The position numbers and the translations under genes were made by a program. Below the pieces are notes generated by a model. The model ran no database searches. It saw only the letters and a program-made list of their open reading frames with translations, and had not been told where the DNA came from. Below, in pieces: positions 1 through 64,000 of a stretch of 64,000 nucleotides of DNA (position 1 is the first letter of the stretch; each line of letters starts with the position of its first letter). This DNA comes from Membranipora membranacea (taxonomy: Eukaryota > Bryozoa > Gymnolaemata > Cheilostomatida > Membraniporidae): the NCBI GenBank assembly GCA_914767715.1, contig OU612069.1, forward strand, positions 19,591,387 through 19,655,386. The letters run 5' to 3'.

Positions 1-354
1 TCCATGCTCAGTAATTCTCAGTACATCCTCATAGCGGGTAGTTTGGGAATGTCCGAAACTCCCTGCTCATAGTATCACTATTTGAGATATTCTGTGCTAG
101 TTTGTATAGAGTTGCCTTCTCATTGACATTGAATAAATAACTCCAAATAAGGCTGACACTTGATTTTTATGTGACATTTTTGTAGTAATGCTTTGCTATT
201 GTAATTTGAGGTTTTAATCACAGTCATATGAGAGCCAGGAGATTGTCAACACCCTAAAATCTACTATAGCTATGACCGCATAAATACACAGGGAATTTTG
301 TCCCAAACTCCCTGATTTATGTCTACCAACTGATGCATCTTACCACATCCACTG

Positions 355-771
355 TTGTCACATGACTTCTCTGCAAAATTAAACTACGCGTTTATCAGAA
401 TGAGTCCTTTGGTGGAATATCAGGATCATTTGTATCGCTCAGGCAATTCGAGTCCTATCAACTCCTACTCTCTCAGCCTGTCACTGAAGCTGTTACGTAT
501 GACTTATTCAGCGTGTTTTTTTTGTAGACTAGACCAACATGGTAAGAGTGAAGTACCACAGAGAAAGTTTATAGACTTTGAGAAGCAGTACAACATTCCT
601 ATAATAGGTATATCTAACCGCACGCCTGGACCATCACCTGCTAGTAACACTGATAATATAGGCACTGAGCTCCGAACTACTGCTCCTATACTTACTTGTA
701 TCTGTGAAAGATTGTCGTATAGATATCAACAGGAGGCGGGCTTATATGAAAGATATAGTGTGTGGGTGTGA
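355..771 (+). CDS. possible last exon of a gene truncated by the window start
   Basis: Open frame of 138 codons ending TGA at 769-771, followed 24 bases later by AATAAA at 796-801, so it may be the 3' terminal exon of a plus-strand gene that starts before the window. I recognise no domain. The middle is serine and leucine rich and the end is tyrosine rich. An internal pyrimidine tract plus AG near 525 could be the true acceptor, leaving only the last ~80 codons coding. It could equally be a chance frame. Confidence 0.25.
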   Translation: MSHDFSAKLNYAFIRMSPLVEYQDHLYRSGNSSPINSYSLSLSLKLLRMTYSACFFCRLDQHGKSEVPQRKFIDFEKQYNIPIIGISNRTPGPSPASNTDNIGTELRTTAPILTCICERLSYRYQQEAGLYERYSVWV

Positions 772-1364
772 CTTATAATACAGACAATGTATCCTCAATA
801 AAAGCACTGCGACAACAGACACATCTGAGTCAATGACAATACCAAATCATAACAGGTTAGTATAAGTTCAAGTGCTTAAACATTGCTGGGCTGCTGGTAT
901 TTGTAATTCACAATCAGTTAGTTGCAGGCTTGGAGTTACTAACAGCAAACTTTGTAAGGCTGTAGGTAAGTGTGTAAGTTACTGCTTTTAAGCTTGATGT
1001 TTTTTCTGGGATGTAAAAGTTTTGTCCGATTGATCAGCATTCGAAGTTGTTCAAATAGCCTAGCAATAGAAGGGGTGCATGTTCAAATTCTGAAAATCAA
1101 AGCAAATTGAATCTGTTCCTGCTTGGTTTTTTGCAGTGATAAACAGTTGGTGAATAACACCTACTGCTTGATAAATCGTATAATCAGGTCATATAAGATC
1201 AAGTTTGATCTTATTAGCCTGCATAAAGTTATTCTCCAATTCTACTGATGGTCCACTTTCTGCTCGAAAGGGAGCAACTCCAGAATATAGGCAAAATTGA
1301 CCATTCTTGGTCTAGCGCCTAGGTTTGTGTATTATATTTTCTGCGCCATAATTTTAGAGAAAGG

Positions 1365-4300
1365 ATGAAGTGCCCTGTAGCTGTGTCATTGCTGCTGGTA
1401 GTAAGCCTGACTTCATGGACTGTACTATCAGACAGACTACCCGAGCAGATAAAGTCATCCAAATATGTGCAAAAAGATGAACTTACTATGCAGACGAAAC
1501 ACCTTCAACACGAACTTACTGAGCTTCATGAAACTGTAGACTCTCTGAGGACTGATCTACTAGAGACAAGAAACCTTTTAGCTCAAGCCCTGTTCAGGGT
1601 AAGTGAAGGTTTCTCCTCTGTAGAATTATATATCTCACATGAATAATTAAAAGTTTTGTTGTTGTGTTTGAGATATATGATGAGTGGGATCCATGATCAG
1701 GGTAAAAAAGGTGACTTTTGCATCTTAAAAGAAATTGTTAAAATTACAAAAGAACATAGGCAAAAGAGAGTAGAATGACTCTACTCGAATACATAAACAT
1801 ATAAATACTCTAGACTGGACACTATTGGCTATTTGATACTAGGCTCAGTGTCCTCCAAATTATTTTATTAAATGTCTCTATAAACTCACATGTCCGTTTA
1901 TAGTCTCGATACCCTGTGATACCGTGTGAGAAACCATGATGTTGCTTGGGTTTTTTTGTCACGGTATCAGTACGAGTATACGGACTGGATCTTGATGGGG
2001 CATGACTCGCCAGGAATCGAACACGGGACTTCTTGATTGAAAGTCCCATGCCTTACCCATTGCGCCACGGCTGCTCCCTAAATGAGTGCAATCTTCATAA
2101 CACAGGGACACTGTGCCTTCGACTTGTTTATTGTATAGCATTTGTATGCAAAATAGTGCATCAACTATTAAAAATTTTGGATTTTGCCCAGCATTTTACT
2201 TAATTAACTTTATCTGAGAATTCCTGCTGCCAACCATGTAACCCATAGATGGAAAACACCACTGGTCCTTGATTAAGGTTAAGTTTTAGTTTTATGGATA
2301 TTTTGCCAACTTAATGCTTAAAAACCAAGCTCAGTACACACTTAGTCTTTGTTCTACAGTAGTCTGAGCCCCCCCCCCCAGACTTTTGCCCCCGCCGGGG
2401 GACACAGCTGTTACAAAACAGTTGCCTTGACCCTTGTATAGCATATGATATAACGGATAATTTGATCTTTACAATCGTTTACTGGTGATATCTGTAGAAC
2501 GACATTGTTCCCTCGGTGCTGGCGGAGGCCGGATATTTAAACAAAGGTGTATCAAACATAGACTTAGAAATGAAGTCTGTGGCATCAATACATTTTGCAC
2601 CTTATATGTTATAATAAAATTGGGCACAAAATCTTGCTTGATATGGTTCAGTCTGATTCAAATTCTCCAAGGTTGGAATTGAAATTTTATGACTGTATGC
2701 AGCTCCCTTGTGTAAAACATAATCCACAGAGAGCCATTTCAGTCTACTTACGGTAATCATAATTTGCGATTTGCACCCTTTACCCTTACCCTTTATCCAC
2801 AATACCCTACAGGATGAAAGTATTCACAGATTTAAATTTAGTGACTTGGCCAAGAACAGTGAAGCAGGTAGAACTATCAGCTAATATTTTTTGCCCTTCT
2901 TGAAAATACCTTAAAAATTGATAGAGCGGTAATATTTGGGGAATAGGAGATATCTTTTCATCCTATTGGGTTATCTTGAATAGGCGGACGGTCTTTACGC
3001 TTCCACAGACGGTATTGAAACATCTGATAATATGTTATCAGTTGTAAATAATCAAGATCTCTTATATATGTGTCTGTCCTAAATTCATAAATGAATCGGC
3101 CTATAAACATCTGTGATGAAACCTATAGGAAATTTTTCTTCACCTTCATATGTAATATACATTGAATTCCATATCTGGAATTGCATCATTAGCTTTCTTT
3201 TGCAAAACAAAGGGCCTGCAAAAATAGCCAGTCCCTAGTAGCAATCTAGAAATGCCCTAATAATCGACACTGTAGGGGTATAATTAATGTTTGCAATTTT
3301 GTAAACAAGACAATTTCTCAGGCTAATTATTCATGCTACTAGGGACAGCCAATCAGATAACAGTCAGATGGGTCCCTGTGTTTAGTGTCCTAACCGTATA
3401 ACGCTATGATACTATTTCCATTCTAAGAGAAGAATCTAATTCAGTGGTAATATAATGATACCACAAGAAGCTGCGTATTACATGACTGAAAGAATTCTCA
3501 CTCTGTAGAACAGAGTCAGTGCAAAAACTAACACCTTATCTAGTAAGCCCCACTAAGAGTAGAGGATTTGGTCCTACCAATGAAATTATTTGTATTATAT
3601 TCAAATTTGATGTATTGATTTAAAATGACCCCCAAAAACTTTACTTCTGCTTGCTGTTGTGGGGTTTTGCCTGCTATGTGTATGACTATGTCTGAGATAT
3701 TTTGTCCAACTCAGACCTTCAACAAACCTGGGCAGTTAAGAATTCTAAACTGATCAAACACTTAACAAAAAGTGTTAATGCTTCGAAAACGCAATCAAAT
3801 AGATAACGAATTGGAAATTTTAGTTCGGTCAAGACATAAAATGACTGTTGTTAAAAATTTTGAGTATCAGAATATTGTGACATGAGATTGCTTGCCTATC
3901 CCTGGTGTTTCCTAATAGTAGGAATCAGAAACTTGACAGGTCTGCTTACGATAAATGTAGCTATGTATATTGTCTTCCCGGTACCATATTAACAGCGAGT
4001 GATCGCTTACTTCCTTAGGCACATTTGACATTGTAACTGTGACCTTCTTTACTGTTCTGTTAAGCTAAAAATAAATTGTCAAGGTTTGAATGATGAGCCT
4101 TTAAAGGTCACACGGAAACCCAAAGAGGAAAATCATTCAGGAAATGCTTTGAATCAAAGTGATATTTGATGCTCCCTCTCCTTCACAAACGTTGTTTTTC
4201 CAAAGCTTGCCTCAAAGTTACACTGTCATGAATGTATTGAACATCGCCGTTTTATGAGCATCAATTGCTCACATGATCAGAGTATGTCTATATTTAAAAT

Positions 4301-4769
4301 CTGCAAATTTGACAAATAGTTCACAGGCATATAAGTGCTGATTTATACCCATCGTGACAAGTAGATAGGATATGATGATCACTTGCTAGACTCTCTTTAC
4401 CTTTAGCCTGCTACCTATTCTCTCACTAACTACCTAACAGAGTGCTCAGATTCCTAGTCCTTGGATCAATAATTACAACTTGCAGCCTCTTTTGTTGGAT
4501 GGGCAGAAAAAACTTTGGAAAAGATAGGCGAACTTGGCTATGCAGTGTTCAGGCACGGTCAGAGAGACAGATCTCTTTGATTGGCGAACAGAACAAACTT
4601 TCTGCCTATTAAATGCCTAGCGTATAGAAAAACAAACAACATCCAAGGATGGATGGTAATGGTCATGTTAGTTAATGGACGAACAACTTTTTTGCATCAG
4701 ATTTCTGCTATACCGATCCATGTTTGTATCAAACATTTTGGATCTTCATTTCAATGGATACAATGCATG

Positions 4770-4811
<42 letters not shown>

Positions 4812-7800
4812 TTTATTCTGTCTCTGCCGTTATGGTTAAGAAATATTGGTTTTGTAGTGCTAAAAAGTTACTAGTGATATAAAAGTCTGCACATTATAAA
4901 ATATTATCTTTTGTAGAAAACAGAGTTTAAAAATTTCACACATTGTGCTCTAAAGCATTTGATATTACAGTAGCGCCCTGATGGAAGCGTAGCTAGGGCT
5001 AATATTGGCTCATTGTCTGTTGCATACAGTTCTTAAAAAAGCTGGTAAAAACCTCACACAGTTATGGGACTTCACAGTCAGCTAAAAAGCTAGCAGTTGA
5101 TATAACATCATTAATGGAGTTGCGACATGTTTTGGATATATGGCCAAATAATGTACATAGATGATAAACAAAAACACATTCAATGAAAGTATAGTAACAT
5201 CGCATTCTGATTGGTTTAGAAATACCAAGAGAGGACAACTTCTTCATAATAAACAGGCGCTTACGAGCTTTCTTGATTACTGCCTCAGAATGTGCCTTAA
5301 AGCTCAACTTGTGGTTAGAGTAGTAATAGTGTATCTGAAAGACAGCGATTGTCTTGACGATCCAGCTTAGAGTTTATTAAACATTTATCCCAATCCCTGT
5401 AGAATTAAAAATTATGAAAAGTTCTGCTACATCTGTATTTGTGGGACACGTCAGTTCCTCTGGTGACTGAGTTATATTGAGGCTTCCCGGTCAGTGTAGC
5501 ACAGTGTTTTGAGATACAGTGTTTCTATGTAACCCAGATACTAGCCAATTTGTGGGCTCTCATATGATTGGCTGTTGAGCTGTTGGGCCAATCAGAGCGA
5601 ACACATTGGCTTCTTGGATACCAAATATCTTAGACTACACGAGACCCCAATTTCCTAAAGCTTCTTTCCTGAAGCACAGTGGTTTAAGCCACCAAATGCT
5701 GTACACAGTTCAACACTCACTTAAATATATCATTGTTATTTCTTATTGCAGCTGGCTTCCCCCGTTGATGCAGATAAGAAGGACTCTGATGATTATGACA
5801 ACGTCATGAGGTCAGCACCCGTCGAAGAGTCAGCAGCAGATGTTGATGACCTGCTCAGTGGACTCAGCTTACAGAGTGAGTTAGTTTAGCTGCCCATATG
5901 TTGATTGGGTTAATGGTCATAGCATTTCATTATCAAACGCATTCGTGGGAATGGCAATTTGGTTTATAATGAAATGCTATGACCATGAATACATAGTTTA
6001 CGTACATGTTATACTGAAAATAATGAGTGACATGGACGATAGAGTGCGATGGCACTTGCTGATCAAGTTTGGAAGCCGACAGAACGGTCACCCGAACAGG
6101 ACAACGGCTGCATAGGTGCGAAAGGTGCAAAACTTAAAATAATATAAAAACATGAGTGATGAGTAATTGTTCATATCTTCTCACAGGTTTGCTGCCTCTT
6201 CTAAGTACAAGATGTAAAGATGGACAGGATGGCACGGATGGGATAAATGGCCTTAATGGAAGAGACGGTGATGATGGTGAAGACGGGAGAGATGGTGAAG
6301 ACGGGAGAGATGGCACGGATGGTTTAAATGGAGTCAACGGAATCAATGGGAAAGATGGTGAGTAGTTATAGATCAGAAACTGATATGTGTCTTTTGTGCA
6401 AAAGTATTGGTGAATTAAAAGAAAGCTTTATGAGCTTGCAAGTTCTTTGTTATTCCATTGAAGATATACCATTAAATACATCTGTTTATATTTGATTGTG
6501 TGTTGCAGGTAAAGATGGGTTAGATGGAGGCCCCGGCTTAAAAGGTGAGCCTGGTGTACCTGGTGTTGAAGGTCCTCCCGGACCACCCGGCAACTCTACA
6601 GAAGGAGAACCTGGACAGCCTGGTGTAAAAGGGCCGAGAGGACAGACAGGTGCTAGAGGGCTTACAGGGCCTGCGGGGCCGACTGGTGGACAAGGGCTGA
6701 AGGGGTCGACTGGCACACAGGGGTCGACTGGACCAAGAGGATCACCAGGATTTGCAGCTCAGGCTCAAGTAGTGTACACTAGATGGGGCAGAACTTCCTG
6801 TGCTGGAGGGTCTTCTCTCATATATCAAGGTGATTATGATAAGATCTCATATATGTTTGATTGTGATAGTGGGATATTACGCTCGAAAGAACAAATAGTC
6901 AATAAACATTACCTAATATGATGCCTCAGGGGCTGAGACCTTGCGGTTCTTGTGAACCCATAGTGAGTCTTGTCCCTAAATACTGGACTGGATCTCACTA
7001 GAAATCTGAGAATCAGTTACATGTATCCCATCTTCCAGCTGTTGTCTGCAAAAAAGAATCCATATTTGATTGAATAAAGATAACCAAACCTTAACAGCTG
7101 GAAGTTAATGAAATAGATTTATAATAAAATGTAATTATAGTAAATTTATCATATTAACAGGTTTTGCTGCAGGGACAGACTATAGTAAAAAAGGAGGCGG
7201 CGTTAACTATCAATGCATGCCTCTAAAACCTGAATACAACACATACAGTAATAGTGGTCAGTCTAGCGTGCTATCTGGTGCAGAGTATGAATCAGGAAAT
7301 ATTGGGCTATTCTCAAGTAATGTTCAAAATTATAATGTGCCCTGTGCAAGATGCCTCGCCCCGAGGTCAGCTGTGATGATGTACCCGGCTAGTAGAACGT
7401 GTCCAACAGGCTGGAGTAAAGAATATGAAGGTAAGAAGTATACTGAGTACTGATGTTAGCAAATGTTAAACTTACTCTACATGATAGAATATACACCCCA
7501 AAAAAGGATTAATACGCCAAAAATTTACAACTTCTCCCAAAGTGTCTATTCTTCATAAGGGAAGTTTACCATCAGAGTTGACCTGGGAATATAAGCATTT
7601 ATTCATAAGCAAATCTTCAATTCACCAGACTTGCTATAGTAAGGTGTGAGTCCTCTGCTTGTCGCTAATCCAACTCTGACCTCAGCAAAGGCTGTATCTT
7701 TGATTTAATCAGATATTATTTATCTAAGCTTTCACGCTAATTATTTCCTAATGGTACGTACAAGATATACTGTATTTGTATTTATCAGGCTATCTGATGT

Positions 7801-8009
7801 CAGGACTGTCTGAGGATGGGCAGGGCAGGCAGCCCACCACATTCGAGTGTGTTGATGGAAGCCCTGAGGCTATCTCAGGCTCTAGCCCCAACACGGATGG
7901 TGCATTTTTCTATTTCATCAAGCCTGACTGCAACAGTTGGGGAACTATCGGAGATTGTACTTATTACAGCAGCAGTAAACAACTGACTTGTGTCGTCTGC
8001 AGCAAATAA
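1365..8009 (+). CDS. secreted short-chain collagen (C4-like), six exons, intact
   Basis: Exons 1365-1598, 5752-5875, 6187-6357, 6509-6829, 7161-7430 and 7789-8009 join in phase to about 446 residues. Residues 1-22 are a signal peptide (MKCPVAV then a Leu/Val core). Residues 25-119 form a probable coiled-coil trimerisation stalk and an acidic linker. Residues ~131-176 are an Asp-rich Gly-X-Y block (KDG, RDG, EDG triplets). Residues ~177-257 are a Pro-rich Gly-X-Y block with an NST sequon. From ~260 to the end is the cysteine-rich non-collagenous domain known from sponge short-chain collagen C4 (motifs VYTRWGRTSC, VPCARC, CPTGWSKEYEG, TFECVD, LTCVVCSK). It is probably a secreted extracellular-matrix protein (inference from family). 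AATAAA lies at 8074-8079. A decayed paralogue starts at 18,763. Confidence 0.88.
1815..2079 (-). repeat. tRNA-derived SINE in collagen intron 1
   Basis: Read on the minus strand, the head carries a polymerase III A box (GTGGCGCAATGGGTAAGGC) and B box (GTTCGATTCC) about 35 bases apart. The acceptor stem does not pair, so it is not a tRNA gene. About 180 bases of unrelated body follow, with an AT-rich tail near 1,860. It lies antisense to the host gene. Confidence 0.6.
3231..3353. mobile_element. small MITE-like element
   Basis: The ends are inverted: AGTCCCTAGTAGCA on the left and TGCTACTAGGGAC on the right, about 115 bases apart. Both are flanked by AGCC, which may be a short target duplication. 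The interior is non-coding. Confidence 0.45.
4771..4810. repeat. TA dinucleotide microsatellite
   Basis: About twenty perfect TA units. A chance open frame that runs through it encodes only an Ile-Tyr run. Confidence 0.9.
5913..5986. repeat. hairpin in collagen intron 2
   Basis: ATGGTCATAGCATTTCATTA is followed 34 bases later by its reverse complement, starting 38 bases after the exon 2 donor. It is a possible MITE remnant or a structured intron element. Confidence 0.6.
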
Positions 8010-8073
8010 TTACTGAATCTTGCAATACTGTAGCCTTAAAGATTATCTAGCAGGATAATCTGGGGGGCTAACC

Positions 8074-8079
8074 AATAAA
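8074..8079 (+). terminator. poly(A) signal of the collagen gene
   Basis: AATAAA lies 65 bases after the stop codon, the first such signal downstream. Confidence 0.6.
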
Positions 8080-8291
8080 AACACCTTGTGCAGAAGAGTC
8101 TTTTACATACCCCTGTGGATTTTCATAGCTTTCAGTGCACTTGGGGGCCCATGGCATGTTCTCAAGCACAACCATGTCTAGCAGCACTCACAAAAACATT
8201 CACCAGCTGTGCATAGAAAGCTCTGACGTATGTTATTTCCTGTTTACATTCCAATATAAGGAATGTGATCACGTGATATAATGATTTACAA

Positions 8292-9206
8292 CACACTGAT
8301 CACGTGATATACTATTGCATGTATATCTCTGATCGATAGAGAGTGAATTAATTCATTTAGCTTGAGTGCAGCTGAAATTCAGTATTTAGGAGACGTATGG
8401 ATGATTACCCAAACTTTTGGATATACACATATCATTTTCTCATTCTTTGTTAAAATATTCTAATTTATATTTAGAAAATCTGATATCACCTTTTAACAGC
8501 TTTAGAAGAGCATTTAGCACATGTTTTTGACAAGAAAAGTGACATCGAAACTGTGTATTGCTAGCCTAAGCTCAGAAGAGAGAACTAACAATGCAGAGCT
8601 AGGTAATGCTGTTTCGATCATGTCTGTTTGATAAAAATTAAAGTTGTCCTCTCTTTCAGCCAAATGTAGGTGCTCAATATTTGCGACAGAAGCTCTATCG
8701 ATCAGCACACTGATTTCGAGATTACACTATTAGTATGTGTATCTCTGATCGATAGAGCTTCTGTCGCAAATATTGAGCACCTACATTTGGCTAAAAAAGA
8801 GGACAACTTTAATTTTATCAAACAGACATGATCGAAACATATTTTCCTAGCTCTGCATTATTAGTTCTCTCTTCTGAGCTTAGGCTAGCAATACACAGTT
8901 TCGATGTCACTTTTCTTGTCAATAACATGTGTTAAATGCTCTTCTAAAACTGTTAGAAGATGATATCAGATTTTCTGAATATAAATTAGAATATTTTAAC
9001 AAAGAATGAGAAAATGATAAGTGTATATCCAAAAGTTTGGGTAATCATCCATACGTCTCCTAAATACTGAATTTCAGCTGCACTCAAGCTAAGTGAATTA
9101 ATTCACTCTCTATCGATCAGAGATATACATGCAATAGTACATCACGTGATCAGTGTGATCGATCAGAGATACACATACCAATAGTGTAATCTCGAAATCA
9201 GTGTGG
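8292..9206. mobile_element. foldback element, 413-base arms
   Basis: Arms 8,292-8,704 and 8,745-9,157 are near-identical reverse complements around a 40-base spacer. The spacer plus the start of the right arm (8,706-8,755) recurs inverted at about 9,155-9,206. The block can therefore be read as two head-to-head copies of a ~500-base MITE whose end begins CACACTGAT. There is no coding capacity. Confidence 0.85.
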
Positions 9207-9485
9207 ATTTACAATGTTTACAACAATGTTTACAATAACTGGTTAAATTCATGCTGTGGAATGTGTTGGAGTGATGGGGGCTGTAGTTGAAGCCCATCTT
9301 TATAATCTTAGCTCAATAGATTAATCAATACAGGCTCAGTTTTCTCACATATCCTCTTCAAAATATTATACCTGCACTCTAAACTTTCGCGCCATATTGG
9401 GAATTCTGGTTATATAGGTCAACTCTTTGACGTGTGAGGCACAATAATAGTAATCTTGACAAAAGAAAAATGCCTAGCAAGAGGA

Positions 9486-9494
9486 AATGTGTAG
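9486..9494. repeat. left copy of 9-bp target-site duplication
   Basis: AATGTGTAG directly precedes the transposon and recurs at 15,780-15,788. Nine bases is the usual size for Mutator-type insertions. It lies inside the THAP codons for KCV. Confidence 0.93.
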
Positions 9495-9506
9495 GTACAT
9501 AGATCA

Positions 9507-9543
9507 TTCGTACTTAGGACGATTCGTACGGACGTTTCGTACT
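9507..9543. promoter_or_regulatory. left terminal array of transposase-binding-type motifs
   Basis: Three TTCGTAC sites start at 9507, 9523 and 9536 (steps of 16 and 13). They mirror the right end. The role as transposase-binding sites is inferred from position, repetition and inversion. Confidence 0.75.
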
Positions 9544-10018
9544 TCCCAATTTTTTTCCATTTTTAAATATTTCATGATGGTACAACTCCTTATTAATTCC
9601 CGTAGGGACTTTCCTTGGGCCAATAATACAAGGGCCAAAAATTATTTTGCTATTTTCTTACATATATACTCATCAATGCCACTCAGAATTTGCTGAGGAT
9701 TCCAAATCTAACATCAGATTTTGTATAGTATAAACGCATCAAATTTAATCACTGTTTTTGTTGCCTCGCTCCATCTTTTTTAGCTTGATTATTTACTGCT
9801 TAGTCATAATTTACAAGTCATGTTGACGCAGTTACAAACAACACTTTCTTAGTTTTTCATATTTTGGATAGTCTTGTTATCTCACTGTAGCATAATATAC
9901 ATGCATAAACACTGATTGTCCAATAAACTTAAATATGATGATTAATAGCTCCGCAATTTTTCAACAATAAAATAAGCTATCAAGGTCTCATGTCACATAT
10001 CATTTCTGTATGTGTGTG

Positions 10019-10132
10019 GGTATGTATGTATGTATGTATGTATGTATGTATGTATGTATGTATGTATGTATGTATGTATGTATGTATGTATGTATGTATG
10101 TATGTATGTATGTATGTATGTATGTATGTATG
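10019..10132. repeat. ATGT tetranucleotide microsatellite
   Basis: About 28 uninterrupted copies of the tetranucleotide, inside the left non-coding part of the MULE. Confidence 0.95.
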
Positions 10133-10996
10133 ATTTAGTATTTATCTCATTCTCTGAGAAATAAAAGTGTTTATGTAGGGTGCTCTGGTAAAATATTTGT
10201 TATAAATATAATATGGTATAAAATTACTTCTGAAAAACACTGTTAATATAATGAATCGCATTGGCTCTAAAACATTTGGCACGTAGCTGGACCCAATATC
10301 TGATAGTTTGGTAGCAACCTGACATACATGCATTTTGAAACACAGTGATTAACAACAAGAAGTAGTATTACAAAACATCAAAAAACATAAAATCAATGAG
10401 AGACAGTAAAGTAAATCTCCAAGAAAATGACAGCTATGGCACTTTCATAAACCATTTTGACGTCTCTCTTGATCCTCCCCAGGTGAACTGATTCCCATTC
10501 AATTCTGGGAAAAGCAACAGTAGCGTCGTAGACATAATATCACCATGTTAGATACCTGCCTGTATCTAAAATACAGCACATGTTAATTGAACATAGAAAA
10601 TGAGGTAACACAAAGTGACACTTCATGCTTATGGAGTTGTTTGCTCATTTTACAGGAGAGGACAAAGAAGTAACAAAACATAAGATAAATATATTCGTAT
10701 GTACATATTTACAATACAATATTAACAATATTTAGAACAAAATGCAATATCATTTCAGCTGCAACACATGTAGATACTACATAGGGAAAATTAGTTATGC
10801 AACAACCCACTTTCATAGGAATGTCACTGCAGAGTTGTACTAAGGATGCAAGGAATCATTTCAGCCTGGATACCCTAATCCTCTAATTTTTCCCAGCAAT
10901 AAGTGTAATTAGGACTTTGTTTGAGCCAGGCTTTCAAAACTGGTTATCCAAAAGAGTTTGAGCACTTTCAGTGATTTCAGCTAGTCATTCATCATC

Positions 10997-13900
10997 ATGA
11001 GACCGAGACGAGCAGCCGCTAGACAGCGAGCTATTGATCATCCTTGCATCATTTGCGGACAATCCGTCAGTGCCAGAGAAGAGGCCGTCGCGTGTGATAA
11101 ATGCCACCTGTGGACACACAGGCGGCATATTGGTGAAACTATTACTCGAAAAACATACATAAACTCAGTACGATCAGACTTACCGATATCATACAAATGT
11201 GAACCCTGCAAACAAAGGTAGGTTTTCTCTGTTGAAAGTCACTTCCTCATAAACAATATCTACAATGATAAAGCATTCATTTCACATTGGCAATTGAGTT
11301 CATATTTTGTGAACTGATCAGAGCAAATCCAGTATGTCATCATTTCTAGTTTTAATTCACTGTCAATATTTCACCATTTCAGAGAAATGATGGAAGAGTG
11401 CGTAAAAGACCAGTCAAATGATGGCAACCAGGAGGCAGAAGCAAGGTATGTATTAGTTTACAATCATGCATAACTTGTTTCATTAAATAATGGACATACA
11501 GCTTTGAACAACTTAACTAAAATATGTTGTCTGAAAATTGGGATAGAAATTAAATTCACTGTCAATATTTCACCATTTCAGAGAAATGATGGAAGAGTGC
11601 GTAAAAGACCAGTCAAATGATGGCAACCAGGAGGCAGAAGCAAGGTATGTATTAGCTTACAATCATGCATAACTTGTTTAATTAAATAATGGACATACAG
11701 CTTTGAACAACTTAACTAAAATACGTTGTCTGAAAATTGGGATAGAAATTAAATTCACTGTCAATATTTCACCATTTCAGAGAAATGATGGAGGAGTGCG
11801 TAAAAGACCAGTCAAATGATGGCAACCAGGAGGCAGATGTAAGGTATGTATTAGCTTACAGTCATGCATAACTTGTTTCATGTAATAATGGACATACAGC
11901 TCTAGGCATTGAGCTTTGAGCAAAATACTATCAATAATTAAAGTTTTAATTTTTTGTTTGCAGCAAAGAGCTGGATGAGATCATGGCTGAAATTGCAGCT
12001 AACCTTTTTAGTGAATATGATGAACACTCCTATAGCATTGTCAGGTAAGTGAACAATATGTAATGTTGACAACAACCATTGACATAGCTTGTATATTATG
12101 TGACAAAATATGTCATATGCGGTAAATTATCACTGGATTACATCATCCTAATTGTAAAAAATGTTATTGGTTGGTTGTTTGTAGCGCATCTACATCCACT
12201 GAAAATGCTGCTCGATTCACAGAGGACGACGAGATAGAGGAGCCAAATATTATATCAGAGAAGTAAGTAGTCGCTACATAATCAGAAAACCAAACTAATT
12301 TTGAAGAGACAGCATTAATTGATATCCAATTATTTGATGTTTTTTTGATTAAAGGAGTTTCGAGGAGCCAACTGTGGATTTTGTTCCAACTAATATGGAG
12401 CCGGAACAATTTTCTTTGGTAAAGAATGGAAGCAAGCGGAGGAAGGACTTAGTTGTTTCGGATCTTGGATTCTCTTTTGGATTCAAAGTTAAGACTCATA
12501 AAGAAAGCATATGGACATGCACAGTCAGAAGGAAGGGATGTTACTGTCATGCTAGGTTATCTTTCAATGGTGAGAGATACAAAATGCTCGGAAGACATAT
12601 TCATGACGGACAGCCAGGGCTTCTTGCTAAAATCAACATCACAAAACAGGTAAAACTCTAGATCATTACAATATAAATTACAATTACAATTTTCTCCTTA
12701 TAACTAAACTGACGAGACTTGTCCTCTCTCTGTAGAGTGATTTATAACTGTGCACAATTCCAAATGATCGTTTTTGAATAATCTAGGCCAAGGAAAAAGG
12801 GATAGAAGACGTTCAGGTGGGAGCAAAAACTGTCGTGAATAAGATCATGCGGCAGGAACCAGCAAACTACATCTTACCAAGAAAGGAAAACGTTGCAAGG
12901 GCTGTTAACAGACATCGCCAGTCCCAGAGGCCACCTGATCCTGATTCAACCAGCTTCACAGTAAGTTAAAAGTTCCAAGAACGCATGTCATATTTTTAAT
13001 TACTGAAATTTCAAAGTCAATAAACCCCACCTTTTCATATATATTTCACATGCTGTTTAACTTCTTTTGTTTCAAAGCTCCTGGATGAGCACGTACCTTT
13101 GGATTTCCTCATCTCGGATATCAGTGTAGACAGTGTTGGTAGACATCTGGTATTCGCGACAGCAAAGCAGATGCAGCTGTTGGCAAAGGCAAAGTTGTGG
13201 TATGCCGATGGAACATTTGAGATAGTGAACAAGCCATTTCTCCAACTATACACAATCCATGCATTCATCAGGAAAGACGACGCACTAGTCCAGCGGCCTT
13301 TATTATTCATCCTCATGTCCAGGAGAAGATATCTGGATTACAAAAAGGTAAGCAAAATTTTAACTATATCTTAAATTTGAGACTATGTTTCATCTGTAAT
13401 TATGCCTGAATTGCCTACAAAAATTTGAAATAAAATACACTGGATTAGTAAAGTATGGGTTTCAAATTTTAGGTATTGCAGGATGTAATCGAGAAACTAC
13501 CAGAGGAGCCAGCAGTTCAGTCCATTGTGACAGACTTTGAAGCAGGTAATCGAAATTATACATATATCACTCAAATCATGAACTCTGAAAACAGCAATAT
13601 CTTTCTGGGTCAAATTTGGAGTGTAAAAATACCAAGAGATCCATTTTGCCACAGTTTGTATCAATGATGGAGACAAGAACAACAGATAACAGGTCATACA
13701 TTTGATTTTGCAGCATTTTGGAAGGCAGCGAGGGAGTTGCTACCTGGTGTGAAGATGAGAGGCTGCTCGTTTCACTGGAGCCAGGCAGTGGTACGACATA
13801 TGAAGGAACTCGGACTATTCAAGGCATTCAAATCTCTCGGACCAGCAAAGGACTTGCTTGACAAGGTGTTGGCACTGCAGTTCCTTCCAGCGAGTCATAT

Positions 13901-14559
13901 CGCAGGTAGGCTCTGAAACAAAGCAATAATATAACAGTAATGATTAATATTAGTCTACTAAGGTCACACTCCATATTCATCAATTAACGTGTAATGGAGC
14001 AATACTCGTTTTACAGGAGGCTTAAATTTCATCAGGACCATGACGACCGATCGAGTCATGGCTGAGCTTCTGGAATATGTCAATGACACTTGGTTGGGAA
14101 ACTGGGAGCCACAAGACTGGTCCCAGTATAGACACCTGATACGTACTAACAATGATGTGGAGGGGTGGCACAACGGGATTAAACACAGGTAATATGCATT
14201 GCCTTGTTCCGTGTCTAGCAAGAATTTTTTCATTTATAATCATTTTTGATCCATCGTAACCTTTAACTTCATGAATAGTTTATAATCCTCTTTTATCCTA
14301 CATTTTTTATTACTTTGACAGGTACGGTAAGAGAATAGGCCCTCTGCCATTTTACATGCTTCTGGCATCACTCTTTGATGAAGCCTGTGATCTGGACATG
14401 GATATGCGTTTAATGTGCGAAGGAAAGCTGGCCAAGGTAGTAACCAAAAGGACTGCCGCAAATAATGACCAGCTTGTACTAATATGGAATGCCTACAAGG
14501 ATGGCCATATAAGTGGTAACCAGCTGTTGGTCAAAACATCTAAGCTTGTTAAACGGTGA
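10997..14559 (+). CDS. MULE transposase with PHD-like and FLYWCH fingers, 13 exons
   Basis: Exons 10997-11217, 11383-11445, 11582-11644, 11781-11843, 11964-12044, 12185-12262, 12355-12649, 12787-12960, 13078-13347, 13473-13545, 13714-13905, 14017-14188 and 14322-14559 join in phase with no stop, giving about 660 residues. Residues ~18-72 are a PHD-like Cys/His finger (CIIC, CDKC, WTHRRH, CEPC). Residues ~74-136 are a 21-residue acidic segment present three times. Residues ~206-273 are a FLYWCH finger (FSLVKNG, WTCTVRRKGC, HIHDG). The DDE domain shows D390 (YADGTF), D457 (VTDFEA), the CSFH signature C478/H481 and E573 (NNDVEGWH). It probably binds the terminal repeats and carries out cut-and-paste transposition (family knowledge). 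All catalytic residues are present, so activity is plausible. Confidence 0.9.
11355..11930 (+). repeat. 199-bp tandem repeat carrying a triplicated 63-nt exon
   Basis: Three near-identical units lie 199 bases apart (exon starts 11383, 11582, 11781). Each includes its own acceptor, a 63-nt exon of phase 2-2 and a GTATGT donor, so any number of copies keeps the frame. The third exon ends ADV where the first two end AEA. The near identity of the intron parts shows the duplication is recent. Confidence 0.9.
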
Positions 14560-15304
14560 TGGAAGCAATATTTTTTATTATATTTATCATTTTAGTAACA
14601 GAGACAGAAAGGTGTACATCAATATTAGTTGAAAAAGTGAATGTTTTTAATAACTGTGCATGTATCTTAACCTCATTTTAGTACTTGTCTACAGAATTTT
14701 AGCAAAATTTTATCACAATTCATGGTTTATTTTTATATTTTTTATAAATAGTTCCGTCCCAAGTTGGTTTTAGTATTTTAGTTCGGATATTGTTTCTGCA
14801 TTTTAGTACTTACACTTAACTTGTTTATACTGCTCAGAGTCAGCACAACCATGATGAGAACCTCATACCGAGTTTCTTCAAAATATATCAATTATCATTG
14901 GTAATCTGTGCCAAGTGTCATCCACAAGAACTCCTGAAAACAGTTGTCATATAGGGTAAATCGTAAAAGCGGTTGATTTGATATGGGATTTGAATATATG
15001 GCATTTCATTTCACACTATTTTAGTACTTACAGCATTTCTTAAGCATACCATTGATGCAACTGAGATACGGGATATGTCGACTTCCTTGTCAATAAATCG
15101 CTCACTGCGAATTCTGGGTTAAGAACTCCTGATAAATTGTCAGCAACCAGGGGATCACTCCTGAGATGCGACCTCTGAAAAATTGAAACATAGAGCTCTT
15201 ATTGTGAAGGTTTGAATATGGGGTTACACCAGGAACAAGGACTAGACTAGCAGGCCCAACCATAAACATGCACCCGAGGTCACCTGGGACAGCCAACGGA
15301 AAAT

Positions 15305-15412
15305 AAATTGTTCTCAAGCCAGAGGGACTCAACTTGAGCAAGCCCCAGTTAGTAGCCATATTATAGCTACAAACTAGGGCTTGATCCAGTTGAGTTCCTC
15401 TGGATTGAGAAC
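15305..15412. repeat. long hairpin in the 3' part of the MULE
   Basis: The segment starting TTGTTCTCAAGCCAGAGG pairs with CCTCTGGATTGAGAACAA ending near 15,412, around a short AT-rich loop. A second, smaller hairpin (AATGAACTAAAC and its complement) sits at ~15,625-15,654. Both lie between the transposase stop and the right end, and may be structural or nested MITE remains. Confidence 0.6.
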
Positions 15413-15713
15413 AATTACTTCTTGGGAGAATGAGACTTAGGTATTTGTTTACTCCTTGCTTTAACATCTAGACTGGGTGTATGAACAAGGAGTAAATTGG
15501 TATGAATATAACATGGATGTTTATGTGTACAATAACAATAAGACTGTCTTACCAAATTTCAGTTGGAAGAGCTTGTGTCTGGTTTCCACACATGAGTCAT
15601 GACTAGTGTAGTATGTAAAAGCAATGAACTAAACTAAAGGTTTAGTTCATTGGTAAAAGTATCTCCCTCACTCATGTGAATAAATGTATCTGCGCCTGCG
15701 CATTTGTACAGGA

Positions 15714-15766
15714 AGTACGAACTGACTTTAGTACGAACTGGAAGTACGAATGTGCACAAGTACGAA
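15714..15766. promoter_or_regulatory. right terminal array of transposase-binding-type motifs
   Basis: Four AGTACGAA sites start at 15714, 15730, 15743 and 15759 (steps 16, 13, 16). Read inward from the right end, the order matches the left array in inverse orientation. Confidence 0.78.
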
Positions 15767-15779
15767 ACGACATAGATTC

Positions 15780-15788
15780 AATGTGTAG
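15780..15788. repeat. right copy of 9-bp target-site duplication
   Basis: AATGTGTAG, identical to 9,486-9,494. The THAP reading frame resumes with GCT AAT TTG TGT directly after it. Confidence 0.93.
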
Positions 15789-17639
15789 CTAATTTGTGTC
15801 ACAGTGTACTGCACTTATATGCCTGGCCAGATGCCTCCAAATACCCTGCCCTGCATAGGAAGTGGTCCAACTGGGTGAAGGCAGATAACAATGACTTTCA
15901 TTACAGCAAAAACACAAGCTTTTTGTGCTGTAAACATTTCACTGATGAGGATTTTACCAACTCTTTCAGATATGCTTCAGGTGTTGATTCAAAGTAAGTA
16001 CTAAAGACTTCTACATGCCAATGATTTCATTTTATTCTGACATGCCACTTCATAACCATAAAGAGTGTGAGTCACACAGGTTGGCCATAAAGGGTATAGG
16101 AGAGGCAGAATTCAGCAGGGTGAATTTTTCACTAAAAGTAGCACCTGTCCTTTGTATATAAATAGATGGAAATTGTTGGATGGTACAACAGGTCTACTCC
16201 AAAACCCAGGGTATTTAGAGTAGACCTGTGGATGGTACAAATAAATAATAAAAGTGTAAAATAGATTGATAGGGACAAAAACACAGTCTGATCCTGACAA
16301 TTTGGCAGCTCAACTGACAGGTAACAGAAAGATAGCTAACCATGATAAATATGAAAGCGAATACAGCCCACATCTGAAGGAGGTTGTGGGAGATGATTCA
16401 ATGTATTATAATATGTAGGCCATGTATATGTATTCAACTATCATCTTCTAGCCTATGAAATTTGAATTTAGTCTTGGCAATTAAGTCTTGCAAAAGAAAT
16501 AGTTGTTGACTTTATTCTGTTGACTCATAATCATGGTTATTTCTTTTTTAGACTTAATATTGACAAAGAGAAGGCGGCCCCGTCAGTACGATTCATCAAC
16601 AAATACCGGTATAAGATTGGGAGACATAAAGACACCAAACTGGTCCCGACAGCTAATCTGGTCAAAGTGGAACCAACATAAGGTAAATTATAAAATTGTT
16701 GCATTTTAGCCAGATTCCGATACCTTTTACAGACACTGTTTGTCATATTAATTGATTGATTCAAATGGAAGTAAACTCGATCATGTAGGAAGGTAACTTA
16801 AGTCCATGTCACAACAAACACATCATTGATTTTCCACATAATTGCAGGGTATGTAGCAGAGCTCATGGAGCTACTAGAAGACTATCTTGCTGGAAACAAG
16901 AAACCAATTTTCCAACCCAAGCAGCCGCCTACACTGTACAGCAAAGCCCCTCAAGAGGCTAGGGAAACGACAATCGCAAAATGCATGGAAAGCTCAAGAG
17001 GATTCAGTAGGAAAAGAAAATTAGACGGATAATGTTTATTTTTTGAATATCTTTCAGTATATTGTATGTTTTGAAGATGGATTAATGGATTATCGAATTC
17101 CTTATCCTGTTATCCGAGTCGATAAAAGTATAAAATATGTGACATTACAACAATACCATATCTGGATTGTCAAACATGATGATAATTGGCTAATGTTGTG
17201 TGTTACATAACAAAAGGTAACATCCAAAGACGGTAGTTGGCAGTGAGTCTAAGAGAAAAATATAAATTCAATGAAAATAACCTGCCTGTAGGGATGGAAT
17301 CTCCCTTAGGACATATTAAAAACGTAAAAGACCAATGTGTGTGTTGCTAAGAAAATGATGCACAGTTTAGGCTACATGGAGGAGGGCAGGTAGGTATTAG
17401 GTTTATTTTACATCCTCTATCACAATTATGCGACAAAACTGAATGCTTTGAGAGCTGTTTGGCATTTAAAAATTATTGTAAATAGATGAAACTGTTGTTC
17501 CGAGACATCATAAAGTAATTGATAAAAACTATGGCACCATCCGCAGATACAGAAGAGAGAGAGGAACATAATATTGCCTAACAACAGACTTACATGGAAG
17601 AAAGTTAACTTCTAGTGTACATTATTAACTAGAAGAGTG

Positions 17640-17960
17640 TCATACATTTTCGGCATCACCGTAACAAAAACCCTTGAACTGATAGTCCGCATATACTTCT
17701 TCATCCTCTGATGGTGGTATTTTATTGCGAATGTAATTCACAAGGCAGGATGGCAGCGGTTTCCTCTCTCCCTTCTGTATCGCTTGAAAAATCCAGAATG
17801 TCATATTTCTGTAAGCACATAAACGTTTACGAGCATTCCCAGCCGGTTCCACAGTATTAGCTGCATACTGCAGTATGATTTCATTCACTGGCTTTAAGCC
17901 AAAGAAAATGTTTCTCATTGTTCTGATTTCAGCTGACCCAATTGAACTTCCCCTTATCAT
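17640..17960 (-). CDS. P2X7 receptor C-terminal (ballast) type domain, stand-alone
   Basis: Minus-strand frame of 106 residues. RLCAYRNMTFWIFQ, LPSCLVNYIR, KIPPSEDEEVY and the final YQFKGF follow the order of the conserved C-terminal cytoplasmic domain of P2X7 receptors, where Cys residues bind zinc and the fold binds guanine nucleotides in the mammalian protein. No channel domain is visible nearby. Such stand-alone domains are frequent in invertebrate genomes, often near mobile DNA. The start (MIRGSS) is uncertain because an upstream exon could exist above 17,960. Function here is unknown. Confidence 0.62.
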   Translation of the reverse strand: MIRGSSIGSAEIRTMRNIFFGLKPVNEIILQYAANTVEPAGNARKRLCAYRNMTFWIFQAIQKGERKPLPSCLVNYIRNKIPPSEDEEVYADYQFKGFCYGDAENV

Positions 17961-19211
17961 CGGGGTAAATCATGCTCATGTTGCATGTTCATACTCATAT
18001 AATGCTGTCCTGGAGTCGGTTGCCAAGTTTTACTCCTCAGTGACAGATTTCAACAACTTTCACTAATCATGCCATTAAGATAAGGATGACAGCTGAATAG
18101 GGTCTTTGATGTATTTTCTGGTTTGGTTGAGGAGAAAAAAACAGACTTGTTGATTCATAAATAGATATTCCACCCAAAACTTGGCTGCTCAAAGCTAACG
18201 CTGATGAACTTTCTCCTATTATTGTGCCAAAGTCACGCTGATGGGCTCATGAAAATATGTTAAGTATAAAAAGAGTAACACACATAACTGCATCATTTTG
18301 CTGCGGACTGTGGAGAAAAAGTGTTCTATTACTCTGCAATCGCTGGTTAGTTGGGTTTGAATAAGTATCAAATTAAATCCTATTTCATTTTGATATGGGA
18401 TCGATATAATACATATTTTGTGTGTTTTATAATATATATTCGTCGGATAAAAGGGGCTCAGACTAATAATATATAATTATGTATAGCTTGTTATTTTCGT
18501 ATTGTCTACCTTGTAGCTAGACTCTGTGTAACTGTAAGGGGCTAACTATTTTCTTTATAACACTGCAACAAATGATACTAACATTCAATTATTTTGTTTT
18601 TACAAAGTAAGTCTGTATTGCATTCGATTTCACATTATACTCTATTGGCTGCAAACCGACCTGCACTACCTATCTATCTTGCTCGAGAGATAATCTTCAA
18701 TACTCTATGAATGACTAATGGTATGTTGATTGTATTTTTACTGCCGTACTTTCAGAGTAACAATGAAGTGCCCTGTAGCAGTGTTATTGCTGCTGGTGAG
18801 CCTGACTTCATGCCATGTACTATCAGATAGGCTACCTGAGCAGGTAGAGTCATCCAAATATGTGCAGAAAGGCGAATTTACACACCTTCAAGACGAACTT
18901 ACTGAGCTTCATGGAACTGTAGACTCTCTGAGGACTGATCTACTAGAGACAAGAAATCTGTTAGCTCAGGCCCTGCTCAAAGTAAGTAGTAGTGTGTCCC
19001 CTGTATCGAAATATCTGTTATAGTATTTGAGCTATAGTAGACCGATGCGTATCGCTTCTTAATTGTCTCAATGTATGAAATATTATCATTTTTTTAATTG
19101 CAAATGAAGGTTGGCACGAGAGAGAAAAATAACTCCACTAATGTTTAATGAACAATAATGACAAAATAAATGAGTAAAAATCAAAGACTACTCAAAGATA
19201 AACCATATTAT

Positions 19212-19458
19212 TATAATCAGGCAGTTATTTCTGATAAAGTTTTGTCAGATTTGCAGGGTAAAAAAAATTCCATGCTCTACTTGGCATGAATTATTGATGG
19301 TAGAAAACGTGCCTCCCATAAGAGAAGATAGCTCCCATGCAGAGAATGAGAGCTATCTTCACCAAGACTTGGCATCAATAATCCATACCAAGCAGAGCAT
19401 TGAATTTTTTTACAATGCAAATCTGACAAAACTATAGCTTAAGAAATGCCTGACTATA
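19212..19458. mobile_element. MITE with long inverted ends
   Basis: Ends TATAATCAGGCA and TGCCTGACTATA are followed inward by further pairing (TTTTGTCAGATTTGCA with TGCAAATCTGACAAAA). A smaller inner hairpin at ~19,320-19,362 contains AGAGAAGATAGCTC. It is non-coding and ends 39 bases before the exon 2 homologue that lost its acceptor. Confidence 0.8.
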
Positions 19459-19930
19459 ACATACATTGGTCTTTTATCATCCATTACCTGCTTGTTGCTG
19501 GCTTCCCCAGTAGATGTAGATAAGACAGACTCAGATGATCATGATATCATTAAGAGATCAGCACTTAATGAGTCACCAGGGGATCATGATGAGTCAGCAG
19601 CAGATGTTGATGACCTGCTCAGTGGACTCAGCTTACAGAGTGAGTACAAGCTATTGGTGGAATGTGGAATTCGTAAAGTTAATGCCACTTCTAGTGTTGA
19701 CCTATTTGCTTTGATTGAAACAGTTGCTGATTTTAGTTCTTATCAATAATTTTAGAATTCACAATAACATAAAGTGAATTCTGTCACCGGTCCTGGCAGC
19801 TTATAGCTGTGACCTGTGTTCTCACAAAATATATGTGAACTCCTTCAGGGCCAGGTAAGCTTTGTAACTCGTTGGTATTGTGGGGCATGCACAGTGTACC
19901 TGGCCCAGGTAGAAATATCATTAATATAAC

Positions 19931-20390
19931 TTGTTGCCAGCACTGTACTGTACACAGTTAGGTGCAGTATCAGAGATTTTTCAGCTTTTCTACGTTCTAC
20001 AATCGTGTTTGTAGATCGTAGATTTGTGGATGTAGAAATTAGAGAAATATTTGTAGAATAACACATATGAACTGTTTCAATGAAGGGTCGTCCCCTCACA
20101 ATATCGGGTAGATAACTTTTTAATAACACTAATCAAGTTGTAGAAACAATTGGGAAGACAACTCAGTTTTATTTATAGTTATCTACCCTTGGAAATTTGA
20201 CATCGATATTGGCAATAGGCAGTTAATGTCTGTGGGTTTAAAAGCTCCGCCCTTATTTCAGTCCAATACTGTGGAATTGTTAGAAACGTAGAAAATCCAT
20301 TATAGCATATATGAATTGTTAGCAGCAATCTAAGATTTTGTAGAAAATGATTATCACCTTCACTTCAGAGAGTGATTGAAAATGTGACTG
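19931..20390 (-). repeat. repeat unit, inverted partner of 30,640-30,800
   Basis: Reverse-complemented, AATCTCTGATACTGCACC and the following GTACAGTACAGTGCTG match the segment at 30,755-30,800. The neighbouring stretch is rich in TTCTACGTTCTAC-like words, as in the 142-bp array. It is probably a second copy of one repeat family. Confidence 0.5.
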
Positions 20391-20565
20391 AATTATTCTT
20401 CTCTCTACATTATTTATCAAGAGGTAAGTGTTGACTATATGTGATAATTTGGAAATAGTGGAGTGTTGAACTGAGCAATGAACTGAATGAATGAAACTAA
20501 TAAATATAATATAATGAGGGGAAAATTGGTTGGACAGGTGGTTATGTTGGGGTAGTGAGACTCAT

Positions 20566-20607
20566 AGCAATGAACTCCCTCTCCCTCAAGAGGGAGTTCA
20601 TTGCTCA
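20566..20607. repeat. short hairpin
   Basis: AGCAATGAACTCCCTCT pairs with AGAGGGAGTTCATTGCT after a small loop. Confidence 0.7.
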
Positions 20608-21206
20608 GAGAGGGAGGGAGAATGTTAGAAAGAATAAGAAGAATGTCAATGTGATTGAATTGATTGATGGTGGAAGGGAAAGTATGAGTGAGGTTCAAGG
20701 GTAAGCCCTTGGCAATGGGCTTGGTTGTTTGATCATCATGATCAAGGCTAAGCTGTGTGTAGGCCTACTACTACTACTCTACTGGCTAGCTAGTAGTCTA
20801 GTCTACCACTCTTCTCTAGCCACCGCATCTGGCAATGAAATCTCTATTTGATAGGACAAGTTTTATTCTAACTAGCTAGGATCAAACTGGACCTAACATG
20901 CAATCATTAATTAGTCTAGGCCTAATGATGTATCCACTGACTGATTAGCCTAACCCCTAATCCATTATTTATTGCTCATGGGGCAGTACTAATTTCCTAC
21001 TAAATCTACTAAATGAATTGATTCTTAGCCTGGCTTGGAAAGCTTTGTTGAGAGGGATGGGTGAACAATCAAGGCTTGGTTAAGTGGGTAACCCGAGTTG
21101 TTCACCATGCAGTGAGTGTGTACAGTAGCGTGTATACAGTAGTGTGTATACAGTAGCGTGTGTATAGTACCGTGTGCGTAGTAGCATGTGCTTAGTAGCG
21201 TGTGCT

Positions 21207-21672
21207 TAGTAGTGTGTGTAGCAGGTGAGTCTCTGTAGCAGGTGAGTGTGTGTAGCAGGTGAGTGTGTGTAGCAGGTGAGTCTGTGTAGCAGGTGAGTCT
21301 GTGTAGCAGGAGAGTCTGTGTAGCAGGTGAGTGTGTGTAGCGGGTGAGTCTGTGTAGCAGGTGAGTCTGTGTAGCAGGTGAGTGTGTGGAGCAGGTGAGT
21401 GTGTGTAGCAGGTGAGTCTGTGTAGAAGGTGAGTCTGTGTAGAAGGTGAGTCTGTTTATCAGGAGAGTGTGTGTAGCAGGTGAGTCTGTGTAGCAGGGGA
21501 GTGTGTGGAGCAGGTGAGTGTGTGTAGCAGGTGAGTGTGTGTAGCAGGTGAGTGTGTGTAGCAGGTGAGTGTGTGTAGCAGGTGAGTGTGTGTAGCATGC
21601 AGGAGAGTGTGTGTAGCATGCAGGAGAGTCTGTGTAGCATGCAGGAGAGTCTGTGTAGCAGGTGAGTGTGTG
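21207..21672 (+). repeat. 17-bp minisatellite with embedded splice-donor consensus
   Basis: More than twenty units of the type GTGAGTGTGTGTAGCAG. The period is exactly 17 at 21242, 21259, 21276 and 21293. Most units contain CAGGTGAGT on the plus strand. It lies in the sense orientation within the large second intron of the collagen pseudogene. Confidence 0.9.
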
Positions 21673-21947
21673 GTAGGTAACTATTAAAAGGTGAGTGTTA
21701 ATGAGGCGAGTGTTAACTACTATTTATTTCAATTTGGAATTACTGGAGTGTGTTATACAAAACTGAGAATCAGAGTGGAACGTAGCTGAGGCGAAAATTT
21801 GGTAGACCTAAGAGTAAGAAGTGATTGAATAGAGAGAGAGAGTTGTGTGGATAAAAATCATAGGACAACTGCATTTCCTGACAAAGCCCTCAGTCAGGCA
21901 ATGCAGTATTCCTATGATAAGAATTGATTGATGGATGGACTTGGAGC

Positions 21948-22058
21948 ACAGGCCTTCTGTAGTTGGTGCAAGTCCACTGGTCTAGTGCCTCAGTGGACAA
22001 GACCTTGATCACTATGGCAATTGACCACTGGACTGGCACCAACTACAGAAGGCCTGTG
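21948..22058. repeat. hairpin
   Basis: ACAGGCCTTCTGTAGTTGGT pairs with ACCAACTACAGAAGGCCTGT. The inner part continues to pair (GTCCACTGGTC with GACCACTGGAC), giving a foldback of about 110 bases. Confidence 0.7.
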
Positions 22059-22886
22059 ACTTGGCGGCATGGAATTAATGAATTGAAAGTATAAGGCTCA
22101 AGGATCTCGGGATTTATTCATAACAGTTATTGATTTAACTTTTTGGATAGTAACTGCTACTACTGAGTGATTGGTTAGACATCATATATTCATATTGATT
22201 TGAGTGGATAAAAAGTATCTACATTTATTAATCCTGTTGTTTATTTTGCCTTGTTTCCTTTACCCTCAGAAGCTGTAGGCCACTAGTCATGAGTCTAAAT
22301 GATTGATTTCTTGTCAGCTTGGATGAATGGCCCACTCTACGGGCCTCCTGATGTTGATGCAAGTCCAGTGGTCGAGTGCCCCAGTTGATGAGGCCTTTTC
22401 TCTCTCAAATCTCAATGTGAGTGGAAGTTCTAACCAACTAGCTAGGGCCTTATACGCATTCATTAGCCTAATGCTGTAACCACTTACTGACTGATACGAT
22501 ACAGTTGAAACTTTGGTCTAACGAGAATTACATAGTTGCAAGTTTTGACATCAGGTAGTGGTCGCCGATTAGTAGTTCTTATCCTGCGCGTAGGTTAAAA
22601 CTTAGAATAAGAGGATTATGACACATAGGGAATCTTATGACATTGTTAATTTGTATGTCACATCATCTCGAACTCTGATATGGACGCCTTAAATAGTCAA
22701 TTGCTCCCTACTTCAAGTGCCCATCATGCGATACTGTTGAAACTCAGTGTATAGGGGTAATCAGAATATATAAAAAAAACTTGTGAAATCATATATTTTG
22801 ATGTCACATGACCTTGAGATGAAATATGGCTGCTGTAAACAGGAAGTGGCTGATCAACAGTTCCTATCATGCGATTGATGACGATG

Positions 22887-22936
22887 GATGAATAAACTGC
22901 ATCATCATAATATTATGATGATGCAGTTTATTCATC
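22887..22936. repeat. perfect 50-base palindrome
   Basis: Two 25-base halves with no spacer, starting GATGAATAAACTGC and ending with its complement. Confidence 0.9.
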
Positions 22937-23719
22937 TTCTGTGAAGCTTGGTACAAAAGGTCTCCTGAATCATGCCATCTCTTTTTGGGACACAGATACT
23001 TTTGTAATCACGTTCTAGGCTCATGTCCTCCTGAAAAAGATTGCTGAAAACATGCAATGACATTTTATCTAGGCATTGTCCTGCATATCTAGAAGCAGAA
23101 CGCGTCACGTCATTTCAACTAAGTGAGCTTTCAATTTCAATTGGATGATCGTTTTAACAATGTCTATTTATTATTTTTGTAGCAGTGAAAGATTTGCTCT
23201 CGCCCCTACCTCATTACCTGACAGTAGCTGTGATATACTATCATATCTCTACAAGTGAGCATATTATTAATATACATATTTTTAAAGCAGCCATAGACTT
23301 AATAATAAACCTTTACAGGGCACCATATCCAGCTTAAGTGAGGCACTGGATGGGAGACATTACGACAACTAATTGATTAGTGGCAAGTATGATATCCAGG
23401 TTTAACATTCTGCATCATCTTGTTATCAATTTGATGTTGTAAACTCTTCACAACAAGCAGTTAAACTTTTTACAATTTTCATAATCCGATCAAAATTGAT
23501 CGAGTTCTCAGTTGAAAACCCTTGTATGTAGACCGCAAGACAATGATAACACCAATACTACTACAATGTTCAGTGTCTTATCAACCACATATATATGCCT
23601 CGTTGCCTCAATCCTAAGCCTCCATATTACTGTTCTGTTTAGGATTATTAATCTTGATCGGCGATTGTAGCTGTTACAACATATTGGAGCACCAGTCACA
23701 AGTAGTAGATAGAATCATC

Positions 23720-24300
23720 GTAATCACTAGATGTCCTTCGTATCCGAAGACGACTGCCGTTGAACCGATTCTCTCCATGTATTTCATTTTATGCTGAGAG
23801 TCTGCCAACGTCCAATGGGATCATCTTGTTTTTTAGATTTCTTTTAACAATATCCTGAAAACTCATTCCTAGTCGACCAATACCCCGCTTTCCTTCTCGA
23901 AGTTGATAGTATAGTGTTTGCTTAGGAATTCTGTTATTGTCCATTATTCACATGAAAAACCCATCTCAGGTTTCTCTGGATGAGGAGCTCACACATACTA
24001 GGTGAAATTGCCTGTTAGAGGATGTGTTTGATTGAAACAAAATCCCACCACTTGATGATAAGAATTTGTCTTAGATGTCTCATCCTGTAGGTGTTGAATT
24101 TATGTGCTGCTACTTTTTATACTGGCCAAGCTTCTGCTTCATATAGCAAGGGGCACAATACAATGATGCTGTAAATAGAGCATTTGGTTTTAAAGGTGAT
24201 ATCCTTGTTGCTCCACACTTTAGAGGCAGTTTTCTGAGCTCTAATTCGAGCCTCTTTTTGGAGTTGTCCTCTCTCCAGTTTGATACTTTTAACCCACATC
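23720..24300 (-). mobile_element. LINE reverse transcriptase 3' fragment, decayed
   Basis: Minus-strand translations with frame breaks show the C-terminal thumb and tail of a non-LTR retrotransposon polymerase: SKVWSNKDITFKTK, LLYEAEAW, then YRMRHLRQIL.IKWWD and RNLRW..HV. Frameshifts and stops are frequent, so it is inactive. It lines up with the upstream fragment at 25,400-25,930, separated by inserted foldback repeats. Confidence 0.7.
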
Positions 24301-24660
24301 GCATAGTAGAAAGAAGCTGAAAAGAGGGTTATCTTGAAAACCGATTATAATAGGACAAAAATGTGTCTAGATGCAGCATCCGAGGACCTTCAGAGACAGG
24401 GTCTCCAAACATTTGGGGCTTGAATGCTGAAAAATCGCCATATAAGTGAAAATTTTCATGAAAAATTCCATGATATTTGTCTGCAAAACAGGCGAAGATT
24501 GATATAAATGACAATCCATGTACCAAAATTTTTAAACAAACTTTTTCCCTATGAATTTTAAATCATGTGGATTCTGTATTAAAAAACCATGTTATCCTAT
24601 TATAAGCAGTTTCAAGATAACCCTCTATTCAGCTCCTTTTTCTTATGTGGCGTGTGTTAT
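24292..24660. repeat. foldback repeat, family A, copy 1
   Basis: GAGGGTTATCTTGAAAACCG with its AT-rich continuation near 24,330-24,355 is mirrored by CAGTTTCAAGATAACCCTCT near 24,607-24,626. The arms end in CGCATAG and TATGTGGCG words. Confidence 0.65.
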
Positions 24661-24845
24661 AAGTACGAAACTGGAGAGAGGACAACTCCGAATAGAGCCT
24701 CAAATTAGAACTCAAAAAACTATAAAGGCCGGTTTAACAAGGATTTAAAACCAAATGTTCTATTTACCATGCCATAGTATTGTCCTCCTTGCTATATGGA
24801 GGAGAACCTTGGCCAGTATACAAAGAAGCAGCTCATAAATTCAAT

Positions 24846-25373
24846 CCTATAGACAGTTTTCTGAACTCTGATTTAGGCCTCAATTTTGAGTTGTCCTCTC
24901 TCCAGTTTGGTACTTTTAACCAACGCCGCATAGGAAAAACGTGCTGAAAAGAGGGTTATCTTGAAAACCGCTTATAATAGGATAAAAATTATTATTGATT
25001 CAGAATTTGCAACATTTAAAACTCATACGGACATAGTTTGGGAAATAATTATAGTATAGTATTTGGATAGTCAATTATGGCATTTTCCGACTGTTTTGCG
25101 GACAATTTGGCAAAATCTTTCATGAGTTTCGTGACTAAAATAAAGATTTATCAACATTCAAGCCTCCAATGAATTGGAAACCCTGCCTCACAGGGTTTTC
25201 AATGGTGCAGACTCTGAATCAAAAATCATTTTTATCCTTACATTAGCGGTTTTCAATATAACCCTCTTTTAGCAGGTTTTTCCTATGCGGCATGAGTTAA
25301 AAGTACCAAACTGGAGAGAGGACCACTCCGAATTGAGGCATAAATAAGAGCTCAGAAAACTGTCTATTCTTTA
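24846..25373. repeat. foldback repeat, family A, copy 2
   Basis: Arms of about 160 bases (24,846-25,010 and 25,205-25,373) share CCAAACTGGAGAGAGGAC, CCTATGCGGCAT and AACCCTCTTTT in inverse orientation around a ~195-base loop. It is the same family as copy 1, and a single half-unit sits at 48,165-48,245. Confidence 0.72.
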
Positions 25374-25399
25374 ACCTGCCGTTGGAGATTGAGGCATTA

Positions 25400-25930
25400 G
25401 ATATTCTTGGGTTGTTCTCTTCGTCAATTCTGTTGTTGAACATTATTGTTGATGGGAGATACTTAAACTTTTGAACACTGAAAAGCTCTTAATTGTGTAT
25501 TCAAACAGGTTGACGACTATCATATGAGCCAGGAAGCGGCTGGTAGAGAATCTATGGTTGCTTAATGTTGATTTACCGCCTGACTGCTGGCTGGATAGGG
25601 CAAACATGTTGGTTATTTCCTAGGTATCCTCAAAGTTGTGTACAACAAAAGCATTGTCATCCACAAACATGAGTTTCCCAACAAGGGCTTGTCGAATTCT
25701 TGTTGCAGATTTATATTGGCTGACATTGAAAAGATCTGTTCCAGGCCTGCTCTGTAGGCTACCGACACACCCCTTCACTTAGTAATTCTGCAGGCTCTTT
25801 GATCTCTTCAATCTCAGGGCATTTCTCCATCCCATTTTGTACAGAAGACGGCCTCAGACCTGCAAAAGTGGTTGACCACAGGGGCCTCATTCAAGAGCCT
25901 GCTGAAGTGCTCTATCTGATGTAATAATTT
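25400..25930 (-). mobile_element. LINE reverse transcriptase fragment, decayed
   Basis: Minus-strand frames contain EHFSRLLNEAP (start of the polymerase region), GVSVAYR, RQALVGKLMFVDDNAF (equivalent to the FADD-type active site, here VDDN) and further hydrophobic words, with several stops. It probably belongs to the same copy as 23,720-24,300. Confidence 0.6.
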
Positions 25931-27299
25931 AGATGAAGATTGGCCATAAAAATATAATATTTATAATTTTTATGGATACTGTATGAATGGGCATATTTTC
26001 AGTTCAGAGGAATTTTAAAATGTTTTCAGGATATATACCGCAAGAGCCGATAAAAAGCAAGTATGAAATAGGGGATGTGGACGAATTACTTGACAGACAT
26101 TGGTTTTCTGTGATGAAAGGCTGGAGGAAAGTCTGTTTTAATGAAATAGGAAAGAAATCAAACAAATAAAACAGCCTGGCCATGGCAGTGTACAAGACTC
26201 ACCACAATAAAAAACGACGAGGTGAGAAATGGATTTATTGGAATTATTGGAACTCACAACACTGTGAGGCAATTGAAAATTGATCATCGCTAATGACTTT
26301 ATCAGCCTCAATTTGGAGCCTAGCTCAACACGCTCACTTATGAACTTGTGGGTGGGGGCGAGCTCTTGTCTCGGTCGGACTAGTATGTTATCATGATACC
26401 ATCTGACGGGCTCTCTATCAGAATACTAGTAAGGATTTGGTCAATTGAGTTTTCTCATGGTTCTCTCTAGAGTAATCCACCGAGTAAAGCGAGAGCAGGT
26501 AACAGTATTGTTTGCTTATAGTGACTTCTCTGATATAGCTAAGATGACCACGTTAACACAAATTTTGTTTTTCTCCTATAGAACAAGCATGTTCTGTCAG
26601 TACAAAAAAAAGTTTTTGATGGAATGGAAGACAATTGTGACAACATTTCAGCTCAAGGAAACATCAAGCCACTAGGGATGACTGAAAAATATGCTGTAAG
26701 TACATTAAGTGTTACTTAACCGCTGCCTTGCTGATCACACAACGTAGTTTAAGCGTCTCGCACGACACACACAGGATATTTTTTAATGCACAGCTCAGTG
26801 ATAGCGCAATACGTGTTGTTCAACAGCTTCCAACATATTTATAACAGCCCAAACATTGCTGAAAATGAGTGTTCAAACTACTAAACAATCGGGAATGATA
26901 GGAAATCTGTAAGATCAATGCTCCATGGAAAGTAACCAATGAATACCTTGGCAGAAATAGTTGGCGGTTCTACAGTTTGACTTGATTATCTGGCATCTGT
27001 AACTCACATAAACAATTATAAATACTAATAGTATTTATATGTTTATGGTAACTCCTAACAACTCATCATTATCCAGCTTCATTATCGGATGTGAAAAAGA
27101 CAGCAACATCTCACCAATATATCTCATATAAACATAAAATATATTTTTGGGCAAATAAAAGATAGTTTGGGGCCAAGGGATACCTGTGTTATACAATATA
27201 ATTGATACATTTTACAGGGTGCTATGTCAAAGCTATGTAAGGCTTCATAAGCCATTATTCATGCCTTGATCCCTGGGGGCATGGCAGGTGTTGTGATGG

Positions 27300-28340
27300 A
27301 ACAGGTAAAACTGGAGACAGTGAGGATGATGGGTATTATGATGAGGGAAAAGCATATCCTGATGAAGCAGAGGTAATGCTCCCCAGAATTATTTTATCTA
27401 TCCAAAGTTAGTGTTTACCACCTTGGTTTACACAGATGTAATAGTGTGTTGTCTATAATTGAGTTGGTAAATCCCCCCCTCCCTCCTTTTCGGGTCAATA
27501 TTTGTGACCCCTACATGTTGTCAATATTATCCCGTTTGTAAGCGTAATCACCCTATCATTTCTGGCCACATTTAAATCTGTAAAATGGCTCAAATAGTTC
27601 TGCATTTCTTGAATTGTCTTCGTAATCCGCCATATAGTTTCTAAGTTTAAAAAGCAGTCATTTCACTGATAAAACATTGTTACTGCAACTGGGCTGCTTG
27701 ATCTGCCGCATGTTCTACACAATGTTCAATGGGATTGACCATCTATGGAGTTCTTAGTTTCTCATGTAGTCCAGAAGACACCAAAACTTAATTTTTAACC
27801 CAAAATAATAAGAGGAGGTTATTCTCAATAATAATATTAATTCTTAATGGGTACTCATTTTCTGTGTGAAGTGTGACCATCCAAAAATCTTGGCACCTGG
27901 GGTTTAGGAGAATTTACAATTTTGGTTTGGGCCACGACGACCGATGCAATGCAATGGTCATAATCCCCAGACACAGCCTAGATTATATATTTGAGATCAT
28001 TTAGGTTGATATAGCCATATGCAGATATTTATAAAATTTTTTTGTGTATTTGCAGCAGAATGGTGTAGTGGATGACCTTCTGGACAAACAACTCATGACA
28101 CCAGGGTTATGTGACTGACTGGTGGCAAAATTGAAAGCATTCAAATTATTTGATGCAAGAAAGTTAATGCAGCAGAGGAATGACGATATAACTAGGGTAT
28201 TTATGAAACAGTTGGCTAGGTTGGGGTTTGGGAGTGTTTTGCAGGATGGCAGGCAAGATCGTTGGCATTCAAGCCTAACATAACTGAACAGTGTCAGCTT
28301 GTCATCTCTGCCAAAAAAGACGGCAAGAAGTTACATGTAA
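27300..28340 (+). pseudogene. possible remnant exons of unknown gene
   Basis: A short acidic stretch (TGDSEDDGYYDEGKAYPDEAE, 27,310-27,372) ends at a GTAATG donor. After a TTTGCAG acceptor at ~28,056, QNGVVDDLLDKQLMTPG is followed by a stop and then KLKAFKLFDARKLMQQ. The phase could fit, but the stops imply a dead copy. I do not recognise the protein. Confidence 0.25.
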
Positions 28341-28453
28341 TTGTATTTCTTAGCTATTGTAAATACTCACTGAATTGAACTATTCATATACAGAGTTCAA
28401 TGTTACTACTATAATAGTTAAAGTTGGGTGACTTATACCTACATGATATCATG

Positions 28454-29107
28454 TTAAGGTTATGATACCGACGTTGTTCGATTTTGACATTTCATATTAT
28501 TGTTGGAAAGCTAATCCAACACTGATTCTGAAAATATCAGTTTCAGCGTGGCATCATGTCATGGCGTTGTGCTATTATGAGTCGTCTTTGAGGAGGACAC
28601 TACGGTGCAGGTACTATGGTTCCAATCAGACTCAACTGCATAATGTTTACAAGAAGCCTCTGAAGGACTCATGAGGAGAAATTTCTGGATCCTGTGGCAC
28701 TGAGCACCAGAGGAAAAACCATCTTTTACGCATCAAATATTAGCTTATTCAGGTCGCTTTGGTTTAATGGATGAGGCTCCAATGTGATGCAAGCCACACG
28801 ACAAAAATACATGTTGTTTACTGTGGAAAGACCCTATGCTACATGTCATGAATAATAAATAACAAGGGTGCTTCTTAGGTGTCTTGTAAAAATTATTCAG
28901 TTGAAAGTCCGATATGAACCATTGTGTCTGCACCACATCGTTCTAAAAATTCCTCCTCAAAGACCCTTATCCTGTCTTATATCAAAATAGCACAACGCCA
29001 TGACATGACGTCATGCTGAAAACAAATTATTTGCAATCAGTGTCTGATTAGCTTTCCAATGATATATAAAATGTCAAAATCGGTCAACGTTGGTATCATA
29101 ACCTTAA
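28454..29107. mobile_element. foldback element, ~150-base arms
   Basis: Left arm 28,454-28,600 (from TTAAGGTTATGATACC) and right arm 28,955-29,107 (to GGTATCATAACCTTAA) are imperfect reverse complements. The 350-base loop is non-coding. Confidence 0.78.
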
Positions 29108-29459
29108 ACCATACGTTAAACCTATATTTATACTCTTTTCTCATGCTCATACTCTTATTCTATGCTATGTGTTTGTCATCATAGCCTAGATTATTCATAA
29201 ATTATGTGTTTGAAAATTAATAATAATACTTAATATAGCTGTCAGCAAGTTCTAGGCATTCTACTTTCTGGTAACACTCTATCTACACTGAGCTTTTACA
29301 ATGGAAACACAATCATACATTCTTGGAAGAAAATTTAGAAAACTCTGCATTGATCTCTAACATGCAAGAATTCCAGAAACTTGACCCAAAATTGACCTGT
29401 CACCATTGCCAAGTTATGATTGAGAGTTGGAGGATTAAAAGACAAGGTCTCATATTATG

Positions 29460-30610
29460 CTGTCTATGTCTCTTTGTTCTCTATGTTTATTGCTTACTCT
29501 AACGTTTCTACGTTTTTCTACAAAATTTATATTACTTTGCATTGAAATTCTACGATTCTACGTTTCTACGATCCTGACCCAAGTCGGGGCTGTCAACGTT
29601 TTCATTCCACGTTCTATGATTGAGAGTTTATTGCTTTCTCTAACATATCTACGTTTTTTCTACAAAGTTTATATAACTTTGCATTGATATTCTACGTTTC
29701 AACGTTTCTACGATCCTGACCCAAGTCGGGGCTGTCAACGTTTTCATTCTACGTTCTACGATTGAGAGTTTATTGCTTTCTCTAACATTTCTACGTTTTT
29801 TCTACAAAGTTTATATAACTTTGCATTGATATTCTATGTTTCAACGTTTCTACGATCCTGACCCAAGTCGGGGCTGTCAACGTTTTCATTCTACGTTCTA
29901 CGATTGAGAGTTTATTGCGTTCTCTAACATTTCTACGTTTTTTCTACAAAGTTTATATAGCTTTGCATTGATATTCTACGTTTCAACGTTTCTACGATCC
30001 TGACCCAAGTCGGGGCTGTAAAGGTTTTCATTCTACGTTCTACGATTGAGAGATTATTGCTTTCTCTAACATTTCTACGTTTTTTCTACAAAGTTTGTAT
30101 AACTTTGCATTGATATTCTACGTTTCAACGTTTCTACGATCCTGACCCAAGTCGGGGCTGTCAACGTTTTCATTCTACGTTCTACGATTGAGAGATTATT
30201 GCTTTCTCTAACATTTCTACGTTTTTCTACAAAGTTTGTATAACTTTGCATTGATATTCTACGTTTCAACGTTTCTACGATCCTGACCCAAGTCGGGGCT
30301 GTCAACGTTTTCATTCTACGTTCTACGATTGAGAGTTTATTGCTTTCTCTAACATTTCTACGTTTTTTCTACAAAGTTTATATAACTTTGCATTGATATT
30401 CTACGTTTCAACGTTTCTACGATCCTGACCCAAGTCGGGGCTGTCAACGTTTTCATTTTACGTTCTACGATTGAGAGTTTATTGCTTTCTCTAACATATC
30501 TACGTTTTTTCTACAAAGTTTATATAACTTTGCATTGATATTCTACGTTTCAACGTTTCTACGATCCTGATCCAAGTCGGGGCTGTCAACGTTTCATTAC
30601 ACGTTCTTCA
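29460..30610 (+). repeat. 142-bp tandem satellite, eight units
   Basis: The marker ATCCTGACCCAAGTCGGGG recurs at 29571, 29713, 29855, 29997, 30139, 30280, 30422 and, with one change, 30564. Spacing is 142 bases apart from one of 141. Units are near-identical in the middle and more diverged at the edges. Apparent open frames through it are repeats, not genes. It lies in intron 2 of the collagen pseudogene. Confidence 0.95.
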
Positions 30611-31632
30611 ATTCAGAGTTTTCTGCTCAATGTAATAATGCTCTGCTAACATTTCTACGATACAATTTGCTACATACTTCTACAAAAATCATATATGTTA
30701 TAATGAACGGAGAAATTTTCAAGTTAGATAGGAAATTAACATGGGGAGTTTCTCAAAATCTCTGATGCTGCACCTGCCTCACTGTACAAGGGTTGCAGTG
30801 CTGATTGATCTTGTGTAGGAAAAGTCTGAGAGAACAATGATAATACGAATGTGTCATGACGCAATTCAAATGGTCATAATATATTCATAGATTTGCTGCC
30901 TCTTCTGAGTACAAGATGTAAAGATGGACGAGATGGTAAAGACGGAAGAGATGGTGATGATGGTGAAGATGGTGATGATGGTGAAGATGGTGATGATGGT
31001 GAAGATTGGAGAGATGGCAGGGATGGTATTTGTGTCAATGGAGTTAACGGGAAAGATGGTGAGTGGTACAGAATGGAGCTTGAGCTGTCTTTGTTTTTAT
31101 CAAATGCAGAGTCTCGCCCTTAGCGACCTCTAAGGATCAATCAAGATAACTGAGATGCACCAACAGTCCGCTTGGCAGCCATCTGCAAACAATAGTTGAA
31201 TTATGATAAAGCTTGCCAATTTTCTTTATAAAGTTACAGGTTATTTGCTATTGAATTTGAGAGATTCCTTTGTTTATATTTTGTTTGTGTGTTGCAGGTA
31301 GGGATGGATTAGATGGAAGCACTGGCTTAAAAGGTGAGCCTGGTGTTGAAGGTCCTCCTGGACCACCCTGTAACTCTACAGTAGGAGAACCTGGACAGCC
31401 TGGTGTAGAGGGGCCAAAGGGACACACTGGTGCTAGAGGGCTTACTGGACCTGCCGGAACGACTGGTCAACGAGGGCTGAAGGGGTCGACTTGACTCAGA
31501 GGTTCACCAGGGTCTGCATCTCAGGCGCACTCTGTGTACACCAGATGGGGCAGGACTTCCTGTGCTGGAGGTTCTTCTCTCATATATCAAGGTTCTTATA
31601 ATTAGATCTCTTACACACTTGATTGAGATACT

Positions 31633-32763
31633 GTAATCACAGAGTAAGGATATACAGAGCAGACACTTCAATGATAGTTATAGTGCCTGTGGTTTATGAT
31701 TCACTGGGGGAAAATTATGCACAGCTGCATGGATGCCGAAAACTCATTATCTTTATAATGTTATAATGTCCTTTTTCTTGCAGACATTTCTACCTTTGAT
31801 GGGCCATAATTCATTCTGTATTTATCCTAAAGACTGATTTCCAACTTTGTTGGAATGTCCAACCTTCAAGCTATACACCTTATTACTGTCATTTTTTGCT
31901 AGGGTACATAGGCTATGAGCTATCTGCATTTGTAAAATGAGTTTTATTATATAGATTTACGTGTGACAATTGATAAACTTCTGGTCATAAAAATTAGGAA
32001 ATGTCCGTGTATTGACCCGGGCCACATGTAAATCTATATTATATAACTCATTAAAAAAACACAGATAGCTCATAGCCTATGTATCCTAGCAAAAAATGAC
32101 AATAATAAGGTGTATAGCTTGAAGATTTGAGAGTTCAACAAAGTTAGAAATCAGTCTTTAGGATAAATACAGAATGAATTGTGGGCCTTTGCTCTAAGGA
32201 AATTTGTGTGTTACTAGATAGTTGTTGGGGTGTTATTATCGTGCCGAAGTGCTCTTCATGTATTGTATTGTATGTCAAGTTGTGTTTTCGATCTTATAGT
32301 TAGCGTGAAAGAGTGCTTGTGAGCTGGATCGTAAGATGGTCAGATGGAAATAAGGGAAAAGAGCGAGCTGTTGCTAATGCTTCTATTCTTCTCTATTCCA
32401 CGTTCACAACTGCCAGTTAAAATGATGTGACAAAAATACATTTAACGATGAATCATCTATTAGTTAGAAATGCTAGGTGCCTGGTCTTTGATTGAAAAGG
32501 AATGGTTACCATAGTAATATCTCATCACGACCAGTGTAATTAAAATGTCAACGTGGTTACATTTAGGAAACCAATAATGTCATTTTACGGATATAACACC
32601 ATCAAAGGTAGAGATGTCTGCAAGAAAAATGACATTAACATATAGAGATAATGAGTTTTCGGCATCCAGCTGTGCACAATTTTCCCCCAGTGAATCAAAA
32701 ACCACAGGCACTAAAACTATCATTGAAGTGTCCCCTCTGTATATCCTTACTCCGTGGTGTAAT
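31633..32763. mobile_element. nested palindrome: hairpin inside a foldback
   Basis: Outer arms 31,633-31,802 and 32,600-32,763 pair. Inside, 31,801-31,966 and 32,022-32,187 pair around a 55-base loop. A ~410-base single-copy stretch (32,188-32,599) lies between the inner hairpin and the right outer arm. It sits in intron 4 of the collagen pseudogene and starts 42 bases after its exon 4. Confidence 0.8.
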
Positions 32764-35700
32764 CTTACACATAGATATGCAAATATTCAATAAGAGTTAT
32801 TACACTGTCATCACACCACATTGAATATGACACCTCAGGTTGATGCAATTTCTTGGGTGTGCACAATTATAAATTAAAACATTTACATTTCATGTTGTAC
32901 ACAGCGCTGATTATCTTCTATGACCAAATAGCTTTATATGTAATCATTGATAGTATTACCATCTTATTTACAGGATTTGCTGCAGGAACAGACTTTAATA
33001 AAAAAGGAGGAGCCGTTAACTATCTGTGCATGCCGCACAGACCTGAGTACAACTCATACAGTAATGTTGGTTATTGAAGTCTGCTATCTGGTGCAGAATA
33101 TCAAGACCATGGCAGCGGTCTGTGCCCAATAACCATCCATAACCAGAATGTTCCCTGTGCGAGATGCCTGTCACCGCGGTCAGCTGTGATGATGTACCCA
33201 TCTAAGAGAACCTGTCCGACAGGCTGGAGTAAAGAATATGAAGGTAAGAAGTGTACTGAGTTATGATGTTAGCACTGTTTCACTAAATCTACATGATGGA
33301 ATACACACCGCAAAAAAAGAAGATCGTACACTACAATCTTACGGCTTGTCTCGAAATGCATACATAGTATTTTAACATTAGAATGTTTGGATAACCCAAC
33401 CACTAAAATTAGAACAATCCTAGGATTTTTTAATAAGTAGAAGTTGGAATCACCATTTTGCTATTGAAAGATGTAAATACTCTGCTCACCAATAATCCTA
33501 CTCCAAACTCAGCATGGGCTGAATCCTTGATTAGAGCAGATATTTATATAAGCTGTCAATCAAATTATTTCCGCTAAGGTTTATGAGTATATTACATGCT
33601 GTATTTAACAGGTTATTTGATGGCAAGCCGGACTGAGGAAGCACAACATCCAACCACGTTTGAGTGCGTTGATCAGAACCCTGAGGCTATCTCAGGCTCT
33701 GGAGCCAACACAAATGGCGCTCTTTTTTATTTCATCAAGCCCGACTGCAGCAGCGCAGGAACCATCGGAGATTGTACTTATTACAGCAGCAGTAAACAGC
33801 TGACCTGTGTTGTCTGCTCTAAATAATCACTGAATCGTCTGCGCTGTCTGCCTCATTGGCGCTGAAATTATAAATTTACTATTTAGTCATTTCCCAGAGG
33901 CCACAGTTTGACTAAATTATTATAGCGCAAAGTTACATATACCACATAGTAACGAAATTAAGTACAGTTCTAAATTGAACTCAATTTAGTTTGCATAGTA
34001 ACTTGTTTACCTAGTCTATCTGCAAAGTCACCGATCTCATAATGTTATCGCGGCCAATATCATGCGTACTATGATAATATCACAAGATGACTTTTGTTCT
34101 GTGTCCTTGAACTCCTCACACTAACAGTTATATCAACGCAAGGAGATAACTCCCACCGCAACTTATGTCCTTTCTTTTTACTAATCAGATGTTACTGGAC
34201 ATTTTTTCTCTGTGAGATGATTTGTTATCTCAATATCTATGCAGGGAGAACACTAGTTCACAAATCATTTCCCTTTTGAAAACTTGATCTTGAAAAATTC
34301 TATTATTCTTGTGTGTTAATCTTTTAAACCCTTTATGAAAATATTGAGCTAAGAATGTGTTGTCTGTAGCGGTTGAATACTATTTCCTTGCATAAGTCAC
34401 CGTACATTATATTTTATCACTATAGAATAAATTAAATGAATGAACTTTTACGTTACAAAAGTCGGTATTCATTTTTTCTTTTGAACGTTGCAATTTGTAT
34501 ACTGCTGACCTGATAATGATACCCGCCAGGCACTGATGACATAATCAGGCTGCTGTGTGGAAAATAGGATTAACTAAGCCTGACGACTGGAATAATATTA
34601 CAAATGATATACTGTTCTGTACAGGCACGAAAAACAATCACAGGAACATGGTTGAAAGATGTTACACAAGGGTTGTATAACGTAGTATAATGTCACCTCA
34701 ATCTGACCAGCGGAACAAAATAGAAATTTTGTGGATTAATCTTGCCTTTTATCAGAATTCAAGTGTTGTGGTGGTCATATAGTCAGTAGGAACTGCATGG
34801 GTGTTTCCTGTCTCCGATCTTTGAATTTGCTGTTTGATTCGTTAGGCGCCCCTCACTATGAACCATGTACCTTCCAATGGATTGAAACTTGAAAGATATT
34901 TAAGCATGAGATCTAGGCTGTTGACCGAACCAAACCCCCTATGATGTTTTTTCATAAAAAAGTGGCTACTGGCCTTAAAGAACTTGACTGGATGGTTTAT
35001 GTGACACATGATCTTGCGTTATGTGATCACAGTATTTGATTGACATAGCTAATTTTTTGTCGTTAATAGTTTTATCAAGCTGTGATTGAGTTGTCTCCAT
35101 CTTTGTAGGGGATTACAACTCCCTCAAAAATGTCTCCAAACTTATCCTAACAAATTTATGATGATACCATCAGCCTATCTTGACTCAATCTTGTGCTGTC
35201 ATCATTGAGGAATATATCCTAGCCCTATCACAAGACTAGGAGGTGACACAGCCAACATGAATAACTCCAGACAAACCCAGACACAAGACTCGAAATATGA
35301 GGTTGTAATCTAGACAGCCTCAAAACATCTAACTGATACAAAGAGCAGTGACAATTTTCATTTCACAGCGACATTGACAATCCCAGAAGAAAGTCACTTG
35401 GGCAAAACCTTTGATAGTTTGTCTCTCTTGAATGAGTAGGATCCTCGTAGTATGAGACACAATGACGGTTTAATGAGTGTGTCTATAGTATGATTGTAAA
35501 ATTTCATAATAATACACCTACTGCTCAAGCTGAACAGGCATGTTAACTAAGCCATTAGAAAGTGCTTAATTCAAACAGCAGCTGTTTTGTTGCAGGAAAA
35601 TTATTGTTGGGGAGATCTAGATCTCAAGATTGCGAGCAAAATTTTTATGACTAGCATACTGAATAGTTACAGATAGCCGGTGGGCCAGTTGCTTGTTGCT

Positions 35701-36049
35701 TGTTGCATGATGCCAGTTCTCAGCCTATTGCTTGTTGCTTATAGATGGAGAGAAACTACTGAAAGCTATGCTGCTCTTTTTTCAAATAATGGGGCTACTG
35801 TATCATACTCTTATGGCCCACTAGACTCACTGGAATGGGAGCTCCTATGAGGGCCCGATGCCCTGAGAACAGAAACGGAGCCTAAAGGATAGAGCTAACT
35901 TATTGGCTCCATGAAACTCTTTTGTAAAGCTAACAGGGTATGTCCATTCCTTATCCTATTACCCACTCTCTGCTATCAGAACATTGTAAATGGTTACCAG
36001 AAACTTATTCTCTGTGATATTGAGGTTATAGAGCGATACGCAGGTCAAC

Positions 36050-36265
36050 TTGAAATGGCAAAACTCGGCCCAACCAAACTCGGCTTGATATACGGAAAAT
36101 TGGCCCAAATACGAAACTTGGCCCTAATTATTATATCTCGGCCCGAGATATGAAACTTGGCCCCAAATACTAAAACTTGGTTTCAGATTTAAAACTCGGC
36201 CCCTATCTGAAACATGGCCCCAATTGATAAAACTTGGCCACATATACTTAAACTTGGCCAAATAT
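36050..36265 (+). repeat. degenerate short-period repeat (AAACTTGGCC type)
   Basis: About ten variants of AAACTTGGCCC or AAACTCGGCCC, separated by 10-20 variable AT-rich bases. Period and unit are both irregular. Confidence 0.7.
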
Positions 36266-39134
36266 TGAAGTGACTTGATATTGGAAGTAACAGTTAATGA
36301 CGAGAAACATCTATTTAGAAAATAAAAAACACAATCGTCAATGTGATTGACATACTTGGATTTTGATCTATAGCTCCTGCTCAAAAGCTGTATCTTATCT
36401 TCAAATTTTTTTAAATTTATTTACATCATCAGAGCAGACGACATCTTCCACGGCAGGCAAGTGGTACGCCATAATAATTTTCTGGCTGTAGTAAAGATTG
36501 TCTTCTTCAAGTCTGATCAAAGCTTTCACCCAAAACCTATTCAGCCATGCATCATTTTTACCTAATATCTATGTAGTGTACAACTACTTTACCTGTTTCT
36601 AATCAAGCTTAATATGACCATCCGCCACAGCTTCTGTAAAAGGGCATATTCATATGTCAAATAAATGCCCAACAAGCAGTGCTAATTGGCTGTCGATTTC
36701 GAAGTGTGACTAACATCTCTGGTTGGGTTGGGTTTGCCGCCTCAATGTTGAATGTCTGCAACCCATACTCCTCTGTTACAAATCAATCCACCTTTGTCAA
36801 GTTGTGTTCGGTGCGTTTTAGTGTGAGGAACAAAATAGTTACAGAACCCTCCCATCAGGGTCGGTCGTCCCACTTAAAATTTGGTTATAGCAATGGTTTG
36901 CACACAGGTTACATCTCAATATTAATTTGTTGGTGTATGATCTGTTTGCAGTCCAACTTTTGAGAAGGGTTCCTGCCATTAACATTTTAAGACCCCTGTT
37001 TTGTTTTATCATAAGCCTCTTGGTGGACTATACTCTTGCACTACAAAGTCCTATAACTGTAGATAAATATATAGATACTTTCTATGCCTCCCACTATAAC
37101 ACCTTATAACTGTGATCTGCAGAGTGAGTAATATTTCAACTCTAAGCCTGTGGGTATGTTCTGAGTATTATAGTTGATATCTTTATTGTGTATTGGAGCC
37201 CAATCAGCTTATCAAAGCGGTTTATCAGAATCACAGGCCTTTTATAAAAGCGTTAAACCCACAAGACTCCAACCCGATTACACACCAGTATGAAGAAAGA
37301 ATCAAGCTGCGTACACTCAAAACTTACAGTAATTGCTTGAGCACAGAGTGCACTGTCTGTGCATAGAAAAATTAACAGCAGCTGTTCATTTATTTGATTT
37401 GCGATATATTTACTTCAATAACCATATTATATATGTATTACTCTAGCTTGTCACGCGGCTACGAAACAAAACAAATATGTAGCTGGCGACAAGGCTAGTA
37501 TAACTCCCCAATGAATATAAGCTATGTCTGAAATACGATTAGAACCCAAATCCTTATGCTTGCTGGAAGCTTCTATGTTTTGAGCTACTTCATCCTATGG
37601 AAAAAATATGTATGATATTAACTTAGTAGTCCATACTACAGAATTCCATTTTTGACCCCTTTTTATATGATTGGTAGGCTCAAATCCAAGGTTACGTTAA
37701 AAAAAATAAACCCTTGTTTTTTCTAAAAATAGTTGGTTTTTGCTAAGTTTTGTCATGCTTTAATTAATTTCTAAGTAGTGGGTTTGATATAGAATGCAGG
37801 TCTGTAGTCGTTTCCTGCTATGTTGCCATTTGTTTCTCAGACTATCCTCAGGAATTTCATCATTTCATATTTGGGGGCTGACTTGTGGTTCGTGAACTTC
37901 GATCTTTTGCAGGTCGTGATTTAGTGCATCAGATAAAGATACACTGTGGTTACTACCTCGATAGCTCTCTTCTGTGTTGAGATGCTTGCAGATTATTCTG
38001 GTGATTGCCATTTACCCTGGAGGTCAATGTTTGTTTGAATGTCTACTTGTACCATCTGGCAACTGCGGAACCTAAATTGCAGCATCACTGGATTTCCTTT
38101 TTTTGGCACTGACATTATGCAACCGGATGCCTATTTGGCATCCGCCAGATGTCTGAGTGCCAACGGTATGCCTATTTTGTGACCACTTGATGCTTCTGGA
38201 TGGGCTCGTAGTGCAGATCAGTACCTGGTGTGGCAGGCAGAATCTAACCAACACCCACTAAAAAAATATGGTTCGGTTTTCATAGTTCCTGGTATAAATC
38301 AGAATCGTGAAAAGTGGCAATTGCTACATGTTGGCTGCCATAATACATAGATGATTATTTACTTCCATCCTGTCACATAGTTTCGTAAATCTTTTGGACA
38401 TCAGACATCAAAATATTTGGATTAATACTGGATTGAAACAACCAAGCAATACCTTTTGATTTTTGTTTCTCTCATTCACTAAGAAATGGGGCACGTATCC
38501 TGTGATCGCCTGCCTACATATTTTCTGATTCCCGAATTTTTATGTTTGAGACTTAAGTATTATATACCACTTTTGCTGGCAGGTGTCAATTTAGAATGCA
38601 AACTATTATCATTGATTGTCAATCGATCTTTTTCCTGTATTCTCAAATATTGCTACAACTTGCAAGTTACTCTAAAGTTTGAAAAGTTCATACTACAACA
38701 TCGTTTGTGTATCTCGATAAGATGTGTTGATTCACTCTAATCTAATAATGAAAATATGATATACCCCAGAGGAAGAAATGTTGGGGTATTATTGGCTATC
38801 TAAGATTGGAATCTATACGGATTAATTCGGTTTCAGACGCTATTGGCAGGCTTTTACATTTATTTGTATATGCGCGTGTTTCTGACCGGACTTGACTTTA
38901 TACAAGTTTCACAAGGAGTGAGTAGTTAAACCACCACAGCCACCAGTCAAAATTTAACTAGAGAGTTGTGGCATCAAAACATCTAGCCAGTAGCTTATCA
39001 TGGAGTTATATAAGCTTTCAAAATGTAGGGAGTATCTTCTTCCCCAGCCGTCTGCCATTAGTGATGACAAAAGTTGACACTGACCAATCAGGTGCCTTTA
39101 AAATCCATCTGAGATCAAACACTTTTATTAGTGG

Positions 39135-39655
39135 TTTAAAGACTTTGTTTGAGGCTGCTCTTTTGTATCACAACTTATTCTCCATATTTTATTCTATCAT
39201 GTGAGCGATTTTCAGCTTTAGAATCCAAATATTGAGGAAGTTATGGCCTCTCAAACTTCCAGGGTGATTGCCTTCAATCGGCATTGGGAATAAGCGGATG
39301 TTTCCCCTGGGGTATGTCACAACCATAGACATGTGACATAGACATTATGAGTTATTAGTTAATACACTAATAATCACATAATAATTGATGATCAAAATTC
39401 GAACCCGGGTCCCCAACCCTATAGGCAACGACGCTACCATCACGCCACTTGGACCAACTAGGTTAGTTGGTTGTGACGTACCCTAGGGATTGCCGGCTGA
39501 TTTTTACTGCCGATAAATTGCCGTCACATTGGCAGTTTGAGAGGCCATAACTTCCTCAACATTTGGATTCTAAAGCTGAAAATCGCTCACATGATAGAAT
39601 AAAATATGGAGAATAAGATGTGATATAAAAGAGCAGCCTCAAACAAAGTCTTTAA
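39135..39655. mobile_element. foldback element, ~122-base arms, SINE-like loop
   Basis: Arms 39,135-39,258 and 39,534-39,655 are near-perfect reverse complements (shared TGAGCGATTTTCAGCTTTAG). The 275-base loop contains a minus-strand tRNA-like head at 39,391-39,455 with an A box (GTGGCGTGATGGTAGCG) and a B box (GGGTTCGAATTT). Confidence 0.75.
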
Positions 39656-40544
39656 TAATGACATTGTATAAGCTTTTCATTTGACTTATAAAATGTAACA
39701 GGTCACAGGTGATTGCCCCTTTTTAGCTGTTAGATATCTTGATTAGGGGAGCCCATTGATATCTGCCAAGCATGTCGGCAATGTCCAATCATTCAGCCAA
39801 TAGTGTGGTTGATAACATTTTGTCATCGATATATGATTGTTTTGCATTCAGCATGTGGTCAAATAAGATTCACCCCGAGCCTTCACATAAAAACACTGAA
39901 TCTCTCATCCGTATAACGAGCTTTGATTTAACATTGAAGTCAACTTACAAATGATTAGTTTTCTCTATTGTAATGTTTGGTTTCAAGGTTTATTAACATT
40001 CATAATAAAATGAAGAAAAGGAATTAAACCTCAAATTTATTTATTCATAATATGAATGTGCTTCGCTACGGCTATGGGTTCATAATGTACAGTTATATTT
40101 AGTGCTATTGACTATCACATTAGGAATGCAAGTAAGATGGTGAAAATCAAATAAATTATCATGGATATATATATGTATGTATATAATGCACCTATTCCTA
40201 CTTCTCGTTCCTAGTCCTACCTTTAATACAATAATAATGTTCTACAGCTAGCCAGAGACTTAGGACTTTTGGTGAGTTTTTTATGACTGTTTAAGGTTTG
40301 CCTAATTCAGTCTGATTATCTAAAAATAAACATGGACAGTATAATACAATGCATAAGAGATTAAATATTATAACAACATTGAATCTGCATTTGCAAAACA
40401 GATGGCCACTACTAATATACCCACAATCTCATCATTTGCTTGCTGTCAATCTAGTTATAATTCACTTGGTTGGTTCTCACAATGTACAGAGACCATTGTT
40501 AGAATGATCTTGCTGTTTACTCTATACATAAACAATGTTACTTA

Positions 40545-43500
40545 TTATAACTTTGTATGTTGGTGTTGATATATACCAGCTTCATTAAATAGTTTGGTGA
40601 GTTCTGAGTTAAGTATGCTCTCAGATTGCTGTAACTCCTTCAATCTTAGCTTGGGAACTATTGGTTCTGATGAGAGTGATTGGTGGAGAGGTAGGCCACG
40701 CTCCTTCATCCATGTATCAAACAAGTCAGGATCCAGGCATAATACATTACCCAAGAGAAACTATTGGAAGATAAAACATTGTTACTGGCTACTCACACAA
40801 TCAGCAACTCACTACATTTACAATTGGTCAGTAGTTTCAACAATTTCACCCATATAATATCAGTTGAGGTAATTTTCTGAACATTCTTGCAATATTATTT
40901 TTATATGTACCAAAGCCCCGTGATTTAGGAGTAAAACTGTGACCAGCCTCAGATCAATATAGCTTTAGATTTAGAGTTAAAGTTTCATCCTCAGAACACC
41001 TCAGAATACGGGGATCTACGATCCTGACTACACACTTCAAAGTCACAGGATAAGTGATCTGCGCCAAACTAATTGCTCTCATTTAAATTAAATGACTTTA
41101 ACCAGTATCAGTACCTTGAATGCAATCTGCATGGAGAGAGTCAATATCTCATAGGCAGGCAAAGACTGAGAGATTAACTTCATTTTAGCCTCAGCTCCAG
41201 TTACATTCCTCATTGTCATATCAGTACAGAACCTTGACATTCTCTCTATCTGCTCCAGTAAAGATTTGAACTCTTTCTCTGATGCATGAGGCTGGTAAAG
41301 AGCCGCCTCTCTCCTCAACATGGAATCCCTGTTTAAGGAGAGTCACAGTTATTGCAGCCAGTCAGTGCAAAAGACCAGGGCGTCATATTAATCACTATTG
41401 TTCCATGTTGCGATTTAATAAGGATTTCGGGAGTTATCGATCCATGGGAATGGCATTAAAGTCAACTTCTGCATGAATCGATCGACAATTTTTGAGGCTA
41501 ATACACACACCGTTTTGAATCGCATTATTCCAAAAAGGCTGAATGGTTAGCGTGCTTGCACACAATGACTTCAAAGGACATTGACGTGGGAGACTGGGGT
41601 TCAAGTTCCGGCTGTGGCAGATGGTTTTTTCATTATGGAAATGGTTAGCATCCATAATTCGAAATTTGAGTGGACCACAAATTCGAGGCATGGAACCATA
41701 GTGAATGAAGAGGTGTTCAGTGTGGTAAATTCATAGACTTAAGGAAAAAACCTAGACAGGACACCATATACAGCTGTAGTGAGGCAACCACAAAATTAAC
41801 AAAGGAACCAAATATCCTTCTGCTGTGCTTTTAGCATGTCATCTTTTCCTATGCCATAAACATATTGAATACCGGTATAGCTTTGAAATGTGAATGTTGT
41901 TATTGAAACATAATGTCTAGCATGTGTATCACAATTTTGCATGAAGCCCTGGGTCTCCAATATTTTACACTACATTATGAGGAAATGTTATAATTTGCAC
42001 CGCACTGGGACAAAAAATAAAAAGAAACTACAAAACATTTTGCTCTTTTGTGTAGAGCGATCCGGTCCAACACCTCAGTAGACAAGGCACTCAAGGCAAT
42101 CACCTCTCAGATCTTAATACCTTGGTGACAGTAAGTCTGATCTTTTATCTTGTAATATAGGTTGCCCTCAAGGGTGTGTTTTATCCCCAGTCCTTTTTTC
42201 TATATACACAGATTTTGTTCGCTCAGGACATGACAACATCAAACTTTTTAAATACGCTGATGATAGGCTATTGTGAGACTCTTAAATTTTAAAGCAGATA
42301 ATGAATTTTAATTGGATGCAGTGGATTAACTTTCAGAACAATGCAGAACAATTAACCTTTCAATCAATGCTCAGAAAACAAAGGAGATGGTGCTGAGCTT
42401 TAGTAGAACATAATATGCTAATTATGATTATCTTTTTATAAATAGCCAACCCATTGAGAAAGCAGAGCATTTTAAGTATTTAGGTACATATTTTAGCCAT
42501 GACCTAAAGTGACATGAAAACACGAGTTATACCTATAAAAAGCTCAGAACAAATTTTTATTGTTTTTCTAAAAATAAACAGTTTAATCCCCTAAGTCACA
42601 AAAACACGATTTTATAGAAACTTTGATATTACCCATTTTTTGTATAACATTGAGGTATGGTATTTTTCGGCCACTCAGGGTAATAGAGAAAAACTGCTCC
42701 GTCTATTTTTTAAGAATTCTCACTTTTTTGATGCTGACTCCTTAGTGTGTAGTAGGATTGAAAATACTGCTAACAATTTTATAAATTTTGATACCGATAT
42801 TCTTAACCAGTGCTACTCTTTTTGCAGGAAGTCATAGAGGATGCCACAAATTAAGACCAAAATATTTTTATGTAGTTTTATACCTACGTGTATCAAAGTT
42901 TTAATTGATATGCCATTACAATCACAGAGCCTTTTTAAACAATTATAAACTGTCTTTGGCAGATTTGGCAAGAAACTGCTATCTCATCTTATCTTATCTA
43001 TCTTCTTAATTGAAACCTGATCCGTAATGACCAAAATCTATCCAAGCATACCAGATATCGGGTCGATCCTCGAATCTAAGTCCAACTTTCTGATTCTTCC
43101 TAGAAAACTCAGCCATCTTCACCATCCTCTCTCTGTTATGCTTAAAATGCTTCAGGGTACTCCTATAAGACAGAAATCAGATAATGTTAACATAAGGAAC
43201 CTCAAAATTAATATAATAACTTATACAATATGGATGCTTATGTGTCTGTGAACAACCAATCAGAATGTATACATTGGCTTGGAACTACAGACATCCTAAT
43301 GATATGATGGGAGTGAGGTTGGGTGTTTGAAAGTAAAGATGCCACAATTTTTCAAACCACTCAGGTCACATTTCATTATTATTTTCAAAAACTTGATGCA
43401 TCTTTCATTTAAGTATTACAAAACAAATCCTTACATAACAACAATTTTTTGTTGCATGCGTTCTACATTAATGTGAGGTTAGCTTGACATACTTGTACTG

Positions 43501-46500
43501 TGATGCTAGCTTGCAGCGAACTTTGTCAGTTAGTAGGATTTTAGACCTAAGCCAGTCTATCTTAATCTTCGTGATCATATCAACATCACCATACATCAGC
43601 TGCATTTGGCTTTTTCTGTAAACAATAACTTATATACAATCGATTTCATTATCATCTGTGGTTAAACAAACCTAATTTTACCCAATGATATGTTTGTGCT
43701 TGTGGTGTGATGGGACAAAGTTTAGCTCATTGCTGGACGTCTTAAGGGGTTTCATTCTCAGGATTCTCCTCCAATTGCTTAACAAATAAACATATTATGG
43801 AAATATGCTTTATAAAGTCTAGGTTTCTTTTAAAACATGAGAAAATAGCAAGGGCAAGTAGGAAAAGAAAAGAAAGATGTGGTGAGCTTGCTAAAATTCA
43901 GGGGCTTGCAAAAAATGTGCTGTTTACTGACTATAGAACATGGCTTGCCAAATCAATAAACATTATTATAAATACTTATAGATATACAAGTATTGAAACA
44001 TATAGAAGTACTTCTAGGATCATGCTCAAATCATACCTTGACATGTAAATACATAAAGCTGAAATCATAGCGAGGACATTGCAGAACTTATATAAGCTAG
44101 CATAGCAGCTTTAGAGCGATGAGATAGCTTGCTGACAGACAGGATGTCGGTAAGGTAAGGTACTAGTAGGTACCCTTGTCTTGCTGCCGCCACTAGACTA
44201 GCTCTGTCTACATTAGTCGGCTTAAGTTTCCTTCTAGCTGCCCTGAAATACAAAAAGACATAGACTTCCAGATTTCTCTGCTGAGACAGTATCTTCCTAA
44301 TATTTTACTTCTGACTTGCATATTTCAGCTGACTTTGTTTTGTCTATACGAATTAATTGATGCTTGATATTGCCAGGTAGCTATTGATGATAAAGTTATG
44401 CAGCAGTGAGATAATTGCAAGCTCATGTTGGTAAGATTTATCAAAAGTACTAACATCATGTGCAATCTTGATATCTGTGATGGTAAAGCATTCATGTTGT
44501 TTCCATACTAATTTTATGGTACATAGTGAAATCAAAATGGGAGGCTCTCTTTGGGTGGTCTTTGGGTAGTGTATTGAAAGCAAGATTAAATCAAATAACA
44601 AATTAACTCATAATGCATTGGGGTTATGATAAGAATGTTTCTATATTCTCCTGTGAAATTCAATAACATAATAAAATAAAACAATAATTGAAAAGATGCA
44701 TGTGATATTTATCGTTAATAGTCCCTGTTTCCTGGTTATGAGTAACCTCTTACCCTCGCATCAACCTCTTCCTCCTAAATAAGTATGTGCTATATATTTG
44801 ACACCAGCTGGGATCTGGTTCAGTCACAACAGTCATGGAATCATACCCTTGGATGTCCAGCCTATCTATTCCAATGTGTCAGAGTGCTTTTTCTTTGTAC
44901 CCTCCCCACTTTAATTCAGGTAGTCTTTTCAAGCATAATGTAAACTGACATTGCGCAAGTTTTGAACCATTACCCTTTATACAACGATCTTGATTAAAGT
45001 ATCAGGTTGTGGATATTCTGTAATACGGCAAACCTTCTAATCATACATTTGAAAACTTACTGTAATTCTTTCACAACACCCTTGATTTGAGTGTTTTCTG
45101 ACTGGGAGACAACAAATGTTCTTCTCACCAGCCTCCACAAAGGAGCCAGGGATTTCTTCGCTTTGAGAGGAGTTTTTGTTTTCTTTAGTGCATCTTTGTT
45201 TGTCACTGATGGGGAAATCTTTAGACCGCGTGAGCCGGGAGTTCTTGTTTCTGGACTGCGTAAAAAAACCACATCATTTCATAACATAAACACCCTACCA
45301 TCATAAACTCTTTTAACTCAACCTTTTTGAACTCCATTTGACTGATTTCGCTCTTAACAAAAACAAAGTAATGCTGCCAATAAAATATAGAATGGAGCTT
45401 CCAACAGACAAACATAAACCAGAGATGGTGTAACTGCCTCCAAACCCAAACGCTTACTCTAAAATGTACTGAGTCTATCCTAAGGATCAGTGGAGAAGTA
45501 GACTGCATAACATACGTTCTAAGCCGTGTTTTCCGATCAGTTTTGGGGTTGACAGCAAGAAAGTCTTCCCATGTTTCAAGATGCGGACCTGCTACTATGT
45601 TAGGCAGAGGAGTTAGCTGAGGGATTGGAAGTATTGATGCTGTGGAGGGAGACATCGGAACCCGCAGTGTTGAGTTCAGCGAGTTTGAAGAGGACTTCTG
45701 GCCATGACCCTTTCTCCAGTCACAACAGCTGCAAACAAAGAGACATAAAACATTCTATCAGGTCAGTTTCGCACAAAACAGCTACGACAAAAAGAGCCTT
45801 GTATCCCAGTTCAGCCCCTGTGAATGTTCTATGCCTTTACATGTCAGCTTGTTAGTCATGAGGATTGCTTTGCTAGCTAGACTGGTGATATAAACATGAT
45901 AATATCATGAAGTAAGATGATTGCTCAATGATTCTAAACAAGCAAATTTATCCCTCACTAATCAAGAAATCACGATAGATCACCAGGCTCTAACATAACA
46001 AAATAACAAATAAACAACTTGTAAAATGTGTTTAATTTCAGAAATAATAAGTGTCTTATATCTGTGCTGGCTGACTCGAAGGACTGATGCCATGAGTTCA
46101 TCAATACCGTTTGTATCCAGCCAATGTCTCGGCTCATTTGATTGGCTGTTGGATGTGAAAGAGAGTCACCCATCACCCAAACAGAGCCAACACATTGGCT
46201 TGTTTACATCAGTTTCTTATACATTACCTTGGAGCCTTAGATACTTTACTTGAACTTCCTCCAACACTGATGGAATCTCCAGCTGCAGGATTACCAATGT
46301 GTCTACTTACTGATGCACTGCGGCCCTTCTTCAGTCTAGTGACATAACACAGTACATATCATATAAATTCGATATATATAATTATATATTTTAATCATTT
46401 TATTCTCATAAACAATTCATCGTACATTTCAAATGTTTTACATGATGTGAGTTTAAATAATTTTTTTCTGAAAGTCTTAGAAAATGTAGCAAGATGCGGT

Positions 46501-49500
46501 TCAGATTGGGATCAAATACAGGGGGCATACATAAACACCTACTTATTGACCTGTGTTGCACTATCGGTTGTTGGTAGTTTAGCAAAAAATGCTACTATCT
46601 ATCGATCCAGGCAACCATTGAGCACTTCAATTTGAGTCCGTTTTCTAGTCGTGTCAGCTGAACACCATTCTATCATTTGCCACTTACCCAGTATTATCCT
46701 TGCCTGAGAAGGGGTTAGCTCTGAGATCTCGCAGTAATTTCTTTGGTAATCTTTTCTGTTTCAGGTGGAACAGCCTCATATTCCTCAGCGTGCAAAGTAG
46801 TGTGTAAACATGCTTCAGTTTCTCTTTGTAAGACTGCAGTCGACTCACAACAAAACGGCTAAATGAGACAATAGGGTTTTATTGACTTTCCTTGAATTCT
46901 CTTTAAAAAAGCGCAACAAAAATCACCATTTTATAGCAATTTTAAACTAAGTTCCTTTCTGAAAACTGTCAGCCACTAGGGAGAACAGAGCAGAAACAAG
47001 TTACTTAAGCCACCTTGTGTATAATTAATACCTTATAGAGCCATTCAAAGGTTCTCACTCTCATTTGTTCATGATTTTATTTTTAAGGTTTCCTAGCAGG
47101 GTACAATACAAGACTAATCATTAACACCATGTCGAGCGCAAGAGGCTTTTACATACCCGTTCAATTCTTTATTGCATTTGAACAAATACTGACCCCTTGT
47201 CAGCTGCTCAAATACACCAATGTCTAGCTGCAGCCTCAAAAACATGCCTCAGTTGACGAAGGCTAGTGATGATACATGTTTGCCCTCATGGTTATATGGA
47301 CCATCCATACTAAGTTCCTATTGGCTAATTACTAAGCATTAGCCACGTGACATTATGGGTTATCAACACATATAAAAAACTGAATTTTCCACTAAACTAT
47401 TGGATATATCTGTCAATTTAATCCTCAATATATTTATATCTGCATTCTCATCTCAAACTCACCAAGCCATTCTGGATAATGAAATCAAATTAAATCTGAT
47501 TTTAACCAGGGAGAATTCTCCCTGTTTTAACCAGCCATTATACCACAAAGGTCACACGACTAATGCTTGTAATTAGCCAATAGGAACTTAGTATGAATGG
47601 TTCATACAACCATGAGGACAAACACGCATCATCACTAGCCTTCACCAACTGAGGCATGTTTTTGAGGCTGCAGCTAGACGTTGGTGTATTTGAGCAGCTG
47701 CCAAGGGGCCCCTATTTGTTCAAATGCAATAAAAATTTGAGCAGGTATGTAAAAGCCTCTTGTGCTTGACATGGTGTTAATGATTTGTCTTGTATGGTAC
47801 TCTGCTAGGAAACCTTTAAGACTTATCATGGGATCTCTTTCTTCCGAACAATCAGAAATTGATAAGCTCAAGGTCATATGGTTATACAACCAGGAGTACT
47901 TATTCTCATTCCTTCCAAACTAAAAACTATCAGAGCAACACACACTTTGGAAATTTCCTTTCCTACGCCCTGTTACAAATAGCAGAAGGGGTGGAATCAA
48001 ATACTCATTGTTTGTTGACAAATTTTCTGGAATTTTTCAAGGATTTCCTCACCAAAAAATTCAGATTAATCGGCTTGCATTTTCAAAAAAAACATTGACG
48101 CCGAATCTGATCAAATTTTAAATATACAGTAGGCATTTCTCCAAATAAAACCATTTTCCTATGCTGCATGGGTTGAATGGTACCCAAATGGAGTGAGGGC
48201 AACTCACAAGATTGGCTTAAATTCAAGCTCAGAAAAAGGCTGAACACCAATTCACATTGAAAAAGGTCGGAAAAAGTTAAAATATCAATTTGTCATTATA
48301 TAATGTAAAAGGTTCTAACATAATAAATCTTCTGTGTGTGACAAAACGCTGGTTCGCACCTCTCCCACCGGTTAACTTACTGTTTGACACTCTCATCTTT
48401 AGTAAAACATAAAGGCTCAATAATAGAGTTCCAGTGATTGTAAATCTCATCCTCGTAGCTGCCTAGTAATATCTCTGTGGTTGTCGATCTCCTCTGTCTT
48501 TTTCTGTCTACTTCAACTAAAATACATTTTAATACTAAATAATGCACATGCCCCCCACCACTGGACTAAAAGGTGCATTATCTTTCCATCTGTAGCAAGG
48601 GTATTGGCAAAGAGGTTATACTATTTAGAATAAAGGAAGTTTTTGGATGAAAAATGAGTAATGCATCTGCTTGAAGATGCCAGTAAACTACTCAGAACAT
48701 CACTAACACAGGCAGGATGAGGATAGTAAATATAATTCGACTGCTGATCACAGTATATCAGAAAACCGCAATCAGATCTAACAGATACAATCTTACTATA
48801 ACAGTAAACCAATTATTTTTCGCTTGAAATACGTCTCATGATAACTTTTGTCATCATGATCAGTTTTAAGCCACTCGCTTACCCACTTTGTTGTCGTCAA
48901 GTTGATCTGTAGCATGAGCTCTGAGATCTTCAGACAGCCGTGCTATAGTAACCTGAGGCGGTGAAACTGGACGTGGATTCATTTTTCTATAGCCCTGCCT
49001 CTCCTCTTTTGTTTTCCTCTCCGCTAATGCTTTCCGCTGTTTCTACAAAATAGAAAATATTTGATGATAACAGCTACTAAATGTTGATATTTTTGATAAG
49101 ATAAGGTTTTTGCACCATTCCTCTTCATCTTGATGGTTGACCTATTTCAGCTCACACGAAGGAACTCAATACCAATTGCTCAGTCTTTAGAGAATAACTG
49201 AAATTTGATTGGTCAGACTATAAGAAATGACTGATGATTAAAAAAAATTTCATTTATGTTGAGTAACAATGATGATCCGTCCTCATTACAGCTTGTCAAA
49301 TCCTAACTGCCCCCTGTGCCCTTTAATTGGTCATAGAATGGAAATACAATCATACACAAGGGGATATTGTAACTGACGGATGTTCTAATAAGAATATAAA
49401 ACAGAAAAGGTAAGAAAAGACACATCTAGCCGTATACCATGAAGTCTCTTTATTGGACAATTTTTGACAGCCAGTCCTCTCCAAATATACAGAGACATTT

Positions 49501-52500
49501 GGGCATAAACTTAAAATATTCTAGCTTTCAGGCCTATTTTGTCAAATTTGTCTCTAATAACAGGTGGTTCTCCCGTGTATTGTTGACCAGTTAAATTAAT
49601 TTTTCATCATTATTGATTGATCTGTCTTTATCTAATTTATAATTTCATCATTTATTTAATTTATGCCGTAACCCCTTACAGACTTACCCTACGATAATCC
49701 CAATGTTTTTCAATACAAGCTCCATTCTGTGCTGCCCTGATCCGGTCCTGTGACTCTCTCTTATAACTAATGAGTGTATTATATCCACAGTTGATGTAGT
49801 ATGTGTCTTTACGAGTATTTACTTTACGGGATACAGTGTTACTAGTCAGCAGCGGGCTTACGGCAGCACGGATCACCGGTTTCCAAGTCTGGTCAGCTTC
49901 TCTGCTCCTCATGTGATAATAGTTCCTTTTTACCTACGCAGAGGACCAATAGCAGTTTTATAACTAGGTTTAAAAATATGAGTAAATATTTCAATGAAAT
50001 AGCTAGGACTTTAAAAGTCCAAGTCTGTAATTACACTTGTTGTTGTATTATTGTTTACCACCTGTTGAACATAGTTCTGGATCAAAAAACGGTGTTTTGG
50101 AAGGCCATTGTAGACAGAGTATTGGCTCTGACTGGATGCTGGTTCTTTACCAATATATTGCTAATCAAAGTAGACATGGTACTAGACAAAAGCATAGCTA
50201 ACAGTTTTGATCTCTATAATTGATCCACTATTGAACTAACCTCATTTTCGCCTTTTCCGCTAATTCTTGCTCTAGCCTATCCATGAAACATTGTAGTTAA
50301 TTAATACAGCGCTGTGAGTACAACCTAAGTTCAGTCTAATCAAGTTGTGCAGATAAGTGAAAGCATACAGTTTTTGTAAGAGAAGAGGATAACCTTTTGT
50401 TAAAATGTCATTTAGATTGGTTATAGATGATAGAATACATGTAATTCCCTACACGGCTTTGACTGCAAGTAAACATCTCACCACCATCTACTTCTCAAAT
50501 ATTTCTTATCTTGAATACTCACAACCTTAGGGAGGCTCTCTTCAAAGTTATCCACAAACATATCCCTGGGGTCCGTGTTAACCTCCCCAAACTCCCTGTA
50601 GGGGATGTAGGCCGGGGTGTGACAACCCGTCGTCTGTAGTAACGGGTCAAGTCGCCTCACGTGAGCTCCTCTCGATCGTCTGTTCGAATTCTCCGTCAGA
50701 AGAACCTTACTAGTACGCTCGATGATTTTCTCTTTTGGGATTGGAGGTACTGTAAGATTATCAAACTTCATCATCAGGCTTTGAAATTCGGGGGGGTGGA
50801 AGAACCATTCAATTCTGGACTAACTTTGGATTGGCAAGCAACAGCACGTCTTATTAACAAAGACTAAACCTTGTGAGCAAGGAGAGTGGCAAAGATACAA
50901 AACTATTAGCTATTGCATGCTTTTCTCTAGTTACAGTATTCATTTTTTGAAGATACTAAGGCTACCATGAATTGATCAGAGACACATAGGCAATAGCCGA
51001 GTATCACATGATGTTTCCCATGTCTCAATGTTTGACAAGGACATTGCAAGTATTGTGTATCACATGTTCAGTTAGAGATATGACATGCATGCGTGTGTGC
51101 GTGTGTGTGTGTGTGTGTTGGGTAACGGTTCAGTATATCCATTAATAAGCTTAACAAATTCTATCAACCGGCTGATACTCACATTTAGTAGATCTATAAA
51201 ACATTTGACAGAACTTGGCAGTATTTACAGTAGCAAAGTCCTTCTGATATTTATTATCTATATTGCGCTCCATTTTCACTCTTTTTGCTGTGTTCTGAAT
51301 AATGCTTCTTGTGTTTCCAGGTAACCTATACAATCATGATTATATTCACATACGCAATTAATTCAAATGTTTATTGTCTCCCCTGTCTAAAAAGAGGGCA
51401 ACTCCTATTTTTTATCGAAGCACATCTAGAATATTAAACTATTAGTTATCATGATGCAGTTTACTGCATTTCATTAGACCTTTGAACTTACTTGATATGA
51501 CAAGAAGCACCTATGTTGTTGATGATAAGCTCTAATTCTCTGCTGGTGAAGGTTTTAGATAAAGCCCTCTTGGCTGTGTCTGAGTTGGCGAATGACCCTC
51601 TGTGATATTTAATGGTTATCCTCTTAAACAGATGCTCCAACTCTGATACAAGAATATAAGACATAGTGAGTCAATATAAGTGAGAGTTTTGGGAGGTTGG
51701 ACGTTAGTCAATCAAGTTATGGCCAGCTGACATTAGAGTCACCCCATAGTAGACGTCAACAAGACTAAAATAAAACTATTTCAAAAAAATACGAGTGGGT
51801 GACTTTATTCCTTGCAAATACTTAGGGTACGTAGGGTATATAAAACAATACGAGTGGGTAAATGATAGCTGTACTGTTATTTAGATATTTAATCTGTGCA
51901 AAATTAACTTTTACTCCTGTGAATGCCTTTCAACTCTAATAATGATTATACAGCCGTCTGCCGGTGTTGTTTATAATCTGCACTGAGGTTTGAGGAAGTG
52001 TTCCTTTGAGTGGCAACCAGATTTTTAAATCAATAGTATCACTCTTCATGCACTGACAACAGAAACTCGGTGCGAAAAATATCACTACAAAACTGGATCT
52101 GTATGAGAACAAATATTGGACCCTCTGTGGTGGCGGAGTGGTATTCTTCCGTGTCCACAGAAGGAACAAACTTGTTCCCGAGCTGTATAGTTGGTGACAG
52201 CATCCTCATGCATGACGCTGTACCAAACATGAGGGTTCTTGTACTGCTGCGAGGTGCCGGAATGAGTGGGAGGGAAAGACTAAGGTAGTTTGAGATGATG
52301 GCTCTGTTTAGATACTAAGGCTATCCTTCATCACAGCCAGTGTCGCAGGTATCAGTATCCAATATTAAATATAAGATACTGATACCTGCGACAATGGCTG
52401 TGATGTGTGGTAAGAAAGCATTGAGATTTGATAAATTTTATCAAATCTCAATGCTTTCTTACCACACATTTGCCGCTACTGCTTACAAATTAAGAGCTGA

Positions 52501-53112
52501 TTGTTTGTTAACCTTAATGTGCAGGTACCTAATTGTTGTCTCTTGTTTGGTGTGAATGGCAGTACTAGTTTTAATCCTATAACTGGAGCTTATTATTGAT
52601 ATAGATTTGTTGACTAATATTTAATCATTAGGAGGGTTTTGAAGTATACAGGAAGTATATACACCAGAGGGTATTGGAACCATCAACCTAGAAAGCTCCC
52701 CAGTGAGACTCAAACCCACAATTACTGACACCTGACAATGAATAGCAAGCATATCTACCGATTGCGTCGAGTGCCCCATCTCACCATCCCTTCCCTTGAG
52801 TTGAAATTAAGCTAAGGTGCTAACCTAAGTTAAAAGTAAGTTAATGTACTTACCTCTGTCTTCTAGCTTAGATCCCGGTTTGTGTTTACTAGTACTGTTG
52901 ATGAGTTTCTCTTGTACAATCGCATGAAATGATCCGCTCATAGCAGAGCTGACAGGCCTGCTACACCCAGACCTACTCTCCCTACCCTCTGACTCCTTCT
53001 GATACGACTGTTTCTCTGTCGCTGTCGGATCATTGTAACTGGCTGCGATTTGTACTGTACGTCTTGCAGGCTGTTTGTTACTGTTGGTCTGCTGCTGCTG
53101 TGGTAAGGGCAT
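40545..53112 (-). CDS. unrecognised multi-exon protein (possibly two genes)
   Basis: Minus-strand exons, 5' to 3': 53112-52854, 51642-51492, 50778-50523, 50284-50241, 49907-49688, 49042-48883, 48516-48381, 46858-46688, 46335-46228, 45728-45516, 45255-45061, 44242 to ~44,070, 43615-43493, 43162-43052, 41328-41115 and 40760-40545 (stop). The phases agree except at two joints. 50523 to 50241: the third exon ends phase 0 but the fourth needs phase 2 or its own ATG (MDRLEQELAEK), so a second gene may start at 50,284. 44,070 to 43,615: the donor is unclear. The product is basic, with charged helical stretches (KQRKALAERKTKEERQ, RRKLKPTNVDRAS, SLLEQIERMSRF), a Ser-rich linker and PLWRLVRRTF. There is no signal peptide, membrane segment or family I can name. 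Confidence 0.65.
41530..41625 (+). repeat. tRNA-derived SINE head
   Basis: A box GGCTGAATGGTTAGCGTGC and B box GGTTCAAGTTCC about 60 bases apart, in an intron of the minus-strand gene and antisense to it. Confidence 0.55.
42160..43005 (+). mobile_element. LINE reverse transcriptase fragment, decayed
   Basis: The plus strand reads CPQGCVLSPVLFSIYTD, then KLFKYADD (polymerase active site), then after stops INAQKTKEMVLSFSRT and HFKYLGTYFSHD. This is the palm-to-thumb order of a CR1/Jockey-like non-LTR polymerase. It ends near a TCTTATCTTATC run, which resembles the microsatellite tails of such elements. Many stops are present. It is inserted in the intron between exons 43,162-43,052 and 41,328-41,115 of the minus-strand gene. 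Confidence 0.8.
47083..47819. mobile_element. foldback element, 269-base arms
   Basis: Arms 47,083-47,351 and 47,551-47,819 are near-identical reverse complements starting TTAAGGTTTCCTAGCAG. The ~200-base loop is AT-rich. It lies in an intron of the minus-strand gene. Confidence 0.85.
48165..48245 (+). repeat. solitary half-unit of foldback family A
   Basis: CCTATGCTGCATGGGTTGAA, then GGAGTGAGGGCAACTC and AGCTCAGAAAA follow the order seen in the arms at 25,285-25,370, with more divergence. Confidence 0.5.
51090..51119. repeat. GT microsatellite
   Basis: GT repeats with one or two interruptions, in an intron. Confidence 0.85.
52329..52467. repeat. two abutting palindromes
   Basis: The first (52,329-52,404) pairs CATCACAGCCA and GTCGCAGGTATCAGTATC with their complements around a short AT loop. 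The second (52,404-52,467) is a perfect 64-base palindrome from TGTGTGGTAAGAAAGC with no spacer. They touch end to end in intron 1 of the minus-strand gene. Confidence 0.85.
52697..52777 (-). repeat. tRNA-like SINE head
   Basis: On the minus strand, CGACGCAATCGGTAGATATGC resembles an A box and GGGTTTGAGTCTC a B box. It does not fold as a tRNA. Intronic. Confidence 0.45.
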
Positions 53113-56100
53113 TGTTGAGTGTGATGGCAGTCACACTGATTTTTGATGACTACTACCTGACTAGAACTACTTCCTTGATGAAGAACTGCATTAGTAGGAG
53201 ACTGTTGATCTCAGATTTCTAACTGCGGTAATTGTTATCAATCACGGGTGCTGAACAGAGTATGGTTTCTAAGGCAGGTTTCATTACACGTAAAATACAT
53301 AGAAACAGGCAAACCACACTGAAACTCATGACATGATCGGAATTTATACATAGTAGTCGAAGTTTACAGCTATGAGCATCTGACGTAAAGACCTACACCT
53401 TTGATTTATTCTGAGTCTTTAAAAAGACACCCTGATATGTTTCTTGTTCTGTAACTAATGGACAGCGTTTGCAATAATATTCTCTTGCGATTCCGTTGGT
53501 GAGAGTTAACATTGTTCTGCAGTATCCATTCCTTGTTATTTCCCATCTAGATCTCATATGTGATGACATCAGGGACAGCAAGAAAAAACTGAACCTCAAA
53601 ACAACTTGGAGTTATCTATCTACAACTGCAGAGAGGACAATTCATAAATTAATAGATAATTCTATTACATTCGCGAGAGTACTACCACAAGTGATTGACA
53701 TTGTGAGAAAATAGCTATTCAATTTCTCACCTAGTCCACCGTGTTCCTGACACAATTCAATACGGAGCCTAATGATGGAGTGATAGCTATTATATTATTT
53801 CCATGTATCATCCATGACAATGAAGTTTAAAAGTTCAAAAATAATAAGAAAACCGCAAGTCTGTTTCTGTCCAAAGACTGAGAAATAACCTTAAGTGCGC
53901 AGCCGCCATATTCGGCGCCAAGTTGCTCTCAGTTTGCAGGCAGGTCGGAGCAAACCTTGGGTGTCAATTGAGCCCAGTAGTCGGTAGACAACAATGGAAT
54001 TCGAACCCAAAAACTCCAACGCTTGAACATTAAAGGGCAGGCGCTCAAACCAACTGAGCTACCTCCTACTACTCAGAGTTAAGACGGTAGCGGGAAGACC
54101 TCAAATGGCAAGCTTTAACACTAAATACTCAGAACGTTAGACCCCCCTCCCCCGCCTTTGCGCACATAACCTTCGGTTAACCCCTTGATCAGTTTATAAT
54201 TTTGCTTGTTTTCATTTAATCACGCCTGAACTGTTCACCTCCAAACAGCTAGCTGCAACATATGACATTAAATAATTCATTTTGTAAATTCCATCTAAGA
54301 CACTGGTGAATGAACTGGTTGAAACATGAGACACAGAGTGTTTTGCGCACCTTTTTATTTGGGACAAAAGAGACATGAAGTGCTCAACAAAAAGGTTTCA
54401 TATTCTCTGAGCAAAATAGTAAATATTTTCTCCAAACATATTCTCTGAAGCTTTGATTGGCATTCAGAGTCCTTCGACCATAAGGTACACATGTGACAAT
54501 GAATGGCTGTGATATTTTATCAATATCAAATCAGAAAACAAAACATTGTTTTAATTATTGCAAGTTTTCTATAATAAATACTAGAATGTTGTTCCTAGTT
54601 ACCCCCCAGCAAACAGACCTGCCAACAAAACCTGGCTATTTAAAAGTGATGGTGAAAGAGTCATGTTTTTGGTATCAATCTAGAGTTCTCGGTCTAATTT
54701 TGAATCCAGCCAAATATTTTGTCACAATGGGTAAAAAGATGGGCCACATGCTGTAAAGGAACATAGAAAGGCATTCTGAATTAGAATAAGACTCTACAAT
54801 GATACTAAAAACCTGATTCTTTCACAAACACTTTGGCCTAAAGTTTTACAGGAACAAAGCTTGTTGAAAGGATTTGATAACAGGCTAGATCAAAAACTTA
54901 AATTGGCTAGTTAGCTTCTGTTTAGATAGTTGTTTTTGGACAAAAACCTGATAAGAAAATTAATGAAATTCCTTGCAGCAATTTCAAATTAAATTCAGTC
55001 CCTCAACACTTCTAAATGTCACTAACGGCCACTAACAGTATTCAACTGACTGGCAGAAAGGCAAGTCTGAATAGAAAATCTGTCAAGGGCAAAGAATCTT
55101 TTGTTTTAACAAATTAATAAAATTCTTAAATTTGTTTAGAGTACATTGTGTGATACATGTTGTGTACATAGCTCTATAAGACATGTTAGTGTAGACTGAC
55201 CAAGTACACTATAGCTGACTGCTGGTCGTCGCTAACAGCCAGGAGGGATAGATCATACAAAGTATTGTGTGCTGACAAACTCAATAATAAACTGTGACCC
55301 TAACCAATACATCCTCAAGCTAGTTTCTCAAGTCATGCGGTTTTTGAACTCGTCACCTATACACAGTTATCGTGAGAGGAACTAGATTGCAATCAGCTGA
55401 TCGTATTTCTAGTCTTGAGTAGACACGACTCGATTGAGGCAAGGAGAGTTATAGAAACATACAACTTTGCCTCAGATTCTAATTTTGAAGCTCAATAAAA
55501 CGGTCACCACTCGCCATGTAAAGTATGTAAGACTTTTCACAACGGTAAGCAAGTTTCTCTAATTTGTTGATAAATCAATCAAGACATGTGGGTGCTTTTA
55601 CCTTTAAATCTTGCTTTAAACTATTAGCCTCTCTGCAGGTATATAGGCCTGTGACAAATCAGTGACATCAAAAACAAGTCACTTTCACCAAAAATCTGAA
55701 TATTATTTTTGAAAACTTCATGCGCTACACTAATGGACTATGGACATGCCTCCATACTTTCTCGTCCTGTGAGGGTAGATGGAATAGGGCTAGGAAATGT
55801 ATCTGCAGTAAGTTTGGCATATATGTCCCTAACTCCCTGGTATCCCTAACTCCCTGGTGTCTGTAACCACTGTAAGAATACCGGCTATATATCGGAGTTG
55901 TCCACTCACGCATAATTCGTAATTTCCCTCCGTGTTCTACTCGTTACTCAGATCAAGGAATTGGAAGTATCCTCTACTCATCGCTAAGATTAAATGAGAA
56001 GTACATCCTTCCTGCTTATACTGAAGATATTATGCCACCACATCTATTACATCTAGATTCCAGTATACTTCAGTAGAGTAAATATAAGCTAGGGTTTAGT

Positions 56101-56288
56101 TTAGCTAGTTAATGGGTGACTTAATATTAGCTAGTTATAAAATTCACTACACTTAGCCTCTATTCCTCTAGGGTATACAGTTCATCAAACGCTCAGTCAT
56201 ACTTTTATTTGGGTAAGTCGAGACCAGCAGCAGGAGAAAACATTTACTATCCTAAATATCTGTCCGAGGAGAGAAAACCAGAAACAAC
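53113..56288. other. divergent intergenic region
   Basis: It separates the start codons of the minus-strand gene (53,112) and the plus-strand coiled-coil gene (56,289), so it must hold both promoters if the first exons are right. I see the SINE head near 54,000 and a cytosine run near 54,142, but no convincing TATA box and no exon. Confidence 0.5.
53995..54070 (-). repeat. tRNA-like SINE head
   Basis: On the minus strand, GGTAGCTCAGTTGG (A box) and GGGTTCGAATTCC (B box) flank a poorly paired anticodon arm. The acceptor ends do not pair, so it is a tRNA-derived repeat or tRNA pseudogene. Confidence 0.55.
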
Positions 56289-59200
56289 ATGGAGGGGATG
56301 ATCGGGAGGTACACTCCTGACAATCTGGAGTTACTCCACAAGGCATTCAGTAAACTTATAGACACTCTCATAGGATTCGCCAGGAATAACCCCAGAGCTA
56401 AGACCAAAGATATAGTCTACAAGCTAGGCATCTCGGTAAGTAGCTTCGCAGGCTAAAATAATATAGTCAGAAAACCCCTCAGACTGGAAAAAACTTTTGG
56501 AGATAAACATATTTAACTCATATAATGGCTCGGATTCTGTTTCGGTCTTTGAAACCGGATTACGTTAATATATATGGACCATTGAATTCCATATGAGAAG
56601 AATTTAATTCAATGATATTCAATCAAGCACCGAAAATAATGACTATTTTTAGGGAAGAATAGTTGTGTAGTTATGTTATTAGCATTATAATCCCTAATTC
56701 TCATAAATAATACACTGTTGGATATTTAGTTGGAGTCAGAGAACCTGTCAAGTGTTTTGATTTAGTGAGTATTATTGGTCAATGCCCTTGTACTTTTTCC
56801 TTTGGCATTTCTTGGTAAAAAACAAACCAATCAAGTCAACTGAATCATTAAATCTGTCTCATTCGCAGGGTCATTAAATACAAACTTTTGAAACTCAGGG
56901 ACAAAATTAAGGAAATAATAAAGACTTAGGTAGACTAGCGTCAGCTATTAAATTCTAACCGTCCCTCCCCCCCCCCCCCGCCTTCTCACCCCTCCTAGAT
57001 GTGTAAATAGTATACTTTATATCAAGGTACAATGTACCTATACATCATATACTGAGGTTTATTATTCCGTGACTTTACAAGTGGGTTGAATGTTTAGACT
57101 GCTTAATTCCCCTTGAGTAGATATGACCATGCTTCGACAAGCACATGCTATATTGTGGTCTGTGTGGATTTATTTTATTTATTACAACACTTAAATGCCA
57201 ATCCTATTAGAAAACAACAAAAGAAACCAACTCATTGTTATTGTTCAAGCTCAGTTTAATGAAAATCAGGATTTGTTGAAATGATATCAATACTATTTTA
57301 GTTTGGAGAAATCAGTTAATACTTTCTACCCTTATATAGGATTATAATTATTATAATACATAGAAACTACAACAACACATTAATAACCTTCATAACATAA
57401 TAAAGTCATATGTCATCAAAATTTGAGTGTAAATTATTTTTTTAATCAAATATTGAGACTTGTTACTAGTAGTTGAGGCCTTTTAGTACATTTTTTTTTG
57501 CTGGATTATATTGGGGATAGACACATTCTGAAATCAACGCCAGTTGCAAAGGTAGGCCTAATTCTTCAGTCTAGGAGTTGTATTGTTTCGAGGGAGTATT
57601 TTTTGTTGCAATGATCAAATTTCTAAGTTTCAGTCAGTCTCGTTTTGGGTAACTCCCATAGCTGCTCGATGTAACATATGTAACAAAACATGCACACTAC
57701 TAATGGTAATAGGTCGTCTGTCAATCTTGACATTCGACTTTCAAGGCGAGCAATGTTCTGTTCCCGAATACCTTCTATGGCAGCAGCAGATGGAAAGAAA
57801 ATTTTACTACAACTTTCTTCTTGTCAGCTGTCAATCAATTTTTAAAATATTTACCAGGTAGGGAAAGCTGGTAGAAGCTGGCCTACCAGCTATGCTCCCC
57901 TATACCTGTACATGATTAAAACCTTTGCACCGCTCAACTTTTTGATTATCCTCTACAGTTAACCTCTAAATGTAATTGACAGGATCAGGAGAGCTGGCAG
58001 AAGCTGGCATAACAACGATTGTCCCCTATACCTGTACATGTTGTTCAACTTTTTAATGTCATCGCCAGGATAAGGAGAGCTGGCAGAAGCTGAAGGATAT
58101 ATTTGATGAGGGATCGTTGTATGAGGCATTCGATCCGGACTCAGCCGATCCCATCCAGGTGCTTGTATCTATATTCAACAGTATGGATGACTGTCATAAC
58201 GATCTCCTCCAGCATACCAAGGTACTTATACATGCATCATAGTTACAAAGTTCAAGCTCGTGGTCGCCCTTTTATTAGTGGCATTCTATTTACAAGTGGT
58301 GGTTGTTAATGGAATGCCACTAACAGTGATCTAGGCGGCGGGTTGAGAACTTAACCTACAGGCACGAATGTCCTCAGCTACCTTAGCAAGCTTATTCACA
58401 CCCATATCTTGGCCGAAACATGTTCTGTCAGACAATGCAAGGCTAGAGCGGTTAGTAATAAAACGCTGCCAGACCAGTCTTTGCTGCGATCAATGAGATT
58501 CCTAGGGATTTCTCAGTTTCTATAAACACAAGCATCAAACTGATAGCTGACATATATCCTTTGTATATGTGTTGCCTTTGTGGATGTGCCAACTTCTTGA
58601 GAAGGTTTTACTCATATGAGATTGGAGTGGTGATGAGGCTCACATGAGCAAAACCTTTGACAAAGTCGCAGCTAGTTGAGGCGCAAGGCCAAATTGGCAT
58701 ATGAGACGCAGCAATAAAAATTTATTAAAACTATTTATGCTTGAGAAAGTCCAAACCTCTAAGCTAAGAGGTGGCACCCGAGAGCCGTTTTAACAGGGGA
58801 GAAGTTAGGTGTCACTGCAATCAAACAGAAGAAATTTTGTCTGAAACAATACTGAGAGTTGATCAGAATCTCAAACAGATATTGCATGAGAGACTCAAAC
58901 AAGGCACAACCCTGATATCAAGAAAGCTTTTCAATATATTTTTAATTTATTTATTTATTTATATGAGGCTGCTCTGCCGACATTGTCAGGACTCCTGTGG
59001 CAGTATTCGCCAATCTTCTAGCAGTAAATTTGTGGACACAGGCAGTAAAATTGAAGATTCACTTTTTCAGGAATGGGAGGCCAAAGAGGGCGTTCTGAAT
59101 GCAGAGATAGAAGATCTAAAAGATCAAAAAGATATGCTGACAGTAGAAGTTGCCACACTACAACACAAGCTAAGACTTGGAGATTCGTCTGCTCGATCGA

Positions 59201-62200
59201 GCGAGAATACAATCAGCATGCTCGACAATAAAATCATCGCTAAGGATGCTCGGATCGCAGAGTAAGCACGGGGCTTTTACCATAAAAATAAATTTTATTC
59301 CTGCTTGAAAAATAAGGTTAAAAAAATAGGACCCCTGATGAATTTCTAGACATAACTGAACCATGCGGGTAGATTACCAGATGAGACAGGGTTGCCAAGA
59401 TGGCTTTGAGAGGCAAATTAGCTGATCAATTCTGTTTACAAACATGCTCCAGAACCCTAGCATTGGCATGATAAGATTGCATCAGGTCTTTATGCTTTCA
59501 CCATGACGATTTGTAACATTCTGCCAATGGCCATATCACTCTCTGTTTTGTCACTGAGGGACAAGGCTGCTGCATATGGTTATAATTTGGTGTAATCTAT
59601 TACAAGGAACTTTTGAGTTATTTTGTGTGCTTCGATTGTAGGCTTGAGCGAGGCGGGAATGTAGTTCTTTGGGAAAAGGAGAAAGAGCGTGCATTTGAAG
59701 CTCATATAGCAAAGTAAGTTGTAACATTATCGTTCACTTCACATGATATAATCTTTATTTTTGGCAATTGATATTATCGAATCAGTTGTCCATTCATTAT
59801 ACAAGGTGGGATAATTCTACCATCAACAGTAACTTCCAGCAAAATAAGTCCCAAACTTTACCTTCCCCTACACTTGTTGACAGCGTATTTGGCAATTAAT
59901 ACTGTTAAATCTTATAGCTAGGAGTTGTCCAAACAGTTTACAAGGTGGGATAATTCTAGCATCAACAATAATATTGTTTAATGTTACAGAGAAGCTGAGT
60001 TAACCAAGCAACTCGATGCTCAGAAAATAGAGATGAAACTGCAATGTGAGAGATATGAAAAGAAAATCATGGTGAGGATTCAAAATCAGTAATGTTCCTC
60101 TTCTTCAACTGGTTTTTATAGTCTAAAATAATTCTAATAGATTATGAGTCACCTCTCAGGTGCCACCTCATGGCTTTGAGGTTTGGACTTTTCTCATCGT
60201 AATTTAATTGATTTTTATTACCGCATATCTAGTGCGCAGTAGGCCTAATCACAAATTTACTCTAAAATGTTTTAATTTCCTAAATCTTAACTTGTTTGAT
60301 GAAGTAGAAACAAAACCAAACCTTGACAAGCGAAATATTTTATATATAGGGCATTTCTGATTTCTTTACTCGAAACCACGAAACTTAACTCACCAAAGGT
60401 TTCCTATCCTGAAACTTATGTGCGCTAGAGAATAGAGTATGAGTAAATTTTGGGACGACTTAATATTAGCTAGCATCAATTTTCACGAGCTTAATTTATG
60501 TGAAAGAATAGGATTTAGAAAACGTTGGCTAGTTAAATTACACGGCTCCAAAACCTGCAAGAACTGAAAAGGCAAAGTTTCCATACAGCGAATACATTAT
60601 TCCTGTGTCTTTATATTGATAAGTCATGTGGCCACATATCCCTTACATATCAAATCAACATAGAACGGTTAATAACTTTTCATTACCAGGACTACAGTGA
60701 TGAAAATCACAGATTAAAACTCCAGCTTCACATGTGTGGCTTGAGTAAAGAGGTACCGCTTTGTTTCCCTGACTCCGAGATATATATATATATATATGTC
60801 CTCCAACTAATCTACCTGCCAAACCCTTCTCCCTTCTACTCAGGGGGTAACTCCCAGGCTAACTTCAGACCCTCATTCTTACCAATTAGACCGATTTATC
60901 TAAAGAACACTCTTTTTCACACGTACTATCCATTTAAATATGATCACTAGACCAGTGTTACAACCAGGTAACTTGTTGATGTTGCATGGTCTTTTCTGTA
61001 CTTAATAATATTGGACCGTTGCCCTAATAAATAATATATAATAATAATTCTTAACAAAGTATAATACTCCCTACTCAACCTCCTAAAAGTCGAGTATTTC
61101 TTTTATTAACATACAAAGCTATCGATTTATATTGTACCAAAATCATCTTCAAACAACACACCGTCCTAAAGTAAATCGATCCAACAATTAGTCCCTGCCG
61201 CTGTCTTACATGCTCAAAAATATCAATTCATTTTGTTCATGCTAAAATAACGCCTAAATCTGAGTAACTCAATTGCTGACTTTCATGGTATTTGGAAGGT
61301 CTGAAGTGTAAATACCCCTGTGAAATTGGGCAACCTTAGATTTTTTTTGGCTGATATTGTATCTTTTTAATTCTGTTTTGTACATTCGTCGATGTTCAGA
61401 TATCTCAATATTGATATTGATTTTTATACACAGGATATCAAAATTGCAGCAAAAACTCAGCAAATGACAGATGAGAAGCAGGAAGTGAGGTGAGGTAGGC
61501 CTAACCTTCACCATCAGCCAATAGAAACCACTTATATCTCTGGTCCTGGAGAAAACAAAATACCCACTGCCTTTTCTCACTGCTATAGAGTCCAACTGAC
61601 AACAAATGCCTCTTGATTTCCAAATAAAGCGATGATTCATTGAATCATTCACCCAAAGCAAATATTCCGTGTGAAAGATTATTCCCAATTTAGCGTTGCT
61701 GAAGTTATTTCAGGAGTTACATGCCCTTGATACAGGTAAAGATAAATCTCATAGAAGTCATAGATAATTTATTTATTACGATTGTTTATCCTGTGTTATT
61801 AGGCCTGATAGAAGCGGAGATATGGATGATCTTAAGAGAAAAGTTTACTACTTAGCTAAAGATTTAATGACAGCAGAAAAGGAGATATCCAGACTACAAA
61901 AAGAAATCAGCGGGGTGCTACAGGGAGTGGAGAGGGATTTTAGGTATGTACCGTTTATCCTAGACAGTAAAGTAAAGCTAGAGGAAAAAAGTTGTCATTT
62001 TTCAATGGCTAGAAAAAGCTAAACTTAAACACAGCTGAAAATGAAATCATTCTCAAACTAGTTAAACTAAACTCAAGCTTATCTTTACTTATCTAGGGTA
62101 AGCATTGACTACATAGCACCGTTTTGAATAAGTCATCAATTAGAGACAATGGAAATATAGTGCAATATTCTTGGGCAAGAAAAGTTGTGAGCGTCTTACA

Positions 62201-63154
62201 ATGCGAAGTAACACCGCACAACAAGAGTCAATTGATTGTTGGCACAGGGGCCACAATTTAGGTCAGCAACTTGTAAGAGTATACAGTTATGTTTTATTTT
62301 TGAAGGCCAGTAAGAGCTATATGTATTTTATATGATGTGGAACATGGTCAGACTGGAAAGACCGCAGATATCATTTGTCTCACAATTGTAAAATTCTCAG
62401 CATGCAATATTTATGTTAGACTGTCACTATTTCAGGATTGTTCATCATAAGATGGTGGATAACAAAGAGCTGACTATGAAACACATGAATAAAGTAGCTG
62501 ATTGGTTGAGTAACCTACACAAAGCATTCAGAGAAGGAACTATGGCTAAAGTATTAGCAGAACTACCAGATTACTATCGCTCAGTCGATACTAGGGTTAG
62601 TAGTTTTAGTTTTGAACATAATATTACGAAATAATTACGGATTACACATCTTTTTAAATATGATTACTTTTGGGGGTGGGGGGGGGGGGGGGGCGGGTGT
62701 GACGACATGACTTACCTTAGACATTAGTTGAAGTTAGAACCAAGCAAAGAGTTGGTCCCAAACTCTCAGAATCCAGTTTGCCTGCATTCACAGTAGCTCT
62801 TATTCTACTGAAGACCTGCGGGACGCTCCAGTTGCTCACCCTAAAAGACCACCAACATAACTCCAACTACGCATTTTCAATGCTATCACCATAAAAGCTA
62901 AAGCTTTGAGCCAGCTTCTGATTAGCATTATATTATATATTTTATAAAATTATATATTATTATATAGAACCAATTAATTTTGTAGGATTTGAAGCCGATA
63001 AAGATCCGGTTATCTAAAGGGGGAACAAGTGGTAAGCAGCTGGAGTCGATGGTTAAGAGTATGGAGAAGGATGTGTGGGACATCGAGACCGAAAAGGCTC
63101 AGGAAGAGTTTGAGTCCAGACAACTAAGGAACGGAGGGCCGACCACTCAGATAG
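56289..63154 (+). CDS. unrecognised coiled-coil protein, at least ten exons, 3' end open
   Basis: Exons 56289-56435, 58069-58221, 59071-59261, 59642-59713, 59990-60071, 60690-60752, 61434-61489, 61803-61943, 62436-62595 and 62986-63154 join in consistent phase, giving 411 residues before the last donor (phase 1). A further 9-base exon at 63,682-63,690 would fit, and the gene probably runs past the window. Residues 1-100 look globular and helical (LLHKAFSKLIDTL, IFDEGSLYEAFDPDSADP). From ~100 to ~330 the sequence is mostly charged heptad-like helix (EIEDLKDQKDMLTVEVATL, EKEKERAFEAHIAKEAEL, RKVYYLAKDLMTAEKEI). There is no signal peptide or membrane segment, so it is likely intracellular. A cytoskeletal or ciliary role is only a guess. 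Confidence 0.7.
56436..58068 (+). other. intron 1 of the coiled-coil gene
   Basis: It holds a C-run near 56,970 and, at its 3' end, two partial copies of the next exon start. No other coding sequence is recognised. Confidence 0.5.
57850..58095 (+). repeat. threefold repeat of an acceptor and exon start
   Basis: The words CAGG..AGGGAAAGCTGG / AGGATCAGGAGAGCTGG / AGGATAAGGAGAGCTGG recur at ~57,856, ~57,981 and 58,067. Each is followed by CAGAAGCTG (or TAGAAGCTG), and the first two also by CCCCTATACCTGTACATG. Only the third is the real exon 2 start. Confidence 0.75.
58721..58790 (+). repeat. dispersed repeat, inverted copy at 60,145-60,220
   Basis: GAAAGTCCAAACCTC and GAGGTGGCACCCGAGAG match, in inverse orientation, GAGGTTTGGACTTTTCTC and TCAGGTGCCACCTC at 60,155-60,195. 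Both copies lie in introns of the coiled-coil gene. Confidence 0.55.
62674..62697. repeat. poly-G run
   Basis: A near-continuous run of guanines on the plus strand in the intron before exon 10. It is a possible quadruplex and a likely sequencing weak point. Confidence 0.85.
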
Positions 63155-64000
63155 GTATTGTATTACTGATCTTTTTAACTTTTTGATGACTCACCATGAC
63201 AACAGACTGATTTACAATGAATAACTTTAAGTTTTTTTTAAAACTTTTTCACCATAGACGCCACACCATCGTATTGCATTCAATACCATCGTCTTTGATG
63301 AAAAAAACTAAATCCTAAATCCTATCTCAAACCTAAGTGTTATGTGTATGAAAATTAATATTAATTTAAAAACTAGTGACATGTAATGTGATGTTCTGAT
63401 ATCCTACCGGCGACGCCAAAATCAAAATTAAACCAAATGGAGCATGTGTGCAGTTGCTGCCAGATTGTGTGATAACTTCATCTTGATCAAAAGAAATTTG
63501 GAGACAATTGATAGCAGTCATGCGGTCAACATTTTACATCCCACAAGATTTTAGTTAGGAACATCATCTCGGCAATTATGTCATAGTAACAGTTTGTTCA
63601 TTAGGAAATGCCCAAGATATGGGTAAGCCTCCTACGCCTTTCTTTGTTTATTTGGTTATTGTGATTGTTGCTCTGTTACAGTCAAAGGCGGTAAGATGGT
63701 CCACTGTAGTTGTTTAACCTTTTCCTAATAACTCTTTACGGAAGTAGATCAATTTTTTAGTTATTGATCATTTCCTAACTCTTCTTATTTGTGAACAATG
63801 AGACTATCCAATGATACGTGTTTATAATTTGTTGGGTTAAACTGACCCCTAATGACAAGATGGTAGGGTGCTTAGGCTATTTAGGGTGAGGGAATGGCGG
63901 GCCGTGTTATCAGACTGGAAAGCAGTACACCGCCAACCTCCTCCCATTGGAGTCTGATGTTTACACCTAGGATATGCAAGCCTGACCAATGTGTTGTCCT

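Follow-up and report, generated by a model that had tools for sequence, protein, structure and literature searches.

A Mutator-type transposon nested in the THAP exon of a putative Kolobok-like transposon in Membranipora membranacea

In a stretch of 64,000 nucleotides from the bryozoan Membranipora membranacea (GenBank assembly GCA_914767715.1, contig OU612069.1, positions 19,591,387 to 19,655,386 of the forward strand; called the window throughout), an exon for a THAP zinc finger is split by a Mutator-type element (MULE), and the question is whether a gene of the host has been broken here. An earlier note, made from the letters alone, took the interrupted gene for a host gene. According to the present analysis, a young, possibly still autonomous animal MULE has very probably inserted in the THAP exon of a Kolobok-like transposon, so that the two form a nested pair. 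The MULE would have moved by cut-and-paste, leaving an 8-bp duplication, and would have landed just past the start codon of the THAP-encoding exon, placing one DNA transposon within another. As the target is transposon DNA, the cost of the insertion to the host may be small, and probably no ordinary host gene was destroyed because the MULE landed in a jumping gene that is itself broken.

Ends of the Mutator-type element and its target-site duplication

The earlier claim that the Mutator-type element is complete and has exact ends was borne out, as both ends recur in 13 other copies of the same genome. These copies come from 18 loci fetched around right-end copies; genome counts are lower bounds. 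An extra leading G was found in 13 of the 14 MULE copies with both ends read. The 8-bp duplication was counted in these 14 copies, i.e. the 13 loci with both ends mapped and the window, and was exact in nine, matched at 7/8 bases in three, and was lacking in two; L030, L032, L033, L035, and L036 were left out because the match lacked an end or the copy had undergone rearrangement. From the ends and duplications of the other copies it follows that the window MULE extends from 9494 to 15779 (+ strand, 6286 bp, ends GGTACATAG...GACATAGATTC) and that its target-site duplication is the 8-bp sequence AATGTGTA at 9486..9493 and 15780..15787 (both +). Thus, of the element previously delimited as 9495-15779, the right end stands and the left end shifts to 9494. 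The 9-mer AATGTGTAG, formerly read as a 9-bp duplication, does occur exactly twice in the window (at 9486 and 15780, both on the + strand), but the G at 15788 is the target's own base and the ninth matching G is due to chance. An equal 9-mer at two fixed places was seen in 1 of 400,000 simulated pairs, and a 9-mer shared anywhere between two 60-nt segments in 1.3% of simulations; among 8229 real pairs lying 6285 bases apart, 154 shared one. At a spacing of exactly 6294, the window holds three equal 9-mers, one of which is AATGTGTAG.

The left inverted repeat (9494..9543, +) is imperfect and contains TTCGTAC at 9507, 9523, and 9536, and the right one (15713..15779, on the − strand) contains it four times, as GTACGAA, at 15715, 15731, 15744, and 15760. 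Compared in the same register, 30 of 50 end bases are identical, with the TTCGTAC repeats at equal distances in both ends. On both strands of the 64 kb, this motif occurs eight times (2.95 expected), seven of them at the two MULE ends, and the repeats might be binding sites of the transposase. A two-copy 29-nt repeat lies inside the right end, and Tandem Repeats Finder listed no tandem array between 14721 and 15850. A second full-length copy (L019) differs at 75 of 6121 aligned sites (1.2%). Short derivatives of the MULE also exist, five of which are 0.2–0.5% apart.

The interrupted exon and the transposon around it

Left of the insertion, THAP exon 1 (9470..9493, +) encodes MPSKRKCV, and to the right it continues at 15788..15993 (+). 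In agreement with the earlier note, removal of the MULE and one duplicate rejoins an exon of 230 nt that is open throughout. The CX4C ligands reported for the rejoined frame are present, but no rejoining is needed to obtain them, since the duplicated bases encode Cys-Val and the right-hand fragment by itself reads CVANLC. The Pfam THAP score is 23.6 bits for this fragment alone and 23.4 bits for rejoined exon 1, and what the insertion cut off is the start codon and the first codons, the MULE sitting behind the eighth codon. When exon 2 is added to rejoined exon 1, the match to THAP (PF05485) is marginal, with 24.4 bits at a cut-off of 23.9. No hit with E <= 0.001 was found among 22 candidates from a protein database, and none with E <= 1 among solved structures, when the rejoined THAP protein was searched. 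The absence of stops claimed before applies to exon 1 but not to exon 2 (16552..16682, +), which has an in-frame TAA at 16679-16681. Exon 3 (16848..17032, +) fits exon 2 in phase and is open to its stop. Neither Rfam, at gathering thresholds, nor a search for tRNA gave a hit in the window.

The exon is part of a larger multi-copy unit. In the window, this unit extends over 8036..17850 (+), with TTAA at 8036-8039, the element starting at 8040, and a left inverted repeat at 8040..8241 (+; about 206 bp with the TTAA), for which no right partner was found within the window. Two insertions break up this copy, the MULE and a palindromic (foldback) insert (8292..9205, no strand assigned) flanked by GATTTACAA at 8283-8291 and 9206-9214, and its match to other copies stops at 17850. 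Two other copies, A (C5:6.72 Mb) and B (C2:5.31 Mb), lack the palindromic insert at this site and have an uninterrupted THAP exon, with sequence continuous across the MULE insertion point, which gives a direct view of the empty site. As only one genome is concerned, these empty sites are those of paralogues and not of an allele. The window copy is mostly 98–100% identical to A and B, with one 150-base stretch at 93%; the part of exon 1 left of the insertion equals A and has one substitution in B. A and B, the only copies with both ends read, have terminal inverted repeats of about 206 bp (96% identical) and TTAA on both sides. Judged from the TTAA, the inverted repeats, and the THAP domain, the target is most likely Kolobok-like. 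Transposase-like pieces were spotted by eye in copy B and had no relevant Pfam match, and DDE and H2CH motifs were not confirmed. For a gene on the minus strand of this transposon, a P2X7-like identity suggested by resemblance was not supported.

Disruption of a functional host THAP gene, as proposed in the earlier note, is very unlikely, as the gene lies within a dispersed unit with inverted repeats of about 206 bp and TTAA flanks. The exon being open across the junction and the match to the THAP profile would fit such a gene, but the window copy is defective: exon 2 has an internal deletion (junction 16596/16597), as suggested by a stretch that is present in both A and B, a private TAA replaces the TAC of both relatives, and the right end is absent. 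The host-gene proposal is thus largely contradicted by the present data.

Another possibility is that the MULE is spliced out as an intron with the geometry of an introner and the THAP frame survives in the mRNA. Splice sites were scored with donor frequencies that are general background knowledge. The element end would supply the donor (G/GTACAT at 9494/9495), and the acceptor (TGTGTAG, ending at 15788) would come from the right duplicate and the base after it, by which the exon would be restored exactly. Introners with their own 5' site and a target-derived 3' site are described in the available text of PMC9860276. The acceptor, with 2.4 bits, is in the range of the comparison introns, 2 of 13 scoring lower, but the donor (3.2 bits) is below all 13 (6.2–12.6). 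Moreover, 14–15% of the GT or AG dinucleotides across the window reach the scores of these two sites, the geometry would arise by chance in about 1 of 16 cases by the authors' own estimate, and the mRNA would still run into the TAA. On the splice-site scores, intron splicing was rejected as the main explanation, and the odds of it are slight. An origin of the three THAP copies by segmental duplication of a host gene would agree with 98–100% identity across most of several kilobases but is hardly credible, as the identity ends at the inverted repeats, A and B are bordered by TTAA at either end, the left flanks of the three copies differ, and additional copies of the repeat are found elsewhere.

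The nested insertion is recent, as had been proposed before, because the MULE is absent from both A and B and the window lineage has few private substitutions (6 in 2456 compared sites). The argument first given for this age, open host frames on both sides, has to be dropped, since the THAP exon belongs to a multi-copy TTAA unit of which the window copy is otherwise defective; the uninterrupted paralogues carry the evidence instead. Intactness by itself bounds neutral decay at 0.9–1.5%, a weaker limit than that from the paralogues.

The transposase of the Mutator-type element

The transposase gene (10997..14559, +) comprises 13 exons encoding 660 amino acids, with a TGA at 14557-14559. All 12 introns are GT-AG and the frame is open across the 13 exons, in line with the earlier statement that the transposase is still open; in L019, the splice sites are the same and the frame is open in the aligned exons. 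Exon 1 (10997..11217, +) encodes a PHD finger, with a Pfam score of 25.2 bits alone and 18.4 bits in the whole protein (cut-off 24). Against solved structures, Pygopus PHD chains were matched with E 5.9e-5 using alignment A1, and exon 1 alone reached a best E of 0.0022 against solved PHD fingers. Three tandem 199-bp units (11351..11947, +) follow, each with one in-phase 63-nt exon, the third being 78% alike to the first without gaps. A FLYWCH zinc finger is encoded by exon 7 (12355..12649, +; 25.9 bits alone, 22.1 bits in the whole protein, cut-off 23.6). Exons 9–12 (13078..14188, +) encode the DDE-type region, with a match to MULE (PF10551) of 36.3 bits (E 8e-9, residues 387-483, cut-off 27.6). 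D390, D457, E573, and C478/H481 are invariant in a three-row alignment with P0001 and P0002, and the DDE-type residues are a putative catalytic triad. Between the window MULE and L019, six non-synonymous and 11 synonymous differences were found, with 76% non-synonymous expected (p = 4e-4), and between these two full-length copies conservation of the exons did not significantly exceed that of the remaining MULE sequence (p = 0.08). The transposase may still work, and transposition is hinted at indirectly by the five derivatives 0.2–0.5% apart and the excess of synonymous differences.

A first protein search, with 7998 candidates scored, yielded two proteins, and a search restricted to residues 290-600 yielded 30. 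PHD, FLYWCH, and MULE domains occur together also in a lancelet, a shrimp, and metagenome proteins. In a tree of 30 rows (the window protein and 29 relatives, P0030 and P0031 having been dropped beforehand), the window protein was left without placement. The PHD label required five changes and did not cluster on this tree, where many rows are fragments incapable of showing a PHD finger. No relatives were confirmed among 34 pattern-matching stretches in viral contigs and 52 in prokaryote genomes.

A nested insertion is ordinary in kind. A PHD finger in a transposase is uncommon and resembles chromatin readers, and the PHD-FLYWCH-MULE architecture recurring in animal sequences is mildly new. The locus provides a clean, datable nesting of one DNA transposon in another with empty sites within the same genome, and illustrates that what looks like a broken host zinc-finger gene can belong to a transposon. 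A useful lead comes from the transposase with its combination of the three domains. A rather unlikely idea is that a widespread animal MULE lineage might use a putative histone-reading PHD finger, joined to a DNA-binding FLYWCH finger, to select chromatin close to transcription starts. Should this PHD finger be a chromatin reader, the choice of insertion sites by a Mutator-type element becomes testable.

Comparison with known transposons

The element has the MULE domain, a target-site duplication within 8–11 bp, and terminal inverted repeats, as expected of a MULE. Phantom-type animal MULEs with FLYWCH (PMC6446971) likewise have a MULE domain, inverted repeats, and duplications of 8–10 bp, whereas the window MULE has an N-terminal PHD finger, 13 exons, and imperfect, TTCGTAC-built ends, the comparison being one of features rather than phylogeny. 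In Table 1 of the same paper, a PHD finger is given only for the Rehavkus outgroup. Rehavkus (Table 1, section 8) shares this finger in the transposase and inverted repeats with the window MULE, but is defined by a 9-bp duplication and a minisatellite before the right inverted repeat; the window MULE has an 8-bp duplication, no tandem array found before its right end, FLYWCH, and a clear match to the MULE domain. Muta of Aedes aegypti, as far as the available text of PMC5225508 describes it, also has 8–9 bp duplications, short subterminal repeats, and introns (Muta5), but its inverted repeats exceed 100 bp in 12 of 14 families, compared with about 50 imperfect bp here. As in Kolobok elements, TTAA borders the target on each side, as read in A and B, and its gene has a THAP domain, which scores marginally. 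With XKol of Xenopus, it shares, according to the accessible part of PMC6004289, the TTAA duplication, ends beginning with AG, THAP, and similar lengths, whereas its gene is split into exons and has AAPSVRF instead of the AVPTIF box.

Ends of the inserted element and its duplication

The earlier note described a Mutator-like element (MULE) lying within a THAP exon between copies of a 9-bp duplication, and this observation is real, although details were slightly misread. Exactly two occurrences of AATGTGTAG were found in the window, at positions 9486 and 15780. A paired query of end motifs, run against the genome (339.3 Mb in 18 contigs, with the window at C5:19591387-19655386), matched 24 times in the forward orientation and 10 times in reverse, many of these 34 being overlaps at one same end; the reversed control pattern yielded 13 and 8. 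A query made of the final 220 bases of the MULE gave 45 matches, of which 18 (window included) reached the last base of the element and 22 others corresponded to a short inner piece of its right-end region. Both ends were mapped in 13 of 18 fetched loci and, together with the window, 14 MULE copies were compared. GTACAT was preceded by G in 13 of them and by A in the remaining one, and the duplication measured 8 bp (exact in nine copies, 7 of 8 bases matching in three, absent in two). Thus, the element spans 9494-15779 and the duplication is AATGTGTA; the ninth base, a G, belongs to the MULE on the left side, where it is the first base of the element, and to the target on the right side. Counting this leading G, the first three TTCGTAC repeats are equidistant from the two ends, and comparison of the outermost 50 bases of each end gave 30 identical positions.

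As expected from the superfamily, the transposase would bind the TTCGTAC repeats at both ends and then cut the element out. Joining to the target with an 8-bp stagger, followed by fill-in, would produce the duplication; of these steps, only the outcome is seen in this genome. A mosquito MULE studied in a yeast assay is described as generating 8- or 9-bp duplications without sequence preference (PMC5225508).

The interrupted transposon and the age of the insertion

The THAP exon (exon 1, 9470-9493 and 15788-15993) had been assigned to a host gene, but it sits in a defective copy (8036-17850) of a TTAA-flanked inverted-repeat unit of the Kolobok form. The THAP match is marginal (24.4 bits; cut-off 23.9), and the fragment right of the MULE scores 23.6 bits alone, because the first ligand is encoded within the duplicated bases. 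Searching with the rejoined THAP protein located an uninterrupted exon twice, at C5:6720257 (95%, copy A) and C2:5311284 (93%, copy B), and the DNA of both copies is gapless across the insertion point. A and B each lie in a unit delimited by a pair of inverted repeats about 206 bp long (96% alike), TTAA is present on either side, and the flanks differ; their THAP domain, TTAA and AG-starting ends are those described for Xenopus Kolobok (PMC6004289). B measures 11.7 kb and A 5.7 kb, a mid-section of about 6.4 kb in B being missing from A; it holds pieces that look transposase-like by eye, for which no relevant Pfam model matched. Elsewhere in the genome, three sequences match the inverted repeat at 95-96%, and a further 32, most of them shorter, do so at 71-83%.

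Relative to A and B, exon 2 of the window copy is about 0.4 kb and 6.9 kb short, respectively, one codon reads TAA where both have TAC, and beyond 17850 no match to either was found; no right inverted repeat was found for the window copy. It also carries a palindromic (foldback) insert at 8292-9205, starting with CACACTGATC and flanked by its own 9-bp duplication GATTTACAA, which is missing from the matching sites of A and B. A palindromic element with the same start lies in A (C5:6724177-6724627, 9-bp duplication TTGAACAAG) and is missing from the matching site of B. The window copy of this transposon is defective.

The MULE might instead be removed as an intron, by a GT-AG splice that restores the THAP exon exactly. 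GTACAT does follow its first G, the right duplicate with the next base ends in TAG, some introners are described with matching geometry (PMC9860276), and two of 13 comparison introns have an acceptor with a lower score; however, every one of the 13 has a stronger donor, the interrupted transposon is itself defective, and we regard splicing as very improbable.

Returning to a transposon insertion, the MULE is not present in A or B and therefore most likely postdates the split. At 2456 three-way sites, private substitutions numbered 6 in the window lineage, 12 in A and 5 in B, and on these counts the MULE most likely arrived within the time in which the window branch changed by about 0.24%. The MULE-free copies and the six private window substitutions are the best evidence for the recent insertion that the earlier note proposed. 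A young transposon within another transposon is an ordinary phenomenon.

Two further features were observed. An apparent second gene of the Kolobok-like unit lies on the minus strand at about 17643-17850 and in B at C2:5320021-5321719 (VRPFRFEPSDDD, CTCGYC...CVCC); it resembles proteins annotated as P2X7-like, an identity that a search of solved structures left unsupported. At 6496-7453, a collagen-repeat exon (45.4 bits) is followed by an open stretch similar to the short-chain collagens known from sponges and other invertebrates. Together with the richness of the genes in introns and the named animal relatives of the transposase, this collagen match suggests an animal genome.

Transposase gene and other copies of the MULE

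The transposase comprises 660 amino acids from 13 exons with GT-AG introns. Scored on their own exons, its PHD finger reaches 25.2 bits and its FLYWCH finger 25.9, against 18.4 and 22.1 with the full-length protein (cut-offs 24 and 23.6, respectively); its MULE domain scores 36.3 (cut-off 27.6). Residues resembling a DDE site do not vary between this protein and two relatives. Another copy of full length (L019, on contig C2) has 75 mismatches over 6121 aligned sites, plus ten gaps, with splice sites kept and aligned exons open in frame. Between the two, 6 differences are non-synonymous and 11 synonymous, with 76% non-synonymous expected (p = 4e-4); whole-exon conservation was not significantly above that of the rest of the element (p = 0.08). 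A 199-bp tandem unit with an in-phase 63-nt exon is present three times in the window (11351-11947) and about five times in L019, as estimated from a 397-base gap, a copy-number change of an exon inside the transposase gene. The ends of the MULE also occur in ten short derivatives, each about 2.4-2.7 kb long, and five of them (L022-L026) are mutually 0.2-0.5% apart.

The 3' region of the MULE contains a 55-bp inverted repeat (15306-15416, 87%) with 1 nt separating its arms. The short piece at about 15607-15675, which accounts for the 22 inner matches and recurs in many other places, may be a SINE fragment; part of it, TAGTTCATTGGTAAAAG, resembles a tRNA A box by eye.

Transposase architecture compared with known elements

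The architecture of the transposase deserves a note. Of its 31 database relatives, 12 were scanned for domains, and four carry both PHD and FLYWCH: P0001, P0004 (Palaemon carinicauda), P0020 (Branchiostoma lanceolatum) and P0023, with PHD at 19.6-23.9 bits, just under the cut-off of 24. Therefore, the combination is recurrent rather than specific to this genome. Another relative, P0029, carries an OTU protease domain at its N-terminus (23.9 bits; cut-off 23.3) and gave no PHD match in the domain scan. Within the full-text library searched, PMC6446971 was the only paper to combine FLYWCH, PHD, MULE and transposase. In Table 1 of that source (Dupeyron et al. 2019), a PHD finger is given for Rehavkus only and FLYWCH for several other groups.
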